Assembly: GCF_014268815.2 (NCBI RefSeq)
Contig: NZ_JABWRE020000001.1
Span: 3,415,001 to 3,479,000 of the forward strand
Origin: Pseudomonas urmiensis
GTDB taxonomy: Bacteria > Pseudomonadota > Gammaproteobacteria > Pseudomonadales > Pseudomonadaceae
Length of the DNA stretch: 64,000 nucleotides
Direction of reading: 5' to 3'
Numbering within the stretch: the first letter of the stretch is position 1; each line of letters begins with the position of its first letter. The position numbers and the translations under genes were made by a program. A model generated the notes under the pieces. The model did not search any database, was not told where the DNA came from, and saw only the letters and a list, made by a program, of their open reading frames with translations. Below, piece by piece: positions 1 to 64,000 of the stretch.

Positions 1-165
1 GCACGTCGAAAAGAACAGGGAAAATATAATCTTCTTGAATAACCCAATTAATGACTTATCATACAAATAAGGTGCAACCACATGAGCATAATTCACGCCA
101 CCGAAGAAAGCCGTGCCACTAGACTTAAAATTTTGTATTTTTTCATAATCATGGAAGGAAGTCAT
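1..165 (-). CDS. Partial O-antigen locus gene, function not recognised
   Basis: Only the first 55 codons are inside the window; the gene continues beyond position 1. It starts with ATG at 165 and its start overlaps the stop of the upstream flippase gene by four bases (ATGA), so the two are translationally coupled. The visible protein begins MTSFHDYEKIQ and later has a short hydrophobic stretch (IIFSLFFS). I do not recognise a family from this fragment. The AT-rich composition and the position in the O-antigen run suggest a polysaccharide assembly or sugar-transfer protein, which is inference from context only. Confidence 0.6.
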   Translation of the reverse strand, partial: MTSFHDYEKIQNFKSSGTAFFGGVNYAHVVAPYLYDKSLIGLFKKIIFSLFFSTC

Positions 166-1439
166 TTCTGCTCGTCCTGGGGAATAATAAATAGACTATA
201 CACGCGCACACCAAGGACGAACGAAAGTAATGCGTAAGAGCAAACCAAAGACACCGAGACTGCCTCCAGGGAGAAGAAGTGACTGGCCGTAATGAATACT
301 AAGCTCCCCACCCCATTGATCGCAGCTTGGGTGATAAACAAAAAGTTATCGTCATGCGCCATACTCAGCACTATTGAAAACAAAGCAGAAATCGAAAAAA
401 ACAATTGACTTATCAACAAAATAAGAAGCATTGTCGTCATATTATTGCTTACCTCTGCATAGGCAAACAACCATTGACGAGTCAGCACAAGAAATAGTGC
501 GCCCCCTATGCTAGCTATCATTATGGTTAGCAGGGAATATCGGACTATTCTTCGGAGTTGCTGCAAGTCGCCTGCGGCATATAATGATGCGAAGCGTCTT
601 GAAAAAGTGAAGTTAACTGCCAACATAGCCAAACTAATGAGCGTGGCAAGTTTTTGCACCACTACGAACCCTTTATACGCCTCGTCGCCATATGAATATG
701 GAACAATGAGTAGAGCTGCCCATCCTAGTACTTGCTGTGCTAGTACAACTACGCCTAATTTGTTGGCAGCACTGCTATCGACACCCTCCCACTTCAGCTT
801 ATATGCCATCAAAAGCAAACCCAGCGGATTACCGTAAAAGCTTATGGTAGTGAAGAGATACACTACGGCAGATACACAAGTATAGAGGAGAATAAGATCA
901 CGAGCATCAGCCTTCTTGCTACTGATCAACACAAGTAGGCCAAGAAGGGACAGCCCTGGCACTACGATGTTTAGAAGAAAAGTCGCCAAGTTGGTACGAC
1001 CACTGCCTTGCAAAATGCGGGCAATACATGCTGACAATGCCACAAATGCAGCAGCGAATATAGCGTTTATCAGACTGAGTGTATCAATCGCCACCAAGGT
1101 GTTTTGAAACGTTGGATGCCAAACCACTACAGATAATAATAACAAGCAAATAACTACCCAGAGAGCCACGCGCCGATGTGAAAGGGCCGCCAAGTGCTGC
1201 GCCGTTTTCGGGATCTCCTCTGCAGACAGTTTAGCTACCCGACGGATAATGACTTCATCTAACCCCCAACGGAAGCAGACCGCTGCGATAGTGCTAATGT
1301 TGAACAATAAGAAAAACCGCGCGGCTGAATCTGTAGGCAAATGACGCGAGACCATAACAGTAAACAACACTGCAATTCCAGAACCTAAGCCACGAAGAAT
1401 AAGTGTATTAAGTACAGCAGCCACACGCTTAAAGTTCAT
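162..1439 (-). CDS. wzx: O-antigen flippase, Wzx-like membrane protein
   Basis: The 425-residue protein is hydrophobic along almost its whole length, with roughly 12 membrane-spanning stretches and a short basic N-terminus (MNFKRVAAVLN). Length and hydropathy fit the polysaccharide transport (MOP/MATE) superfamily, which flips undecaprenyl-linked O-units across the inner membrane. It overlaps the upstream polymerase gene by four bases (1436-1439) and the downstream gene by four bases (162-165), so it is part of one tightly coupled operon. Low GC and rare codons compared with the housekeeping genes after 7.5 kb point to horizontal origin. Flippase sequences are poorly conserved, so the call rests on topology, length and neighbours. 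Confidence 0.72.
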   Translation of the reverse strand: MNFKRVAAVLNTLILRGLGSGIAVLFTVMVSRHLPTDSAARFFLLFNISTIAAVCFRWGLDEVIIRRVAKLSAEEIPKTAQHLAALSHRRVALWVVICLLLLSVVVWHPTFQNTLVAIDTLSLINAIFAAAFVALSACIARILQGSGRTNLATFLLNIVVPGLSLLGLLVLISSKKADARDLILLYTCVSAVVYLFTTISFYGNPLGLLLMAYKLKWEGVDSSAANKLGVVVLAQQVLGWAALLIVPYSYGDEAYKGFVVVQKLATLISLAMLAVNFTFSRRFASLYAAGDLQQLRRIVRYSLLTIMIASIGGALFLVLTRQWLFAYAEVSNNMTTMLLILLISQLFFSISALFSIVLSMAHDDNFLFITQAAINGVGSLVFITASHFFSLEAVSVSLVCSYALLSFVLGVRVYSLFIIPQDEQK

Positions 1440-2788
1440 TGTGATAAGTGCCCGCTCACCTTAACAAAATCTTTCGAAGCGCGGGTTTGCACCCTCCGTC
1501 GATGCCCTTCAAGATGGAGCCAGTAGATCATCATAAAGACAAGAACTACTCCATTCACGTAATACTCCCCCATGCGCAACAAGATAATCATTAGGGTAGC
1601 AGTATAAGCAATACTGATAGCTGGAGTGTCACCTCCACGAATCTCACGCCAACACCAAATTAAAGATATTAAAAAAAGAAGCCAGCCAGCAACACCAAGC
1701 TCTGCGGTAAGGCGTGCAAAAAGTGATGTTCCAGAGCCGCGACCTGGCAGGTCATCACGATAATTAGGCATTTCATAATCATTAATATAGTGATCAAAAA
1801 CAGCACTGTACGTTCCAAAACCTGTTCCAAATCCATAATTATCCTGGATAGAACGCAGAGACATGGACATATTTACAGCAAGCGAGTAGGTGCTAATATT
1901 CATACCTGTACTCATAGTAAGCTCAGCACCCCTTATCACCGCAAGCGTGTCATTCAAGCGCATTTGGAAAAATTCTAATTGACTTGCCTTGTATCCACCA
2001 AAGCTGAGTAGAGGTATGATCAAAAACAGTACCCAAGCATGGCGAAGCTTTATTCCAAACACGATCGTTATCAGTGCCGATATAAACAACCCCAAATATC
2101 CAAGAGAAGATGTTGAGAGCAACACAGCACCAATGACAACCACCGCCCGCAACTCAAATTTAAAGGTGCGTGTAAAGTTCGATACGTAATAACTACCAGC
2201 AGGCAACAAGGCACAAGCAAAAAATGCTGGTTCAACACTTAAACCGGCGACACCAAGATATGTTCCATAATTCTTTGCACCATCCGCCACAGGGAGAAGG
2301 AAATCCACGCCGGAAGCCAAAAAAAGCAGCTCTTGGAGAACCCCTATACTAGAAAAAATAAATGCGACGTCGAGATAACGCTGAAACAAACGCTTTGCCG
2401 ATCGCCCACACAAATCATAAACAGCTGTGAAAAATAGGACAAAAAACAAAAGCATGGCGATCTTCACAAAAATAGAGATCAACCTATTTATATCCAGGTC
2501 GTAACTAAAACCCGAAACTACATAACCCAGAACTGAAATAGCGCACAATGATAAAAACAATAAGACATAGACCCTTCTAAACCCAAATGACTTTATCCGC
2601 ACAATAGCAAATACATACGTGACAATCATCAAAAAATATGAAAAAAATAAAATCCCATAGCTAGTTTCAACATAAAGCCCCGATACAAATATTGAGGACA
2701 GTGCAAGCCACACCAATACTTTGTCGAAGCCAGATTTCTTTTCTGCTGTGTCATTTTTCATATAATTAATGGAACCAATGACGAACAA
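1436..2788 (-). CDS. wzy: O-antigen polymerase / ligase-like membrane protein (Wzy-type)
   Basis: A protein of about 450 residues with about 11-12 predicted membrane helices and a longer polar loop around residues 280-350, the typical layout of Wzy polymerases and O-antigen ligases. Wzy joins O-units at the periplasmic face of the inner membrane, working with Wzx and Wzz, which are both encoded nearby. The start is uncertain: a TTG at 2788 gives the longest frame, while an ATG at 2761 (MKNDTAEKK) gives a more ordinary cytoplasmic N-terminus; neither has a strong ribosome-binding site. The stop overlaps the wzx start by four bases. The composition is very AT-rich. A WaaL-type ligase cannot be excluded, but the place inside the locus favours Wzy. 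Confidence 0.65.
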   Translation of the reverse strand: MFVIGSINYMKNDTAEKKSGFDKVLVWLALSSIFVSGLYVETSYGILFFSYFLMIVTYVFAIVRIKSFGFRRVYVLLFLSLCAISVLGYVVSGFSYDLDINRLISIFVKIAMLLFFVLFFTAVYDLCGRSAKRLFQRYLDVAFIFSSIGVLQELLFLASGVDFLLPVADGAKNYGTYLGVAGLSVEPAFFACALLPAGSYYVSNFTRTFKFELRAVVVIGAVLLSTSSLGYLGLFISALITIVFGIKLRHAWVLFLIIPLLSFGGYKASQLEFFQMRLNDTLAVIRGAELTMSTGMNISTYSLAVNMSMSLRSIQDNYGFGTGFGTYSAVFDHYINDYEMPNYRDDLPGRGSGTSLFARLTAELGVAGWLLFLISLIWCWREIRGGDTPAISIAYTATLMIILLRMGEYYVNGVVLVFMMIYWLHLEGHRRRVQTRASKDFVKVSGHLSQ

Positions 2789-2800
2789 TCACTCAGGTGT

Positions 2801-3805
2801 TTATCGGAAAATCCGGTCTACCCAGGTCGAAACCGAGTATTGTTCGCGAAGCACTGAATCGAAGGGTAATTCTTTTCGATAAAGGAACTCATCGTCAACC
2901 ACGGGATTTTGTCTATCCACCAGTAGTACACCACGTGACTGATAAAGATCATAGTTAACCACATCCGCATTAGTGGTAATAAGCTTACGTTGCGCCCCTA
3001 CCGCCTCGATTGTGCGCATAGTCAAACCCAACTGGCCGGGTCGATTTACATCGATTACCGCCCGACTTTGAGCAATACGTTCTACTACCGCGCTAAGCTT
3101 CATTCCGTTGAAGCTGACATATTTTCTACCGAATCGACGAAAGCCAGGGTCCATCAGGGCGCGCAAGCGGAATAGTAATTTTGAAGGATAATAGCAGAAC
3201 ACAAATACCTTCCGTCCTCGCGCCTGCAAGCTATTAACTACTTTCTCTAAGACCTTGTAACGATCAGTGTGAATAGTGCCTATAAAACAGGCGTCGTACT
3301 CCGGCGCATCCGACCACTGTGCCGAACGTTCAAATTCCCTCCCGTAAAACAGGGGTAGGAACTCCAACTTCATATTCTGCTCAACATCAGAGCGGTCGAA
3401 GGAAAACACTTGATCAAATTCGCCCAGCAACTTACGTGCATTAGGGTTATAATGCATGGAGTCCCAGAGATACAAGCTTAAACGGGCTTTAGGCTGAATC
3501 TCGCGAAGCCGCCTCAGCAACTTTATTGAAATAGCCTCACCCCGGACAATCAAAATATGATCGTATGTTTCCCCACAAGTGGACTCTATGATATTTCTAT
3601 AATAAACATCCGTCTTACGTGCAAGTAGGCGCCGATCCACCCGGATCAGCGCCTTAGTCCAAAAACCATTATCGGGGCGGTCGTTAAAGTATTCGACACT
3701 TGCTCCCTTCAACTCCAGTTCTGCTTTAATAAGCTTCTCGTAGCCGAAAAACATTGGAGCGATGAACAACACTCGCTTGCCAACTAAATTTTTTGCGCCA
3801 TCCAT
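2801..3805 (-). CDS. Glycosyltransferase-like protein of the O-antigen locus
   Basis: A soluble protein of about 334 residues. An N-terminal Rossmann-like strand (KRVLFIAPMFFGYEKL) and a C-terminal segment with AVIDVNRPGQLGLTMRTIE followed by KLITTNADV resemble the nucleotide-sugar binding half of GT-B glycosyltransferases and CgeB-like proteins found in surface polysaccharide clusters. The donor and acceptor cannot be told from the sequence. The ATG at 3805 overlaps the stop of the upstream epimerase gene (TGATG); a GTG one codon earlier (3808) is possible. It is the only glycosyltransferase-like gene seen here, so others must lie beyond position 1. Confidence 0.55.
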   Translation of the reverse strand: MDGAKNLVGKRVLFIAPMFFGYEKLIKAELELKGASVEYFNDRPDNGFWTKALIRVDRRLLARKTDVYYRNIIESTCGETYDHILIVRGEAISIKLLRRLREIQPKARLSLYLWDSMHYNPNARKLLGEFDQVFSFDRSDVEQNMKLEFLPLFYGREFERSAQWSDAPEYDACFIGTIHTDRYKVLEKVVNSLQARGRKVFVFCYYPSKLLFRLRALMDPGFRRFGRKYVSFNGMKLSAVVERIAQSRAVIDVNRPGQLGLTMRTIEAVGAQRKLITTNADVVNYDLYQSRGVLLVDRQNPVVDDEFLYRKELPFDSVLREQYSVSTWVDRIFR

Positions 3806-4938
3806 CACTTTAATAAACCCTTAACTCGTAACTCATTAACCGAGCGCTCATAGCCAGAATCACTGATTTCTTGGGTTTTCACCCACTGCGAAAATGCCTT
3901 GACGCCTTCGATGAAGGAAACTTTTGGGACGAAGCCGATATCATGCTTAATATTAGAGAGATCAGCGATATTATGACGAATATCTCCGATACGGAAATTA
4001 CCGGAAACCTTGATTTCGCCCCCAACACCGTAATTGGATTTGAGCAAGTGCGCTACGGTCAATACGTCTGTGGCCTCTCCCGTGCCCACATTATAAGCAG
4101 TGCCCGTTACGTCCGAATCAATAGCTGCGATGGTCGCGTCAATCACGTCATCGATAAAAACGAAGTCGCGGCTCTCTTTGCCGTCCTCGAATATGTTCAC
4201 ATCTTTGCCCTGCAAGAGCAATGTGGAGAAAATCGAGAGGATACCTGTGTAAGGATTTTTCAGTGACTGACCAGGACCGTACACATTTTGGTATCGCAGC
4301 GCCACAGCACCGATGCCCAAAGACGCACCTCCAGTGAGCATCAACTGCTCCTGTACTTGTTTCGTAATGCCGTAGATCGAGCTAGGATGAATGCGCGAGG
4401 ACTCATCGGTCGGTACGGGTGTGGCAATATCACCAGTTTCCGGGTCTCTGCATTCGAAGATGCCAGCTTGCAAGTCTCTCAAGGACCGTGCACCCGGGTA
4501 GACGAAGCCATTTCGGCCTTGATACTTGCCCTCACCATAAATCGCTCGTGAAGACGCAACCACCAGACGGCGCACGGATTCACTGCCAGCTTCCTTTTTT
4601 GCCAAGATGTCTAGCAGCAAAGATGTACCGCGAGCATTGACGTCTACATAGCGGTCAATCTCGTACATGGATTGGCCCGTGCCGGTTTCAGCAGCCAGGT
4701 GCACAACCACCTCTTGCCCCGCCAATACGGCTGCCCAGGCAGCACGATCACGAACATCCCCTGTTACAAAACGAACCGAAGCAGGCAAGCGCTGGACAAG
4801 CGCAGATGTTTCAGGATTTTCACCATGAATTTGTGGCGAAAGATTATCCAGAACAGTTATCTCATCTCCTCGTTCCGCAAGTGCAATTGCCAGCGCGCTA
4901 CCGATGAAGCCCGCGCCGCCAGTGATGAGAATTTTCAT
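3805..4938 (-). CDS. NAD-dependent sugar-nucleotide epimerase (possibly dTDP-L-rhamnose 4-epimerase)
   Basis: A 377-residue short-chain epimerase/dehydratase. The dinucleotide-binding motif GGAGFIG is at residues 7-13 and the catalytic Tyr-Lys pair is Y189/K193 (YGITK). An insertion of about 45 residues (about 140-185, rich in acidic and proline residues) before the active-site tyrosine is like that of the dTDP-L-rhamnose 4-epimerase group, which makes dTDP-6-deoxy-L-talose. UDP-sugar 4-epimerase is the main alternative. I chose the ATG at 4938, which has an AAGGA ribosome-binding site about nine bases upstream and starts directly with the Rossmann strand; an in-frame extension to 5013 reads unlike a protein. 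It is the first gene of the visible O-antigen operon. Confidence 0.75.
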   Translation of the reverse strand: MKILITGGAGFIGSALAIALAERGDEITVLDNLSPQIHGENPETSALVQRLPASVRFVTGDVRDRAAWAAVLAGQEVVVHLAAETGTGQSMYEIDRYVDVNARGTSLLLDILAKKEAGSESVRRLVVASSRAIYGEGKYQGRNGFVYPGARSLRDLQAGIFECRDPETGDIATPVPTDESSRIHPSSIYGITKQVQEQLMLTGGASLGIGAVALRYQNVYGPGQSLKNPYTGILSIFSTLLLQGKDVNIFEDGKESRDFVFIDDVIDATIAAIDSDVTGTAYNVGTGEATDVLTVAHLLKSNYGVGGEIKVSGNFRIGDIRHNIADLSNIKHDIGFVPKVSFIEGVKAFSQWVKTQEISDSGYERSVNELRVKGLLK

Positions 4939-6231
4939 TGACACTGTTCCTTTCAAAAAAATATAAGTATGGCTGTTGCGCGAGCGCAGTGCAACACAGC
5001 CCGAGCGCATCACCCTTTTTCAACCACATCCAGCTGACGTTTGCAACACACCGGAGCTATCGATGCCTCCGGAAAGCTACCCGCTCGCCCTGCATCATTC
5101 CTGTACCTAAATACATGTATGGTAATCTCTAAGGGTTAGATTAAATGATAAATACGTGACGAGTAATTCAGGATGAATACCCAGCCATTCATAATCAATT
5201 GCAAATCAATAGCAGCCACGAGATATACGAGCACTTTCAACTTACACTCAGGTCAGAATAATCGCGCGCCTCGCGAGAAGGTTAAAGTAGTGACAACGTG
5301 AAAAACCGTACAAGATCAAAATGCTCAGCTCGCACTCCATACCATATCAAAAAACTGTAACACCAACTGTAAGCGCAGGCTATAAAACTCACCACTCAGG
5401 CCAGCCTCTCAACTGTATCACTCTCAAGCAATTCAGCCACTCAACCAATTATGCCTGCAGCATAATACATCCAAAAAAATCTATCTTGTAACCGGACTTC
5501 CTTGATGCACCTTGGAAAATCCACCTAAAAATCCTTAACGATGTCCCGACGCTATTGCTGAACAGCGAACTAAACCGGACCACTTTGAGCCACCGGGCCG
5601 CCCCTGGATATAATGAAACTTTTAAACCAACAAAGCTATGACTATCCATAATTTTTATGGCTCTCACAGAACCAGCTTAAATATTTAAATTTATCCCTAA
5701 AACCTTGCCCAATCGCGCCCCCCGCCGTACTTAAATCCGACCTAAAGCGCAGTGTATGAGCAGAGGTATTTAAGAAGAGTGTCGCAGAAATTTAGTACCA
5801 CTCACCTACGCAACCGCAAACGGGTCGAATACAGACAGTGGATTTGAGTATGATCAAGCTACTCCAGATCACTCGACGAGACCGGCCGAAGAAGTGTATT
5901 GGTTTCATACTCATAGGTTGAGCAAAGAGCGTAAATGAACGAGACTGTGGCACACATACGGTAATGGGTCCGATCAAGAGGCCGCCGCCGCGCTAATCGG
6001 AATATCTTCAAAATCTCTCTGATCATGAGAAGCGGTATGAGGGCTCGGAATAAGGCTGGTCATAACATGGCCTGTATTTCTATCAGTAGCAAATCATCCG
6101 ACCAGAACGGAGAACGTCTTTTCGCCATCATTGCGCAATAGCCACAAAATGCCCGAGAAAACTATCAACGTCCCGCACGGATGAACAGGCCAGTGCGCCA
6201 TCTTAGCGCTGCAGTCGCGTAAAAAACGCCA
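4939..6231. other. 1.3-kb region without recognisable genes between wzz and the O-antigen operon
   Basis: The stretch is AT-rich (one sampled 60-base row near 5461 is about 38% GC) and broken by stops in all frames. Two frames of 60-72 codons (5449-5667 and 5792-5977, both minus) show no family resemblance and no good ribosome-binding site. It probably carries the promoter and leader of the O-antigen operon plus remnants of lost genes. No terminal inverted repeats or transposase motif were seen. Confidence 0.6.
5041..5090 (-). promoter_or_regulatory. Hairpin leader with a JUMPstart-like GGTAGCT, upstream of the epimerase
   Basis: On the minus strand, about 105-150 bases before the epimerase start, the sequence has GCGGGTAGCTTTCC followed by a hairpin with arms CCGGAG and CTCCGG. 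JUMPstart elements of polysaccharide operons contain GGTAGCT and GGCGGTAG; here the first is exact and the second matches only in part. The position fits an untranslated leader, but a real anti-termination site is not established. Confidence 0.25.
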
Positions 6232-7308
6232 TCACTTGGACATACCTGAATGCTCTCTAGAACCTCGCACGCCCATCTCAGACTTGAGATTCAACAAGAA
6301 CGCCAACAGAGCTCCAATGCCCAGCCCCCCGAGCACTCCTAGAACGATAATTAGTAATTTCTTGGGCTTGACTGGTTTATCTGGAGACTCGATTGCGCCG
6401 TCTTGCCGGTAGACTTGAACTACGCCAGGATCAATTTGCAAAGAGCGATAGAAGGCTAGCGCCTCTTCCCTCTGCCGGAGGTTATCCACAAAAGGATCAT
6501 CTGATACACGCTTACGCAGATTCTCGATTTCAGCCTCTAACGCTTTAGAGCCACGCATGTAAGTGAGAGAGCCATCCATCCCAGCAGAGACCTCGGTAGA
6601 GAGATTGCCAGAGATAATTGGCGGCTTTTCTAAACCAATCGAATGAGCTACTCGTAACGCCTCTGTCAGCTGAGCAACCTGATCCTCGCGCTGCTTACGT
6701 GCGCTTTCTCGCGCAGCTTTAATTTCCTGCTCTAGGTTATTCGCTTTTATCGTTGCGTCAGCCTTTGCGTCTTTGGTGACCTCTACCTTGCCACGACTAC
6801 CTGCCATCTCTATGTAATGCACTGCCCACTCAGCAGCCTGCTGCGGATCCGGTAGCCGAGCCTTTACATAAAAACGATTAGGGGTTTCCTTGGCGGCTGC
6901 CCCTAATGAAAGCACTTCTTGAAATTCGCCGTACAGCTCATCCTGTGAGCCTCCCCGCTCATCCTCAGGCAAACTCGGCAGATAGATAGTGCGAAAGAAC
7001 TCCCTACGCAAAGACTCCGACTGAAGATTGCGAAGGTAGATTTCATACACATCCTTGACCCCGAGCATACCAAGCCCAGAGCTCCCCCCGCGCCCGTAAT
7101 TCAACTGAGCAATATCATTCTGCGAAGGTGGCTGCACAAAGACTTTAGCCTCATAAATCGGCGTTGCGAAGAGCGCATATAGCACAGCCGCCCCACCCAC
7201 GATCGTAGCTGTCAGCACGATCAGACCCCTTCGCCTCCAAAGTCCTCCCACCAGCTCGAACACATCAATTTCATCATCACCATGCAGGCGCTCACGATCA
7301 TCGCGCAT
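6232..7308 (-). CDS. wzz: O-antigen chain length determinant Wzz
   Basis: A 358-residue inner-membrane protein of the polysaccharide co-polymerase class. The N-terminal half of the Wzz domain begins near residue 12 (DEIDVFELV), membrane helix 1 is about 28-48, a long periplasmic domain rich in charged helices follows (about 52-315, with a coiled-coil-like part near 185-215), and helix 2 is about 318-340 behind a basic/proline segment (KPVKPKKLL). Wzz sets the modal length of the O-chain made by Wzy. ATG at 7308; an AAGGA lies about 14 bases upstream, which is rather far. It is set apart from the rest of the O-antigen genes by 1.3 kb and next to the ihfB region, as in P. aeruginosa O-antigen loci. 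Confidence 0.9.
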   Translation of the reverse strand: MRDDRERLHGDDEIDVFELVGGLWRRRGLIVLTATIVGGAAVLYALFATPIYEAKVFVQPPSQNDIAQLNYGRGGSSGLGMLGVKDVYEIYLRNLQSESLRREFFRTIYLPSLPEDERGGSQDELYGEFQEVLSLGAAAKETPNRFYVKARLPDPQQAAEWAVHYIEMAGSRGKVEVTKDAKADATIKANNLEQEIKAARESARKQREDQVAQLTEALRVAHSIGLEKPPIISGNLSTEVSAGMDGSLTYMRGSKALEAEIENLRKRVSDDPFVDNLRQREEALAFYRSLQIDPGVVQVYRQDGAIESPDKPVKPKKLLIIVLGVLGGLGIGALLAFLLNLKSEMGVRGSREHSGMSK

Positions 7309-7525
7309 TTATTCTAGTTTTCCTTGGGTCCGTCTGGTTACATACATTCCTGGATAAGGCCTCAGCCGCGCCAACTCGGCGGCACCCCCAACCCTATGAA
7401 GCGTAGCGGCAAATCGCCAACATGCTTGGCGCGCTTCTATCCATAAGAGTTAATCAGTAATAGAGAGAAGCTGTCACAGAAAAGTTCCTTCTTTTCCGAT
7501 CACCGCTTTGCAGCCCATCAGTTGA

Positions 7526-8965
7526 TCATGATGCTATGCACACATCCACTTCATTTCCCGTCTCAGCGAACCTGCGGACCATAGCCTGCGCCAGCCCCTG
7601 CTTCGCCTCGCCCTCCCCATGCACCAACACCACCCGCTTTGCCACACTCCCCTCGCCCAACGCAAACCTCACCAACCCTTCCTGATCCGCATGCGCCGAG
7701 TACCCACCCAACGTCATCACCTTCGCACGAATCTCATACATATCCCCGTCCAAGTCAACCCGCACAAGCCCTTCAGCCCTTTCACTGCCCTGTATCACCG
7801 CCCCAGGCGTCCCCCTCCCCTGATACCCGACGAAAATCACCTCATGCCGCGAATCTCCAAGCATCGCCTTGAGGTAATTGACGATCCGCCCACCCGAGCA
7901 CATGCCGTTGCCGGCAATGACAATCGCCGGCCGCCCAGTGCTCTTGAGGTAATTGACCACCTGCTGATGCTTGGCATGGCTATCGATGCACAGCAGTTGC
8001 TCGAACGCCAGCGGCTTGCGCCCTTCGCTCAACCGCTGCCTGGCCTCATCGCTCCAGAACCGATGCAGCTCCCGATAGGCTTGAGTGATGCGCAGGGCCA
8101 GTGGTGAGTCGAGGATGATCGGCAGTCGCGACCAGATGAGGGCATCATTACCCGTGATCCCCCCCTCTGCGCTGAGCAAGCCTTTGCGATGCAGAATGTC
8201 TTCCAGCTCATACAGCAGCTCCTGCGTACGGCCAAGACTGAACGCGGGTATGAGGATGGTGCCTTGATCGGCGAGCGCGCGATCGATCGCGGCTTCCAAA
8301 CGTTGCTGTCGCTCACTACGATCAGGGTGCAGGCGGTCGCCATAGGTGCTTTCCAGCACCAACAGGTCTGCGCGTTCAGGTGGTTGAACGGGCCGTAACA
8401 GCGGGTTGTTGGGCGCACCGAGATCGCCCGAGAACACGATGCGTGTGCTGCCCTCTTGACCTGCCCGCTGCACATCGCATTCGACATAAGCGGAACCGAG
8501 CAGGTGCCCAGCGCGCTGCAGGCGGATGCGACACACCAGGCCATCAGCTTCGACCAGGTTGTGCCACTGTGCAAATGGCAAGTGCGTAACGAGGCTTTCG
8601 AGTAGCGCCAGGAATCGCGCAACTTGAGCAGGCTCGCTGCTGACAACGAGCCTGTAGGCATCTTCCAGCACCAGGGGGAGCAGTTTTGCAGAGGGCTCGC
8701 TACACAGGATTGGGCCGCGATAGCCGGCAGCCAATAAGGCAGGGATTCGGCCGACGTGATCCAGGTGTACGTGGGTGACGATGAGGGCTTGAATACCCTC
8801 GATGGAAAACCCCAGCGGCGCTGATTCGGCACCCGGGGCTGCATCACTACCTTGCTCGAGCCCACAATCGACCAGCAGGCTGGTATGGGGATCAAGGTGC
8901 AGCTGGTGGCAGGAGCCGGTGACGCCTCGGGTGCCACCGTGGTGCGACAGGAAAGGGTATTCCAT
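7526..8965 (-). CDS. MBL-fold / beta-CASP ribonuclease-like hydrolase
   Basis: A 479-residue protein with an N-terminal metallo-beta-lactamase domain: zinc motif HVHLDH at residues 65-70, then FSGDLG, then the beta-CASP insertion and a C-terminal Zn-dependent hydrolase motif with SAHAD at 423-427 and VHGE at 448-451. This architecture is that of the Ysh1/CPSF73-like family of RNA-processing nucleases found in many bacteria; the biological substrate is unknown. I chose the ATG at 8965 (MEYPFLSHHGG), with AAAGGTG about ten bases upstream. The frame stays open further upstream, but that part overlaps the LapA-like gene and reads as low-complexity glycine/alanine. It sits between wzz and ihfB, so it is part of the conserved border rather than of the O-antigen cargo. 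Confidence 0.85.
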   Translation of the reverse strand: MEYPFLSHHGGTRGVTGSCHQLHLDPHTSLLVDCGLEQGSDAAPGAESAPLGFSIEGIQALIVTHVHLDHVGRIPALLAAGYRGPILCSEPSAKLLPLVLEDAYRLVVSSEPAQVARFLALLESLVTHLPFAQWHNLVEADGLVCRIRLQRAGHLLGSAYVECDVQRAGQEGSTRIVFSGDLGAPNNPLLRPVQPPERADLLVLESTYGDRLHPDRSERQQRLEAAIDRALADQGTILIPAFSLGRTQELLYELEDILHRKGLLSAEGGITGNDALIWSRLPIILDSPLALRITQAYRELHRFWSDEARQRLSEGRKPLAFEQLLCIDSHAKHQQVVNYLKSTGRPAIVIAGNGMCSGGRIVNYLKAMLGDSRHEVIFVGYQGRGTPGAVIQGSERAEGLVRVDLDGDMYEIRAKVMTLGGYSAHADQEGLVRFALGEGSVAKRVVLVHGEGEAKQGLAQAMVRRFAETGNEVDVCIAS

Positions 8966-9069
8966 GCGAGCGACACCTTTGCGGGCCAGAAAAATGAAGG
9001 GCGCTATTACTTCATTCTGGGCGCGGCCTGCCAATCGAAAAAATTGGCTGCACTTGTAGGAATCGCCTG

Positions 9070-9333
9070 TTAGTTGCCTGCCACGGCCGCCTGACGGGCC
9101 GAAGCGCGAATTTTGCGCTTGCTGCGCATCACCCCATAAGCACCGAGCAAAGGCCCGACCGCCAGGCCGACGACCAGGGCAGCCAGCACCAGTACCGCAA
9201 CCGGCACCGCAGGCGCCGCCCAACCGAACAACACCAGTGAGACCGCTTGCTGATTTTCCAGCACGAAGAACAGCACCACGGCCGCCAGCAGCAGAACGAA
9301 CAACGCCGCCAGGGCGCGCTTGAGATTACGCAT
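9070..9333 (-). CDS. LapA-family (DUF1049/YciS-like) membrane protein
   Basis: An 87-residue protein with two hydrophobic segments (about 8-26 and 38-62) joined by the typical ENQQAVSL stretch and ended by a basic cytoplasmic tail. This is the lipopolysaccharide assembly protein A domain family of E. coli YciS, an inner-membrane factor that with LapB adjusts LPS synthesis by controlling LpxC turnover. It is unrelated to the large adhesin also called LapA in P. putida, so no symbol is given. It follows ihfB by 17 bases and is probably co-transcribed with it. Start at ATG 9333. Confidence 0.88.
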   Translation of the reverse strand: MRNLKRALAALFVLLLAAVVLFFVLENQQAVSLVLFGWAAPAVPVAVLVLAALVVGLAVGPLLGAYGVMRSKRKIRASARQAAVAGN

Positions 9334-9352
9334 CAGTCTGTTCCTTCCCTAA

Positions 9353-9652
9353 TCAGGTGTGGACCTCATGCTCTTCTTCATTGACCCGGTCACGCAGCTC
9401 TTTGCCCGGCTTGAAGTGTGGCACGAACTTGCCTTCGAGGCTCACCGACTGGCCGGTCTTGGGGTTGCGCCCTACCCGGGGAGCGCGATAGTGCAGAGAG
9501 AAGCTGCCAAATCCACGGATCTCGATGCGATCGCCAGTGGCCAGGCATTGCGACATCTGCTCAAGCATGGTCTTGATGGCCAGCTCGACGTCCTTGGACG
9601 AGAGCAGCCCTTGATGGGTGACAATACGTTCGATCAGCTCCGACTTCGTCAT
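9353..9652 (-). CDS. ihfB: Integration host factor beta subunit
   Basis: A 99-residue DNABII protein beginning [10 protein letters not shown]. The DNA-intercalating beta-arm has [10 protein letters not shown] with the proline that kinks DNA, preceded by the GFGSF motif. Full length for IhfB. With IhfA (not in the window) it forms the heterodimer that bends DNA at WATCAANNNNTTR sites. The start has an AAGGG ribosome-binding site. It lies downstream of rpsA but beyond a strong terminator, so it should have its own promoter in the 480-base gap. In pseudomonads this gene marks the edge of the O-antigen locus. Confidence 0.97.
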
Positions 9653-9956
9653 ATTTTTCCCTTCGTTATCAAGCAGCTAGATCATTGCTTAACCAGTTTG
9701 TAGCACGCTCTGGGGGATTTGAACAGGGCGGTTCTTGACTTAATAAAAAAATTCAAGATTGGTGCAGTGGGAGATGAGGGTGCGCACAGTGCTGGGGCGT
9801 GGGGTGCTCACACGGGTATGGTGGGGTTAGGGCCTCTGGGGCTGCCTCGCAGCCAAGGCAATGCCTACAGCGCGCTTAAGGCATATACAACTGCTGTAGG
9901 CGAGCCTGGCCGGCACTGGCATTAGCAGGGTCGACATCATTGCCTGATTAAGCGCT

Positions 9957-9981
9957 ATCGCGGGGCAAGCCCGCTCCCACG
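9957..9981. repeat. REP element, single copy
   Basis: ATCGCGGGGC joined to AAGCCCGCTCCCACG, the standard REP of this genome, here without an inverted partner. It lies between the rpsA terminator and ihfB. Confidence 0.85.
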
Positions 9982-10088
9982 CTGGAACCTGCTCCCTGCG
10001 CGGCAGCGCAGCCCGCGAGGGCTAAGTGATCTCCTAGGCGATGAGTGCCAGTCCTCGGCGGGAGAGAGGGGCTTAAAAGGCGGGCAAT

Positions 10089-10112
10089 AAAAAAGGGCGA
10101 CCTAAGTCGCCC
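10089..10112 (-). terminator. Rho-independent terminator of rpsA
   Basis: Perfect 7-bp stem GGGCGAC/GTCGCCC with a four-base loop, followed on the minus strand by a run of six T residues. It starts 24 bases after the rpsA stop. This is the clearest terminator in the window and ends the gyrA-rpsA block. Confidence 0.9.
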
Positions 10113-10135
10113 TTCTTTTACCGATCAAACAGAAC

Positions 10136-11812
10136 TCAGTTCTGTTTGGCCATTGCTTCGCGCAGCAGCGCAGCCATGGTGGTGTCGGCAGCAGCTTCTG
10201 GAGCCGCTTTCAGGCTCTGGATAGCTTCGCGCTCTTCAGCGTCGTCTTTCGATTTGATCGACAGGCTGATAACGCGGGACTTACGGTCGACGCTGATGAT
10301 CTTAGCTTCGATCTCTTCGCCTTCCTTCAGGACGTTACGGGCGTCTTCGACGCGGTCACGGCTGATTTCGGAAGCTTTCAGAGTGGCTTCGATGTCGTCG
10401 GCCAGGGTAACGATGGCGCCTTTGGCGTCAACTTCTTTGACGATACCCTTAACGATTGCACCCTTGTCGTTCACAGCAACGAAGTTGGAGAACGGATCGT
10501 CTTCCAGTTGCTTGATACCCAGGGAGATGCGCTCGCGCTCTGGATCGACCGACAGGATGACGGTTTCCAGCTCGTCGCCCTTCTTGAAACGACGTACGGC
10601 TTCTTCGCCGGTTTCGTTCCAGGAGATGTCGGACAGGTGAACCAGACCGTCGATGCCGCCGTCCAGACCAATGAAGATACCGAAGTCGGTGATCGACTTG
10701 ATGGTACCGGTGATCTTGTCACCCTTGTTGAACTGGCCGGAGAAGTCTTCCCATGGGTTGGACTTGCACTGCTTGATGCCCAGGGAGATACGACGACGCT
10801 CTTCGTCGATGTCCAGAACCATAACTTCCACTTCGTCGCCAACCTGAACGACTTTCGACGGGTGGATGTTTTTGTTGGTCCAGTCCATTTCGGAAACGTG
10901 TACCAGACCTTCAACGCCTTCTTCCAGCTCAGCGAAGCAGCCGTAGTCGGTCAGGTTGGTAACGCGAGCCTGTACGCGAGTACCTTCTGGGTAGCGTGCA
11001 GTGATAGCGACCCACGGATCTTCGCCCATTTGCTTCAGACCCAGGGAAACGCGGTTGCGCTCACGGTCGAACTTCAGGACGCGAACATCAACTTCATCGC
11101 CAACGTTGACGATTTCCGACGGGTGCTTGATACGCTTCCAAGCCATGTCGGTGATGTGCAGCAGGCCGTCGATACCGCCCAGGTCCACGAATGCGCCGTA
11201 GTCGGTGAGGTTCTTGACGATACCTTTGACTTGTTGGCCTTCCTGCAGGGTTTCCAGCAGGGCTTCGCGCTCGGCGCTGTTCTCGGCTTCCAGGACGCTG
11301 CGACGCGAAACAACGACGTTGTTGCGCTTCTGGTCCAGCTTGATGACCTTGAATTCCAGCTCTTTGCCTTCGAGGTGGGTGGTGTCGCGCACTGGGCGGA
11401 CATCAACCAGGGAACCTGGCAGGAACGCACGGATACCGTTAACGTCGACAGTGAAGCCGCCTTTAACCTTACCGTTGATAACGCCCTTGACCACTTCTTC
11501 GGCGGCGAAAGCTGCTTCCAGAACAATCCAGCACTCGGCGCGCTTGGCTTTTTCACGGGACAGTTTGGTTTCGCCAAAGCCGTCTTCGACCGCGTCCAGC
11601 GCAACGTGAACTTCGTCACCGACCTTGATGGTCAGCTCGCCAGCTTCGTTGTAGAACTGCTCGAGCGGGATGACGCCCTCGGACTTCAGGCCAGCGTGTA
11701 CGGTAACCCAGTCGCCGTCGATGTCGACAACGATACCGGTGATGATCGCACCCGGCTGAAGATTGAGGGTTTTCAGGCTTTCTTCAAAGAGTTCTGCAAA
11801 GCTTTCGCTCAT
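10136..11812 (-). CDS. rpsA: 30S ribosomal protein S1
   Basis: A 558-residue protein with six consecutive S1 RNA-binding repeats; each shows the G-x-V-x-x-I/L-x-D-F/Y-G-x-F/I signature (for example [16 protein letters not shown] and [17 protein letters not shown]). S1 binds mRNA and brings it to the 30S subunit. I chose the ATG at 11812 ([12 protein letters not shown]), with AGGA seven bases upstream; the longer frame to 11938 has no support. It lies 122 bases after cmk and ends with a strong terminator. Confidence 0.98.
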
Positions 11813-11934
11813 TTTAATTCCTGTAGATTTGGGCGAAGGAAACGCCCCTAGCCACATTCCAGACAATGTGGGTTTCGTTATGTAAAGGAAAGCGGGCAGG
11901 ACGTTGACTGGTGCCCCTGCCTGCCTTCCTGTCA

Positions 11935-12621
11935 TCAAATGAGATCGCGAAGGGCGAGCTCACTTCTGATGCGTTGCAACACCTGCTCGATGGACAACTC
12001 TGTCGAGTCCAGCTGAATCGCATCGGCCGCCGGCTTGAGCGGGGCCACTGCACGCTGGGTGTCACGCTCATCGCGCGCACGTATCTCATCCAGGAGACTC
12101 GCCAGACTAACATCTTCACCCTTGCCCTTCAACTGCAAATAGCGGCGTCGAGCGCGTTCCTCCGCGCTGGCGGTGAGGAACACTTTCAAGGGCGCATCGG
12201 GGAACACCACGGTGCCCATGTCACGGCCATCGGCGATCAACCCGGGGGCTTCGCGGAAGGCGCGCTGGCGCTGCAGCAAGGCTTCACGCACTGCCGGCAG
12301 CGAAGCCACCATCGAGGCGCCGGCGCCGACTGTCTCGGTGCGGATGACATTGCTGACGTCTTCACCCTCAAGGATGATCTGTTGCAGCTTACCGGGTTCA
12401 GCCGCGATGAACTGCACATCCAGATGGGCGGCCAGGGCCTTGAGCAGCTCTTCGTTGGTCAGGTCGACGCCGTGGTTGCTGGCGTTGAACGCCAGCAAAC
12501 GGTACAGCGCGCCGGAGTCGAGCAGGCGCCAGCCGAGCTCGCGGGCGAGCAGTCCGGCTACGGTACCTTTACCCGAACCGCTAGGTCCGTCGATGGTGAT
12601 GACGGGGGCTTGCGAATTCAC
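11935..12621 (-). CDS. cmk: Cytidylate kinase
   Basis: A 228-residue kinase that phosphorylates CMP and dCMP with ATP. P-loop GPSGSGKGT near residues 10-18, [11 protein letters not shown] in the CMP-binding part, and [11 protein letters not shown] in the lid. The start is the GTG at 12621, which overlaps the tyrA-aroA stop by four bases (GTGA), showing translational coupling; the reading frame continues upstream but only through aroA sequence. Usual length for the family. The cmk-rpsA pairing is common in proteobacteria. Confidence 0.95.
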
Positions 12622-14858
12622 GATTGAGCCTCTTGCGCGACGCGGATGCCAACTTCGGCGCACAGGGCGAGGAAGTTCGGGAACGAGGTGGCGACGTTGG
12701 CGCAGTCATGGATGCGTACCGGCGCAGTGGCGCGCAGCGAGGCAACGCTGAAGGCCATCGCGATACGGTGGTCGCCGTGACCATGCACTTCGCCGCCGCC
12801 GATCGGGCCGCCGTCGATGATGATGCCGTCCGGGGTCGGTTGGCACTTCACGCCCAGGGTGATCAGGCCGTCAGCCATGACCTGGATACGGTCCGATTCC
12901 TTGACCCGCAGCTCTTCGGCGCCACGCAGGATGGTGCGCCCTTCGGCGCAGGCAGCGGCGACGAACAGCACGGGGAATTCGTCGATGGCCAGCGGCACCA
13001 GCTCTTCAGGGATCTCGATACCTTTGAGCTTGGCCCCGCGCACGCGCAGGTCAGCCACGGGCTCGCCGCCAACTTCACGCTGGTTTTCCAGAGTGATGTC
13101 GCCGCCCATCAGGCGCAGGATGTCGATCACGCCGGTACGGGTCGGATTGATGCCAACGTGCTCCAGCACCAGCTCGGAACCCTCGGCAATCGATGCCGCG
13201 ACCAGGAAGAACGCCGCCGACGAGATATCTGCCGGGACTTCGATGCGGGTTGCCGTCAGCTTGCCGCCAGCCTGCAGCGAGGCGACCGGGCCGTTGGACT
13301 CAACGGCATAGCCAAAGCCGCGCAGCATGCGCTCGGTATGGTCACGGGTCGGCGCAGGCTCGGTGACGGTGGTCTTGCCTTCGGCGTACAGGCCTGCCAG
13401 CAGCAGGCAGGATTTGACCTGGGCACTGGCCATCGGCAGCGTGTAGGTCAGCGCCTTGAGCTTTTGCCCACCGCGAATGGTCAGCGGTGGACGGCCGTCC
13501 GGGCCGGTCTCGACCACAGCGCCCATCTCACGCAGCGGGTTGGCCACGCGGTTCATCGGGCGCTTGGACAGCGAAGCGTCGCCGGTCATGGTCACGTCGA
13601 ACGGCTGACCGGCCAGCAGGCCGGAGAGCAGGCGCATCGAGGTGCCGGAGTTGCCGACATAGATCGGCCCAGGCGGCGGCTTGAGGCCATGCAGGCCGAC
13701 GCCATGAATGGTCACCCGACCATGGTTGGGGCCTTCGATGACCACACCCATGTCGCGGAAGGCCTGCAGGGTCGCCAGGGCGTCCTCGCCTTCGAGGAAG
13801 CCTTCGACCTCGGTGGTGCCTTCGGCCAGCGAGCCGAGCATGATCGAGCGATGGGAAATCGACTTGTCGCCTGGAACGCGGATCCGTCCGGACACGCGGC
13901 CACCAGGTTGGGCCAGGAAAATCAGATCGTTGGCGTTCATAGCGTCCACATAGGCCCGACGGGCCAAGATTTTACTGAAATGCTCGCGGGCAACCCGAGC
14001 GCGGGTGAATACACCCAGCAACTGGTGCCCGTCCCCTGCATCGACCGCGTCGCGCAAGGCGTCGAGGTCGCTACGAAATGTATCAAGGGTGCGCAGGACA
14101 GCTTCGCGGTTGGCGAGGAAGATGTCGTGCCACATGATCGGGTCGCTACCGGCGATTCTCGTGAAATCGCGGAAGCCTCCCGCAGCGTACCGGAAGATCT
14201 CGAGGTTTTCATTGCGCTTGGCCAGCGAGTCGACCAGGCCAAACGCCAGCAGGTGCGGCAGGTGACTGGTGGCGGCCAGCACTTCGTCGTGGCGCTCCAC
14301 CGGCATGTGCTCGACATCTGCATCCAGCGCACGCCACAGGCGATCGACCAGCGCCAGCGCGGCAGGGTCGGTTTCAGCCAGAGGCGTGAGGATGACTTTA
14401 TGGCGGCGGAACAGCGTCGCATTGGAAGCCTCCACCCCGCTCTGCTCGGAGCCGGCTATCGGGTGACCGGGGACGAAGCGCGGCAGGGACGCACCGAGCA
14501 CTTCGCGGGCGGCGCGTACCACGTTGCACTTGGCGCTGCCGACATCGGTGATGACCGCATCGCCGAGATCGAGCTGGGCCAGGCGCGCGAGGACTTTTTC
14601 CATGGCCAGGATTGGCACGGCCAGCTGGATGACGTCGGCGCCGACGCAGGCGGTCGCCAAGTCTTCTTCGCAGCGGTCGACCACGCCTAGCGCTACTGCC
14701 TGTTTGCGTGAGGGTGCGTCGAGATCGACACCGACCACTTCACGGCACAGGCCGCTTTCGCGCAGGCCCTTGGCGAACGAGCCGCCGATCAGGCCGAGGC
14801 CGACGACTACCAGGCGACCGATAATCGGCGCGGATTTGTTTGCTACCACATCAACCAC
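12618..14858 (-). CDS. tyrA-aroA: Fused prephenate dehydrogenase / EPSP synthase
   Basis: A 746-residue two-domain enzyme. Residues 1 to about 300 form prephenate dehydrogenase (NAD motif GLGLIGGS at 20-27), making 4-hydroxyphenylpyruvate for tyrosine. Residues about 315-746 form 3-phosphoshikimate 1-carboxyvinyltransferase (GDKS 330-333, GNSGT 402-406, SAQVK 478-482, RDHTE 505-509, NPTR 571-574, KESDR near 684). The fusion is known in pseudomonads. The start is a GTG at 14858 or possibly a second GTG at 14849. It overlaps cmk by four bases. In P. aeruginosa hisC2 lies directly upstream; here that place holds a REP doublet. The four EPSP synthase motifs are those of class II enzymes. Confidence 0.95.
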
Positions 14859-14925
14859 GAGTGCGAACCCTGTTCAGAACGGCAGCCTGCTGCCGGATGA
14901 AAACATGCAGGTCATTTGAGGGGCT

Positions 14926-15051
14926 GGGGCCGCTGCGCGCCCCTTCGCGGGCAAGCCCGCTCCCACAGGGATTTGTGTCGTGCACAAGATCAGGTACAGC
15001 ACAGAACCCTGTGGGAGCGGGCTTGCCCGCGAAGGGGCGCGCAGCGGCCCC
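14926..15051. repeat. REP doublet (REPIN) with perfect 45-bp arms
   Basis: Arms at 14926-14970 and 15007-15051 are perfect reverse complements over 45 bases, with a 36-base spacer. The core is TTCGCGGGC/AAGCCCGCTCCCAC. It fills most of the 219 bases between pheA and tyrA-aroA, two genes on the same strand, and could form a long hairpin in the transcript. Confidence 0.95.
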
Positions 15052-15077
15052 ATCACCCTCACAGACCCGCTTCAACC

Positions 15078-16172
15078 TCAGAGTACCGCCTTCGGATACG
15101 AGCCCAGCACTTTCAGCGCAACGGCTTCCTGGCTGATCTTCTCCAGCACCGCCTTGATCAGCGGGTCGCGGTGATGACCCACGAAGTCGATGAAGAACAC
15201 GTACGTCCACTTGCCGCTACGCGACGGACGAGTCTCGATGCGAGTCAGGTCGATGCCATTGTCATGGAACGGCACCAGCAGCTCATGCAGCGCACCGGGC
15301 TTGTTGCTCATCGAGACGATGATCGAGGTCTTGTCGTCGCCGGTCGGCGGGACTTCCTGGCTGCCGATCATCAAGAACCGCGTGGAGTTGTCCGGACGGT
15401 CTTCGATCTTCTCCGCCAGGCGGGTCAAACCATACAGGTTGGCCGCCATATCGCCGGCGATCGCCGCCGAATTCCACTCACCCTTGACCCGCTTGGCCGC
15501 CTCGGCGTTGCTCGAAACCGCCACGCGCTCGACGTTCGGGTAATGGGCGTCCAGCCACTTGCGGCACTGGGCCAGCGACTGGGCGTGGGAGTAGATGCGG
15601 GTGATGCTGTCGGTCTTGGTGTTCTCGCCCACCAACAAGTGATGGTGAATACGCAGCTCGACTTCACCGCAGATGACCATGTCGTGCTCGAGGAAGCTGT
15701 CGAGGGTGTGGCTGACCGCACCTTCGGTGGAGTTCTCCACCGGCACTACGCCGAAGTTGACGGCGCCAGCTGCCACTTCGCGGAACACTTCGTCGATCGC
15801 CGCCATCGGCTTGCTGATCACGGCGTGACCAAAGTGCTTCATCGCCGCCGCCTGGGTGAAGGTGCCTTCAGGGCCGAGGTAGGCGACCTTGAGCGGCTCT
15901 TCCAGGGCCAGGCACGAGGACATGATTTCGCGGAACAGCCGCGCCATCTCTTCGTTACCCAGCGGCCCCTTGTTGCGCTCCATGACGCGCTTGAGCACAG
16001 CTGCTTCGCGCTCAGGGCGATAGAACACCGGCTTCTCGCCTTCGGCCAGGGTGGCGGTCTTGACCTTGGCCACTTCCTGGGCGCAGCGGGCACGCTCGCT
16101 GATCAGCTCGAGGATTTTCTCGTCGAGGCTGTCGATGCGCACGCGCAGCGCCTTGAGTTCCTGCTCGGCCAT
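15078..16172 (-). CDS. pheA: Bifunctional chorismate mutase / prephenate dehydratase (P-protein)
   Basis: A 364-residue enzyme of phenylalanine synthesis. Chorismate mutase domain about residues 1-90 (LRVRIDSLDEKILELI), prephenate dehydratase about 95-270 (YLGPEGTFTQAA, VENSTEGAV, TRFLMIG), and a C-terminal ACT domain about 280-360 with the phenylalanine-binding ESRP-like motif (TRIETRPSR). The ATG at 16172 overlaps the serC stop (TGATG), so the genes are translationally coupled. Usual length and order for the serC-pheA pair of gamma-proteobacteria. Confidence 0.97.
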   Translation of the reverse strand: MAEQELKALRVRIDSLDEKILELISERARCAQEVAKVKTATLAEGEKPVFYRPEREAAVLKRVMERNKGPLGNEEMARLFREIMSSCLALEEPLKVAYLGPEGTFTQAAAMKHFGHAVISKPMAAIDEVFREVAAGAVNFGVVPVENSTEGAVSHTLDSFLEHDMVICGEVELRIHHHLLVGENTKTDSITRIYSHAQSLAQCRKWLDAHYPNVERVAVSSNAEAAKRVKGEWNSAAIAGDMAANLYGLTRLAEKIEDRPDNSTRFLMIGSQEVPPTGDDKTSIIVSMSNKPGALHELLVPFHDNGIDLTRIETRPSRSGKWTYVFFIDFVGHHRDPLIKAVLEKISQEAVALKVLGSYPKAVL

Positions 16173-17257
16173 CAAGCGTGCTCCTTCTCGAATTCGGCCA
16201 TGTAGCCGACCAGCGCTTCAACGGCGTCCAGACCCAAGGCGTTGTAGATCGAGGCACGCATGCCGCCGACCGAACGGTGACCCTTGAGGTTGAGCAGGCC
16301 ACGGGCGTCAGCACCGGCAAGGAAGGCCTTGTCCAGGCGCTCGTCAGCCAGGCGGAACGGTACGTTCATCCACGAACGGGCGTTGACGCTGATCGGGTTG
16401 GTGTAGAAGTCGCTGGCATCGATGAAGCCGTACAGACGGTCTTTCTTGGCGCGGTTGCGTGCTTCCATGGCCTCGACGCCGCCCTGCTCCTTGAGCCACT
16501 CGAACACCAGGCCCGAGAGATACCAGGAGTAAGTCGCCGGGGTGTTGTACATCGAGCCGTTGTCGGCCGAAACCTTGTAGTCGAGCATGGTCGGGCAGCT
16601 GCTGCGGGCGCGACCGAGCAGGTCTTCGCGCACGATCACCACGACCAGGCCGCTTGGACCGATGTTCTTCTGCGCGCCGGCGTAGATCAGGCCGTAGTCG
16701 GCAACGTTGATCGGACGCGAGAGGATGTCGGACGACATGTCGACCACCAGCGGAACGTCTCCGGTCGCGGGCACCCAGTCAAACTGCAGGCCGCCAATGG
16801 TTTCGTTGGAAGCATAGTGGACGTATGCGGCGTTCTTGGTCAGGCTCCATTCGTTCTGGCCTGGAATAGCCAGGTAGTCGTAGCCCTTGGCGCTGGCAGC
16901 GACATTGATGTTGCCGAAGCGGCGCGCTTCTTCGATGGCCTTTTTCGACCAGATGCCGGTTTCGACGTAGTCGGCAGTGCCGGTTTCCGGCAGCAGGTTC
17001 AGCGGGATCTCGGCAAACTGCTGGCTGGCACCACCCTGCAGGAACAGGACTTTGTAGTTGGAGGGGACGGACAGCAGGTCACGCAGGTCTTGCTCGGCCT
17101 TTTCAGCGATGGCCACGTAGTCGTCGCTGCGATGGCTCATCTCCATCACCGACAAGCCCTTGCCACGCCAGTCCAGCATTTCAGCCTGGGCGCGCTGCAG
17201 GACAGCGTCAGGAAGCGCAGCAGGGCCTGCGCAGAAGTTAAAGGCTCGTTTGCTCAC
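16172..17257 (-). CDS. serC: Phosphoserine aminotransferase
   Basis: A 361-residue pyridoxal-phosphate enzyme converting 3-phosphohydroxypyruvate to phosphoserine, also used in pyridoxine synthesis. It begins SKRAFNFCAGPAALP, the family hallmark, has LFLQGGASQQF, and the PLP lysine in the GAQKNIGPSG motif. The start is the GTG at 17257 with a GAGAGTGGAT leader; a longer frame to 17368 runs into the gyrA-serC spacer and is not likely. It is 70 bases after gyrA across a hairpin. Confidence 0.97.
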   Translation of the reverse strand: MSKRAFNFCAGPAALPDAVLQRAQAEMLDWRGKGLSVMEMSHRSDDYVAIAEKAEQDLRDLLSVPSNYKVLFLQGGASQQFAEIPLNLLPETGTADYVETGIWSKKAIEEARRFGNINVAASAKGYDYLAIPGQNEWSLTKNAAYVHYASNETIGGLQFDWVPATGDVPLVVDMSSDILSRPINVADYGLIYAGAQKNIGPSGLVVVIVREDLLGRARSSCPTMLDYKVSADNGSMYNTPATYSWYLSGLVFEWLKEQGGVEAMEARNRAKKDRLYGFIDASDFYTNPISVNARSWMNVPFRLADERLDKAFLAGADARGLLNLKGHRSVGGMRASIYNALGLDAVEALVGYMAEFEKEHA

Positions 17258-17286
17258 ATCCACTCTCGCTCTGCTCTGTTCAGTAA

Positions 17287-17310
17287 GCGGGGCGACCATA
17301 GTCGCCCCGC
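17287..17310 (-). terminator. Hairpin between gyrA and serC
   Basis: Perfect 10-bp stem GCGGGGCGAC/GTCGCCCCGC with a four-base loop, starting 18 bases after the gyrA stop. No long T-run follows, so it may be a partial terminator or an mRNA-stabilising structure that uncouples gyrA from serC-pheA. Confidence 0.6.
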
Positions 17311-17327
17311 CGGGTTGTTGCGCTGTG

Positions 17328-20093
<2,766 letters not shown>

Positions 20094-20344
20094 GAGAAGC
20101 CTGATTCCTTTTTCTGGTGAAACCTCGTCCAAGTCCATCAAGGACGAACGAAGCTCGTCGCCGCAGCGCACAGTGGTGCGACGACTTACGACAAATCAAT
20201 AGGTTGTGCCTTGGATCTGCGCAATGAAGACCACCTCAATGGGCGGCCTTGGAAACTGCCGGATGGTATCACAAAGGCGGTGCCGATGGGAGATATGGCA
20301 GGTTGCCGCTAATTCGTGAAATCCGCAGGCCCGCAGCCACTCCC

Positions 20345-20369
20345 ATCGCGGGGCAAGCCCGCTCCCACG
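20345..20369. repeat. REP element, single copy, between gyrA and mtnA
   Basis: One standard REP copy (ATCGCGGGGC plus AAGCCCGCTCCCACG) 19 bases after the mtnA stop. The rest of the 294-base gap (20094-20387) should carry the gyrA promoter; I could not pick out a convincing -35/-10 pair. Confidence 0.85.
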
Positions 20370-20387
20370 CCCCGCTCCAGACCGGTT

Positions 20388-21464
20388 TCAGTGCAGACGC
20401 TTACGGCACATCAATTGGGCAAGCTTGGCGGTGTCTGGCCGCTCGACGATGCCTTTTTCGGTCACGATCACATCGACCAGGTCCGCCGGGGTCACGTCGA
20501 ACACCGGATTGAACACCTCCACCTCAGCGGCAAAGCGGCTGGCCGCGACATCCAGCAACTCGTCGGCATCGCGCTCTTCCAGTGGAATGTCATCCCCCGT
20601 CGCCAGGTTCAGGTCGATGCTGGTGCTCGGTGCCACGACCATGAAGCGCACGCCGTGGTGCATTGCCGCCACCGCCATCTGGTAGGTGCCGATCTTGCTG
20701 GCCACATCGCCATTGGCAGCGATGCAGTCGGCGCCGACCACCACCCAGGTGATGCCCTTGACCTTCATCAGGTGGGCCATTGCCGAATCCGCGCAGAGCG
20801 TCGCCGGGATGCCTTCGTGGGCCAGCTCCCAGGTAGTCAGGCGCGAACCCTGCAACCAAGGGCGGGTTTCGCCGACATACACGCGCTCGACCATCCCTTC
20901 GAGGAAGGCTGCGCGAATCACCCCCAGCGCCGTGCCAAAGCCGCCGCTGGCCAAGGCCCCGGCATTGCCGTGGGTGAGCAGGGTCTGCTCATTGCCCTGA
21001 TGGCGACGGATCTGCTCGATGCCGTACTGGGCCATGGTCAGGTTGGCTTCACGGTCGCTCTCATGAATCGCTACGGCTTCGGCTTCCATTACCGCCAGCA
21101 CGTCTTCATCCGGGCGCAGGCGCTGCAGCCGATCACGCATGCGGTTGAGCGACCAGAACAGGTTGGCGGCGGTCGGGCGCGACTCGGCCAGGGCGAGGAA
21201 ATCCTCCTCCAGGGCCATTTCCCAGTCGTCATCCTCGGCCAGCCGATCGCGCAGGGCCAGAACCAGGCCGTAGGCGGCGCTGATGCCAATCGCTGGCGCG
21301 CCACGCACCGCCATGCCCTGGATCGCCTTGACCACATCTTCTACATCGGTGCAAGCCAGCCAGTGCTCTTGCGACGGCAGCAGGCGCTGGTCGAGCAGAT
21401 GCAGGGTGCCGCCACGCCACTGGATGCCGGTCACCTTCTCCGCCGCCAAAAGTCGCTCGCGCAT
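20388..21464 (-). CDS. mtnA: Methylthioribose-1-phosphate isomerase (MtnA)
   Basis: A 358-residue eIF2B-related isomerase that converts 5-methylthioribose-1-phosphate to 5-methylthioribulose-1-phosphate in methionine salvage. Family motifs are RGAPAIG (54-60) and GAD near the catalytic aspartate D246. The usual catalytic cysteine motif LTHCN-G reads LTHGNAG here, with glycine at 166; a cysteine stands at 247 directly after D246, where many relatives have arginine. So the fold is clear, but the active site differs from the B. subtilis type. Start ATG at 21464. It is divergent from mtaD, which acts earlier in the same pathway. Confidence 0.9.
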
Positions 21465-21573
21465 CGCCTGTCCCCGTCGTTCGGTGATCAAAAGGCGGCG
21501 ATTATAGCGAGCCTCAGCCGCGGGCGCTCGGGTATACTGCGCGTTCCGCCCAAACGTTGCAGGTAGCCCACGC

Positions 21574-22896
21574 ATGCCCACGCCCTCCACTCCCCTAGAC
21601 CTGCTGCTGGTGCCGGCTTGGCTGGTACCTGTGGAACCGGCCGGGGTAGTACTGGAAGGCCATGCCCTGGGCCTACGCGACGGCCTGATCGCCTGGATCG
21701 GCCCACGCGAGCGTGCACCGGCCGCCAACGAGGTGCGCGAGCTGCCCGATTGCCTGCTCTGCCCTGGCCTGGTCAACGCCCATGGCCACGCCGCCATGAC
21801 GTTGTTCCGCGGTCTGGCTGACGACTTGCCCTTGATGACCTGGCTACACGAGCACATCTGGCCCGCCGAGGGGCGTTGGGTCGATGAGGGGTTCGTCCGT
21901 GATGGCACTGACCTGGCCATCGCCGAGCAGCTCAAAGGCGGCATCACCTGCTTCGCCGACATGTATTTCTACCCCCGCGAGGCCTGCGACCGGGTCCACC
22001 GTAGCGGCATCCGCGCCCAGGTGGCGGTGCCGTTGCTGGACTTCCCGATCCCTGGCGCACGCACGCCAGACGAAGGCCTGCACCTGGCCATCGAGCTGTT
22101 CGGCGATCTGCGCCATCACCCGCGCATCACCATCGCCCTCGGCCCGCACGCGCCGTATACGGTCAACGACCACAACCTGGAGAAGATCCGGGTGATTGCC
22201 GACCAGCTGGATGCGCCGCTGCACATGCATATCCACGAAACCGCCAGCGAGGTCGAGCAGGCCGTGGCCGAGCATGGCGAGCGGCCGCTGGCCCGGCTGG
22301 CTCGGCTGGGCCTGCTGGGCCCCAACCTGCAAGCGGTGCACATGACCCAGATCAGCGACGACGATCTGGCGCTGCTGGTAGAAAGCAACACCAGCGTAAT
22401 CCACTGCCCGGAGTCCAACCTCAAGCTGGCCAGCGGCTTCTGCCCGGTCGAGCGCCTGTGGCAGGCTGGGGTCAATGTCGCGGTAGGCACCGATGGTGCA
22501 GCCAGCAACAACGATCTGGACCTGCTTGGCGAGACTCGCACCGCCGCCCTGCTGGCCAAGGCGGTCGCTGGCTCTGCGGCGGCGCTGGATGCTCACCGCG
22601 CGCTGCGCATGGCTACCCTCAACGGCGCCCGCGCCCTGGGGTTGGAAGCGCGCATCGGTTCACTGGAGGTGGGCAAGGCTGCGGACCTGGCGGCCTTCGA
22701 CCTGTCGGGCCTGGCCCAGCAGCCGGTCCACGACCCGGTATCACAATTGATCTACGCCACCAGCCGCGACTGCGCGCGGCACGTTTGGGTGGCCGGCGAG
22801 CAACTGCTCGACGAGCGCCGCCTGACGCGCATGGACGAAACGGCGCTGACCGCCATGGCCCGCACCTGGGGCGCGCGCATCGCAGGCAAAGAATGA
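21574..22896 (+). CDS. mtaD: 5-methylthioadenosine / S-adenosylhomocysteine deaminase (TRZ/ATZ hydrolase)
   Basis: A 440-residue amidohydrolase. Metal motif HGHAAM near residue 71, further ligands in [10 protein letters not shown] and HMTQ, and the late aspartate in [12 protein letters not shown]. In pseudomonads the protein at this place deaminates methylthioadenosine to methylthioinosine, which is then phosphorolysed to the MtnA substrate. Start ATG at 21574. It is divergent from mtnA with a 109-base shared promoter region and is followed by ubiG on the same strand. Confidence 0.9.
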
Positions 22897-22960
22897 CTGG
22901 CCGGCAGCTGCGGCTGCCGCCCTGTGACACCTTTCATCGAAGATTCAGAGGATTTGTTCA

Positions 22961-23659
22961 ATGAGCAACGTCGACCACGCCGAAATCGCCAAATTCGAGG
23001 CCCTGGCTCACCGCTGGTGGGACCGCGAGAGCGAGTTCAAGCCGCTGCACGACATCAACCCGCTGCGCGTGAACTGGATCGATGAACGCGTCAGCCTGGC
23101 CGGCAAGAAGGTACTCGACGTCGGCTGCGGCGGCGGCATCCTCAGCGAAGCCATGGCCCAGCGCGGCGCCACTGTGACTGGCATCGACATGGGCGAAGCG
23201 CCGCTGGCGGTGGCCCAGCTGCACCAGCTGGAATCGGGCGTCGAAGTCGAATACCGGCAGATCACCGCCGAGGCCCTGGCAGAAGAAATGCCCGAGCAGT
23301 TCGACGTGGTCACCTGCCTTGAGATGCTCGAACACGTGCCCGACCCTTCGTCGGTAATCCGCGCCTGCTACCGCATGGTCAAGCCGGGCGGCCAGGTGTT
23401 CTTCTCCACCATCAACCGCAACCCCAAGGCCTACCTGCTGGCGATCATCGGCGCCGAGTACATCCTCAAGATGCTCCCGCGCGGCACCCACGACTTCAAG
23501 AAATTCATCCGCCCGTCGGAGCTCGGCGCCTGGAGCCGCGTGGCCGGCCTGGAAGTCAAAGACATCATCGGCCTGACCTACAACCCGCTGACCAAGCACT
23601 ACAAGCTGTGCAGCGACGTTGACGTCAACTACATGATCCAGACCCTGCGCGAGGAATGA
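22961..23659 (+). CDS. ubiG: Ubiquinone biosynthesis O-methyltransferase
   Basis: A 232-residue SAM-dependent methyltransferase of ubiquinone synthesis, acting on both O-methylation steps. SAM motif [14 protein letters not shown] near residues 48-60, motif [16 protein letters not shown], and the membrane-associating region after [13 protein letters not shown]. Full length. The stop overlaps the start of mupP by four bases (ATGA), so the two are coupled. Confidence 0.97.
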
Positions 23660-24333
23660 GCATGCGTTTGCGAGCAGTACTCTTCGACATGGACGGCACG
23701 CTGCTAGATACCGCGCCGGACTTCATCGCCATCTGCCAGGCCATGCTCGCCGAGCGCGGCCTGCCTGCCATTGACGACAAGCTGATCCGCGACGTGATCT
23801 CCGGCGGCGCCCGGGCGATGGTCGCTGCGACCTTTGCCATGGACCCGCAAGCCGAAGGCTTCGAGGCCCTGCGCCTGGAGTTCCTCGAGCGCTATCAGCG
23901 AGACTGTGCCGTGCACAGCAAGCTGTTCGATGGCATGGGCGAGCTGTTGGCCGACATCGAAAAAGGCGGCCTGATCTGGGGCGTGGTGACCAACAAGCCG
24001 GTGCGCTTCGCTGAGCCGATCATGCAGCGCCTGGGCCTGGCCGAGCGTTCCGCGTTGCTGATCTGCCCGGACCATGTGAAGAACAGCAAGCCTGACCCTG
24101 AGCCGCTGATCTTGGCCTGCAAGACCCTGGACCTGGACCCGGCCAGCGTCTTGTTCGTCGGCGATGACCTGCGCGACATCGAGTCTGGCCGCGACGCCGG
24201 CACCCGTACTGCGGCAGTGCGCTATGGCTATATTCATCCTCAGGACAACCCCAACAATTGGGGTGCAGACGTGGTGGTGGACCACCCGCTGGAGCTGCGC
24301 AAGGTGCTCGACAGCGCGCTTTGCGGCTGCTGA
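23656..24333 (+). CDS. mupP: N-acetylmuramic acid 6-phosphate phosphatase (HAD family)
   Basis: A 225-residue HAD phosphatase with nucleophile motif [10 protein letters not shown], motif II VTNKP, motif III lysine in KNSKPDPEP and motif [11 protein letters not shown]. It resembles phosphoglycolate phosphatase, but the gene between ubiG and yciK in P. putida and P. aeruginosa is MupP, which removes phosphate from MurNAc-6-phosphate in the AmgK/MurU cell-wall recycling route. The start is ATG 23656 (overlapping ubiG) or the ATG two codons later. Confidence 0.9.
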
Positions 24334-24359
24334 TTACTCTCAAAGGAGCTTACCAGCCG

Positions 24360-24381
24360 CGTGGGAGCGGGCTTTCCCGCC
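24360..24381. repeat. REP-like element, decayed, between mupP and yciK
   Basis: CGTGGGAGCGGGC followed by TTTCCCGC; one arm of the standard REP with changes in the loop. No partner nearby. Confidence 0.65.
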
Positions 24382-24425
24382 CCCTCGCAGGTGTGCGGCC
24401 CTACTGAATTCAAAGGACAGAGCTC

Positions 24426-25166
24426 ATGTTCGACTACACCGCCCGCCCCGACCTGCTCAAAGGCCGGGTCATCCTGGTCACCGGCGCTGGCCGTGGCATC
24501 GGCGCCGCTGCCGCCAAGGCCTACGCCGCCCTTGGCGCCACCGTCCTGCTGCTGGGCAAGACCGAAGCCAATCTCAACCAGGTCTATGATGAAATCGTCG
24601 CCGCCGGCCACCCTGAGCCCGTAGCGGTCCCGTTCAACCTGGAAACCGCCCTGCCCCACCAGTACGACGAGCTGGCGGTGATGATCGAGAAAGAGTTTGG
24701 TCGCCTCGACGGCCTGCTCAACAATGCCTCGATCATCGGCCCACGCACCCCGCTGGAGCAGCTGTCGGGTGACAACTTCATGCGCGTGATGCACATCAAC
24801 GTCAATGCCACGTTCATGCTCACCAGCACGCTGCTGCCGCTGCTCAAGCTGTCCGAGGATGCTTCGGTGGTGTTCACCTCCAGTAGCGTTGGGCGTAAGG
24901 GCCGGGCTTACTGGGGGGCGTACGGGGTGTCGAAGTTCGCTACCGAAGGGCTGATGCAGACCCTGGCCGACGAGCTGGAAAACGTGGCGCCGGTACGCTC
25001 CAACAGCATCAACCCAGGGGCAACCCGCACCGCCATGCGCGCGCTGGCCTATCCGAGCGAGAATCCGCAGGATAATCCGCTGCCTGAAGAGATCATGCCG
25101 GTGTATCTGTACCTGATGGGGCCGGATAGCAAGGATGTGAATGGGCAGGCGCTGAACGCCCAGTAA
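24426..25166 (+). CDS. yciK: YciK-family short-chain oxidoreductase
   Basis: A 246-residue SDR. Cofactor motif TGAGRGIG near residues 20-27, NNAS in place of the common NNAG, and the active-site YGVSK. The physiological substrate is not known. ATG at 24426, 92 bases after mupP across a REP remnant. The last 74 bases overlap, on the opposite strand, the extended 3' end of undA. Confidence 0.93.
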   Translation: MFDYTARPDLLKGRVILVTGAGRGIGAAAAKAYAALGATVLLLGKTEANLNQVYDEIVAAGHPEPVAVPFNLETALPHQYDELAVMIEKEFGRLDGLLNNASIIGPRTPLEQLSGDNFMRVMHINVNATFMLTSTLLPLLKLSEDASVVFTSSSVGRKGRAYWGAYGVSKFATEGLMQTLADELENVAPVRSNSINPGATRTAMRALAYPSENPQDNPLPEEIMPVYLYLMGPDSKDVNGQALNAQ

Positions 25167-25974
25167 GCTGGCCTGCGCCTGTAGCGACGCTATCGCGAGG
25201 CAAGCCCAACCGAGTCCGCCCTGCCTGACGCTGCTCCAGCTGCATGCAGCGCTCCAGGAACAGGTACATGCAGTCATAGCTCTTGCACACCGCCCGGCGT
25301 AGCTCGGCGCGCAACAGCGGGGTGGGATTCTCCCCGACCAGCGTGCAAATGATCTCCAGCGCCTCCCACGGATGCGCATCGTCATACTGGGCATGCATCT
25401 TCAGCCACTTCATGGCGCGCTTGCGGGTCTCTTCAGGGAAGCCCTGGGCATAGGTATCATCCGCACAGACCACCGCCGACCACTCCCCGGTCGCACCCTC
25501 GATGGCATAGTTGGTCGCCGCCATGGCAATGGCCAGCGACTCGGTGGCGCACACTCGCCAGCACCAATCGTTCAGGCCATTGAGCTCAGGCGGCACGTCC
25601 TGCGCCTGCAGATCCCCCAGGGTGACGCCATGGGCGTGGCACCAGTGCACCCAGTAATCAGCATGGTTGAGCTCGACGCGGATATTGCGCATCAACCAAC
25701 GCCGGGCCATGTCTTCGCCGGGATGGCGGGCGAAGCGGGTCTTGGTCAGGTTGTGCGCCATGTACAAGGAGAATTGCTCGACCACCGGCCAGCCGCCAAT
25801 CAGGTACTGGCGAATGGTCGCCGGCCTCAGTTGGCCATCGCGCAGGCGCTGATAGAATTCGTGCTCGACCACCCGCCGCTTGCTTTCACGACAGTCGTCG
25901 ATCATGTGTTGCGCCCACTGCGGATAACTGGCGGGATCCATCAATGGCCCGATCCGAACGAATGTATCAATCAC
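25093..25974 (-). CDS. undA: UndA-like non-haem diiron fatty-acid decarboxylase (1-undecene forming) with extended C-terminus
   Basis: A 293-residue member of the TenA/PqqC-like haem-oxygenase fold. Likely iron ligands are E66, E101 and H104 (ELNH), E159, and the pair around D198/H201 (HAQYDDAH); their spacing is close to that of Pseudomonas UndA, which turns medium-chain fatty acids such as laurate into terminal alkenes. In P. aeruginosa the undA homologue is also next to rbdA. The start is GTG at 25974 with a strong AAGGAG seven bases upstream. Known UndA is about 260 residues; here about 35-40 extra residues come from reading through a decayed REP and the antisense of yciK. Older annotation of such proteins as TenA regulators is probably wrong, since no thiaminase-type active site is evident. 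Confidence 0.78.
   Translation of the reverse strand: MIDTFVRIGPLMDPASYPQWAQHMIDDCRESKRRVVEHEFYQRLRDGQLRPATIRQYLIGGWPVVEQFSLYMAHNLTKTRFARHPGEDMARRWLMRNIRVELNHADYWVHWCHAHGVTLGDLQAQDVPPELNGLNDWCWRVCATESLAIAMAATNYAIEGATGEWSAVVCADDTYAQGFPEETRKRAMKWLKMHAQYDDAHPWEALEIICTLVGENPTPLLRAELRRAVCKSYDCMYLFLERCMQLEQRQAGRTRLGLPRDSVATGAGQLTGRSAPAHSHPCYPAPSGTDTPA
25187..25209. repeat. Decayed REP within the 3' part of undA
   Basis: GACGCTATCGCGAGGCAAGCCCAA matches the left arm of the local REP (ATCGCGGGGCAAGCCC) with changes and no second arm. It lies just after the yciK stop and inside the extended reading frame of undA. Confidence 0.6.
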
Positions 25975-26013
25975 TGTCAGCTCCTTGATTCCTTGTGATT
26001 TTTCGAACGACCT

Positions 26014-28470
26014 TCAGCGAAACGTCCCTGGTGCCCTTTGCAGCAGTGGCCTTGCAGCAATCCGCTGGCGTTGCAGGCTGTCGCAGGTGAATACCTGCGG
26101 CCGCTCGATCAAGTAGCCCTGGGCGTAGTCCACGCCGATTTCCTGCAGGGCCTGCTCGATCAATGGAGTCTCGACAAACTCGGCAATCGTCCGTTTACCC
26201 ATGACGTGGCCGATGTGGTTGATCACCTCCACCATAGCGCGATTGATCGGATCGTCCAGCATATCTTTAACGAAACTTCCGTCGATCTTCAGGAAGTCGA
26301 CGGGTAAATGCTTCAAATAAGCGAATGACGACATTCCGGCGCAGAAATCATCCAGGGAGAACCGGCAGCCCAATCCCTTCAATTCGTTGATGAAGCGAAT
26401 CGCACTGCCCAGGTTGGCGATGGCGCTGGTTTCGGTAATTTCGAAGCAAATCAGCCGCGGCGGGATGTCGAACTCGCCGAACAGCCGCTGCAAATATTCA
26501 AGAAACTTGTCATCACCGATGCTCGAACCGGACAGGTTGATCGCGCACATCGCCAGCGGCCCGCCGCGGTCCTCGTCCAGGCACTGGCGAATGATCTGGA
26601 ACACATTGCGCACCACCCAGCGATCCAGCGCGGTCATCAACCCATAACGCTCGGCCGCCGGAATGAAGCTGTCCGGCATCACCGTGCGTCCGCTCTCGTC
26701 GTGCAGCCTGAGCAGAATTTCAATATGCCCCGGCCCTTCCTGGTAGCTCAAAGGCGCGATCTCCTGGGCATACAGGCAGAAGCGGTTTTCTTCCAACGCC
26801 ACGTGCAGGCGCTGGATCCAGGCCATTTCGCCAAAGCGCATGGACAGCTCGCTGTCATCGGCGTGATAGACCTGCACCCGGTTGCGCCCCTTCTCCTTGG
26901 CCATGTAGCAAGCCATGTCGGCGGCCCGTAGCGAAGCTTCCAGGGTGCTCGGCGCCTGGGCCATGTGCACCAGGCCAATACTCACCGTGGTAATGAACGG
27001 GCGGCCTTTCCAGACAAAATGCAGGCTCTGGACAAGCTGGCGCAGATGCTCAGCGATGCGCTCGGCCTGCTCCGCCGGGCAGTTTTCCAGCAACACGCCG
27101 AACTCGTCGCCCCCCAGGCGCGCCAGGGTATCGCCCTCGCGCAAACCCGACTGCAATACGGCGCAGATGTGCCGCAGCAACTCATCGCCGGCAGCATGGC
27201 CGCAGGTATCGTTGACCAGCTTGAACTGATCCAGATCGAGGAACATCAGCGAATGCCGCCCAGCCTGGCGCGCCAGGCTATTGAGCGCTTGTTCCAGGCG
27301 GTATTCGAATTCGCGGCGGTTGGCCAGACCGGTCAGGGCGTCGTGGGTTGCCTGCCAGGACAGGTTGGCGATGTATTGGCGCTCCTGGGTCATGTCGTGC
27401 AGCACCAGCACGATGCCGCTGACTTTGCCAGCACTGATGATCGGCGAGCCGACCAGATTGATCGACACGGTGCTGCCGTCCAGACGCTGGATCAAACGAG
27501 CATGTTCGGCACCGCCCTTGAGGCTGCCGCTGAGCACTTGCTCGACCAGACTGCGGGCATCCTCATCACTGTGTTCATCGACCAGGCTGAACAAGGCCGT
27601 CAACGGCAGGCCATGGGCCGGCCCGGCCTGCCAGTGGGTCAACTGCTCGGCGGCCGGGTTCATGAAGACGATATTGCCCTCGACATCGGCCGTGATCACC
27701 GCATCACCAATCGACTCCAAGGTGATCTGCGCCCGTTCGCGCTCGGCCTGCAAGGCACTGGCAAACGCCTGGCGCTGGGCCAACAGTTTGCTTGAGCGGC
27801 GCCAAGCCATGGTGATGAGAAACAACGCGGTGAGCAGGTTGGTGATCAGCAACACCTTGAGCAACACCCGCGAGCCTTCACCCAGGGCATCGCTGAAGGC
27901 CTTGGCCGCAGGCGTCACGCCCTCGTTGATATTGACGATGCGCGCCTTCCAGGCACTTATCTGCTCGGGGTCTGGCTGCCCACTGGCGAACCCTGTGCGC
28001 ATCTCGTTGGCGAGAATATCCAGCTGACGTAAATAGTCATCGCCGATATCCCAATAGGAAATGGCCGTTTCCATGTAGCTGATATGACGAAAGTTGCGAT
28101 AGAACCAGATGATCCGGGTGACATCATCAGGGTGATTGCCGCCCTGCAGGATGCCCGCCCGCGCAGCATCGAGGTCAGGGTTAAGCTGGTCGAGCGCCAG
28201 GCGTAGCTCGTGGTCGCCCTGCGGCACGGCAATGGCCTGGCGATAGCGCTGGAAAATCCGTTCGCTTGGGCTTTCGGCGTACAGGTTGAGGTAATAGATG
28301 GCGTCTTTCTGCGCCTTGGACCAGAGGCTCTCCCCTGCCACATAGGCGCGTACCGCCGAAAGCGTGTAGAGGCTGAGGCTGCCCAGCAAGACCTGGAAAA
28401 TGACAACCGCGACAAAGGGCCAGATGATGCCCAATAGCTTTGGCGCTTCTAGAGTACGAATTCCCTTCAT
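26014..28470 (-). CDS. rbdA: PAS-GGDEF-EAL c-di-GMP phosphodiesterase, RbdA orthologue
   Basis: An 818-residue membrane protein: helix about 12-36, periplasmic domain about 37-200, helix about 203-223, PAS about 245-365, GGDEF domain about 370-540 with intact GGDEF at 453-457 and an I-site RxxD (REGD, 444-447), and EAL domain about 550-805. The signature glutamate is kept but reads EIL (584-586). Other EAL motifs look intact (ETETS-like EITETS, LDDFCAG, KIDGSF, AEFVET). In P. aeruginosa RbdA the GGDEF part activates the phosphodiesterase and promotes biofilm dispersal. The gene order trhO-dsbA-ABC-rbdA is the same as PA0858-PA0861. I chose ATG 28470, with AGGGAA upstream. Confidence 0.85.
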   Translation of the reverse strand: MKGIRTLEAPKLLGIIWPFVAVVIFQVLLGSLSLYTLSAVRAYVAGESLWSKAQKDAIYYLNLYAESPSERIFQRYRQAIAVPQGDHELRLALDQLNPDLDAARAGILQGGNHPDDVTRIIWFYRNFRHISYMETAISYWDIGDDYLRQLDILANEMRTGFASGQPDPEQISAWKARIVNINEGVTPAAKAFSDALGEGSRVLLKVLLITNLLTALFLITMAWRRSSKLLAQRQAFASALQAERERAQITLESIGDAVITADVEGNIVFMNPAAEQLTHWQAGPAHGLPLTALFSLVDEHSDEDARSLVEQVLSGSLKGGAEHARLIQRLDGSTVSINLVGSPIISAGKVSGIVLVLHDMTQERQYIANLSWQATHDALTGLANRREFEYRLEQALNSLARQAGRHSLMFLDLDQFKLVNDTCGHAAGDELLRHICAVLQSGLREGDTLARLGGDEFGVLLENCPAEQAERIAEHLRQLVQSLHFVWKGRPFITTVSIGLVHMAQAPSTLEASLRAADMACYMAKEKGRNRVQVYHADDSELSMRFGEMAWIQRLHVALEENRFCLYAQEIAPLSYQEGPGHIEILLRLHDESGRTVMPDSFIPAAERYGLMTALDRWVVRNVFQIIRQCLDEDRGGPLAMCAINLSGSSIGDDKFLEYLQRLFGEFDIPPRLICFEITETSAIANLGSAIRFINELKGLGCRFSLDDFCAGMSSFAYLKHLPVDFLKIDGSFVKDMLDDPINRAMVEVINHIGHVMGKRTIAEFVETPLIEQALQEIGVDYAQGYLIERPQVFTCDSLQRQRIAARPLLQRAPGTFR

Positions 28471-28653
28471 GGATTCCCTGTCACTGCGGCAGATAAGGCA
28501 CGAATCAACCCAGACAAGCACTAGCGTAGGCCATTTGCCATCTGCGTGGAGGGATTTTAATAACGCCATAAAAGAGATTTGTAGCGTCTAGTCGGGCCTC
28601 ATCGCGCGACAAGTCGCAGCGGTGCGATGAGGCCAAACTAACTACAGAAAAAC

Positions 28654-30486
28654 TCAGGTCTGCTGCAAATGCCCGTACAACTTGGCATACAGCCCACCCT
28701 CAGCAATCAGTTGCTGATGATCGCCATCCTCGGCCACATGCCCGCCATCGAATACCAATACCCGATCGGCTTGTTTCACCGCAGAGAGGCGGTGAGCGAT
28801 GATCAGCGTGGTGCGGCCACTGAGGAACCGGGCCAACGCCTGGTGCAGGTTGTACTCGGTTGCGGCATCCAGCGCCGAGGTCGCTTCGTCGAGGATCACC
28901 ACCTTAGGTTCGGCCAAGACCATCCGGGCAATCGCCAGACGCTGGCGCTGACCACCCGACAAGCGCACACCCGAACGCCCTACCACGCTGTCCAGCCCTT
29001 GCGGCAAGGCGGCGATGGTGGCGTCGAGCTGGGCAATGCGCAGCGCCTGCCAGCAGGCATCATCACTGCACTCGCGGCCCATGGTCAGGTTGGCGCGCAC
29101 CGTGTCGTTGAACAGCGAAGGATGCTGCAGCACGACTGCGACGTTCTCACGCAGGGTCTCCAGGCCGATCTCCTGCAAGCTCGCGCCGCCAAAGCGGATG
29201 GTGCCGGCTTGCGCGGTATACAGGCCCAACAGCAACTGCACCAGGGTGCTCTTGCCGCCGCCGCTGGCACCGACGATGGCGACCTTCTCGCCGGGGGCGA
29301 TGGACAGCTCCAGATGCTCCAGCACCGGCTCGTCAGCATAGGCAAAGCGCAGGTCGCGCACCTCGATTGCCACCGTTTCGCGGCCGCTGAACGGGTCAGT
29401 GGCCGCCGGGTACTGCGGCTCGTCATCGCGCGCCAGCAGTTCGTTGAGCCGGCTCAGCGCGCCGCCTGCGGCATAGTAGGCGTACTGCAGGTTGAGCAAC
29501 TGCTCGACCGGGCCGATCATGAACCACAGGTAGCTGAACACGGCCAGCATCTGGCCGATCGACAGGTCCGAGAACAGCACCGTGAGCATCGCCGCGGCGC
29601 GAAAGATGTCGATACCGAACTGGAACAACAGGCCGCTGGCCCGCCCGCTGGCGTCGCTTTTCCATTGCGAGGCCACGGCATAGTCGCGCACTTCCCGGGC
29701 GCGCAGGCCAAGGCGCCCGAGGAAATAGCCCTGGCGGTTGCCAGCGCGGATTTCCTGGATGGCGTCGAGGGTTTCGGTCAGTGCCTGGGTAAAGCGTGCG
29801 GTGCTGTCGTTTTCCAGCTTCTTCAGGTGCTTGACCCGCTTGCCCAGCTGCACAGTGAAGTAGATCACCAGCGGGTTGAACAGCAGAATCAGCAAGGCCA
29901 GCTGCCAGTGCATCCAGATCAGGATCGCCGCTGTACCGGTCAAGGTCAGCACCGCTACCAGGAAGCGACTGAGGGTCTCGCCGACGAACTTGTCCAGGGT
30001 ATCCAGGTCGGTGACCAGATGGGTGGTCACGGTGCCGCTACCCAGGCTTTCGTATTCCTTGAGCGAGATCCGTTTGAGCCGCTCGATCAGGCGAATGCGC
30101 AGGCGGTAGACGATGTCCTTGGCCAAGCCGGCAAACAGCTTGGCCTGCACCACGTTGAACGCCAGCGCCGCCAGGCGCAGGCACAACGTAGCCACCAGCA
30201 TCAGGCCGATGTAACCAGCCGCTACCTGCCAGTTGGCCGGCAACAGGTTGTTCATCCACTTGAGCGCGGCGTCACCGTTACCCAGCAGCACCTCGTCGAC
30301 CAACAGCGGCAGCAGCAAAGGGATCGGCACGCTGCACAGGGCTGCGAGCACCGCCACCAGGTTGGCGCTCCACAAGGCTTTGCGGTGATGCAGGGCCAGG
30401 CGGCGGATTTCCGCCCAGCTCAGTCGATCGGCCACAGTTTGAGGCTTCCCCGGCACAGGGTCGGGCGACCCTGGCAGATCAAGCAC
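28654..30486 (-). CDS. ABC exporter, fused permease and ATPase
   Basis: A 610-residue half-transporter: six-helix membrane domain about 35-330, then an ATPase with Walker A GASGGGKST, signature LSGGQ, Walker B VVILDEA and H-loop AHRLS. All catalytic motifs are intact. The family (MsbA/LmrA-like) exports lipids or drugs; the substrate is unknown. The start is probably the GTG at 30486, overlapping the end of the dsbA-like gene by eight bases; a second GTG at 30435 with GGGGA upstream is possible. Its partners trhO and dsbA-like lie directly upstream on the same strand. Confidence 0.88.
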   Translation of the reverse strand: MLDLPGSPDPVPGKPQTVADRLSWAEIRRLALHHRKALWSANLVAVLAALCSVPIPLLLPLLVDEVLLGNGDAALKWMNNLLPANWQVAAGYIGLMLVATLCLRLAALAFNVVQAKLFAGLAKDIVYRLRIRLIERLKRISLKEYESLGSGTVTTHLVTDLDTLDKFVGETLSRFLVAVLTLTGTAAILIWMHWQLALLILLFNPLVIYFTVQLGKRVKHLKKLENDSTARFTQALTETLDAIQEIRAGNRQGYFLGRLGLRAREVRDYAVASQWKSDASGRASGLLFQFGIDIFRAAAMLTVLFSDLSIGQMLAVFSYLWFMIGPVEQLLNLQYAYYAAGGALSRLNELLARDDEPQYPAATDPFSGRETVAIEVRDLRFAYADEPVLEHLELSIAPGEKVAIVGASGGGKSTLVQLLLGLYTAQAGTIRFGGASLQEIGLETLRENVAVVLQHPSLFNDTVRANLTMGRECSDDACWQALRIAQLDATIAALPQGLDSVVGRSGVRLSGGQRQRLAIARMVLAEPKVVILDEATSALDAATEYNLHQALARFLSGRTTLIIAHRLSAVKQADRVLVFDGGHVAEDGDHQQLIAEGGLYAKLYGHLQQT

Positions 30487-31111
30487 AAGCGGCCTGCTGC
30501 AGCCAGCGGCCGAGCAAGGGTTGCAAGCGCTCCAGCGGCTGGTAGCCGTTGGTCAGCAGTGCCAGCTGGCCATTGCGCTCGGCCAGCAGCGTCGGGAAGC
30601 CGGCAATGCCCAGGTCCTGCACCCAACTAAAATCGGCAGCGGTCGCGGCGCGGGTTTCGCTACTGATCAGGCTGGCAGAGAACTGTTCGCGGTCAAAGCC
30701 GGCCTGTTCGGCCAGCTCGAGCAACTGCGGCGCACGGGTGACGTCCAGGCCGTGCTCGTAGAAACCGCGCTGAATCAGTGCCAGCAGGCCCCAGGCCCGC
30801 TCGGCATCCAGCTCGCGCGCAGCGACCAGGGCACGGCAGGCAGGCTCGGTGTCGTAGACAAAACCATCAGGCATCGCCCCGTCGAAGCGAAACACCTGGC
30901 CCGTCGCTTCAGCCACGGCCTGCCAGTGCTCAAGGATATAGCGACGGGTCGAGGCATCCAGCGCGCTGCTGCCGGTGCGCAAACCGCCGGCTACCAGGCG
31001 GGTCGGCACGCCGGCGTCTTGCGCCTGGGCGATCAGGGCCTGCGCCACTGGCGCAAAGCCCCAGCACCAGGAGCACATCGGGTCCATCACATAAAGCAGG
31101 CGTGCAGACAT
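30479..31111 (-). CDS. DsbA-family thioredoxin-fold protein (FrnE-like)
   Basis: A 210-residue protein that starts directly with the thioredoxin strand and a CxxC active site, MCSWCWGF at about 12-19, followed by the helical DsbA insertion and the cis-proline region GFPTLL. No signal peptide is visible, so it should be cytoplasmic, like the FrnE/2-hydroxychromene-2-carboxylate isomerase branch. It begins three bases after the trhO stop and overlaps the ABC gene by eight bases. Redox role inferred; substrate unknown. Confidence 0.85.
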   Translation of the reverse strand: MSARLLYVMDPMCSWCWGFAPVAQALIAQAQDAGVPTRLVAGGLRTGSSALDASTRRYILEHWQAVAEATGQVFRFDGAMPDGFVYDTEPACRALVAARELDAERAWGLLALIQRGFYEHGLDVTRAPQLLELAEQAGFDREQFSASLISSETRAATAADFSWVQDLGIAGFPTLLAERNGQLALLTNGYQPLERLQPLLGRWLQQAACA

Positions 31112-31114
31112 GCA

Positions 31115-32047
31115 TCAAGCCTCGGCTTTGTAGTTGTAGCCGATCGGGTGGGGCAGATTGCGCGCCTTGGCCAGTTCGATCTGCTTCTGCCGGTCGATGG
31201 CGCTGCGTCGGGTCTTCTCGCTGAGGCTGTCCCAGCAATGCGGGCAACTGACACCCGGCGAGTAGTGTTCGGACGCACGGTCTTCCACGTTGATCGGATG
31301 ACGGCAAGCGTGGCACTGGTCGTACTCGCCCTCGGTCAGGTCATGACGCACCGTGACCCGGTTGTCGAAGACGAAGCAGTCGCCGTCCCACAGGCTTTGT
31401 TCCTGAGGCACTTCCTCGAAGTACTTCAGCACGCCACCTTTAAGATGATAGACCTCCTCGAAGCCTTCACCGAGCATATAGCTGGAGGCTTTTTCGCAGC
31501 GGATGCCACCGGTGCAGAACATCGCCACCTTCTTGTGCTTGCTGGGGTCGAAGTTGGCCTTGATGTAGTCGGGGAACTCGCGGAAGGTCTCGGTCTTCGG
31601 GTCGATCGCGCCCTTGAAGGTGCCGATGGCCACTTCGTAGTCGTTGCGGGTGTCGATCAGCAGCACTTCGGGGTCGCTGATCAGCGCGTTCCAGTCTTTG
31701 GGCTCGACGTAGGTGCCAACCTTGTGGTTGGGGTCCACGCCCGGCACGCCGAGGGTGACGATCTCTTTTTTCAGCTTGACCTTGGTGCGGTAGAACGGCT
31801 GCTCGTCGCAGTAGGATTCTTTGTGGTCAACGTCGATCAGGCGCGGATCATTGCGCAGCCAGGCGAGCAGGCCGTCGATGCCTTCGCGGGTGCTCGACAC
31901 GGTGCCGTTGATGCCTTCTAGGGCCAGCAGCAAGGTGCCTTTGACGCCGTTGTCCAGCATGGCCTTGAGCAGCGGCTCGCGCAGCTCGACGTAGTCTTCC
32001 AGGGTGACGAACTTGTACAGCGCCGCCACGACGATAGCTTGGGACAT
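31115..32047 (-). CDS. trhO: tRNA uridine-34 hydroxylase, rhodanese type (TrhO/YceA)
   Basis: A 310-residue protein with an N-terminal acylphosphatase-like part, a rhodanese domain about 125-220 with active-site C178 in FCTGGIRC, and a C-terminal cysteine-rich part (CHACRHP, CPHC) that may bind metal. TrhO makes 5-hydroxyuridine at the wobble position of tRNA with oxygen. The start is ATG 32047 with GGAG ten bases upstream. It is the first gene of the trhO-dsbA-ABC run; a REP doublet separates it from bolA. Confidence 0.92.
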
Positions 32048-32122
32048 GAACACTTTTCTCCAGGTGGTCACCCTCGTAAGGGGCGGACCGGAATGACAAT
32101 TTGACGATGAATCATAAATGCA

Positions 32123-32188
32123 CGTGGGAGCGGGCTTGCCCGGCGATAGCGTCGATTGGCGCTATTGCCGGGCAAGCCCGCTCCCACG
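32123..32188. repeat. REP doublet between bolA and trhO
   Basis: Arms CGTGGGAGCGGGCTTGCC... at 32123-32143 and the reverse complement at 32168-32188 are perfect over 21 bases; the pairing goes on inwards (CGATAGCG/CGCTATTG) with one mismatch, so the loop is short. It lies between two genes of the same strand. Confidence 0.92.
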
Positions 32189-32223
32189 GGTGATGCGAAG
32201 TTTACCAGAATGGCCTGAAGGAT

Positions 32224-32520
32224 TCAGTGACCGCCGCCCGCGCAGACCGGCGAGGCTGGCGCAGCGCCAACCTGGGCCCACTCTTCAGGGGTATAGGTAT
32301 GAATCGCCAGGGCATGAATCTGGCCCATCAAGTCGCCCATGGTCGCGTAGACCTTCTGGTGGCGCTTGACGCTGTTGAGGCCGGCGAACTGCTCGCTGAC
32401 CAGCACCGCCTTGTAGTGGCTTTCCTGGCCGCGGCTGTGCATGTGGCTCTCGTTGAACACCTCAAGGTGCTGGGTGCCCAACGGCGCCAGTTGCTGCTCG
32501 ATGCGTTGCTGCATGCTCAT
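32224..32520 (-). CDS. bolA: BolA-family protein
   Basis: A 98-residue protein with the BolA helix-turn-strand core (HLEVFNESHMHSRGQESHYKAVLVSEQF) and the conserved C-terminal histidine in QIHALAIHTYTPEEW. BolA proteins work with monothiol glutaredoxins in iron-sulphur handling and also affect morphology genes. Start ATG 32520, or the ATG two codons later. The glycine/histidine-rich end (CAGGGH) could bind metal. It lies ten bases after the DUF2059 gene and is probably co-transcribed with it. Confidence 0.92.
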   Translation of the reverse strand: MSMQQRIEQQLAPLGTQHLEVFNESHMHSRGQESHYKAVLVSEQFAGLNSVKRHQKVYATMGDLMGQIHALAIHTYTPEEWAQVGAAPASPVCAGGGH

Positions 32521-32530
32521 CGGGTGTTAC

Positions 32531-33052
32531 TCACTTTTTCGCGGGAGCCGCTTTGCCAGCGTTGGGGTCGAGCTCCTTGGTCATGTCTTCGAGCAGCTTG
32601 TTGACCACAGGCACCGCAGGCTCAAGGCTCTGCTGGGTCAGCTGGGCCGACTGCTGGGTGACCTTCGGCATTTCGCGCAGGACTTTCTTGCCCAGCGGCG
32701 ACTCGTAGAACTTGACCAGGTCCTTGAGCTCGCTTTCGGTGAAGGTCGCGGTGTACAGGCTGACCATTTTCGGCTGCAGCTTTTTCCAACCGATGGCGTT
32801 GTCCAGGGCGGTGTTGGCCTTGGCCTGGTAGCTGTCGAGCACGGACTTCTTGGAGGCCGGCGCCTTGGTCTGCTCGAAGCGCTGGGCAAACATCTGCTGG
32901 ACCTGCATGTACACCGGAGTGCCCAACTTGTCAGCGTTGGCCAGGGTCAGGAATTTCTCGGCGGCTTGGTTGTGAGCAGGGGTGGCGGCGAGTACCTGGC
33001 CGCTGGCACAGGCCAGCGCGACGGCGGCACAGAGGACACGGAGACGGGTCAT
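32531..33052 (-). CDS. DUF2059 periplasmic protein
   Basis: A 173-residue protein with a clear signal peptide (cleavage after VLAA, about residue 23) and a helical DUF2059 domain containing LKDLVKFYESPLGKKVL. The family is common in proteobacteria and has no established function. The start is ATG 33052 with AAGGA upstream. The C-terminus is lysine/alanine-rich. It is divergent from fumC and upstream of bolA, an arrangement also known from P. aeruginosa (PA0854-PA0857). Confidence 0.9.
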   Translation of the reverse strand: MTRLRVLCAAVALACASGQVLAATPAHNQAAEKFLTLANADKLGTPVYMQVQQMFAQRFEQTKAPASKKSVLDSYQAKANTALDNAIGWKKLQPKMVSLYTATFTESELKDLVKFYESPLGKKVLREMPKVTQQSAQLTQQSLEPAVPVVNKLLEDMTKELDPNAGKAAPAKK

Positions 33053-33206
33053 TGCAAATCCTTCAAGAGAGGGAGGCGGATACCTCAGAGTAGAGCATTC
33101 TGCGCCGCGCTGGGCGCTGTACTCAAGTGGCACGACGAGCGATTGAACCGCTCTTTCGAATCAGGGCCTAAACTGCGGATTCAGACGACAAAGGAGTGAA
33201 CGCAGC

Positions 33207-34601
<1,395 letters not shown>

Positions 34602-34621
34602 AGAGTTGTAGTGCCTGTACT

Positions 34622-34691
34622 GGCCCTATCGCGGGACAAGCCCGCTCCCACGGGATCACACGTGGGAGCGGGCTTGTACCGCGATAGGGCC
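34622..34691. repeat. REP doublet between fumC and the EamA transporter gene
   Basis: Arms 34622-34652 and 34661-34691, about 31 bases each with one mismatch near the inner end of the right arm (CTTGTACCGC against GCGGGACAAG), and an eight-base spacer. It lies between two convergent genes, where it may act as a transcript end. Confidence 0.93.
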
Positions 34692-34701
34692 GGCGAGGCA
34701 A

Positions 34702-35664
34702 TCAATGCACCTGAGCCAAACGCGCCCGCCGTGCCCGCCAGCCGGCCACCAACGACGGCCCCAGGGCGACCATCGCCGACCCCGCCACCACCGTCACCGC
34801 GCCCACATAACCCAGGGCATTGATGTCCTCGGCATGCACATAATCCGGCCACAACCACGCCGCCAGCGCCACGGCAACGAAGGTCACCAACGGCGTCAAG
34901 GCCAGGGTCGCACTCACCCGCGAGGCTTCCCAGTGGGCCAACGCCTCGGCAAACGCGCCGTAGGCCACCAGGGTGTTCAGGCAGCAGGCCAACAACAGCC
35001 AACCCTGCAACGGGCTCAACTGCAGCGCCTCCAGCGGATGCACCCAGGGCATCAGCAAGCCGGCGCAGCCCAGGTAGATCACCATCATCACTTGCTGCGA
35101 GTTCCACACGGTGAGCAACTGCTTCTGGCTCAGGGCATAGAACACCCAGATGCTGGTCGCCAGCAAAATGGTCAATACACCCGTGGTATAGGCGCCCAAC
35201 GAGGTCAGAAGTTCTTCCAGGCGCTGATTGAAGAACAACCCAAAGCCCATCAGCAACACCAGCAGACCCAAGCCCTGCCCCAGGCTGAAACGCTCTTTGA
35301 AGACGAACACGCTGGCCACCAACAGCAGCACCGGGCCAAGTTGCACCACCAGTTGCGCGGTGCCGGGGCTGAGCAGCTTCAGCCCGATCAGGTACAGCAC
35401 GTAGTTCCCCAGCAGGCCGCAGATGGCCACGCCCACCAGGCCCAGACGCTTGCGCCCCATGCCTGCAAAGGTTGGCAGCCGTCGATTGGCCGCAAGCCAG
35501 GCGAACAGCAGGCCACCAGAAACCAGCAGGCGATACCAGGTGACGGTCACCGGATCCATGACCTGCAGGACTTGCTTGAGCTTGATCGGCAAGATGCCCC
35601 AGAGCAGCGCGGTCAATAGTGCCAACAGCAGGCCATGGACCCAGCGTCCGGAAGTGATATGCAT
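34702..35664 (-). CDS. EamA/DMT-family transporter
   Basis: A 320-residue membrane protein with ten predicted helices in two EamA repeats (LLWGILPIKLK near the start; SRVSATLALTPLVTF in the second half), like RarD-type permeases. The substrate is unknown. I chose the ATG at 35664 with GAGGA upstream rather than the TTG at 35679. It is convergent with fumC and stands alone between two REP doublets. Confidence 0.9.
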   Translation of the reverse strand: MHITSGRWVHGLLLALLTALLWGILPIKLKQVLQVMDPVTVTWYRLLVSGGLLFAWLAANRRLPTFAGMGRKRLGLVGVAICGLLGNYVLYLIGLKLLSPGTAQLVVQLGPVLLLVASVFVFKERFSLGQGLGLLVLLMGFGLFFNQRLEELLTSLGAYTTGVLTILLATSIWVFYALSQKQLLTVWNSQQVMMVIYLGCAGLLMPWVHPLEALQLSPLQGWLLLACCLNTLVAYGAFAEALAHWEASRVSATLALTPLVTFVAVALAAWLWPDYVHAEDINALGYVGAVTVVAGSAMVALGPSLVAGWRARRARLAQVH

Positions 35665-35788
35665 AACGTCCTCGTTCAAGCCCTTGGTTCGGGTCTGTGG
35701 ATTCTAAGGGCTTGGAGTACGTGACTGGGGGAAAGTGGCGGGAAAAGAATTCATCAGGTCATTCCCACAGGGCATGGCTGGTCATGCC

Positions 35789-35862
35789 GGCCTCATCGCG
35801 GGGCAAGCCCGCTCCCACGCGACCTCGGCAACGTGGGAGCGGGCTTGCCCCGCGATGAGGCC
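35789..35862. repeat. REP doublet between pap and the EamA gene
   Basis: Perfect 31-base arms, 35789-35819 and 35832-35862, with a 12-base spacer. It begins 14 bases after the pap stop on the pap strand. Confidence 0.95.
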
Positions 35863-35875
35863 AGCGCTGACACCA

Positions 35876-37369
35876 TCACTTCTTGTCCTTGGCGAACGCC
35901 GCCTCCAACGCATCATTGATGGTGCGCAGCACCTTGACCCGCGCCCAGCGCTTGTCATTGGCCTCGACCAGCGTCCACGGCGCGATCTCGGTACTGGTGC
36001 GGTCGACCATATCGCCCACCGCCTCGGTATAGACATCCCACTTGTCGCGGTTGCGCCAGTCTTCCTCGGTGATCTTGTAGCGCTTGAACGGGATCTGCTC
36101 GCGCTCTTCGAAGCGCTGCAACTGGGTCTGCTGGTCGATCGCCAGCCAGAACTTGACCACCACCACGCCAGCGTTGCTCAACTGCTCTTCGAAGTCGTTG
36201 ATCTCGCTGTAGGCGCGCATCCAGTCGGCTGGGCTGCAGAAGCCCTCGACCCGCTCGACCAATACCCGCCCATACCAGGAGCGATCGAAGATGGTGAACT
36301 TGCCCCGCGCCGGAACATGCCGCCAGAACCGCCACAGATACGGCTGGGCGCGCTCTTCCTCGGTCGGCGCGGCAATCGGCACGATGCGATACTGGCGCGG
36401 GTCGAGCGCCGCCGCTACTCGGCGAATCGCCCCACCCTTGCCCGCCGCGTCGTTACCTTCGAACACCGCCACCAACGCATGCCGACGCATGTGCTTGTCA
36501 CGCAACAGCCCGGCCAGGCGTGCTTGTTCGGTGACCAACTGTTCCTGGTAGTCCTTCTTGTCCAGGCGCTGGGTCATGTCCAGCGCGCCGATCAGGTTGA
36601 GGTTGTCGATACTGCGCCCAAGCGGTGCGACGTTGCTCTTGTGCTTGGCCTTGGGGTCGACCGCCAGCGCCGCTTGCAGGCTTTCGAGCAAGATGCGCCC
36701 CACGGCCAGGCTGCGGTAGTGAGGGTCAGAGCCTTCGATCACATGCCAGGGGGCAAAGTCGCGGCTGGTGCGGCGCAGCACCCGCTCGCCGAAGCGCACG
36801 AAGCGGTCGTAGGTTTGCGACTGCTGCCAGTCCAGCGGGCTGATCCGCCAGCTGTGCAGCGGGTCGTCGCGCAGGGCCTTGAGGCGTGCTTTCATCTGCT
36901 TCTTGGACAGGTGGAACCAGAACTTGATGATCAGCGCGCCTTCATCGCAAAGCATCTGCTCCAGCCGCTCGGCGCCAGCGATGGCCTGGTCGAGCACGGC
37001 ATCCTTGAACTGGCCATGCACCCGGCCCTGGATCATCTGGCTGTACCAGTTGCCGAAGAACACCCCCATCCGCCCCTTGGGCGGCAGTGCGCGCCAATAG
37101 CGCCAGGCCGGCGGCCGGGCCAGTTCCTCATCGGTCTGCTGATCGAAGGTCAGCACATCGATCAGGCGCGGGTCCATCCACTCGTTGAGCAGCTTGACCG
37201 TCTCGCCCTTGCCGGCGCCCTCGATGCCGTTGATCAGCACAATTACCGGAAAGCGCGACTGCTGCTTGAGTTCGTACTGAGCCTCGAGCAGTGCCTCGCG
37301 CAGGGCGGGCACTTCGGCTTCAAAGGTCTCCTTGTCGATGCTGTGACCGATTTCCGCAGATTCGAACAT
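35876..37369 (-). CDS. pap: Polyphosphate:AMP phosphotransferase (two-domain PPK2)
   Basis: A 497-residue protein made of two PPK2 domains, about 13-235 and 265-490. Both have a Walker A (GIEGAGKGE at 48-56; GNDAAGKGG at about 305-313), but the Walker B-like FDRSWYGR is complete only in the second; the first reads FFGNWYSQ. That fits the class II enzymes in which the C-terminal half is catalytic. The enzyme phosphorylates AMP to ADP with polyphosphate. Start ATG 37369. It is divergent from mnmC across a long inverted repeat. Confidence 0.92.
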   Translation of the reverse strand: MFESAEIGHSIDKETFEAEVPALREALLEAQYELKQQSRFPVIVLINGIEGAGKGETVKLLNEWMDPRLIDVLTFDQQTDEELARPPAWRYWRALPPKGRMGVFFGNWYSQMIQGRVHGQFKDAVLDQAIAGAERLEQMLCDEGALIIKFWFHLSKKQMKARLKALRDDPLHSWRISPLDWQQSQTYDRFVRFGERVLRRTSRDFAPWHVIEGSDPHYRSLAVGRILLESLQAALAVDPKAKHKSNVAPLGRSIDNLNLIGALDMTQRLDKKDYQEQLVTEQARLAGLLRDKHMRRHALVAVFEGNDAAGKGGAIRRVAAALDPRQYRIVPIAAPTEEERAQPYLWRFWRHVPARGKFTIFDRSWYGRVLVERVEGFCSPADWMRAYSEINDFEEQLSNAGVVVVKFWLAIDQQTQLQRFEEREQIPFKRYKITEEDWRNRDKWDVYTEAVGDMVDRTSTEIAPWTLVEANDKRWARVKVLRTINDALEAAFAKDKK

Positions 37370-37421
37370 GGCTTTGCCTGGCTCCTTCAATGGAATGACA
37401 AGACTAGCGGAAACGCAGCTA

Positions 37422-37502
37422 CAAGTTGCAAGCGACAAGCTGCAAGAAAAACCGAACCGTGCCACCATCTGCTTTTTCTTGCAGCTTGTCGCTTGCAACT
37501 TG
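37422..37502. repeat. 30-bp inverted repeat, not of the REP family
   Basis: Arms 37422-37451 and 37473-37502 are perfect reverse complements (core CAAGTTGCAAGCGACAAGC) around a 21-base spacer. The sequence is unrelated to the GC-rich REPs. It fills most of the 148 bases between the divergent starts of pap and mnmC and ends 15 bases before the mnmC ATG. Confidence 0.93.
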
Positions 37503-37517
37503 AAGCTGAATTCGACC

Positions 37518-39491
37518 ATGCCCGACACCCACCTCCCCCGCCATGCCCAGATCGATTGGGACGACCAGGGTCGCCCGCATTCGCGGCACTACGACGACGT
37601 GTATTTCTCGATCAACGAGGGCGTCAACGAGACCCAGTACGTGTTCATCGAAGGCAATCGCCTGCGCGAGCGCTTCGCGGCATTGGCCGCGCACAGCTGC
37701 CTGGTCATCGGCGAAACCGGTTTTGGCACCGGGATGAACTTCTTCTGCGCCTGGCAGCTGTTCGCCAAGCAAGCCCCTGCCCAGGCGCGGCTGCACTTCG
37801 TCAGCGTCGAGAAGTACCCGCTGAGCTACGACGATCTGAGCCGCGCCGTGCAGTTATGGCCGGATCTGGCGCCTTACTGGCAGCCTTTACTGGAGCAGTA
37901 CGTCGCGGTGCACCAGGGCTTCCAGCAGTTCAGTTTCGACGGCGGCCGGGTCACCCTGACGCTGATGATCGGTGATGTACTGGAACAACTGCCGCACCTC
38001 GATGCGCGGATCGACGCCTGGTTCCTCGACGGTTTCGCGCCAGCGAAAAACCCCGACATGTGGACCCCAGCGCTGTTTGCCCAGCTTGCGCGCCTGTCGC
38101 ATCCGGCCACCACCCTAGGCACCTTCACCACCACCGGCTGGGTTCGCCGTGGGCTGATCGAAGCCGGGTTCAGCATGAAGAAAGTGCCAGGGCTGGGTAA
38201 AAAGTGGGAGGTGATGCATGGTCAGTTCACTGGCCAAGCCAGCGCGAAGGTAGCGCCCTGGTACGCCCGCCCACCTGCGCTCGAAGGGCCCCGCCGGGCC
38301 CTGGTGATTGGCGCCGGCCTGGCCGGTAGCGCCACGGCTGCCAGCCTTGCCGCGCGTGGCTGGCAGGTCAGTGTGCTGGAGCGCCATCAAGCCCCGGCGC
38401 AGGAAGCCTCAGGCAATCCCCAAGGTGTCCTGTACCTGAAGTTGTCGGCCCATGGCACTGCCCTGTCGCAGATGATCCTGGCGGGTTTCGGCTACACCCG
38501 TCGCTGGCTCGAACGGTTGCAGCGCGGCCAGGACTGGGATGGCTGTGGCGTGTTGCAACTGGCCTTCGATAGCAAAGAGGCCGAACGTCAGGCCAAGCTG
38601 GCAGCGGCCTTCGACAGCAGCCTGCTGCACTCGCTCGATCGGGCTCAGGCTGAGGCCGTCGCCGGGGTGCAATTGGCCTGCGGCGGCTTGTTCTACCCCG
38701 AGGGTGGCTGGGTTCACCCACCCGCGCTGTGCACTGCGCAATTGCAGCATCCGTTGATTCAGTTGCTGACGCACCAGAACGTTATCGAACTGCGTAAGGT
38801 CGATGGGCTTTGGCACGCCTGGGACGGCGAACAGCTGCTGGCCAGCGCGCCACTGGTGGTGTTGGCGGGCGCGGCAGATGTACGCCGCTTTGCCCCCTGC
38901 GCCGACCTGCCGCTCAAGCGTATCCGCGGGCAGATCACCCATTTGCCGGCCACCGCGAGTAGCCGTGAGCTGAGCACCGTGGTCTGTGCAGAGGGGTATG
39001 TGGCACCGGTGCGCGGGGCTAAGCACACCCTGGGCGCCAGCTTTGATTTTCATAATGAAGACCTGACCCCGAGCGCTGCCGAGCACCAGGGCAACCTGGC
39101 CTTGCTCGATGAGATTTCCACTGACCTGGCGCAGCGGCTGGGCACGGCCGGGATGGATCCGGCAGCGCTGCAAGGCCGCGCAGCGTTCAGGTGTACCAGC
39201 CCGGATTATTTGCCGATTGTCGGGCCGCTGGCTGATGCGCAGGCGTTCGCGCAAGCGTATGCCATGTTGCGCAAGGATGCGCGGCAACTGCCGGCGGTGG
39301 AATGTCCTTGGCTGGATGGCCTGTATGTGAACAGTGGGCATGGCTCGCGGGGGTTGATCACGGCGCCCTTGAGCGGCGAGATGATTGCTGCTTGGGTGTG
39401 CGGCGAGCCGTTGCCGGTGCCTCGGGCGGTGGCCGAAGCCTGTCATCCGAATCGATTTGGCTTGCGCGCCCTGATTCGCGGCAAGGCATAG
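37518..39491 (+). CDS. mnmC: Bifunctional tRNA mnm5s2U34 methyltransferase / FAD oxidoreductase
   Basis: A 657-residue protein. The N-terminal methyltransferase (about 1-235; GETGFGTGMNF, DAWFLDGFAPAKNPDMW) and the C-terminal FAD-dependent oxidoreductase (about 260-640; VIGAGLAGSATA, and SGHGSRGL near the end) carry out the last two steps of mnm5s2U synthesis at tRNA position 34. I chose ATG 37518 (MPDTHLPRHA); the frame reads upstream through the inverted repeat but without protein-like sequence. The ribosome-binding site is weak. Confidence 0.95.
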   Translation: MPDTHLPRHAQIDWDDQGRPHSRHYDDVYFSINEGVNETQYVFIEGNRLRERFAALAAHSCLVIGETGFGTGMNFFCAWQLFAKQAPAQARLHFVSVEKYPLSYDDLSRAVQLWPDLAPYWQPLLEQYVAVHQGFQQFSFDGGRVTLTLMIGDVLEQLPHLDARIDAWFLDGFAPAKNPDMWTPALFAQLARLSHPATTLGTFTTTGWVRRGLIEAGFSMKKVPGLGKKWEVMHGQFTGQASAKVAPWYARPPALEGPRRALVIGAGLAGSATAASLAARGWQVSVLERHQAPAQEASGNPQGVLYLKLSAHGTALSQMILAGFGYTRRWLERLQRGQDWDGCGVLQLAFDSKEAERQAKLAAAFDSSLLHSLDRAQAEAVAGVQLACGGLFYPEGGWVHPPALCTAQLQHPLIQLLTHQNVIELRKVDGLWHAWDGEQLLASAPLVVLAGAADVRRFAPCADLPLKRIRGQITHLPATASSRELSTVVCAEGYVAPVRGAKHTLGASFDFHNEDLTPSAAEHQGNLALLDEISTDLAQRLGTAGMDPAALQGRAAFRCTSPDYLPIVGPLADAQAFAQAYAMLRKDARQLPAVECPWLDGLYVNSGHGSRGLITAPLSGEMIAAWVCGEPLPVPRAVAEACHPNRFGLRALIRGKA

Positions 39492-39494
39492 ATT

Positions 39495-39516
39495 TTTGCG
39501 GCTGCTGCGCCGCAAA
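39495..39516 (+). terminator. Hairpin after mnmC
   Basis: Stem TTTGCGGC/GCCGCAAA with a six-base loop, starting four bases after the mnmC stop. No T-run follows, so it is only a probable terminator. Confidence 0.45.
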
Positions 39517-39589
39517 GCGGCCCCAATACCGCCCACCCATATAACAGATTGATCTAAAACTCTCACAAACCGCACAGGTCAGTTCCTAA

Positions 39590-39608
39590 GTGCCCTACTT
39601 TTGGGCAC
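39590..39608 (+). promoter_or_regulatory. Hairpin in the asnO leader
   Basis: Arms GTGCCC (39590-39595) and GGGCAC (39603-39608) around a seven-base loop, about 32 bases before the asnO ATG and just ahead of the AAGGA site. It could affect translation of the osmolyte operon; nothing more can be shown. Confidence 0.3.
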
Positions 39609-39639
39609 CCCTCCCCAACGGCAAAACCGGTAAGGACTT

Positions 39640-41427
39640 ATGTGCGGATTAGCAGGAGAGTTACGCTTCACCCCGATCAACCAAGCCCCGCGCCCGGCGG
39701 ACCTCGCCGCGGTCGAGCGCATCACCCATCATCTGGCGCCGCGTGGCCCGGATGCCTGGGGCTTCCATAGCCAGGGCCCGATCGCCCTCGGCCACCGCCG
39801 GCTGAAGATCATGGACTTGTCCGATGGCTCGGCCCAACCGATGGTCGACAACAACCTCGGCCTGTCGCTGGCGTTCAACGGCGCCATCTACAACTTCCCC
39901 GAACTGCGCCAGGAGCTGCAAGCGCTGGGCTACACCTTCTGGTCCGACGGCGACACCGAGGTGCTGCTCAAGGGCTATCACGCCTGGGGCGCAGCCTTGC
40001 TGCCCAAGCTCAACGGCATGTTCGCCCTGGCCATCTGGGAGCGCGACAACCAGCGCCTGTTCCTCGCCCGCGACCGCCTCGGCGTCAAGCCGCTGTACCT
40101 GTCGCGCAATGGCGAGCGCCTGCGCTTCGCCTCGACCCTGCCGGCGTTGCTCAAGGGCGGCGATATCGACCCGATGATCGACCCGGTCGCGCTCAATCAC
40201 TACCTTAATTTCCACGCCGTGGTTCCCGCGCCGCGCACCCTGCTGGCCAACGTGCAAAAGCTCGAACCCGGCACCTGGATGCGCATCGACCGCCACGGTG
40301 AAGTCGAGCGCCAGACCTGGTGGCAGCTGCAATACGGGCCTAACCCGGATGAGCACAAGCTCGACCTCGAAGACTGGACCACCCGCGTACTCGACGCCAC
40401 CCGCGACGCCGTGGCGATCCGCCAACGGGCAGCGGTCGACGTTGGCGTGCTGCTCTCTGGCGGGGTCGATTCGAGCCTGCTGGTCGGCCTGCTGCGCGAG
40501 GTTGGCGTGGACGATCTGTCGACCTTCTCCATTGGCTTTGAGGATGCCGGCGGCGAGCGCGGTGATGAGTTCCAGTACTCCGACCTGATCGCCCGTCACT
40601 ACGGCACCCGCCATCACCAGCTGCGCATCGACGAGCGCGAGATCATCGAGCAGTTGCCGGCCGCGTTCCGCGCCATGAGCGAACCGATGGTCAGCCACGA
40701 CTGCATCGCTTTCTACCTGCTCTCGCGCGAGGTAGCCAAGCATTGCAAGGGCGTGCAAAGCGGCCAGGGTGCAGATGAGCTGTTCGCCGGCTATCACTGG
40801 TACCCGCAGGTCGATGGTGCCGAAGACCCTTACGCAGCCTACCGTGAGGCATTCTTCGACCGCAGCCACGCCGAGTACCGCGACACTGTACAAGCGCCGT
40901 GGCTGCTGGAGACCGATGCCGCAGGCGAGTTCGTCCGCGAGCACTTCGCCCGCCCCGGCGCTCCCGATGCGGTAGACAAAGCGCTGCGCCTGGACAGCAC
41001 GGTGATGCTGGTCGACGACCCGGTCAAACGCGTCGACAACATGACCATGGCCTGGGGCCTGGAGGCGCGTACGCCATTCCTCGACTATCGCCTGGCCGAA
41101 CTGTCGGCGCGCATTCCAGCACGCTTCAAGCTGCCCGATGGCGGCAAGCAGGTGCTCAAGTCGGCGGCGCGCCGGGTCATCCCTCATGAGGTGATCGACC
41201 GCAAGAAGGGCTACTTCCCGGTCCCGGGCCTCAAGCACCTGGAAGGCGCGACCCTCGATTGGGTGCGCCAGCTGCTGACCGACCCAAGCCAGGACCGTGG
41301 CCTGTTCAACCCGGCGATGATCGACAAGCTGCTGAGCAATCCGCACGGCCAGCTCACGCCCCTGCGCGGCTCCAAGCTGTGGCAGCTGGCGGCTCTGAAC
41401 CTGTGGCTCAGCGAACAAGGAATCTGA
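39640..41427 (+). CDS. asnO: Asparagine synthetase-like amidotransferase of the NAGGN pathway
   Basis: A 595-residue class II glutamine amidotransferase. Catalytic C2 after the initiator (MCGLAGE), glutaminase domain about 1-210 (RGPDAWG, FNGAIYNF, RDRLGVKPLY), and synthetase domain with the ATP-binding SGGVDSS near 269 and SGQGADELFAGY. Followed by ngg and an M42 peptidase, it belongs to the trio that makes N-acetylglutaminylglutamine amide, an osmolyte known from P. aeruginosa and Sinorhizobium. Here it should amidate the dipeptide. Start ATG 39640 with AAGGA. Confidence 0.93.
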   Translation: MCGLAGELRFTPINQAPRPADLAAVERITHHLAPRGPDAWGFHSQGPIALGHRRLKIMDLSDGSAQPMVDNNLGLSLAFNGAIYNFPELRQELQALGYTFWSDGDTEVLLKGYHAWGAALLPKLNGMFALAIWERDNQRLFLARDRLGVKPLYLSRNGERLRFASTLPALLKGGDIDPMIDPVALNHYLNFHAVVPAPRTLLANVQKLEPGTWMRIDRHGEVERQTWWQLQYGPNPDEHKLDLEDWTTRVLDATRDAVAIRQRAAVDVGVLLSGGVDSSLLVGLLREVGVDDLSTFSIGFEDAGGERGDEFQYSDLIARHYGTRHHQLRIDEREIIEQLPAAFRAMSEPMVSHDCIAFYLLSREVAKHCKGVQSGQGADELFAGYHWYPQVDGAEDPYAAYREAFFDRSHAEYRDTVQAPWLLETDAAGEFVREHFARPGAPDAVDKALRLDSTVMLVDDPVKRVDNMTMAWGLEARTPFLDYRLAELSARIPARFKLPDGGKQVLKSAARRVIPHEVIDRKKGYFPVPGLKHLEGATLDWVRQLLTDPSQDRGLFNPAMIDKLLSNPHGQLTPLRGSKLWQLAALNLWLSEQGI

Positions 41428-41430
41428 TCG

Positions 41431-43176
41431 ATGAAAGCCCACGAAATCGCCTATGGCCAGCGCCTGCTGCGCGGCCAGGCGCCCTCCTACGAGCGCCTGC
41501 AAGCGCGCCTGGCCGGTGACGGTAGCGAACCTCACAACCAGCCACGCGCGGTGCATTGCGGCTGGGGCCGATTGCTGATCGGGCATACCTACCCAGACCC
41601 CAGCGAGCTGGCCGAAGCGCTGCTTGAAGAGGCTCCCGGCGAGCGTGATATCGCCCTCTACGTGGCGGCGCCGCAGCAGGTGCTGGCGCATGCGCCGCAG
41701 CAGCTGTTTCTCGATCCGTCCGACACCCTGCGACTGTGGTTCACCGACTACCGCCCGGCGCAGCGGGTATTTCGCGGTTTTCGTATCCGTCGGGCGCAGA
41801 CCGAGGCCGACTGGCAGGCGATCAACAGCCTGTACCAGACCCGCGCCATGCTGCCGGTCAACGCCGAGCTGCTCACCCCGCGCCACCAGGGCGGCCCGGT
41901 CTACTGGCTGGCCGAAGACGAAGACACCGGGGCAGTGATCGGCAGCGTCATGGGCCTGAATCACAGCAAGGCGTTCGATGACCCGGAGCACGGCTGTAGC
42001 CTGTGGTGCCTGGCGGTCGATCCGCACTGCAGCCGCCCCGGTGTCGGCGAAGTGCTGGTGCGGCATTTGATCGAGCACTTCATGAGTCGTGAGCTGGCCT
42101 ACCTCGATCTGTCGGTCATGCACGACAATCGCCAGGCCAAGCGCCTGTACAAGAAGCTCGGCTTTCGCAACCTGCCAACCTTCGCGGTCAAGCGCAAAAA
42201 TGGCATCAACCAGCCGCTGTTCCTTGGCCCCGGCCCCGAGGCTGGGCTCAACCCGTATGCGCGAATCATCGTCGACGAGGCCTTTCGTCGCGGCATCGAG
42301 GTGCAGGTCGACGACGCTGCTGCCGGCCTGTTCACCCTCAGCCTGGGCGGGCGCCGAGTGCGCTGCCGGGAGTCGCTCAGCGACTTGACCAGCGCCGTGA
42401 GCATGACCCTCTGCCAGGACAAGCGCCTGACTCAGCACGCCCTGCACAATGCCGGGCTGCAAGTGCCGGTGCAGCAACTGGCGGGCAATGCCGACGACAA
42501 CCTGGCGTTTCTCGAAGAGCATGGCGCGGTGGTGGTCAAGCCGGTGGATGGCGAACAGGGCCAGGGCGTGGCGGTCAACCTGACCAGCCTGGAAGAGATC
42601 AGCCAGGCGGTGGAGCAGGCGCGGCGGTTCGACAGCCGGGTGCTGCTGGAAAGCTACCACCCAGGTTTCGACCTGCGCATCGTGGTGATTGGCCATGAAG
42701 TGGTCGCCGCCGCGATTCGCCATCCGGCCCAGGTGATCGGCGATGGCAAGCACAGCGTCAAGGCGCTGATCGAGGCACAGAGCCGTCGTCGCCAAGCCGC
42801 AACCGGGGGTGAGAGCCGTATCCCGCTGGACGAGGAAACCGAGCGCACGGTGCGCGCTGCCGGGCTGCAATACAGCGACATCCTGCCTGCTGGTCAGCGC
42901 CTGGCAGTGCGCCGCGCGGCCAACCTGCATACCGGTGGCACCTTGGAAGATGTCACCGAGCGCCTGCACCCGATCCTGGCCGATGCTGCCGTGCGTGCGG
43001 CACGGGCGCTGGATATCCCGGTGGTGGGCCTGGACCTGATGGTGCGCGACGCCGAGCAGCCTGACTACGTGATTATCGAGGCCAACGAACGGGTCGGGCT
43101 GGCCAACCACGAGCCGCAACCGACCGCTGAACGATTTGTCGACCTGCTGTTTCCCCATAGCCGGTCGCCTGCCTGA
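41431..43176 (+). CDS. ngg: N-acetylglutaminylglutamine synthetase (GNAT plus ATP-grasp)
   Basis: A 581-residue fusion. A GNAT acetyltransferase lies in the first half (about 115-260; LAVDPHCSRPGVGEVLVRHLI, acetyl-CoA binding) and an ATP-grasp ligase in the second (about 300-575; VVVKPVDGEQGQGV, IEANERVGL). This layout is characteristic of Ngg, which acetylates glutamine and joins it to a second glutamine. It begins three bases after the asnO stop, so the two are one transcript. A REP doublet follows before the third gene of the trio. Confidence 0.93.
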   Translation: MKAHEIAYGQRLLRGQAPSYERLQARLAGDGSEPHNQPRAVHCGWGRLLIGHTYPDPSELAEALLEEAPGERDIALYVAAPQQVLAHAPQQLFLDPSDTLRLWFTDYRPAQRVFRGFRIRRAQTEADWQAINSLYQTRAMLPVNAELLTPRHQGGPVYWLAEDEDTGAVIGSVMGLNHSKAFDDPEHGCSLWCLAVDPHCSRPGVGEVLVRHLIEHFMSRELAYLDLSVMHDNRQAKRLYKKLGFRNLPTFAVKRKNGINQPLFLGPGPEAGLNPYARIIVDEAFRRGIEVQVDDAAAGLFTLSLGGRRVRCRESLSDLTSAVSMTLCQDKRLTQHALHNAGLQVPVQQLAGNADDNLAFLEEHGAVVVKPVDGEQGQGVAVNLTSLEEISQAVEQARRFDSRVLLESYHPGFDLRIVVIGHEVVAAAIRHPAQVIGDGKHSVKALIEAQSRRRQAATGGESRIPLDEETERTVRAAGLQYSDILPAGQRLAVRRAANLHTGGTLEDVTERLHPILADAAVRAARALDIPVVGLDLMVRDAEQPDYVIIEANERVGLANHEPQPTAERFVDLLFPHSRSPA

Positions 43177-43192
43177 ATGATGGTGTCCTGGT

Positions 43193-43286
43193 GGGCCTCA
43201 TCGCGGGGCAAGCCCGCTCCCACGCTGTGCTCTCTTTTGAGGTAAAGCAGTCAACGTGGGAGCGGGCTTGCCCCGCGATGAGGCCC
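43193..43286. repeat. REP doublet inside the NAGGN gene trio
   Basis: Perfect 32-base arms, 43193-43224 and 43255-43286, spacer 30 bases. It fills most of the 144-base gap between ngg and the M42 peptidase gene, on the same strand, and ends 34 bases before the peptidase ATG. Confidence 0.95.
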
Positions 43287-43320
43287 GCCAGCACAACCAC
43301 CCACCCGCCGAGGAGTGCAC

Positions 43321-44505
43321 ATGTCCAAACACCACCCCGAACCGGATCTGGAATACCTCAAACGCGTCCTGCTGGAGATGCTCGCCATCCCCAGCCCGAC
43401 CGGCTTCACCGACACCATCGTGCGCTATGTCGCCGAACGCCTGGATGAACTGGGTATCCCCTTCGAACTGACCCGCCGCGGCACCATCCGCGCCACCCTC
43501 AAGGGCCGCCAAAGCTCGCCCGACCGCGCCGTCTCGGCCCACCTGGACACCATCGGCGCCAGCGTGCGCCAACTGCAAGACAACGGCCGCCTGGCCCTGG
43601 CCCCGGTCGGCTGCTGGTCGAGCCGCTTTGCCGAAGGCAGCCGGGTCAGCGTGTTCACCGACACCGGTGTACTGCGCGGCAGTGTGCTGCCGCTGATGGC
43701 CAGCGGGCACGCCTTCAATACCGCGATCGACCAGATGCCGATCAGTTGGGACCACGTCGAAGTGCGCCTGGACGCCTACTGCGCAACCCGTGCCGACTGC
43801 GAGACGCTGGGCATCTCGATTGGTGATTTCGTCGCCTTCGATCCGCTGCCGGAGTTCACCGAGAGCGGCCATATCAGCGCCCGCCACCTGGATGACAAAG
43901 CCGGCGTAGCGGCGTTGCTTGCCGCACTCAAGGCAGTGGTGGAAAGTGGCCAGCAGCCGCCGATCGACTGTCACCCGCTGTTCACCATCACCGAAGAAAC
44001 TGGCTCCGGCGCGGCCGGCGCATTGCCGTGGGATGTCAGCGAGTTCGTCGGCATCGACATCGCCCCGGTAGCACCTGGGCAGGCCTCCAGCGAACACGCG
44101 GTGAGCGTGGCCATGCAGGACTCCTCTGGCCCCTACGACTACCACCTGTCGCGCCACCTGCTGAAACTGGCAGGTGATCAAGACCTGCCGGTGCGCCGCG
44201 ACCTGTTCCGCTACTACTTCAGCGATGCGCATTCGGCCGTCACCGCCGGTCATGATATCCGCACCGCGCTGGTAGCTTTTGGCTGCGATGCTACCCATGG
44301 CTACGAGCGCACCCATATCGACAGCCTGTCGACCCTCAGCCGGCTGCTGGCCGGTTACCTGCTCAGCCCGCCGGTGTTCGCCAGCGATTCCAACCCAGCC
44401 AGCGCTTCGCTTGAGCGCTTCAGTCACCAGCTGGAGCATGATGCGCAAATGGAGAGCGATACCCGCGTGCCGGCCGTGGACAGCCTGGTCGGCAACAAGA
44501 GCTGA
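43321..44505 (+). CDS. M42-family peptidase of the NAGGN system
   Basis: A 394-residue co-catalytic metallopeptidase. Probable metal ligands are H and D in SAHLDTIG, D in HLDDKAGV, the EE pair in TEETGSGA, D in GIDIAPV, and a late histidine in DATHGYERTH. The third gene of the osmolyte trio is always of this family; its role, perhaps turnover of the peptide, is not proven. The start is ATG 43321, directly after GAGGAG; a GTG two codons earlier is less likely. Confidence 0.9.
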   Translation: MSKHHPEPDLEYLKRVLLEMLAIPSPTGFTDTIVRYVAERLDELGIPFELTRRGTIRATLKGRQSSPDRAVSAHLDTIGASVRQLQDNGRLALAPVGCWSSRFAEGSRVSVFTDTGVLRGSVLPLMASGHAFNTAIDQMPISWDHVEVRLDAYCATRADCETLGISIGDFVAFDPLPEFTESGHISARHLDDKAGVAALLAALKAVVESGQQPPIDCHPLFTITEETGSGAAGALPWDVSEFVGIDIAPVAPGQASSEHAVSVAMQDSSGPYDYHLSRHLLKLAGDQDLPVRRDLFRYYFSDAHSAVTAGHDIRTALVAFGCDATHGYERTHIDSLSTLSRLLAGYLLSPPVFASDSNPASASLERFSHQLEHDAQMESDTRVPAVDSLVGNKS

Positions 44506-44572
44506 TGCCTACACGCAGGGGGCGGGTTTCGCGTAGCATGGGGCCACTCCCGACTACAGACCGTCCCTGCGT

Positions 44573-44800
44573 ATGCTGATCCCCTACGACCAACTCGAAG
44601 CCGAAACCCTGACCCGCCTGATCGAAGACTTCGTCACCCGCGAAGGCACCGACAATGGCGATGACACGCCCCTGGAGACCCGCGTGCTGCGCGTGCGCCA
44701 GGCTCTGGCCAAGGGTCAGGCGTTCATTCTGTTCGACTTGGACAGCCAACAGTGCCAGCTGCTGGCCAAGCATGAAGTGCCCAGGGAACTGCTCGAGTGA
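44573..44800 (+). CDS. yheU: YheU family (UPF0270) protein
   Basis: A 75-residue acidic protein starting MLIPYDQLEAETLTRLIEDFVTREG, the usual UPF0270 sequence. No function is established. It lies 67 bases after the M42 peptidase gene and converges on rsmI, with a small CGGGG/CCCCG hairpin (44806-44818) between the two stops. Confidence 0.92.
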   Translation: MLIPYDQLEAETLTRLIEDFVTREGTDNGDDTPLETRVLRVRQALAKGQAFILFDLDSQQCQLLAKHEVPRELLE

Positions 44801-44829
44801 TCAACCGGGGTTGCCCCGTGCAGCCCCGC

Positions 44830-45015
44830 TTACATGTCCCGCTGCTGTTTCTCCTGCGCCTTGATCCGCTTGTACACCTCGCTGCGGTGCACCGGCACTT
44901 CACGCGGCGCGCTGATGCCAAAGCGCACCAGCCCGTTGCCCACCGCCATCACCTTGATCTCGATGTCATCGCCGACGGTGATGACTTCGCCAACATCGCG
45001 TCCAATTACCAGCAT
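44830..45015 (-). CDS. rsmI: CsrA/RsmA-family RNA-binding regulator, RsmI type
   Basis: A 61-residue CsrA homologue. The fold hallmarks are present: VGEVITVGDDIEIKV, GLVRFGISAP, and VHRSEVYKRI with the RNA-contacting R44; position 4 is isoleucine instead of leucine. It differs from the main RsmA (LILTRRVGE) by starting MLVIGRDVGE, as in P. putida RsmI, one of three Rsm proteins there. CsrA proteins bind GGA in mRNA leaders and are titrated by small RNAs. Start ATG 45015 with AGGA seven bases upstream. Confidence 0.9.
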   Translation of the reverse strand: MLVIGRDVGEVITVGDDIEIKVMAVGNGLVRFGISAPREVPVHRSEVYKRIKAQEKQQRDM

Positions 45016-45142
45016 GCTCCGATCCTCGCCGCTAAGGGAAAACCGGAGCCTGCTTCAGGTCTATCGGGCTACACAATATTGCGCCAGCGAAAGAGACGAG
45101 TCCTACTAGCAAAGGTAATTCGCCCTACAGAAATACCTGGCT

Positions 45143-45475
45143 TTAACCCTGCTGCAAGCGTGGCCCGAAGACGATGATGGTTGCGCCGAGCACGCACAGC
45201 AGCGCACCGAGCCAGTCGCTGCCCAGCGGCCGTATGCGCTCTACCAGGGCCAGCCAGAGCAAAGACGAAACGATATAGATGCCACCATAGGCTGCATAGG
45301 CGCGCCCCGCGTAGGCGGCCTCGACGCGGGTGAGGATCAGGCCGAACACGGTCAGGCTGAGCAGCGCCGGTACGATCCACCAGGCGCTCTTGCCCAGGCG
45401 TAGCCACAGGTAGAAGGCGTAGCAGCCACCGATCTCGAACAGTGCGGCCAGGAAGAACCAGAAGTAGTTGATCAC
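45143..45475 (-). CDS. ynfA: YnfA family (UPF0060) membrane protein
   Basis: A 110-residue protein with four hydrophobic helices, typical of UPF0060 ([14 protein letters not shown] near the N-terminus; [15 protein letters not shown] in the middle). Members resemble small multidrug transporters, but the function is unsettled. I chose GTG 45475 with GGGAG upstream; the frame extends to 45544 without support. Confidence 0.92.
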
Positions 45476-45548
45476 GCCAGGCTCCCTTAGGCCATGTAAA
45501 AGGCGTCTAGGATACCTGATTGATCTGCAATGACCGGATGACAATGAT

Positions 45549-45574
45549 GGCCTCTTCGCGGGTAAGCCCGCTCA
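45549..45574. repeat. Decayed single REP
   Basis: GGCCTCTTCGCGGGTAAGCCCGCTCAGGA, like the standard REP but lacking the CCCAC end. It lies between the ynfA and SDR genes. Confidence 0.6.
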
Positions 45575-45581
45575 GGACACG

Positions 45582-46394
45582 CTAGCCCCGACTGCCCGCC
45601 TTGGCGCGCATTTTCACCGCCATCTCGGCCATCTCGTCATACAGCCGCTCTGGCGCCTGGCACTTGAGCCTCCACGCCTCGCGCCCGGCCTCATGCGGCA
45701 GAATCAGAAACTCGCCAGCAGAAATCCGCTCATGCATGTACTCGGCGATATCCGCCGCACTGATCGGCGAGCCCTGCAACAACTTGCCCACCTGCGCCTT
45801 CATCGCCGGGTTCGGCCCGCGGAACGAGTCGAGCAGGTTGGTCTGGAAGAACGATGGGCACACCACATGCACCGCCACTTCCAGCTGGCGCAACTCGACC
45901 AGCAGGCTCTCCGACAACGCCAGCACGCCGGCCTTGGCCACGTTGTAGTTGCTCATCCCCGGCCCCTGCATCAGCGCCGCCATCGAGGCGATGTTGACGA
46001 TCCGCCCCTTGCTGCGTTCAAGCAGCGGCAAGAACGCCTTGCAGCCCTTGACCACGCCCATCAGGTTGACCGCGATCTGCCAGTCCCAATCCTCCAGCGA
46101 CAACTCGGCGAAGAACCCGCCCGAGGCGACCCCGGCGTTGTTGACGATCACATCGATGCCGGCGAACTTCTCTTCGCAGGCCTGGGCCAGGGCGGTCAGC
46201 TGGCTGTAGTCGCGCACATCGCAGCGCTGGGTGAAACCATCGCCGCCCGCAGCGCGCACCCGCTCGAGGGTTTCGCGCAGGCCAGCATCGTTGACATCGG
46301 CCAGGGCCAGGCGCCAGCCCTCGCGCGCCCAGCGTAGGGCGATCTCGCGGCCAAGGCCGGAACCTGCGCCAGTGATCATCATTCGGTTGTGCAT
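45582..46394 (-). CDS. Short-chain dehydrogenase/reductase
   Basis: A 270-residue SDR of classical type: cofactor motif TGAGSGLG near residues 8-15, NNAG near 88, and the catalytic serine-tyrosine-lysine in IASMAAL and YNVAK. The substrate cannot be named. ATG 46394. No operon partner; ynfA follows 106 bases downstream across a REP remnant. Confidence 0.9.
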   Translation of the reverse strand: MHNRMMITGAGSGLGREIALRWAREGWRLALADVNDAGLRETLERVRAAGGDGFTQRCDVRDYSQLTALAQACEEKFAGIDVIVNNAGVASGGFFAELSLEDWDWQIAVNLMGVVKGCKAFLPLLERSKGRIVNIASMAALMQGPGMSNYNVAKAGVLALSESLLVELRQLEVAVHVVCPSFFQTNLLDSFRGPNPAMKAQVGKLLQGSPISAADIAEYMHERISAGEFLILPHEAGREAWRLKCQAPERLYDEMAEMAVKMRAKAGSRG

Positions 46395-46500
46395 GGTGCA
46401 GGCCTTGTTCTGTGGGCAATGGGCCGAGTCTAGCCAAGGCCTGCATCGAGTTGGTGCGCTATCAGGCTGCTGAATGGGCCGGCATGGCCGCGCACCATCT

Positions 46501-46530
46501 CCGTGGGAGCAAGCTTGCCCCGCGATAGAG
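46501..46530. repeat. Decayed REP in the SDR-DUF3309 gap
   Basis: CCGTGGGAGCAAGCTTGCCCCGCGAT, close to one REP arm with a change in the stem. The rest of the 265-base gap (46395-46659) shows no gene. Confidence 0.7.
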
Positions 46531-46659
46531 CCAGCACTGACACCACAAAATCCACTGCCCGCAACGCCAATTGAATCTTTGCCAAGCGGCGCAGGTCGGA
46601 ATTGTAAGCGGCCAGCATTCCTAGGCCCCTTCCCCTAGAACAACGCAAGGATTCTGCCC

Positions 46660-46812
46660 ATGACCACGATCCTCATCATCATCCTGATCCTGCTGTTGAT
46701 TGGTGGCTTACCCGTCTTCCCACACTCGCGCAGCTGGGGCTATGGCCCATCCGGCATCATTGGCGTGGTGCTGGTGATCCTGCTGGTGTTGTTGTTGCTT
46801 GGCATGATATGA
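46660..46812 (+). CDS. DUF3309 family small membrane protein
   Basis: A 50-residue protein, MTTILIIILILLLIGGLP at the start, then PHSRSWGYGPSGIIG and a second hydrophobic stretch ending LLLLGMI. This two-helix pattern with the central SRSWGYGPSG is characteristic of DUF3309, a family without known function. ATG 46660 has AAGGA eight bases upstream. It is a complete monocistronic gene, followed at once by a hairpin. Confidence 0.85.
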   Translation: MTTILIIILILLLIGGLPVFPHSRSWGYGPSGIIGVVLVILLVLLLLGMI

Positions 46813-46817
46813 CTCCG

Positions 46818-46840
46818 CCCCCTGGCCGCCAGCCAGGGGG
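46818..46840. terminator. Hairpin between the DUF3309 gene and the sensor kinase gene
   Basis: Nine-base arms CCCCCTGGC/GCCAGGGGG around a five-base loop, between two convergent genes. It lacks a T-run on either strand, so termination in both directions is plausible but unproven. Confidence 0.5.
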
Positions 46841-46848
46841 CCGTCCTC

Positions 46849-49800
46849 TCAGACACTGCGAGCGGCCTGGTTATCCAGTTGCCGCTCAAGGTGTTGCATG
46901 GCCTGGCGCAGCGCCTGTACATCGGTGCTCAAGCGCTCACGGGCCAACGGCCGGCTAGCACAACTCTGCTCGACTTGCTCGCACAGCGCCACCAGGTGCA
47001 GGACACGGGCGATTCGCGCGCCGCCCTTGACCCGATGGGCAAGTTGGGCCAACTCCAAGGTATCTTCCGCGACCCGCTCCAGGCGTTGCAGGTCTTCGCG
47101 GTTACTGGTGCGCAAATCACCGAGTAACGCTTTCAGCGCTGCTTCATCCTTGCCCACCAAACGTTGTAGATGGTCCATATCCAACATCAAGGCATCTTCA
47201 TCGCTGGTATTGGCCCGGCAACTGGCCAGGGCTTGCAGCAGTTCTTCCAGCCCCAAGGGTTTGAACAGACAATCGTCCATGCCTGCCGCTTTGCAGCGGC
47301 GGCGTTCTTGTTCCTGAGCGTTGGCCGTCAGGCCGATCAGGCGGCATGCAGGCCTGCGACTGCGCCGCTCATGCTCGCGAATCGCTCGGGCCAGGGCATG
47401 GCCATTGAGCCGCGGCATGTTGCAGTCACTGATCACCACGTCGAAGTGTTCCTTTAGCCACAGGCGCAGAGCCTGGGCGCCATCTTCGGCGACCCGCGCC
47501 TGGTGGCCGAGGTAGTCCAGCTGCTGGGCCAGCAATAGCCGGTTGGCAGGATAGTCGTCGACCACCAGCACCCGCAGGCGCTCGCTGTCGGCGGGGGACA
47601 GCAGCACCGGCGTGTCCAGAGTGGGCTCGGCGGGCAGCACTGCCAGGCTCAAGCGGATATCCACCTCGGTGCCCTGGCCCAACACGCTGCGCAGGCGTAA
47701 GCGCCCTCCCATCATCTCGCACAGGCTACGACTGATACCAAGCCCCAGGCCAGCACTGCAACGCGGCGACTGTTGCTGATTGCTGGCCTGGCGAAACGGC
47801 TGGCCGAGCCCAGCCAACTCGGCCTCGGCAATACCGACCCCGGTATCCTTGATCTGCACTTGCACCGCCAGCCGGCCATCTCGCGGCACGGCGTTGAGGC
47901 TGACCGCCACATAGCCTTGGCGGGTGAATTTGATGGCATTGCTCAAGAGGTTGGCCAGCACCTGCTTGAACCGCAGTGGGTCAAGCATCACCTGCGCATC
48001 CACCTCGCCGTGCGTCTGCAAGCGCAGCTCCAGGCCCTTGCCACGCGCCTGCTGCTCGAACAACTGCACCACCCGCACCACCTGCTCGCGCAGACACACC
48101 CGCTGTGGCGCCAGGTGCAGATGACCCGCCTCGATACGGGTGATGTCGAGTATGTCGCCAATCAGCTCCAGCAAACCCCGCGCAGCATCGGTTGCCACTT
48201 CGATCGCCAGGCGGTCGAGCACACCTTGTTCAGCCTTGTGCTGGGCCAGCTCGAGCATGCCCAGCACTGCGTGCAGCGGGGTGCGGATTTCATGGCTCAT
48301 GGTGGTCAGAAAACGTGTCTTGGCCTGGTTGGCCGCATCGGCTTGCTGGGTGGCCCGGCGCAACTGAACTTGCAGGCGGCGCAGGTAGCGAATCCACATC
48401 AGCGCCAACAACAGCAACCCCAGTGCCAGGCCAAAGCCAAGCACGATCTTGCCGCGATAGCGCGGCCAGACGCCGTCGGCGACGATCATCGGGTTGCGCC
48501 AGCGACGCACCAGTACATCGGTCTCACGCGGCGCGAGGCTGAGCAAGGCTTTGTTGAGAATGCTCTGTAGCTCGACCGAACCTCGGGCACTGGCCAGGGC
48601 AAAGTGCGCTGGCGACATCGGCAAACTAGCACTGATGCGCAAACGCCCTGGATACCAGCGGGCAATCAGCGGGCGCGCGTCATCAAGGGTCAATACCGCT
48701 GCCGCGGCTTGGCCGCGCGCCACCGCCTGCAAGGCCGCTACCGGGCCGGGGACGATCAGCGGGTCGACCAAAGGATAGTGCTGTTTGAGTTCCTCCAGCA
48801 CATCGCTACCCCACACCGTTGCCAGCCGCTTTGCAGCCAATTGCGCCAGGCTGTTCGGCGCGTGTGGATCGTCGCGGGTTACCAGCACCCGCGAAGCGCT
48901 GAGATAAGCCCGACTAAACCGCAGGTGCTGCTCCAACGCAGCACTGCGAGGGATGCCGGCGATCACTTGCGCCTGGCCCTGACGCACCTGCTCGAGCATG
49001 CGCGCAACGCTGCCACCGGCCTCCACTTCAAAGCGCAGTCCAGTACGGCGGCTGATCAACTGCAGGATATCCAGGCTCAAGCCGCGCCACTGCGCTTTGC
49101 CATCGCGGTAGCTCAACGGCAGCAGGTGCTCGTCGAGCAACACCTTGACCGATGGGTTTTCGCTCAGCCAACGCAGCTCGCGCTCGTTCAGTTGTAGCGG
49201 TTGGGCCTTGTGCGTATTGGCCGACACTGGGCTCCAGCGTTCACGGATACGTGCATGCTGGCGCTCAGACAACGCCGCCAGGCCCGTGTCGACCAAGTGC
49301 GGCAAAGGTGAGTCAGCTTCGAGCATGGCAAAGCCGATGGCCTGGCGCGACAAGGCGGCGTGGCCGATTTCCTCGATCCCGCTCAATTGACTGCGCCCCA
49401 GCACATAGCGTGCGGTCAGGCCATTGCCCAGGTACAGGTCGGCCTGGCCGAAGGCCAACGCAGTCAGGGCGCTGAATGGACTTGGGTGCAAATGAACCCG
49501 GGCCAGCGGGTAATGCTCACTGACCTGCTCCTGGGTCCGATAGCCCTCGACCATCACCAGATCGAAGGGCTCGGCGCGACGGATGCGGGCGCGCAGGTCC
49601 TGTTCCTGGGCCATCAACAATGGTCGGTCTTCGCCATAAGGTCGCGACAGGCGCAGGTTCGCCTGCAACGCCTGCTGGGCGGTCACCGAGGCGAGCAGAT
49701 CGACCTGCCCATCGTGTAACGCGGCCACCGCCTCACTGAACGAGGCGAACACCTGCACGCTTATTTCAAGGTTCATCTGCTCGGCCAACAGCCCTGCATA

Positions 49801-50037
49801 ATCAGCGCTGATGCCCTCATAGGCCTGGCCGGTACCGAGTATGTCGTACGGCGGGTTCTCCCGATTGAGCACGCCCAAACGTAGCTGGCGCCGCTCCCAC
49901 AGCCAACGCAGTTGGCTGTTGTCGGGTTCCGGCCGGGGGCCATCGAGGCTGGCCCGGGCATGCAATACCGGGGCAGCGGCGACCGGCAACCACACCCAGG
50001 CACACCACACCGCCAGGAACAGGGCACTCAGGCGCAC
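46849..50037 (-). CDS. BvgS/EvgS-like hybrid sensor histidine kinase
   Basis: A 1062-residue unorthodox sensor: signal peptide (about 1-21), two periplasmic solute-binding (SBP_bac_3) domains (about 45-270 and 290-510), one membrane helix (531-549), HisKA with H582 (SHEIRTPLH), ATPase with N700 (NLLSNAIKF) and DTGVGI/GLGLGIS, receiver with D871 (ISDCNMP), and Hpt with H1001 (AHRVKGG). All phosphorelay residues are present. There is no PAS domain between the membrane helix and HisKA, unlike BvgS. The start is GTG 50037, 11 bases after the response regulator gene. It should sense a periplasmic ligand and control the linked fimbrial genes (inference), as CblS/CblT/CblR do for Burkholderia cable pili and RocS1/RocA1 for P. 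aeruginosa Cup fimbriae. Confidence 0.92.
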   Translation of the reverse strand: MRLSALFLAVWCAWVWLPVAAAPVLHARASLDGPRPEPDNSQLRWLWERRQLRLGVLNRENPPYDILGTGQAYEGISADYAGLLAEQMNLEISVQVFASFSEAVAALHDGQVDLLASVTAQQALQANLRLSRPYGEDRPLLMAQEQDLRARIRRAEPFDLVMVEGYRTQEQVSEHYPLARVHLHPSPFSALTALAFGQADLYLGNGLTARYVLGRSQLSGIEEIGHAALSRQAIGFAMLEADSPLPHLVDTGLAALSERQHARIRERWSPVSANTHKAQPLQLNERELRWLSENPSVKVLLDEHLLPLSYRDGKAQWRGLSLDILQLISRRTGLRFEVEAGGSVARMLEQVRQGQAQVIAGIPRSAALEQHLRFSRAYLSASRVLVTRDDPHAPNSLAQLAAKRLATVWGSDVLEELKQHYPLVDPLIVPGPVAALQAVARGQAAAAVLTLDDARPLIARWYPGRLRISASLPMSPAHFALASARGSVELQSILNKALLSLAPRETDVLVRRWRNPMIVADGVWPRYRGKIVLGFGLALGLLLLALMWIRYLRRLQVQLRRATQQADAANQAKTRFLTTMSHEIRTPLHAVLGMLELAQHKAEQGVLDRLAIEVATDAARGLLELIGDILDITRIEAGHLHLAPQRVCLREQVVRVVQLFEQQARGKGLELRLQTHGEVDAQVMLDPLRFKQVLANLLSNAIKFTRQGYVAVSLNAVPRDGRLAVQVQIKDTGVGIAEAELAGLGQPFRQASNQQQSPRCSAGLGLGISRSLCEMMGGRLRLRSVLGQGTEVDIRLSLAVLPAEPTLDTPVLLSPADSERLRVLVVDDYPANRLLLAQQLDYLGHQARVAEDGAQALRLWLKEHFDVVISDCNMPRLNGHALARAIREHERRSRRPACRLIGLTANAQEQERRRCKAAGMDDCLFKPLGLEELLQALASCRANTSDEDALMLDMDHLQRLVGKDEAALKALLGDLRTSNREDLQRLERVAEDTLELAQLAHRVKGGARIARVLHLVALCEQVEQSCASRPLARERLSTDVQALRQAMQHLERQLDNQAARSV

Positions 50038-50048
50038 CAGTAAGGCAT

Positions 50049-50675
50049 TCAGATGAGCAGGTTGCGGCGGGCGAAATCCGCCAGGTCGATCAGCGAGTTG
50101 ACCCGCAGCTTCTCCAGCAGTCGGGCCTTGTAGGTGCTGATGGTCTTGTTGCTCAGCAGCATCGCCTCGCCGATGGCTTTATTGCTCAAACCCCGCGCCA
50201 GCTGCTGCAACACCATCAGCTCGCGATCGGTGAGGCTGGCGATGCACTGGGCCTCGGTGGCCTTCAAGTCCTGGCTGTGAACCGAGCTCAGGGCCACTTC
50301 AGGAAAATAGGTATAGCCGGACATCACCGCGCGTACCGCCTTGTTCAGCTCGCAAAGGTCGTCGGTTTTCGACACGAACCCCGCAGCGCCGGCCTGCATG
50401 CAGCGCAGAGAGTAGGCCTCAGCCAACTGTGAAGTGAGCACCAGGGCCTTGGCCGGATACTCGAGCGTGCGAATCCTGCCGATCACATCCAGGCCATCGA
50501 GGCCGGGCATGGTGATGTCGAGGATTACCAGGTCAGGCCGGTGCTCGCGCACCAGGCGCAAGCCATCGATGCCATTGTCGGCCTGACCGACCACCTCCAG
50601 GTGCTCCTGGCGCAACAGCATGCAGACGGTGGAGCGGATGAACGGGTGATCATCGACGACCAAGGCGGTGTACAT
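50049..50675 (-). CDS. BvgA/EvgA-like response regulator (NarL/LuxR type)
   Basis: A 208-residue regulator: receiver domain about 1-120 with DD at 8-9, phospho-acceptor D53 (ILDITMPGLDG) and the conserved lysine in FVSKTDD, then a LuxR-type helix-turn-helix about 145-205 (LTDRELMVLQQLARGLSNKAIGEAMLLSNKTISTY). ATG 50675. It lies 29 bases after the adhesin gene and 11 bases before the sensor kinase gene, so the sensory pair is the tail of the fimbrial operon. It is the best candidate to bind the palindromic sites at 52742 and 56054. Confidence 0.93.
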   Translation of the reverse strand: MYTALVVDDHPFIRSTVCMLLRQEHLEVVGQADNGIDGLRLVREHRPDLVILDITMPGLDGLDVIGRIRTLEYPAKALVLTSQLAEAYSLRCMQAGAAGFVSKTDDLCELNKAVRAVMSGYTYFPEVALSSVHSQDLKATEAQCIASLTDRELMVLQQLARGLSNKAIGEAMLLSNKTISTYKARLLEKLRVNSLIDLADFARRNLLI

Positions 50676-50704
50676 AGGCTTCCTCGCTAGGCGGGCCGGC
50701 CAGG

Positions 50705-51919
50705 CTAGAGTTCGGCATCGAACACCACCGTGACTTGGCCGGTGTAGGTGCTGCCGGAATAGGCAAGCATACCGGGCACATCCGCTCGGCCGACTTCAAA
50801 ATGCAGCTGGCCGGGGCGATTGAGGGTGGGCATCGACGACTCGAATTGCAGCGCCGCCGCACGGCCTGACGGCAGCGCCAGGTGTTCGATGGGCCGGCCC
50901 TGGTAGTGCATACCGGGCGGCAAGCTCAAGGCCACTTCGACCGGGACCTGATGCCCGTTGTCATTGACGATGCCACAGCGCACGTCGGTATAGTGCTGGC
51001 ACAGCTTGTAGACCTTGAACGGGCCGGTCGACCACAGCCGGAACGGCAGGTCACGGTAAAGCTTGGTTGGGGCTTTGCCGCCGGCCAGCCAGGCGCTCCA
51101 GCCGCCTTTGGGTTCGAGTACGGCCCGATCAGAGCCAGGCGGGAACTCGAAGATAAAGGCGTGCCGCACGTCCAGCACAAAATTGACCGTAAGCGAATTA
51201 CCGCTGAGCGCGCTGACATCGTTGCCGAAGTCAAAGTCGGCGCCAGCACCCATTGAGTAGGTGATGCTGCCGCGATAGGTACCCGCGCGCATTTGATAGG
51301 GCGGCGGCACGACCAGGTCATAGGCAATGCTGGTTTCCAGGACCTCTGCATCCACCACCTTGCCAACAGCAGTCCGCCAATTGAAACTCCAGCAACCTTG
51401 TGGCGACTGCGGGTCTCTCACCCTCCACAAGTACATGACCCAGGCAGGACTGTATTGTGAATTGTAGGCACCACCGCCACAACCTCCGCTCAGCGTTCTA
51501 TAGAATAGAGGGTGATCCTCATCCAGCGAGCCATCGATCTGTACACGCTGACTGAGTGACGTCCACTCCAGCGTCGCCGTGCGCGATTCGCCTGTCTGGT
51601 CGTTATAAATGTTCACTTGCCGTCGACCGGGTAACTGAATGAAATAGTTGTCCCGAGGATCCGGCGCGTGACCGGTAGTCTTCTTGTTGTAGGTAATTGG
51701 AAGATCGACAGTGGTCATTGTTTTACACCGGGATGGCCAGTAACGGCAAAGTCCTCCTGGGGGCGTGGTGTTGTCGAAACGCCCTGAGCCACCCCCGAGG
51801 TATTCGGCGGTAAGTGTCACTTCCAGAGCCTGGGCTGCTGGCCAGGCAAGCGCCAATAGCAGCGCACCTCCCAGTTGTGCAGCTCGGCGCATGGCCCGGA
51901 TCGGCTGGAGCAGGCTCAT
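50705..51919 (-). CDS. CS1-type fimbrial tip adhesin (CfaE/CblD-like)
   Basis: A 404-residue exported protein with a signal peptide (about 1-31, cut after AQA). Length and place after the chaperone gene fit the two-domain minor adhesin of CS1/CFA/I-type pili: an N-terminal receptor-binding domain (about 32-220, six or more cysteines) and a C-terminal pilin domain (about 225-404). The ATG at 51919 overlaps the chaperone stop by four bases. GC content is clearly lower in the part encoding the N-terminal domain (about 45-55% in sampled rows) than in the C-terminal part (about 70%). The sequence is too divergent to say what it binds. Confidence 0.72.
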   Translation of the reverse strand: MSLLQPIRAMRRAAQLGGALLLALAWPAAQALEVTLTAEYLGGGSGRFDNTTPPGGLCRYWPSRCKTMTTVDLPITYNKKTTGHAPDPRDNYFIQLPGRRQVNIYNDQTGESRTATLEWTSLSQRVQIDGSLDEDHPLFYRTLSGGCGGGAYNSQYSPAWVMYLWRVRDPQSPQGCWSFNWRTAVGKVVDAEVLETSIAYDLVVPPPYQMRAGTYRGSITYSMGAGADFDFGNDVSALSGNSLTVNFVLDVRHAFIFEFPPGSDRAVLEPKGGWSAWLAGGKAPTKLYRDLPFRLWSTGPFKVYKLCQHYTDVRCGIVNDNGHQVPVEVALSLPPGMHYQGRPIEHLALPSGRAAALQFESSMPTLNRPGQLHFEVGRADVPGMLAYSGSTYTGQVTVVFDAEL

Positions 51920-52674
51920 CCTTCCACCACCATTTGCTTGCGTTCACTGCCTTCGTGCAACTCGAACTGATGTACCTTGCCCACTTGCCCGTCGAACTGC
52001 CGGCTACGCCCCGGCAGCAAGTGGTGCTTGGTCGCCGGCTCGCAGCCCTGCTCCGCTGCCTGACATTGGCGGAAATGATCGAGCACCACAGTTGTGTTGC
52101 CTTCGTTAGCCACCTGCAGTTGGCCACCTTGGCGTTTCACAGGGGTTTGGAAGCGCGTTTCGGCGGGGCGCACGAACAAGATCGAGCCGTATCCGGCCAG
52201 CAGGTTGACCCCCACCTTGAGGCTGTCGCGGTACTGCTGGGCCTCTTGCTCATTGACCGCAAAGCCATCGCCGGACTCTGGCAGCACTGGCACGAAGCGC
52301 AGGCGGAAGTAGCGTTCCTTGTCCCGTGAACCGCGATACAGCAGGCGCACCGCCTGCATCCCCTGGGCCGGCACGATCAGCCGTGCAGGGCTGGCGACCA
52401 GGCCGCGCTGCTTCAAGGGCAGGCCATCGGTGTCGATCTCGCGAGGCTCGCCATCGGCGTCATAGACCAACTCGGCGACGCTGATCTTGACGAACGCGGT
52501 AGTGTCGCCGCCATTGCGCACGCGTTTAAGCAAGGTGCTCTTGCCGCTGTCGAGATAATCGTACAGGGCGCCGACATTGAGCTCGGGCGCGGCGCGCGAT
52601 GCCAGCGGGGTGATCAGCAGGGTCAACAGGATCAGCCTGGGAAGGGTCATGTTTATGGGTCTCTTTTTCGACAT
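51916..52674 (-). CDS. CS1-type fimbrial periplasmic chaperone (CfaA/CblB-like)
   Basis: A protein of about 252 residues with a signal peptide and the two-domain immunoglobulin-like fold of pilus chaperones (PARLIVPAQGMQAVRLLYRG, the strand that contacts subunits; LLPGRSRQFDG near the end). It donates a strand to subunits in the periplasm and hands them to the usher. Start ATG 52674, or ATG 52650 (MTLPRLILL), which gives a more usual signal peptide. A palindromic 15-bp motif lies 68 bases upstream, suggesting its own promoter. Confidence 0.82.
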   Translation of the reverse strand: MSKKRPINMTLPRLILLTLLITPLASRAAPELNVGALYDYLDSGKSTLLKRVRNGGDTTAFVKISVAELVYDADGEPREIDTDGLPLKQRGLVASPARLIVPAQGMQAVRLLYRGSRDKERYFRLRFVPVLPESGDGFAVNEQEAQQYRDSLKVGVNLLAGYGSILFVRPAETRFQTPVKRQGGQLQVANEGNTTVVLDHFRQCQAAEQGCEPATKHHLLPGRSRQFDGQVGKVHQFELHEGSERKQMVVEG

Positions 52675-52741
52675 AACGAGAGTATTGATACCGTGGCGTT
52701 GATGGCTATGGCCTAGGTCGCGGGATGCGTCCTAAAACCAG

Positions 52742-52756
52742 TTCGGAAATTTCCCA
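52742..52756 (-). promoter_or_regulatory. Candidate response-regulator site upstream of the fimbrial chaperone gene
   Basis: On the minus strand TGGGAAATTTCCGAA, with the perfect palindrome GGAAATTTCC. The identical 15 bases occur in the same orientation at 56054-56068. The symmetric half-site TTTCCNA resembles the BvgA heptad (TTTCCTA/TTTCTTA as inverted repeats). It starts 68 bases before the chaperone ATG. Confidence 0.55.
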
Positions 52757-52800
52757 AGTGCTGTTCTGAAATGGGTGATTGCGTTGAGTGCATAGGCGCC

Positions 52801-52874
52801 AGTGCCGGCGTCATCGCGGGGCAAGCCCGCTCCCACGGCTTTTTATCTTCCTTGTCCCGCGTAGAGCCGGCACT
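52801..52874. repeat. Incomplete REP doublet after the usher gene
   Basis: A complete left REP (ATCGCGGGGC, AAGCCCGCTCCCACG) and a shortened right arm (CTTGTCCCGC without the GGGAGCGGG part), flanked by matching outer ends AGTGCCGGC and GCCGGCACT. It ends four bases after the usher stop, between usher and chaperone genes. Confidence 0.8.
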
Positions 52875-52877
52875 GAC

Positions 52878-55373
52878 TCAACCGCGCCGGTTACCCGCAA
52901 CATCGCCCACTCCAGCCAGACTCGCCGGGCTACAGGTTTGATCCCCGGCCAGCACCACGTCGCCTTCGCGCTCCAGTGCCAGCAGGTCGAAACTGAGCAG
53001 GCAAGCCGCCGCGCCATGCTGGTGAACCTCCAGGCTCGGGGTCGCTTCACTCATCTCTACGGCGAAGAAGCCATCGGCTTCGCTAACCGTGCGGCTGGCG
53101 TGATTGATCACCTGAGCCCCACGCAGCGGCCGGCCCTTGGGGTCAATCAAGCGGCCTATCACCGTCACCGTGCGCAGTACGCGCAGTTGTCGATAGGCAA
53201 TCCCGCCGCGGTTGAGGTGGTAATCGAGGCTCGAAGGCTGGATCACCGCAGCAGTCGCCTCGCTGCCTTCAAAATCGAACTGCACATGGCCAGCCTTGTA
53301 GGCCGCCACCGGAATCACGTTGCGCCCTGGGCGTAGGTTGGCGGTGCTGCCGTTGGGGTCGTCGGCGCGCAGTTGCAGGCCGGGCAGGTCTGTCTCGACA
53401 TCGACGATCAAACCGGCCTGATGCGGCAGGTACTGGCCACTCAAGGCGGCCTTGCCGTCGCCTACGGCAAGCAGGCTTTCCATGTTCAAGCCACCCGTGA
53501 ACTCGCCGTTGTACGAGGAGCGCTGAACATAGGCATCGCCATGCACTACCTGGTTTTCAAACTGCGTGTCACCGCCCAGCCCTACCCCATAACGGTCAGC
53601 GCTGGCGGTCATGCCAAGGCTGCGCAGTGGGCCGATGTCGACGTCTTGCTGGTAGGCCAGCGAAGCGTTGAGGTCGCGCCCGCCGTCGCGTGAGGTACGT
53701 GTACCGAGACTGGCCGACACCCGCCGCCCGCCCTCACCCAGGCTCATGCTCAAGCTCAGATTGACCCCACGACTGCGCGCATCGCCGGTGCCGGCGGTGC
53801 CTGGGCGGTCGAACAGCGACAGGCGCCAGTTGGCGTCCGAGCCCATCACCCGACCGAAGTACGACCAGCCCAGATCGAGCCCCATGCCGGCACTGGCGCC
53901 GCTGCTGTGGGAGATGCGCAAGCTGGCGGTGTTGCGTGGATCGAGGCGATGGTTGAGTGACAGCGAAGACTGCGTCTGGCGCTGCACGAATGCCGCGCCA
54001 CGTGCCTCACGCGGGCGTGATAACCATGAGCGGCTGTGGCTGGCGACCAACGAGCCACTGCCATAGCTGTGAATCGCCTGCAGATCGTAGCCGCTGCCGT
54101 AATCCTGGGCCTGGTAGACATTGGAGTAGAGCTTGAAGCGGTCGAGCACGTCCCAATCCAGCGAGGTGCCGTATTGCATCATCTGGTCGATACGCTGGGC
54201 CGACAGACCAACAATCGCCCGTGGGTGCAGCAGGTAGTTGGCCAGCACGCCAGCGCTGAGGCTGTCGTCGTGGCCGCGCTCCCAGTTGCTCAGCAGGCTG
54301 CTCTGCCGGCCTAGATAGACGTTGTAGCGCCACGGCGCATCGGTACTGCGCCAGTTGCTGGGTTTGTAGATGAATTCCTGGCTGCGCGAGGTGACTTGGC
54401 CGTCCTCGACCAGGCGCACTTCGATTTCATAGATGCCACCGGGCAGCACCTTGGTATCGAGCGTCTGCAAGCCCGGCTGGACAGGCTGACTGTTGATCAG
54501 CACGCCGTTGCGGTAGATCTCCGCCACTGCCGGGCGGTCTGGGGTGACGTAGATCGGTGTGGCGCTGGGCGCGCCGTTGTCGATGGCCAGGCTGTCGCTG
54601 CTGCCAAACATCAGGCCAAGGGTGGTATCGGGGCTGGTGCCCATCAGCCGTGGCTGGCGGGTCAAGCCTTGGGCGCTGGGGGTGAAGTAGCCCAGGCGGT
54701 AGAAGTTAGCTTCGACCAGACGCTCGGCGTAGAGCTGGTCGAGGCGATAGCGGGTGCCTTGCTCGCTGTCGCTGCCACGGTCGAGCTGACCATCGGCCAA
54801 GGCGGTCCAGTTACCAATGCTGCCTTGGCCCTGCATGGCATAACGGCCGGTGGTACCGTGGCCATCGCCGACCAGGTTGAGTTGATTGCGCAGCAGCAAG
54901 CCATAGCTGCCTTGTTCTGGCAAGTGGTGAAAGCGTTCGATTACGCCTGCCACTTCGGCCTGACGGGTGAGCAGCGACAGTTGCGAATTGACCAGGCTGT
55001 AGTGCACTGCACGCAGCCCGTCCGGGCAATCGACTTGGCAGTCTCCCAAGGGGCGGCCAGCGGCTAGGCGTTCGCGCCACAACTTGCGCAGGCGCTCGGG
55101 CTCGCGGCTCTCTTGAGTGTCGGTGAATTCGAGCAGTTGCACCTGCTGGTCACGGCTGAGCACGACCATGGCATCGCCCAGGTAACGACCATCCAGATCG
55201 ACCCGCACCGCTAAAGGCACATCGAAAAAATGCGCCTCGAACTCGCGCGGCAGGCCATCGATACGGCCCAATGTCGTGGCCGCCGCCAACGACCAGAACG
55301 GCGCAGCAGTCAAGCAGGCAGCCAGGGGCCACCAGCGGCGCAGCGAAGCGAAGATGGAGTCAGTGATTGGCAT
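52878..55373 (-). CDS. CS1-type fimbrial outer-membrane usher (CfaC/TcfC-like)
   Basis: An 831-residue outer-membrane usher with a signal peptide (cut near AAA, about residue 31), an N-terminal domain, a large beta-barrel (about 150-640) and C-terminal domains, including a carboxypeptidase-like segment (VIGRLIDPKGRPLRGAQVIN). Plug-region motif VYVTPDRPAVAEIYRNG-like (IYVTPDRPAVAEIY). It secretes and orders subunits at the cell surface. I chose ATG 55373 (MPITDSIF); a TTG at 55436 is unlikely. The 94-base gap to the subunit gene has a hairpin (CCCTCG/CGAGGG) that could lower usher expression relative to the pilin. Confidence 0.85.
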   Translation of the reverse strand: MPITDSIFASLRRWWPLAACLTAAPFWSLAAATTLGRIDGLPREFEAHFFDVPLAVRVDLDGRYLGDAMVVLSRDQQVQLLEFTDTQESREPERLRKLWRERLAAGRPLGDCQVDCPDGLRAVHYSLVNSQLSLLTRQAEVAGVIERFHHLPEQGSYGLLLRNQLNLVGDGHGTTGRYAMQGQGSIGNWTALADGQLDRGSDSEQGTRYRLDQLYAERLVEANFYRLGYFTPSAQGLTRQPRLMGTSPDTTLGLMFGSSDSLAIDNGAPSATPIYVTPDRPAVAEIYRNGVLINSQPVQPGLQTLDTKVLPGGIYEIEVRLVEDGQVTSRSQEFIYKPSNWRSTDAPWRYNVYLGRQSSLLSNWERGHDDSLSAGVLANYLLHPRAIVGLSAQRIDQMMQYGTSLDWDVLDRFKLYSNVYQAQDYGSGYDLQAIHSYGSGSLVASHSRSWLSRPREARGAAFVQRQTQSSLSLNHRLDPRNTASLRISHSSGASAGMGLDLGWSYFGRVMGSDANWRLSLFDRPGTAGTGDARSRGVNLSLSMSLGEGGRRVSASLGTRTSRDGGRDLNASLAYQQDVDIGPLRSLGMTASADRYGVGLGGDTQFENQVVHGDAYVQRSSYNGEFTGGLNMESLLAVGDGKAALSGQYLPHQAGLIVDVETDLPGLQLRADDPNGSTANLRPGRNVIPVAAYKAGHVQFDFEGSEATAAVIQPSSLDYHLNRGGIAYRQLRVLRTVTVIGRLIDPKGRPLRGAQVINHASRTVSEADGFFAVEMSEATPSLEVHQHGAAACLLSFDLLALEREGDVVLAGDQTCSPASLAGVGDVAGNRRG

Positions 55374-55467
55374 GAGCGTCGCTTGCAGGCAATACCCACC
55401 CCTCCCCTCGACAGACGCCGAGGGCAAGGAGGGCAATAACGGATGGGTTAACGGATGAGCGTCAGGC

Positions 55468-55947
55468 TCAAGGCGCAGCGGTCTCGAACATCATGCTGAC
55501 CAGCCCCTGATAGCTGCCTGGCTCATAGCCGGCTGCCGGTGCTGGTTGGGCACTGACCTCAAAGCCGATGATCGCGCCTGGGGCGGCCTGGGCAGCGCTG
55601 ACCACCTCGGCCGGCGTGGTTTTCAACACGGTGTCGCCAACTTTGACATCCAGGCCAATGTTGTGGGCACCGCTGGCGATGACCGCTGGCGACACCAGGT
55701 AGGCGCTGATCGGGCCGATAGTGCTCTTGACCTGCAGTTGCTTGGTGATCGGGTCGAGCCTCTCTTGGTACGAGTTCCAGCTCATCTCCTGTGGGTCATT
55801 CATCCAGTTGCCGCCTACCGGCTCGACGAAAAAGGCTGCGGTGGGGATCTGAGCAGTGACCTGGACCTGCTTCTCGATCGGGTCAATGGCAAAAGCCGAA
55901 GTGGCGCAGCACATGGCCAGAGGAAGGGCGAATAACGTACGTTTCAC
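55468..55947 (-). CDS. CS1-type major fimbrial subunit (CfaB/CblA-like)
   Basis: A 159-residue exported pilin. Signal peptide cut after AFA (residue 20), then IDPIEKQVQVTAQIPTAAF, which matches the N-terminal donor strand of CfaB and CblA (VEKNITVTASVDP). The C-terminus GSYQGLVSMMFET is likewise typical. The mature protein lacks cysteines, as in class 5 pilins. It is the first gene of the operon and has the AAGGAG ribosome-binding site 12 bases before ATG 55947; the 221-base region upstream holds a palindromic regulatory motif. Confidence 0.85.
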   Translation of the reverse strand: MKRTLFALPLAMCCATSAFAIDPIEKQVQVTAQIPTAAFFVEPVGGNWMNDPQEMSWNSYQERLDPITKQLQVKSTIGPISAYLVSPAVIASGAHNIGLDVKVGDTVLKTTPAEVVSAAQAAPGAIIGFEVSAQPAPAAGYEPGSYQGLVSMMFETAAP

Positions 55948-56053
55948 GAATCTGATCTCCTTGAAGGGCTAATGCCTGCCGGGCGATTCCCGGTCAGCAA
56001 GGAGATTATTCAGGGTCGATTCGTCGCGATGAGTAAGACCGTTCCGAGCGGGC

Positions 56054-56068
56054 TTCGGAAATTTCCCA
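56054..56068 (-). promoter_or_regulatory. Candidate response-regulator site upstream of the major pilin gene
   Basis: Second copy of TGGGAAATTTCCGAA (minus strand), 107-121 bases before the major pilin start, a distance similar to that of the primary BvgA site at the fha promoter. See 52742-52756. Confidence 0.55.
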
Positions 56069-56124
56069 GCGACCTCAAAACGCCATCAAACTGGCTTGCA
56101 AGACAGGTCAGCCATTCACAAACG

Positions 56125-56151
56125 ACAACGCCCCGACTAGCGGGGCGTTGT
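56125..56151 (-). terminator. Terminator hairpin after actP
   Basis: Perfect 11-bp stem ACAACGCCCCG/CGGGGCGTTGT with a five-base loop, 18 bases after the actP stop. The T-run is weak (CGTTTGTG), but the stem is strong, so a terminator is likely. Confidence 0.75.
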
Positions 56152-56168
56152 GGCATTGCAGGCAAGGG

Positions 56169-57833
56169 TTAGTGGGAAACCGCGCCACTGGCACCCAGGC
56201 CAGTCTGCGAACGGACGAACTGCGGGAAGAACAACGCACGCTCGTTTTCAGCTGCCTTGGACTTGTCGGTGACCGAGAAGAACCAGATACCGACGAAGGC
56301 GATGATCATCGAGAACAGCGCGGGGTACTCGTACGGGTAGATGGCTTTCTCATGACCGAGGATCTGCACCCAGATGGTTGGGCCAAGGATCATCAGGCCC
56401 ACTGCACTGACCAGGCCCAGCCAGCCGCCGATCATGGCGCCGCGGGTGGTGAGTTTCTTCCAGTACATCGAGAGCAGCAGTACCGGGAAGTTGCAGCTGG
56501 CGGCAATGGAGAAGGCCAGGCCGACCATGAAGGCGATGTTCTGCTTCTCGAACAGAATGCCCAGGCCGATCGCCAGTACGCCCAGCGCGATGGTGGTGAT
56601 CTTCGAGACGCGGATCTCGTCCTTGTCGTTGGCCTTGCCTTTGCGCCAGACGCTGGCGTACAGGTCATGGGATACCGCCGAGGCACCGGCAAGGGTCAGG
56701 CCAGCGACCACCGCCAGGATAGTGGCGAAGGCCACCGCCGAGATGAAGCCGAGGAAGATACTGCCACCCACGGCATCGGCCAGGTGCACCGCCGCCATGT
56801 TGTTACCGCCCAGCAACGCGCCAGCGGCGTCCTTGAAGTCTGGGTTGGTGCTGACCAGCAGGATCGCGCCGAAGCCGATGATGAAGGTCAGGATGTAGAA
56901 GTAGCCGATGAAACCGGTGGCGTACAGCACGCTCTTGCGCGCTTCCTTGGCGTCGCTGACAGTGAAGAAGCGCATCAGGATGTGCGGCAGGCCAGCGGTA
57001 CCGAACATCAGTGCCAGGCCCAGGGAGAACGCCGAGATCGGGTCTTTGACCAAACCGCCCGGGCTCATGATCGCTTCGCCTTTGGCGTGCACCTTGATCG
57101 CTTCGGTGAACAGGGTGTTGAAATCAAAGCCCACGTGCTTCATCACCATCAGCGCCATGAAGCTGGCACCCGACAGCAGCAGCACGGCCTTGATGATCTG
57201 TACCCAGGTGGTGGCGAGCATGCCGCCGAACAGCACGTACATGCACATCAGGATGCCGACCAGGATGACCGCAACGTGGTAGTCCAGGCCGAACAGCAGC
57301 TCGATCAGCTTGCCCGCGCCGACCATCTGCGCGATCAGGTAGAAGGCCACTACCACCAGCGAGCCGGACGCCGACAGGGTGCGGATTTCCTTTTGCCCGA
57401 GGCGATACGAGGCCACGTCGGCGAAGGTGTATTTACCCAGGTTGCGCAGGCGCTCGGCGATCAGGAAGAGAATGATCGGCCAGCCGACCAAGAAGCCGAT
57501 CGAGTAGATCAGGCCATCGTAGCCGGAGGTGAATACCAGGGCGGAAATCCCCAGGAACGAGGCTGCCGACATGTAGTCACCGGCAATTGCCAGACCGTTC
57601 TGGAAACCGGTGATCTTGCCGCCGGCGGCATAGTAGTCGGAGGCTGATTTGTTGCGTTTGGACGCCCAGTAGGTAATCCCCAGGGTGAACAGGACGAAGG
57701 CCAGGAACATGACGATGGCAGACATGTTGAGCGGCTGTTTCTGCACCTCGCCGGTGAGCGCATCAGCGGCCCACACAGCGGGTGCAAAAACGCCGCAGGC
57801 CAGGACGGCCAGGGCTTTGGCTTGGCGGATCAT
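56169..57833 (-). CDS. actP: Cation/acetate symporter
   Basis: A 554-residue sodium:solute symporter with an N-terminal signal-like helix and about 13 membrane helices, closely following the ActP pattern ([42 protein letters not shown]). It takes up acetate and similar short acids. The start (57833) overlaps the yjcH stop by four bases. In P. aeruginosa the same order yjcH-actP lies next to betX. Confidence 0.95.
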
Positions 57834-58141
57834 TGCTTGGCCTCCTCGAGGATTGCCTTGTTCAACTCATCGAACTCGCCGTTGGCACGACGCACATAGA
57901 TGGCGGTGAGGATGAAGGCCGAGAGGATCAGGCCGACACCGAGGGGAATACCCCAGGTAATCGACGAGTCCGGGCTCAGCTTGGCACCGAGAATCTGCGG
58001 GCCATAGGCGATGAGGAGGATGAAGCCGCAGTAGAGGCCGAGCATGATCGCCGAGAGAATCCAGGCGAAGCGTTCGCGTTTGGTGACCAGTTCCTTGAAG
58101 CGCGGACTGTTCTGTATCGAGAGGTAAATGCTGTCGTTCAT
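57830..58141 (-). CDS. yjcH: DUF485 membrane protein (YjcH-like)
   Basis: A 103-residue protein with two membrane helices (about 27-49 and 62-84), with the DUF485 pattern [17 protein letters not shown] at the start and a charged C-terminus. It nearly always precedes actP and is thought to help it, though its role is not known in detail. Start ATG 58141. Confidence 0.93.
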
Positions 58142-58282
58142 TGTTTTTGTCCTAGCAGCACAGATTAGGGATAACCCGCCTGTAACTTTATGCTGCCGTT
58201 GGACGCCAACCAGACGACCTTAGTCTTAGATGCAACGGTGTTTTGCAGATTTGGTAACAACAGACAGGCCAGGGTCGCCCTT

Positions 58283-58347
58283 TTCGCGGGCAAGCCCGCT
58301 CCCACAGCGTTCGATGAAGGCCCTGTGGGAGCGGGCTTGCCCGCGAA
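58283..58347. repeat. REP doublet between betX and yjcH
   Basis: Arms 58283-58307 and 58323-58347, perfect over 25 bases (TTCGCGGGC, AAGCCCGCTCCCACAG), spacer 15 bases. It follows the betX stop on the same strand as the yjcH-actP operon. Confidence 0.93.
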
Positions 58348-58378
58348 GAAAGCACATTGGCCGCTAAGCCTTACGCCC

Positions 58379-59227
58379 TCATTTGCCAGTCCACTCGGCC
58401 ACCCGCTCCGGATGCTTGGCCACCCAGTCCTTGGCCGCCTGGTCAGGCTTGGCACCATCTTGAATCGCCAGCATCACCTCACCGATCTCATCCTTGGATT
58501 GCCACTGGAATTTCTTCAGGAATGCAGCCACTTCCGGCGCCTTCTTGTCCAGCTCCTTGCTGCCGATGCTGTTGACGGTCTCAGCCGCGCCATACACGCC
58601 TTTAGGGTCTTCCAGGAACTTGAGTTTCCATTTGGCGAACATCCAATGCGGCACCCAACCGGTCACCGCGATCGACTGCTGCTTGGGATAGGCCCGGCCC
58701 AACTCGGCGGTCATGCCCGCACCGGAGCTGGCCTGCAACTTGTAGCCCGTCAGGTCGTAGTCCTTGATGGCCTGTTCGGTCTTGATCATCACCCCGGAGC
58801 CTGCGTCGATGCCGACGATCTTCTGCTTGAAGGTGTCGTCGGTCTTGAGGTCTTCGATGCTGGTGGCTTTGACGTACTCAGGGACGATCAGGCCAATCTT
58901 GGCATCCTTGAAGTTGGGGCCGTAGTCGACCACCTTGTCCTTGTTCTTGGTCCAGTACTCACCATGGGTAACCGGCAGCCAGGCCGAGAGCATGGCGTCG
59001 AGTTTGCCGGTGGCCACCCCCTGCCACATGATGCCGGCGGCCACCGCCTGCAGTTTCACGTCATAACCGAGCTTCTGCTTGATTACTTCGGCGGCCACGT
59101 TAGTGGTCGCCACGCTGTCGGCCCAACCATCTACGTAACCAATGCTCACTTCTTTGGCCATTGCCTGTGCAGCGCTCATGGCCAACACCAGGGCGGATCC
59201 CACGCCCAGGAAACGTCGCATATTCAT
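58379..59227 (-). CDS. betX: Glycine betaine-binding periplasmic protein (OpuAC family)
   Basis: A 282-residue substrate-binding protein with a signal peptide (cut after AMA, about residue 23) and the OpuAC layout: IGYVDGWADSV at the start, SAWLPVTHGEYW and LTGYKLQASSGAGM further on; tryptophans such as those in YVDGWADS, WLPVTHGEYW and WVPHWMF could form the quaternary-amine cage. Its place next to yjcH-actP is the same as P. aeruginosa PA3234-PA3236, where it is BetX, which works with a shared ABC core. The start is ATG 59227 with GAGGGG eight bases upstream. Confidence 0.82.
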   Translation of the reverse strand: MNMRRFLGVGSALVLAMSAAQAMAKEVSIGYVDGWADSVATTNVAAEVIKQKLGYDVKLQAVAAGIMWQGVATGKLDAMLSAWLPVTHGEYWTKNKDKVVDYGPNFKDAKIGLIVPEYVKATSIEDLKTDDTFKQKIVGIDAGSGVMIKTEQAIKDYDLTGYKLQASSGAGMTAELGRAYPKQQSIAVTGWVPHWMFAKWKLKFLEDPKGVYGAAETVNSIGSKELDKKAPEVAAFLKKFQWQSKDEIGEVMLAIQDGAKPDQAAKDWVAKHPERVAEWTGK

Positions 59228-59433
59228 CAAAGCATCCCCTCGTCAGGTCTTGGAGATTGCATCATCAACCTGCCACACAGGTCGACCTGCTCTATCAGCG
59301 ACCTCTACCCCAACCAGATGCGACAGCACTTGGCCATTAGCGTCATCGGCCCGCCCTGCCCTGCGCGATCCTTGCATGCCAATGCGTTGACGCCGGGCAT
59401 TTGCGGCTATCATCTAGCCCTTTGCGCCTGACG

Positions 59434-60993
59434 ATGGACCGCCTGATGCCCAGTTCCGCCCGCTTGCTACTGCCCCTATACCTACTCGCCTGCCTGCTCG
59501 CCTTGCTCGGGCTCGGGGCGCTCTGGTACGGGCTGGGCAAGCCGGTGCTGCTGCCCGATGCGGCCAGCCCCACGCATAAACTGCAATGCGCCTCGTACAC
59601 CCCGTTCGATAAAGACCAGTCGCCGTTCGACCAGCCGTTCCGCCTGCGCCCGGCGCGCATGGACGCCGACCTGGCGCTGCTGGCTGAGCGCTTTCAGTGC
59701 ATCCGCACCTATTCGATGACCGGCCTCGAGGCGATTCCGGCGTTGGCGCGCAAGCATGGGCTGAAGCTGATGATCGGCGCCTGGGTCAATGCCAACGCTG
59801 CCGACACCGACAAGGAAGTCGAGCTGCTGATCGCCTCGGCCAACGCCAACCCGGATGTGGTCAGCGCGGTGATCGTCGGCAACGAGGCGCTGCTGCGCAA
59901 GGAAGTTACGGGTGATCGCTTGGCTGAGCTGATCGCCCGGGTGAAGAGTCGTGTGACCGTGCCGGTGACCTATGCCGATGTCTGGGAGTTCTGGTTGCAG
60001 CATCCACAAGTGGCGCCTGCGGTGGACTTTCTGACCATCCACCTGCTGCCCTACTGGGAAGATGACCCCAGCGGGATCGACCAGGCCCTGGCGCATGTCG
60101 GCGAGGTACGGCGGGTGTTCGGCACGCGCTTTGCGCCCAAGGACGTGATGATCGGCGAGACCGGCTGGCCCAGCGAGGGGCGCCAGCGCGAGACGGCGGT
60201 GCCGAGCCGGGTCAATGAGGCACTGTTCATTCGTGGTTTTGTCGCCATGGCCGAGCGCAATGGCTGGAGCTACAACCTGATCGAAGCCTTCGACCAACCG
60301 TGGAAGCGCGCCAGCGAGGGCGCGGTGGGTGGTTACTGGGGGCTGTATGACGCCGATCGCCAGGACAAAGGGGTGCTTGAAGGGCCGGTGAGCAACCTGG
60401 CGCTGTGGCCGCAGTGGTTGCTGGCGAGTGTGTTGTTGCTGATCGCGGTGCTGCTGCTGGCTGGCCGGCCGGCCGATCCGCGTGCGGCATTGTTGCTGCC
60501 GCTGTTGGCAGCGATTGGTGCCGGTAGCCTGGGGCTATGGGGCGAGCTGATGCGCACCAACGCGCGGTTTGCTGGCGAGTGGCTGTGGGCGGTTTTGCTG
60601 GCGGGGCTGAATCTGCTGGTGCTGGCGCATGCAGCGCTGGCCTTGGCGCAGCGTAGCGGCTGGCGCCAGCGGCTGTTCGCCTGGCTTGAGGCGCGGGCTG
60701 GCTGGTGGCTGCTGGCGGCAGGCTTCGCTGCGGCAGTGAGCATGTTGGCGATGGTGGTTGATCCGCGCTATCGCAGTTTTCCGAGTGCGGCGTTGTTGCT
60801 GCCGGCGTTGGTTTATCTGCTGCGACCCGTACCAGCGCGGCGGGCTGAGGTGGCCTTGCTAGCGTTTATCGTGGGCGCAGGGGTTGCGCCGCAGTTGTTC
60901 CGGGAAGGGCTGCACAACCAGCAGGCTTGGGTCTGGGCGGGGGTCAGTGTTTTGATGACTGCAGCGTTATGGCGCAGTCTGCGCAAGGTTTGA
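59434..60993 (+). CDS. Membrane-anchored GH17 beta-glucan hydrolase/transglycosylase
   Basis: A 519-residue protein: N-terminal membrane anchor (about 10-33), a GH17 beta-1,3-glucanase domain (about 50-320), then about seven membrane helices. Probable acid/base E151 (IVGNEAL) and nucleophile E242 (IGETGWPSEG), the two GH17 glutamates. Similar GH17 domains of Pseudomonas are beta-glucan transglycosylases fused to NdvB-type synthases; here no GT2 domain is present. The start could be ATG 59434 or ATG 59446. Probably takes part in periplasmic beta-glucan remodelling. Confidence 0.8.
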   Translation: MDRLMPSSARLLLPLYLLACLLALLGLGALWYGLGKPVLLPDAASPTHKLQCASYTPFDKDQSPFDQPFRLRPARMDADLALLAERFQCIRTYSMTGLEAIPALARKHGLKLMIGAWVNANAADTDKEVELLIASANANPDVVSAVIVGNEALLRKEVTGDRLAELIARVKSRVTVPVTYADVWEFWLQHPQVAPAVDFLTIHLLPYWEDDPSGIDQALAHVGEVRRVFGTRFAPKDVMIGETGWPSEGRQRETAVPSRVNEALFIRGFVAMAERNGWSYNLIEAFDQPWKRASEGAVGGYWGLYDADRQDKGVLEGPVSNLALWPQWLLASVLLLIAVLLLAGRPADPRAALLLPLLAAIGAGSLGLWGELMRTNARFAGEWLWAVLLAGLNLLVLAHAALALAQRSGWRQRLFAWLEARAGWWLLAAGFAAAVSMLAMVVDPRYRSFPSAALLLPALVYLLRPVPARRAEVALLAFIVGAGVAPQLFREGLHNQQAWVWAGVSVLMTAALWRSLRKV

Positions 60994-61000
60994 GCCTGCT

Positions 61001-61119
61001 ATCGCGGGGCAAGCCCGCTCCCACGCCATGACCTGCATGGATAACTCGTCATGACCTGCATCGCTAACACGCCATGACCTGGATGGACAAACTGCGTGGG
61101 AGCGAGCTTGCCCCGCGAT
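61001..61119. repeat. REP doublet with repeated spacer after the GH17 gene
   Basis: Arms 61001-61025 and 61095-61119 match with one change (GAGCGAGCTTG). The 69-base spacer contains three imperfect copies of CATGACCTGCATGGATAA-like sequence, which is unusual among the doublets here. Confidence 0.88.
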
Positions 61120-61139
61120 GAGGGCTGCGCAGTCTCCGC

Positions 61140-61517
61140 TTAACCGAGCTTGCTCGGCACTGGCTGACGCACCAACCGCAACCCGGCCAACACCACCGCA
61201 AACACCGCAATGCTGGCGGTGTACAGCACTAACGCCGGGATCCCGAACAGCAACGCCAGCGCCGCCAGAATCCATCCGGCCCGCCCCGCCAGCAGCTGCG
61301 CCAGCAGCGCCAAGCCCAGCCCGACCCAGGCAATCACCTGAAAATGAATCGCCAACCCCAGCAGCGAGCGCAGCTGGCATTGCCAGTACTCCCCCGGCAC
61401 GCCGCACAGGCCCACCCACTGGGCGTCTTCCATCAGCCCATAACGCACGCCATAGCTCGCTGCCAGCCATAATGGCAAGCACAGCAGCAAGACAATCACG
61501 GGCAATGAACGGGACAT
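61140..61517 (-). CDS. Small membrane protein, unknown function
   Basis: A 125-residue protein with four hydrophobic segments (about 5-22, 52-72, 75-95, 98-116) and a cysteine-containing external loop (LCGVPGEYWQC). The start is ATG 61517 with GGAG six bases upstream, which makes it a real gene in spite of the lack of a known family. It converges on the GH17 gene and diverges from the hydrolase gene. Confidence 0.75.
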   Translation of the reverse strand: MSRSLPVIVLLLCLPLWLAASYGVRYGLMEDAQWVGLCGVPGEYWQCQLRSLLGLAIHFQVIAWVGLGLALLAQLLAGRAGWILAALALLFGIPALVLYTASIAVFAVVLAGLRLVRQPVPSKLG

Positions 61518-61557
61518 GACGATCTCCGGGTGGTAATAACAATGCGCAAGCATAACC

Positions 61558-61645
61558 CTGTGCAACATCTGTGCAAGGCAAGAACGCCCGCCACCAGCTA
61601 TGTTGCACAGAAGCACCGTTGCCGCGCTGTTGTAAGGCGCGGCAA
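61558..61645. promoter_or_regulatory. Two inverted repeats upstream of the secreted hydrolase gene
   Basis: CTGTGCAACAT (61558-61568) pairs with ATGTTGCACAG (61600-61610), and TTGCCGCGC (61619-61627) with GCGCGGCAA (61637-61645). Both are perfect. They lie between the divergent starts at 61517 and 61749 and may be operators or leader structures. Confidence 0.4.
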
Positions 61646-61748
61646 TATCCAGTGCGACGGACAACCGTGCACTGGGCAACTTTGTACAGGCCGCCATTGT
61701 CAGAGCCTGGGTATCGCACCGCCTTGCTGATTTTTTCTGGGGGATTCA

Positions 61749-63047
61749 ATGCTTCGATCAATGCGCCTCGCCGCCCTCCTGGGTGGCCTGCTACTGGCTG
61801 CGGCCGCCTCGGCGCGGGACATCGACGCCGCCAGCTACGGCTTTCCCTTGACCAACCCGTTCGAGGCGACCATTGCCACCACCCCGCCCGAACAACGGCC
61901 GACCCTGCCCAGTGACGAAGACATCACTCAAGCCGACTACAGCCTGAACCTGCGCCCGGAGCGCGCCTTCACCCTGCCCGACAATTTCTGGCCAGTGAAA
62001 AAGCTCAAGTACCGCCTGGCCCGCCAGGACCGTGAGGCGCCGCTGATGTTCATCATCGCCGGCACCGGCGCCCCCTACTCCAGCACCATCAACGAATACC
62101 TGAAGAAACTCTACTACCAGGAAGGCTTCCACGTCGTGCAGCTGTCGTCACCGACCAGCTGGGACTTCATGAGCGCCGCCTCGCGCTTCGCTACCCCCGG
62201 CATCACTTCAGAGGACGCCGAGGACCTGTACCGGGTCATGCAGGCGGTACGTGCCCAGCATCCGCGGCTGCCAGTCAGCGACTTCTACCTCACCGGCTAC
62301 AGCCTGGGCGCACTGGATGCGGCATTCGTCAGCCACCTGGATGAAACCCGGCGCAGCTTCAACTTCAAGCGGGTGCTGCTGCTCAATCCGCCGGTCAACC
62401 TCTACACCTCGGTCAGCAACCTGGACAAACTGGTGCAGACCCAGGTCAAGGGCATCGACCGCAGCACCACCTTCTATGAGTTGATGCTGGAAAAGCTCAC
62501 GCTGTACTTCCAGGAAAAGGGCTACATCGACCTCAATGACGCCCTGCTGTACGACTTCCAGAAGTCGCGCCAGCACCTGTCCAACGAGCAGATGGCGATG
62601 CTGATCGGCACTTCGTTCCGCTTCTCGGCGGCCGATATCGCCTTTACCTCCGACCTGATCAATCGCCGCGGCCTGATCACCCCACCGAAACAGCCGATCA
62701 CCGAAGGCAGCACCCTGACGCCGTGGTTCAAGCGCGCCTTGCAGTGCGACTTCGAGTGCTACCTGACCGAGCAAGTCATCCCCATGTGGCGGGCCCGCAC
62801 CGATGGCGGCAGCGTGCTGCAGCTGGTCGATCAGGTCAGCCTGTATGCGCTGGCCGATTACCTGCACAACACGCCGAAAATCGAGGTCATGCACAACGCC
62901 GACGACGTCATCCTCGGCCCTGGCGATATCGGTTTTCTGCGCAAGGTGTTTGGCGATCGCCTGACCCTGTACCCGCACGGCGGCCATTGCGGCAACCTCA
63001 ATTACCGCGTCAACAGCGACGCCATGCTGGAGTTCTTCCGTGGTTAA
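61749..63047 (+). CDS. Secreted alpha/beta hydrolase-fold protein
   Basis: A 432-residue protein with a signal peptide (cut near SARD, about residue 23). A full catalytic set is visible: nucleophile S185 in GYSLG (183-187), acid D385 or D386 (HNADDVI), H413 in PHGGHCG, and an oxyanion-like IAGTGAPYSS (103-112). Similar proteins have sometimes been labelled serine/threonine kinases; no kinase motif is present here. The substrate is unknown, but lipid or ester cleavage in the periplasm is plausible. Its stop overlaps the start of the MlaA-like gene by eight bases, so the two are translationally coupled. ATG 61749. Confidence 0.8.
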   Translation: MLRSMRLAALLGGLLLAAAASARDIDAASYGFPLTNPFEATIATTPPEQRPTLPSDEDITQADYSLNLRPERAFTLPDNFWPVKKLKYRLARQDREAPLMFIIAGTGAPYSSTINEYLKKLYYQEGFHVVQLSSPTSWDFMSAASRFATPGITSEDAEDLYRVMQAVRAQHPRLPVSDFYLTGYSLGALDAAFVSHLDETRRSFNFKRVLLLNPPVNLYTSVSNLDKLVQTQVKGIDRSTTFYELMLEKLTLYFQEKGYIDLNDALLYDFQKSRQHLSNEQMAMLIGTSFRFSAADIAFTSDLINRRGLITPPKQPITEGSTLTPWFKRALQCDFECYLTEQVIPMWRARTDGGSVLQLVDQVSLYALADYLHNTPKIEVMHNADDVILGPGDIGFLRKVFGDRLTLYPHGGHCGNLNYRVNSDAMLEFFRG

Positions 63048-63855
63048 AAGACTGCTGCTCGTCACCGCCCTGTTCGCTGCCGGCCCTGCCATGGCGGCGG
63101 AGATCGCGCCGCGCACCAGCGTGATCGAAGCCGACCCGGTGGTTACCCCCCAAGCAGAAAGCGATGGCTTTCTCGATCCGATGCGCGCGCTGAAATTCAA
63201 CCCTGGGCTCGACCAGCGTGAATTCGAACGCTCGACCCTGACTGCGCTCAACGTCTACGACCCGCTGGAGTCGATGAACCGGCGCATCTATCACTTCAAC
63301 TATCGCTTCGACCAGTGGGTGTTGTTGCCGGCGGTCAAGGGCTACACCGCCATCACCCCGCGTTTCTTGCGCACCGGGGTGAGCAACTTCTTCAACAACC
63401 TGGGTGATGTGCCCAACCTGTTCAACAGCGTGTTCCAGCTCAAGGGCAAGCGCTCGGCCGAGATCACCGCGCGGTTGATGTTCAACACCATCATCGGGGT
63501 CGGCGGCCTGTGGGACCCGGCGACCAAGATGGGCCTGCCCCGCCAGAGCGAAGACTTTGGCCAGACCCTGGGCTTCTATGGCGTGCCCGATGGGCCGTAC
63601 ATCATGCTGCCGATCCTCGGTCCCTCGAACCTGCGCGATACCACCGGGGTGGTGGTGGATTATGCTGGCGAGCAGGCGATCAACTTCCTCAATGTGGCCG
63701 AGGCCAGCACCGATCATCCGGAGATTTTCTTCGTCAGGGCGGTGGACAAGCGCTATACCACGGCCTTCCGCTATGGGCAGCTGAACTCGCCGTTCGAGTA
63801 CGAGAAAGTGCGCTACGTGTATACCCAGGCGCGCAAGTTGCAGATTGCTGAGTAG
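63040..63855 (+). CDS. MlaA/VacJ-like protein without lipobox
   Basis: A 271-residue protein with an SPase I-type signal peptide (MVKRLLLVTALFAAGPAMAAE) and the MlaA fold (NVYDPLESMNRRIYHFN, ITPRFLRTGVSNFFNNLGD, TKMGLPRQSEDFGQTLG, GPYIMLPILGPSNLRDTTG). MlaA is an outer-membrane lipoprotein that removes misplaced phospholipids. This protein has no cysteine at all, so it cannot be lipidated at a lipobox. The start is GTG 63040 with GGAG seven bases upstream inside the hydrolase gene. It is probably a paralogue with a different anchoring mode. Confidence 0.87.
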   Translation: MVKRLLLVTALFAAGPAMAAEIAPRTSVIEADPVVTPQAESDGFLDPMRALKFNPGLDQREFERSTLTALNVYDPLESMNRRIYHFNYRFDQWVLLPAVKGYTAITPRFLRTGVSNFFNNLGDVPNLFNSVFQLKGKRSAEITARLMFNTIIGVGGLWDPATKMGLPRQSEDFGQTLGFYGVPDGPYIMLPILGPSNLRDTTGVVVDYAGEQAINFLNVAEASTDHPEIFFVRAVDKRYTTAFRYGQLNSPFEYEKVRYVYTQARKLQIAE

Positions 63856-63870
63856 GGAGGGCCAATACCG

Positions 63871-63926
63871 GCCCTATCGCGGGGCAAGCCCACTCCCACG
63901 TGCTGGGCTTGCTCGGCAATAGGGCG
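63871..63926. repeat. Decayed REP doublet after the MlaA-like gene
   Basis: A left arm GCCCTATCGCGGGGC with AAGCCCACTCCCACG, then a shortened right arm CTGGGCTTGCTCGGCAATAGGGC. The outer ends GCCCTAT/ATAGGGC still pair. Confidence 0.75.
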
Positions 63927-63940
63927 GGCCCTGCACAGCA

Positions 63941-64000
63941 TCACAATCCCAGAAATTGCCCCAGCTCGCGGCGCTTGGCCAGGGCGTCGTTGCGCCCCAG
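63941..64000 (-). CDS. C-terminal end of an unidentified gene
   Basis: The last 19 codons and the stop of a minus-strand gene that runs beyond the window. The peptide ends LGRNDALAKRRELGQFLGL. High GC and codon use like the neighbours support a real gene; the family cannot be told from so short a piece. Confidence 0.55.
   Translation of the reverse strand: MGRNDALAKRRELGQFLGL

Follow-up and report, generated by a model that had tools for sequence, protein, structure and literature searches.

Two identical 15-bp sites upstream of the chaperone and major pilin genes of a Pseudomonas urmiensis CS1-type fimbrial cluster are, probably and as judged from sequence comparison, part of paired operators through which the neighbouring BvgA/RocA-type response regulator binds both promoters and activates the fimbriae and itself. 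BvgA is the regulatory switch of the whooping-cough bacterium, Bordetella pertussis. The reading is built upon the identity, uniqueness, conservation and spacing of the sites and upon their gene neighbourhood, from which we infer binding by the regulator, the need for its phosphorylation, its activating effect and the promoter elements. An earlier, sequence-only reading, which took the sites for candidate operators of the cluster's regulator, is supported by these comparisons.

Results

Within the 64 kb stretch of DNA analysed here (the window), the 15-mer TGGGAAATTTCCGAA occurs at 52742-52756 and 56054-56068, both on the minus strand, just as the sequence-only reading had placed it, and its core GGAAATTTCC is indeed a perfect palindrome. 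A better unit is the 14-mer TGGGAAATTTCCGA, an inverted heptad pair with zero spacer (TTTCCGA and TTTCCCA, each matching TTTCCTA at 6/7 positions), which agrees at 11/14 positions with TAAGAAATTTCCTA, the BvgA site described for fha, and at 12/14 with TAGGAAATTTCCTA. The genome (5,786,335 bases, 5.79 Mb) holds exactly two copies of TGGGAAATTTCCGAA, both inside the fimbrial cluster and none at unrelated places, and no copy of the reversed pattern. With up to three mismatches the window contains six matches to the 15-mer, two of them being the cluster sites counted again on the opposite strand; shuffled sequence averaged 0.93 (0/100 shuffles reached six).

In looser genome searches the 16-mer TTCGGAAATTTCCSAA with at most three mismatches gave 61 strand-matches against 54 in the control; at zero or one mismatch only the two cluster sites were recovered, and the next-best places (two, with two mismatches) both fall within long coding frames, presumably sthA and pnp. 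The 14-mer TRGGAAATTTCCTA with at most two mismatches gave 30 strand-matches against 16 in the control, three of them with a single mismatch, i.e. both cluster sites and one position inside long open frames. When the 21 genome places of TRGGAAATTTCCTA were considered as a wider regulon, the intergenic ones had weak partners and the seven inspected adjoined unrelated genes; as the looser matches are also close to chance, no further targets are claimed in the P. urmiensis genome.

Each site proves to be half of a pair, a feature overlooked in the sequence-only reading, with a weaker copy lying downstream, at 21 bp in the pilin promoter and at 22 bp in the chaperone promoter. In the pilin promoter the predicted distal, strong operator TGGGAAATTTCCGA (56055-56068, minus strand) is accompanied by a predicted weak proximal operator TCGGAACGGTCTTA (56034-56047, minus strand; 9/14, composite 21/28); in the chaperone promoter the identical 14-mer, predicted by sequence match to be the distal operator (52743-52756, minus strand), is accompanied by the putative weak second operator TAGGACGCATCCCG (52721-52734, minus strand; 8/14, composite 20/28). 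These two pairs are the sole composite matches of at least 20/28 at 21/22-bp spacing within the 64 kb, and amongst the other spacings scanned (15-44) 29 and 41 gave one match each. Across 37 aligned sites, in which the site of a promoter was defined as its best match of at least 11/14, so that conservation of the core is partly by construction, the copy at +21 averaged 7.3/14 against 3.4 (sd 0.7) at other offsets, and an offset of 21 or 22 was best separately in pilin (n = 23), chaperone (n = 10) and regulator (n = 4) promoters; neither the +21 copy nor the -10 hexamer was used for choosing the sites.

A -10-like hexamer stands at offset 58/59 in 20/22 pilin promoters (the 23 aligned less L072, with ties between hexamers resolved towards 58) and at 37, i.e. 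21 bases less, in the other two; when no hexamer is picked at all, the mean score in pilin promoters still peaks at offset 58 (5.5, compared with an average of 1.8, sd 0.8, over all offsets). In the window this corresponds to a predicted pilin -10 element AATAAT (56005-56010, minus strand), and because its distance is fixed, the predicted -35 slot, a non-consensus CTCATC (56028-56033, minus strand) 17 bp upstream of the hexamer, would adjoin the proximal operator. In the chaperone promoters, scored likewise without picking, offset 58 is not the top-scoring one and the -10 distance is not conserved; the possible chaperone -10 element AATACT (52681-52686, minus strand) is weak, and its position varies among relatives. 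A sigma-70 consensus scan of 50000-56300 found no promoter (shuffles, mean 1.1), a null result compatible with activator-dependent promoters whose -35 element is poor, though no evidence in their favour. The same scan gave four terminator-like sites against a mean of 4.5 in shuffles and none between usher and chaperone, so that read-through from the pilin promoter is possible.

The cluster lies on the minus strand throughout. The CS1-type major pilin (55468-55947; PF04449, E 1.8e-22) is followed by a CS1/CooC-type outer-membrane usher (52878-55436; PF16967 and PF15976), and the pilin together with the CooC/TcfC usher domains identifies the fimbria as CS1-type (alternate, alpha). The next two genes, a putative fimbrial chaperone (51916-52674) and a putative tip adhesin or minor subunit (50705-51919), had no Pfam or NCBIfam match and are assigned by position; related clusters hold homologues of the chaperone in varying gene order. 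The response regulator (50049-50675) is of the NarL/FixJ type and of EvgA/RocA/BvgA kind (PF00072 and PF00196; best solved-structure match EvgA 5f64), which bears out the type assigned to it in the sequence-only reading; it is the predicted ligand of both operator pairs, and shares 56% identity with the rocR-adjacent regulator of the P. aeruginosa record CP109682. No match to its gene was found in E. coli genomes at the DNA level. The sensor kinase (46849-50037) is unorthodox, with SBP_bac_3 in two stretches, HisKA, HATPase, REC and Hpt, and its periplasmic part matches BvgS 4q0c (E 1.8e-76); regulator and VFT-sensor kinase together make up a BvgAS/EvgAS-type two-component system. No PAS domain was matched in the window kinase by Pfam at E 0.001, and it is therefore described as BvgS/EvgS-like and not as BvgS proper; the Roc-like kinase of locus L205 has a PAS match.

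Conservation was followed in two sets of loci that are not independent, because many genomes are common to both. Usher matches were found in 205 genomes (193/398 had none), and 80 loci from 79 of these, chosen by hand (the 40 best roughly in list order and 40 less similar, mostly on long contigs), were compared with the window, giving 81 usher loci from 80/205 genomes. In 26/29 regulator-bearing loci (counting L069 as regulator-positive) the pilin, chaperone or regulator gene is preceded at 50-200 bp by a site, against 1/52 regulator-less loci, the distance range having been set after a wider one had given 25/28 against 5/53. Sites precede the pilin gene in 21/28 regulator-positive loci and the chaperone gene in 10/28; L071, L083 and L084, all regulator-positive, have no site of at least 11/14 in the expected places. 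The alignment of homologous clusters thus upholds the proposed association, the site being kept in most regulator-bearing clusters and nearly absent from the others, whilst on the usher tree regulator presence changes only three times, so that the association rests on few independent changes and, with two or three independent pairs, cannot reach significance.

The second set comprises the best 80 of 535 relatives, split by gene content into 35 window-type loci (including L179, L180, L187 and L189, in which neither a pilin nor an usher was matched) and 45 Roc-like loci (in which L246 and L247 were left despite their CS1-like genes). Composite positions of at least 20/28 number 43 in the window-type and 78 in the Roc-like loci, as against none in 40 regulator-less loci and none in any reversed-sequence control, and in both regulator-bearing sets the count by spacing peaks at 21-22; if the threshold is loosened to 19/28, 3/40 regulator-less loci score as well. 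In the window-type loci composite pairs stand upstream of pilin (28/30, at 97-156 bp from the gene), chaperone (15/31) and regulator (9/35), and none was found upstream of usher (0/29), adhesin (0/31), kinase (0/24), actP (0/25) or SDR (0/24). Amongst the Roc-like composite positions 18/101 were given a gene, using an earlier EAL query that began too early; repeating the count for the EAL gene with a trimmed query gave 30/37, the misses being L223, L225, L227, L229, L241, L242 and L250.

Discussion

In the mechanism we propose, the two 15-mers would be the distal, high-affinity halves of paired operators for the regulator encoded within the cluster at 50049-50675. The BvgS/EvgS-like kinase would phosphorylate the regulator, two dimers of which may then occupy the same face of the DNA at a distance of 21-22 bp, the one nearer the promoter adjoining a poor -35 element, and recruit RNA polymerase. 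The pilin promoter would drive expression of pilin and usher, and the second promoter that of chaperone, adhesin, regulator and kinase; as this second unit runs on into the regulator gene, positive autoregulation is predicted. The sequence-only reading had proposed separate control of a pilin and a chaperone-adhesin unit; the second unit is not confined to chaperone and adhesin but continues into regulator and kinase, and, with read-through from the pilin promoter possible, the two units may not be separate.

That the two copies are a functionless product of recent duplication or of chance is scarcely credible: identical 15-mers only 3.3 kb apart might suggest it, but their flanks differ, and related species keep both sites in different spellings, a conservation in related clusters that already contradicts this explanation. 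It is also very improbable that their likeness to BvgA sites is superficial and that they serve an unrelated global regulator or, as palindromes, recombination or DNA structure. Many regulators suit AT-rich perfect palindromes; against this, the genome has just two exact copies, the pairs lie in loci belonging to a single regulator family, with 0/40 regulator-less fimbrial loci scoring at equal threshold, and the phasing of 21-22 bp with an adjoining -35 element is of the BvgA type.

Unlikely, on the same comparisons, is a variant that takes the sites for true operators of the regulator family but makes a paralogous EvgA/RocA-like regulator the main ligand in vivo, or lets several cross-talk. 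By score, three further regulators of the genome are as EvgA-like as the cluster regulator, and the two of these that were compared (L141, L142) share the SNKTVSTYK of the recognition-helix region; two paralogue regulators have 10-11/14 sites some 105-125 bp upstream, too weak to call. Passages of PMC12051241 describe the in vitro motifs of P. aeruginosa RocA1, RocA2 and RocA3 as highly similar. Locus L088, the single regulator-less one with a site, has no regulator in its cluster or the two adjoining stretches; a 67%-identical regulator is encoded elsewhere in its genome, with the same 14-mer upstream of its gene. Against a paralogue as main ligand, most of the regulator-less clusters examined have no site, and sites follow the neighbouring regulator gene through rearrangements, to the opposite side of pilin in L069/L252 and, in L179 and L180, together with the regulator to a place beside actP, where the stretch taken contains no pilin or usher match. 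Binding by the in-cluster regulator is the favoured reading.

If it holds, the window provides a predicted regulator and a full promoter plan for a CS1-type fimbria carried by many species of the Pseudomonas putida group, and a self-reinforcing, possibly all-or-none, adhesion switch may be expected. Evenly balanced, in our judgement, is the broader proposal that the BvgA operator code (inverted zero-spacer TTTCCTA heptads at 21-22 bp intervals as far as the -35 element) is ancient and common to BvgA/RocA-type regulators of Beta- and Gammaproteobacteria. In its favour are the sites of the Roc-like loci, together with 11-12/14 sites that precede the regulator gene in records of Pantoea, Cupriavidus and Burkholderia ubonensis, the B. 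ubonensis site having exactly the 14-mer of the window; it is weakened by the Enterobacter EvgA record L263 and the Rahnella record L259, in neither of which a paired site was found. Were it true, regulons (fimbriae, autotransporters, EAL proteins and the regulators themselves) could be predicted from sequence alone, and paralogous systems within a cell would share operators, making insulation or cross-talk a general problem. The results suggest that an operator geometry taken from one pathogen may help to find the targets of BvgS/RocS-like sensors in environmental bacteria. A literature search found nothing on GGAAATTTCC with a Pseudomonas response regulator and, among titles and abstract openings, nothing on the P. 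urmiensis fimbrial cluster itself; the main text of PMC8041468 contains none of RocA1, PA3948, RocA2, PA3045 and BvgA.

The likeness to BvgA operators asserted in the sequence-only reading holds for the half-sites, the zero-spacer inversion, the 21-22 bp phasing and, in silico and for pilin promoters, the position of the -35 element. Excerpts of PMC7250471 give the primary fha site as TAAGAAATTTCCTA, and in the published accounts BvgA dimers at fha lie 22 bp apart, with a strong distal and a weak proximal site, the latter adjoining a poor -35 element. An initial objection, that BvgA arms are oriented TTTCC...GGAAA, was dropped, as the printed fha site runs the same way as those of the window. 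The present operators differ in having two dimer sites, where fha has three and ptx six, in their half-sites TTTCCGA and TTTCCCA, and in a spacing that, amongst window-type loci, is 21 more often than 22.

Operator and regulator are, on sequence grounds, of the same kind as in Roc-like loci. In P. aeruginosa CP109682 a paired site sits between rocR and the regulator gene, and the Roc systems likewise join a RocA-type regulator (that of CP109682 showing the 56% identity noted above) to an adjoining sensor kinase with substrate-binding domains. Passages of PMC12051241 report in vitro binding of RocA1, RocA2 and RocA3 to the roc1 locus and activation by RocA3 of its own gene, and the reported Roc targets are cupC and lepBA for RocA1 and cupB and its own gene for RocA3; the fimbrial targets and autoregulation reported there are predicted here. 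Unlike those systems, the present target is a CS1/alternate fimbria and not CupB or CupC, and regulator and kinase directly follow the adhesin gene; no EAL protein was found among the ten proteins scanned around the site, and the cluster is thus not classed as a Roc system. With the CS1/CFA alternate (alpha) fimbriae of enterotoxigenic E. coli it shares a CS1-type pilin and a CooC-type usher and, as a prediction, the arrangement that excerpts of PMC9820224 describe for CS1-type fimbriae under Rns, i.e. one activator site next to the -35 element plus a distal one. Whilst Rns is an AraC/XylS protein encoded elsewhere, the predicted activator of the Pseudomonas fimbria is a response regulator encoded within the cluster.

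Two identical sites in a CS1-type fimbrial cluster

The 15-mer TGGGAAATTTCCGAA, reported by the sequence-only reading upstream of two fimbrial transcription units, was recovered by a pattern search at window positions 52742-52756 and 56054-56068, both on the minus strand; an exact search of the whole 5.79 Mb genome returned two matches, both of them these sites, against none for the reversed-pattern control. The cluster genes, all on the minus strand, run in the order pilin (CS1 type, 55468-55947), usher (CooC/TcfC type, 52878-55436), chaperone (51916-52674), adhesin (50705-51919; these two named by position), response regulator (50049-50675) and a sensor kinase of 1062 residues. Since the chaperone and adhesin genes overlap by four bases, with gaps of only 29 bases between adhesin and regulator and 11 between regulator and kinase, the second promoter likely heads a four-gene chaperone-adhesin-regulator-kinase unit; this arrangement supports an addition to the original proposal, namely that the promoter would also control the regulator and kinase. 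In its periplasmic half the kinase matches BvgS (structure 4q0c, E 1.8e-76); for the regulator, EvgA (5f64) is the top match among solved structures. At E 0.001 neither chaperone nor adhesin has a match in Pfam or NCBIfam, which may mean that alternate fimbriae of this branch are poorly modelled. Between usher and chaperone, GGCAAGCCCGCTCCCAC (52820-52836) resembles the REP-type repeat that is frequent in the P. putida group.

Paired-site geometry and promoter elements

The 14-mer within these sites, TGGGAAATTTCCGA, equals the primary BvgA site of fha, printed as TAAGAAATTTCCTA in a figure legend of PMC7250471, at 11 of 14 positions, and scans were therefore done with TAGGAAATTTCCTA, a symmetrised form of the published heptad TTTCCTA that is independent of the window sequence. 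Each site proved to be one half of a phased pair, with a strong distal site followed by a weaker proximal copy, a feature absent from the sequence-only reading. When the consensus was slid along 37 aligned sites the best offset was +21 (mean 7.3/14, vs 3.4, sd 0.7, elsewhere), and pilin (23), chaperone (10) and regulator (4) promoters, scored separately, each gave 21 or 22 as the best offset. The 35 window-type loci together have 43 composites at 21/22 bp scoring at least 20/28 and the 45 Roc-like loci have 78; the 40 regulator-less loci have 0, as does each reversed-sequence control. Over spacings of 15-44 the number of composites peaked at 21-22 in both regulator-bearing sets (31 and 13 in window-type, 26 and 56 in Roc-like loci); at a threshold of 19/28, three of the 40 regulator-less loci score too. 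The 64-kb window contains exactly two such composites of at least 20/28, namely the two claimed sites.

A -10-like hexamer starts at offset 58 or 59, counted from the first base of the distal site, in 20 of 22 pilin promoters, and in 14 of these 20 it reads AATAAT; ties were broken towards 58, which is also the top offset by mean score when all offsets are compared. A 17-bp spacer would then place the beginning of the -35 slot at offset 35-36, so that the slot is predicted to lie directly after the proximal site (offsets 21-34). In the remaining two promoters the hexamer is at 37, shorter by 21 bases, as though the proximal site had been picked there. The four regulator promoters have it at 60; the window chaperone promoter has the pair but no -10 at a conserved distance.

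Conservation across usher loci

Among 398 genomes sampled from the genus, 205 have the usher; 80 hand-chosen usher loci from 79 of these 205, plus the window, were compared. A site of at least 11/14 within 250 bp upstream of a pilin, usher, chaperone or regulator gene was found in 25 of 28 regulator-bearing loci (before the pilin in 21, before the chaperone in 10) vs 5 of 53 regulator-less loci. One of the latter, L069, carries the regulator upstream of the fetched stretch; with it reassigned, and with a distance of 50-200 bp picked after the data had been seen, the site occurs in 26/29 regulator-bearing vs 1/52 regulator-less loci, an association in homologous clusters that agrees with the proposed tie of site to regulator and that is not statistically independent, because a tree of the ushers built with FastTree shows only three changes in regulator state. 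The sole regulator-less locus with a site, L088, belongs to a genome encoding a 67%-identical regulator elsewhere, and the identical 14-mer lies about 116 bp ahead of that gene. Three regulator-bearing loci (L071, L083, L084) have no site of at least 11/14 in the expected places; L190, apparently from the same genome as L071, has a weaker pair (10+9) at the right place. In pilin promoters aligned on the site, the nine central columns carry 1.6-1.9 bits, a value owed in part to the selection of sites by match, and the 4-20 bases upstream carry about 0-0.2 bits, so the promoters are otherwise unlike one another. Where gene order has changed in relatives, the site travels along with the genes.

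In the 35 window-type loci, a pair of at least 19/28 lies within 260 bp upstream of 28/30 pilin, 15/31 chaperone and 9/35 regulator genes, to which 57 of 63 pair positions are assigned, and of 0/29 usher, 0/31 adhesin, 0/24 kinase, 0/25 actP and 0/24 SDR genes. Sites before regulator genes, 154-166 bp upstream in L079, L080, L085 and L087, are what autoregulation predicts, as is the pair retained before the regulator in L179 (P. sp. GM84) and L180 (P. plecoglossicida), where regulator and kinase lie beside actP and no pilin or usher match occurs within the fetched stretch; these two are possibly orphan switches, or switches with targets elsewhere. In genome G081 the interval between actP and the SDR gene lacks the fimbrial cluster but retains a 13/14 site (L257:7619-7643), followed by the same 11 bases as in the pilin promoter of locus L061, apparently a deletion scar. 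Strong 21-bp pairs also occur at the kinase gene 3' end in L255:1300-1334 (G043; 12+11) and L256:9189-9223 (G249; 12+12), clusters with no site of 11/14 before their pilin genes.

Roc-like loci and the wider family

Regulators of the 45 Roc-like loci are 57-65% identical to that of the window. An EAL gene lies on the regulator's strand in 37 of these loci, with a pair just upstream of it in 30 of the 37; several loci also hold PapD/Usher-type fimbrial genes, and there are examples with an autotransporter or more EAL genes. In one (L206:15838-18175) a pertactin/autotransporter gene stands behind a strong pair (13+11 of 14, 21 bp) and is likely a co-regulated adhesin. The rocR-regulator intergenic region of a P. 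aeruginosa record contains 12/14 and 8/14 sites at 22 bp. A re-analysis (PMC12051241) reports highly similar in vitro motifs for RocA1-3, in vitro targets common to all three in the roc1, cupB, cupC and lepBA regions, and activation by RocA3 of its own gene. Records of Pantoea, Cupriavidus and Burkholderia ubonensis likewise have 11-12/14 sites ahead of regulator genes. In B. ubonensis the site reads TGGGAAATTTCCGA, exactly as in the window; it has a weaker copy at a distance of 22 bp and stands about 190 bp upstream of a second regulator gene. On a P. lurida plasmid (L260) the pair lies 1.5 kb from the regulator gene, and no pair was seen in an Enterobacter record annotated evgA (L263) or a Rahnella record (L259).

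Comparison with known systems

BvgA, according to PMC7250471, binds as head-to-head dimers 22 bp apart, the nearest abutting the -35 element. The sequence-only reading, that the sites are BvgA-like and read by the cluster's own regulator, is supported: the likeness holds in the 11/14 agreement, the 21-22 bp pairs and the predicted -35 abutment, and binding by this regulator, with activation as its effect, is inferred. The window sites would work like the BvgA operator of Bordetella. In E. coli, Rns, an AraC/XylS regulator, reportedly activates the CS1-type fimbriae (PMC9820224). Control here is predicted to be by a response regulator, so that fimbriae of the same class would be governed in another way.
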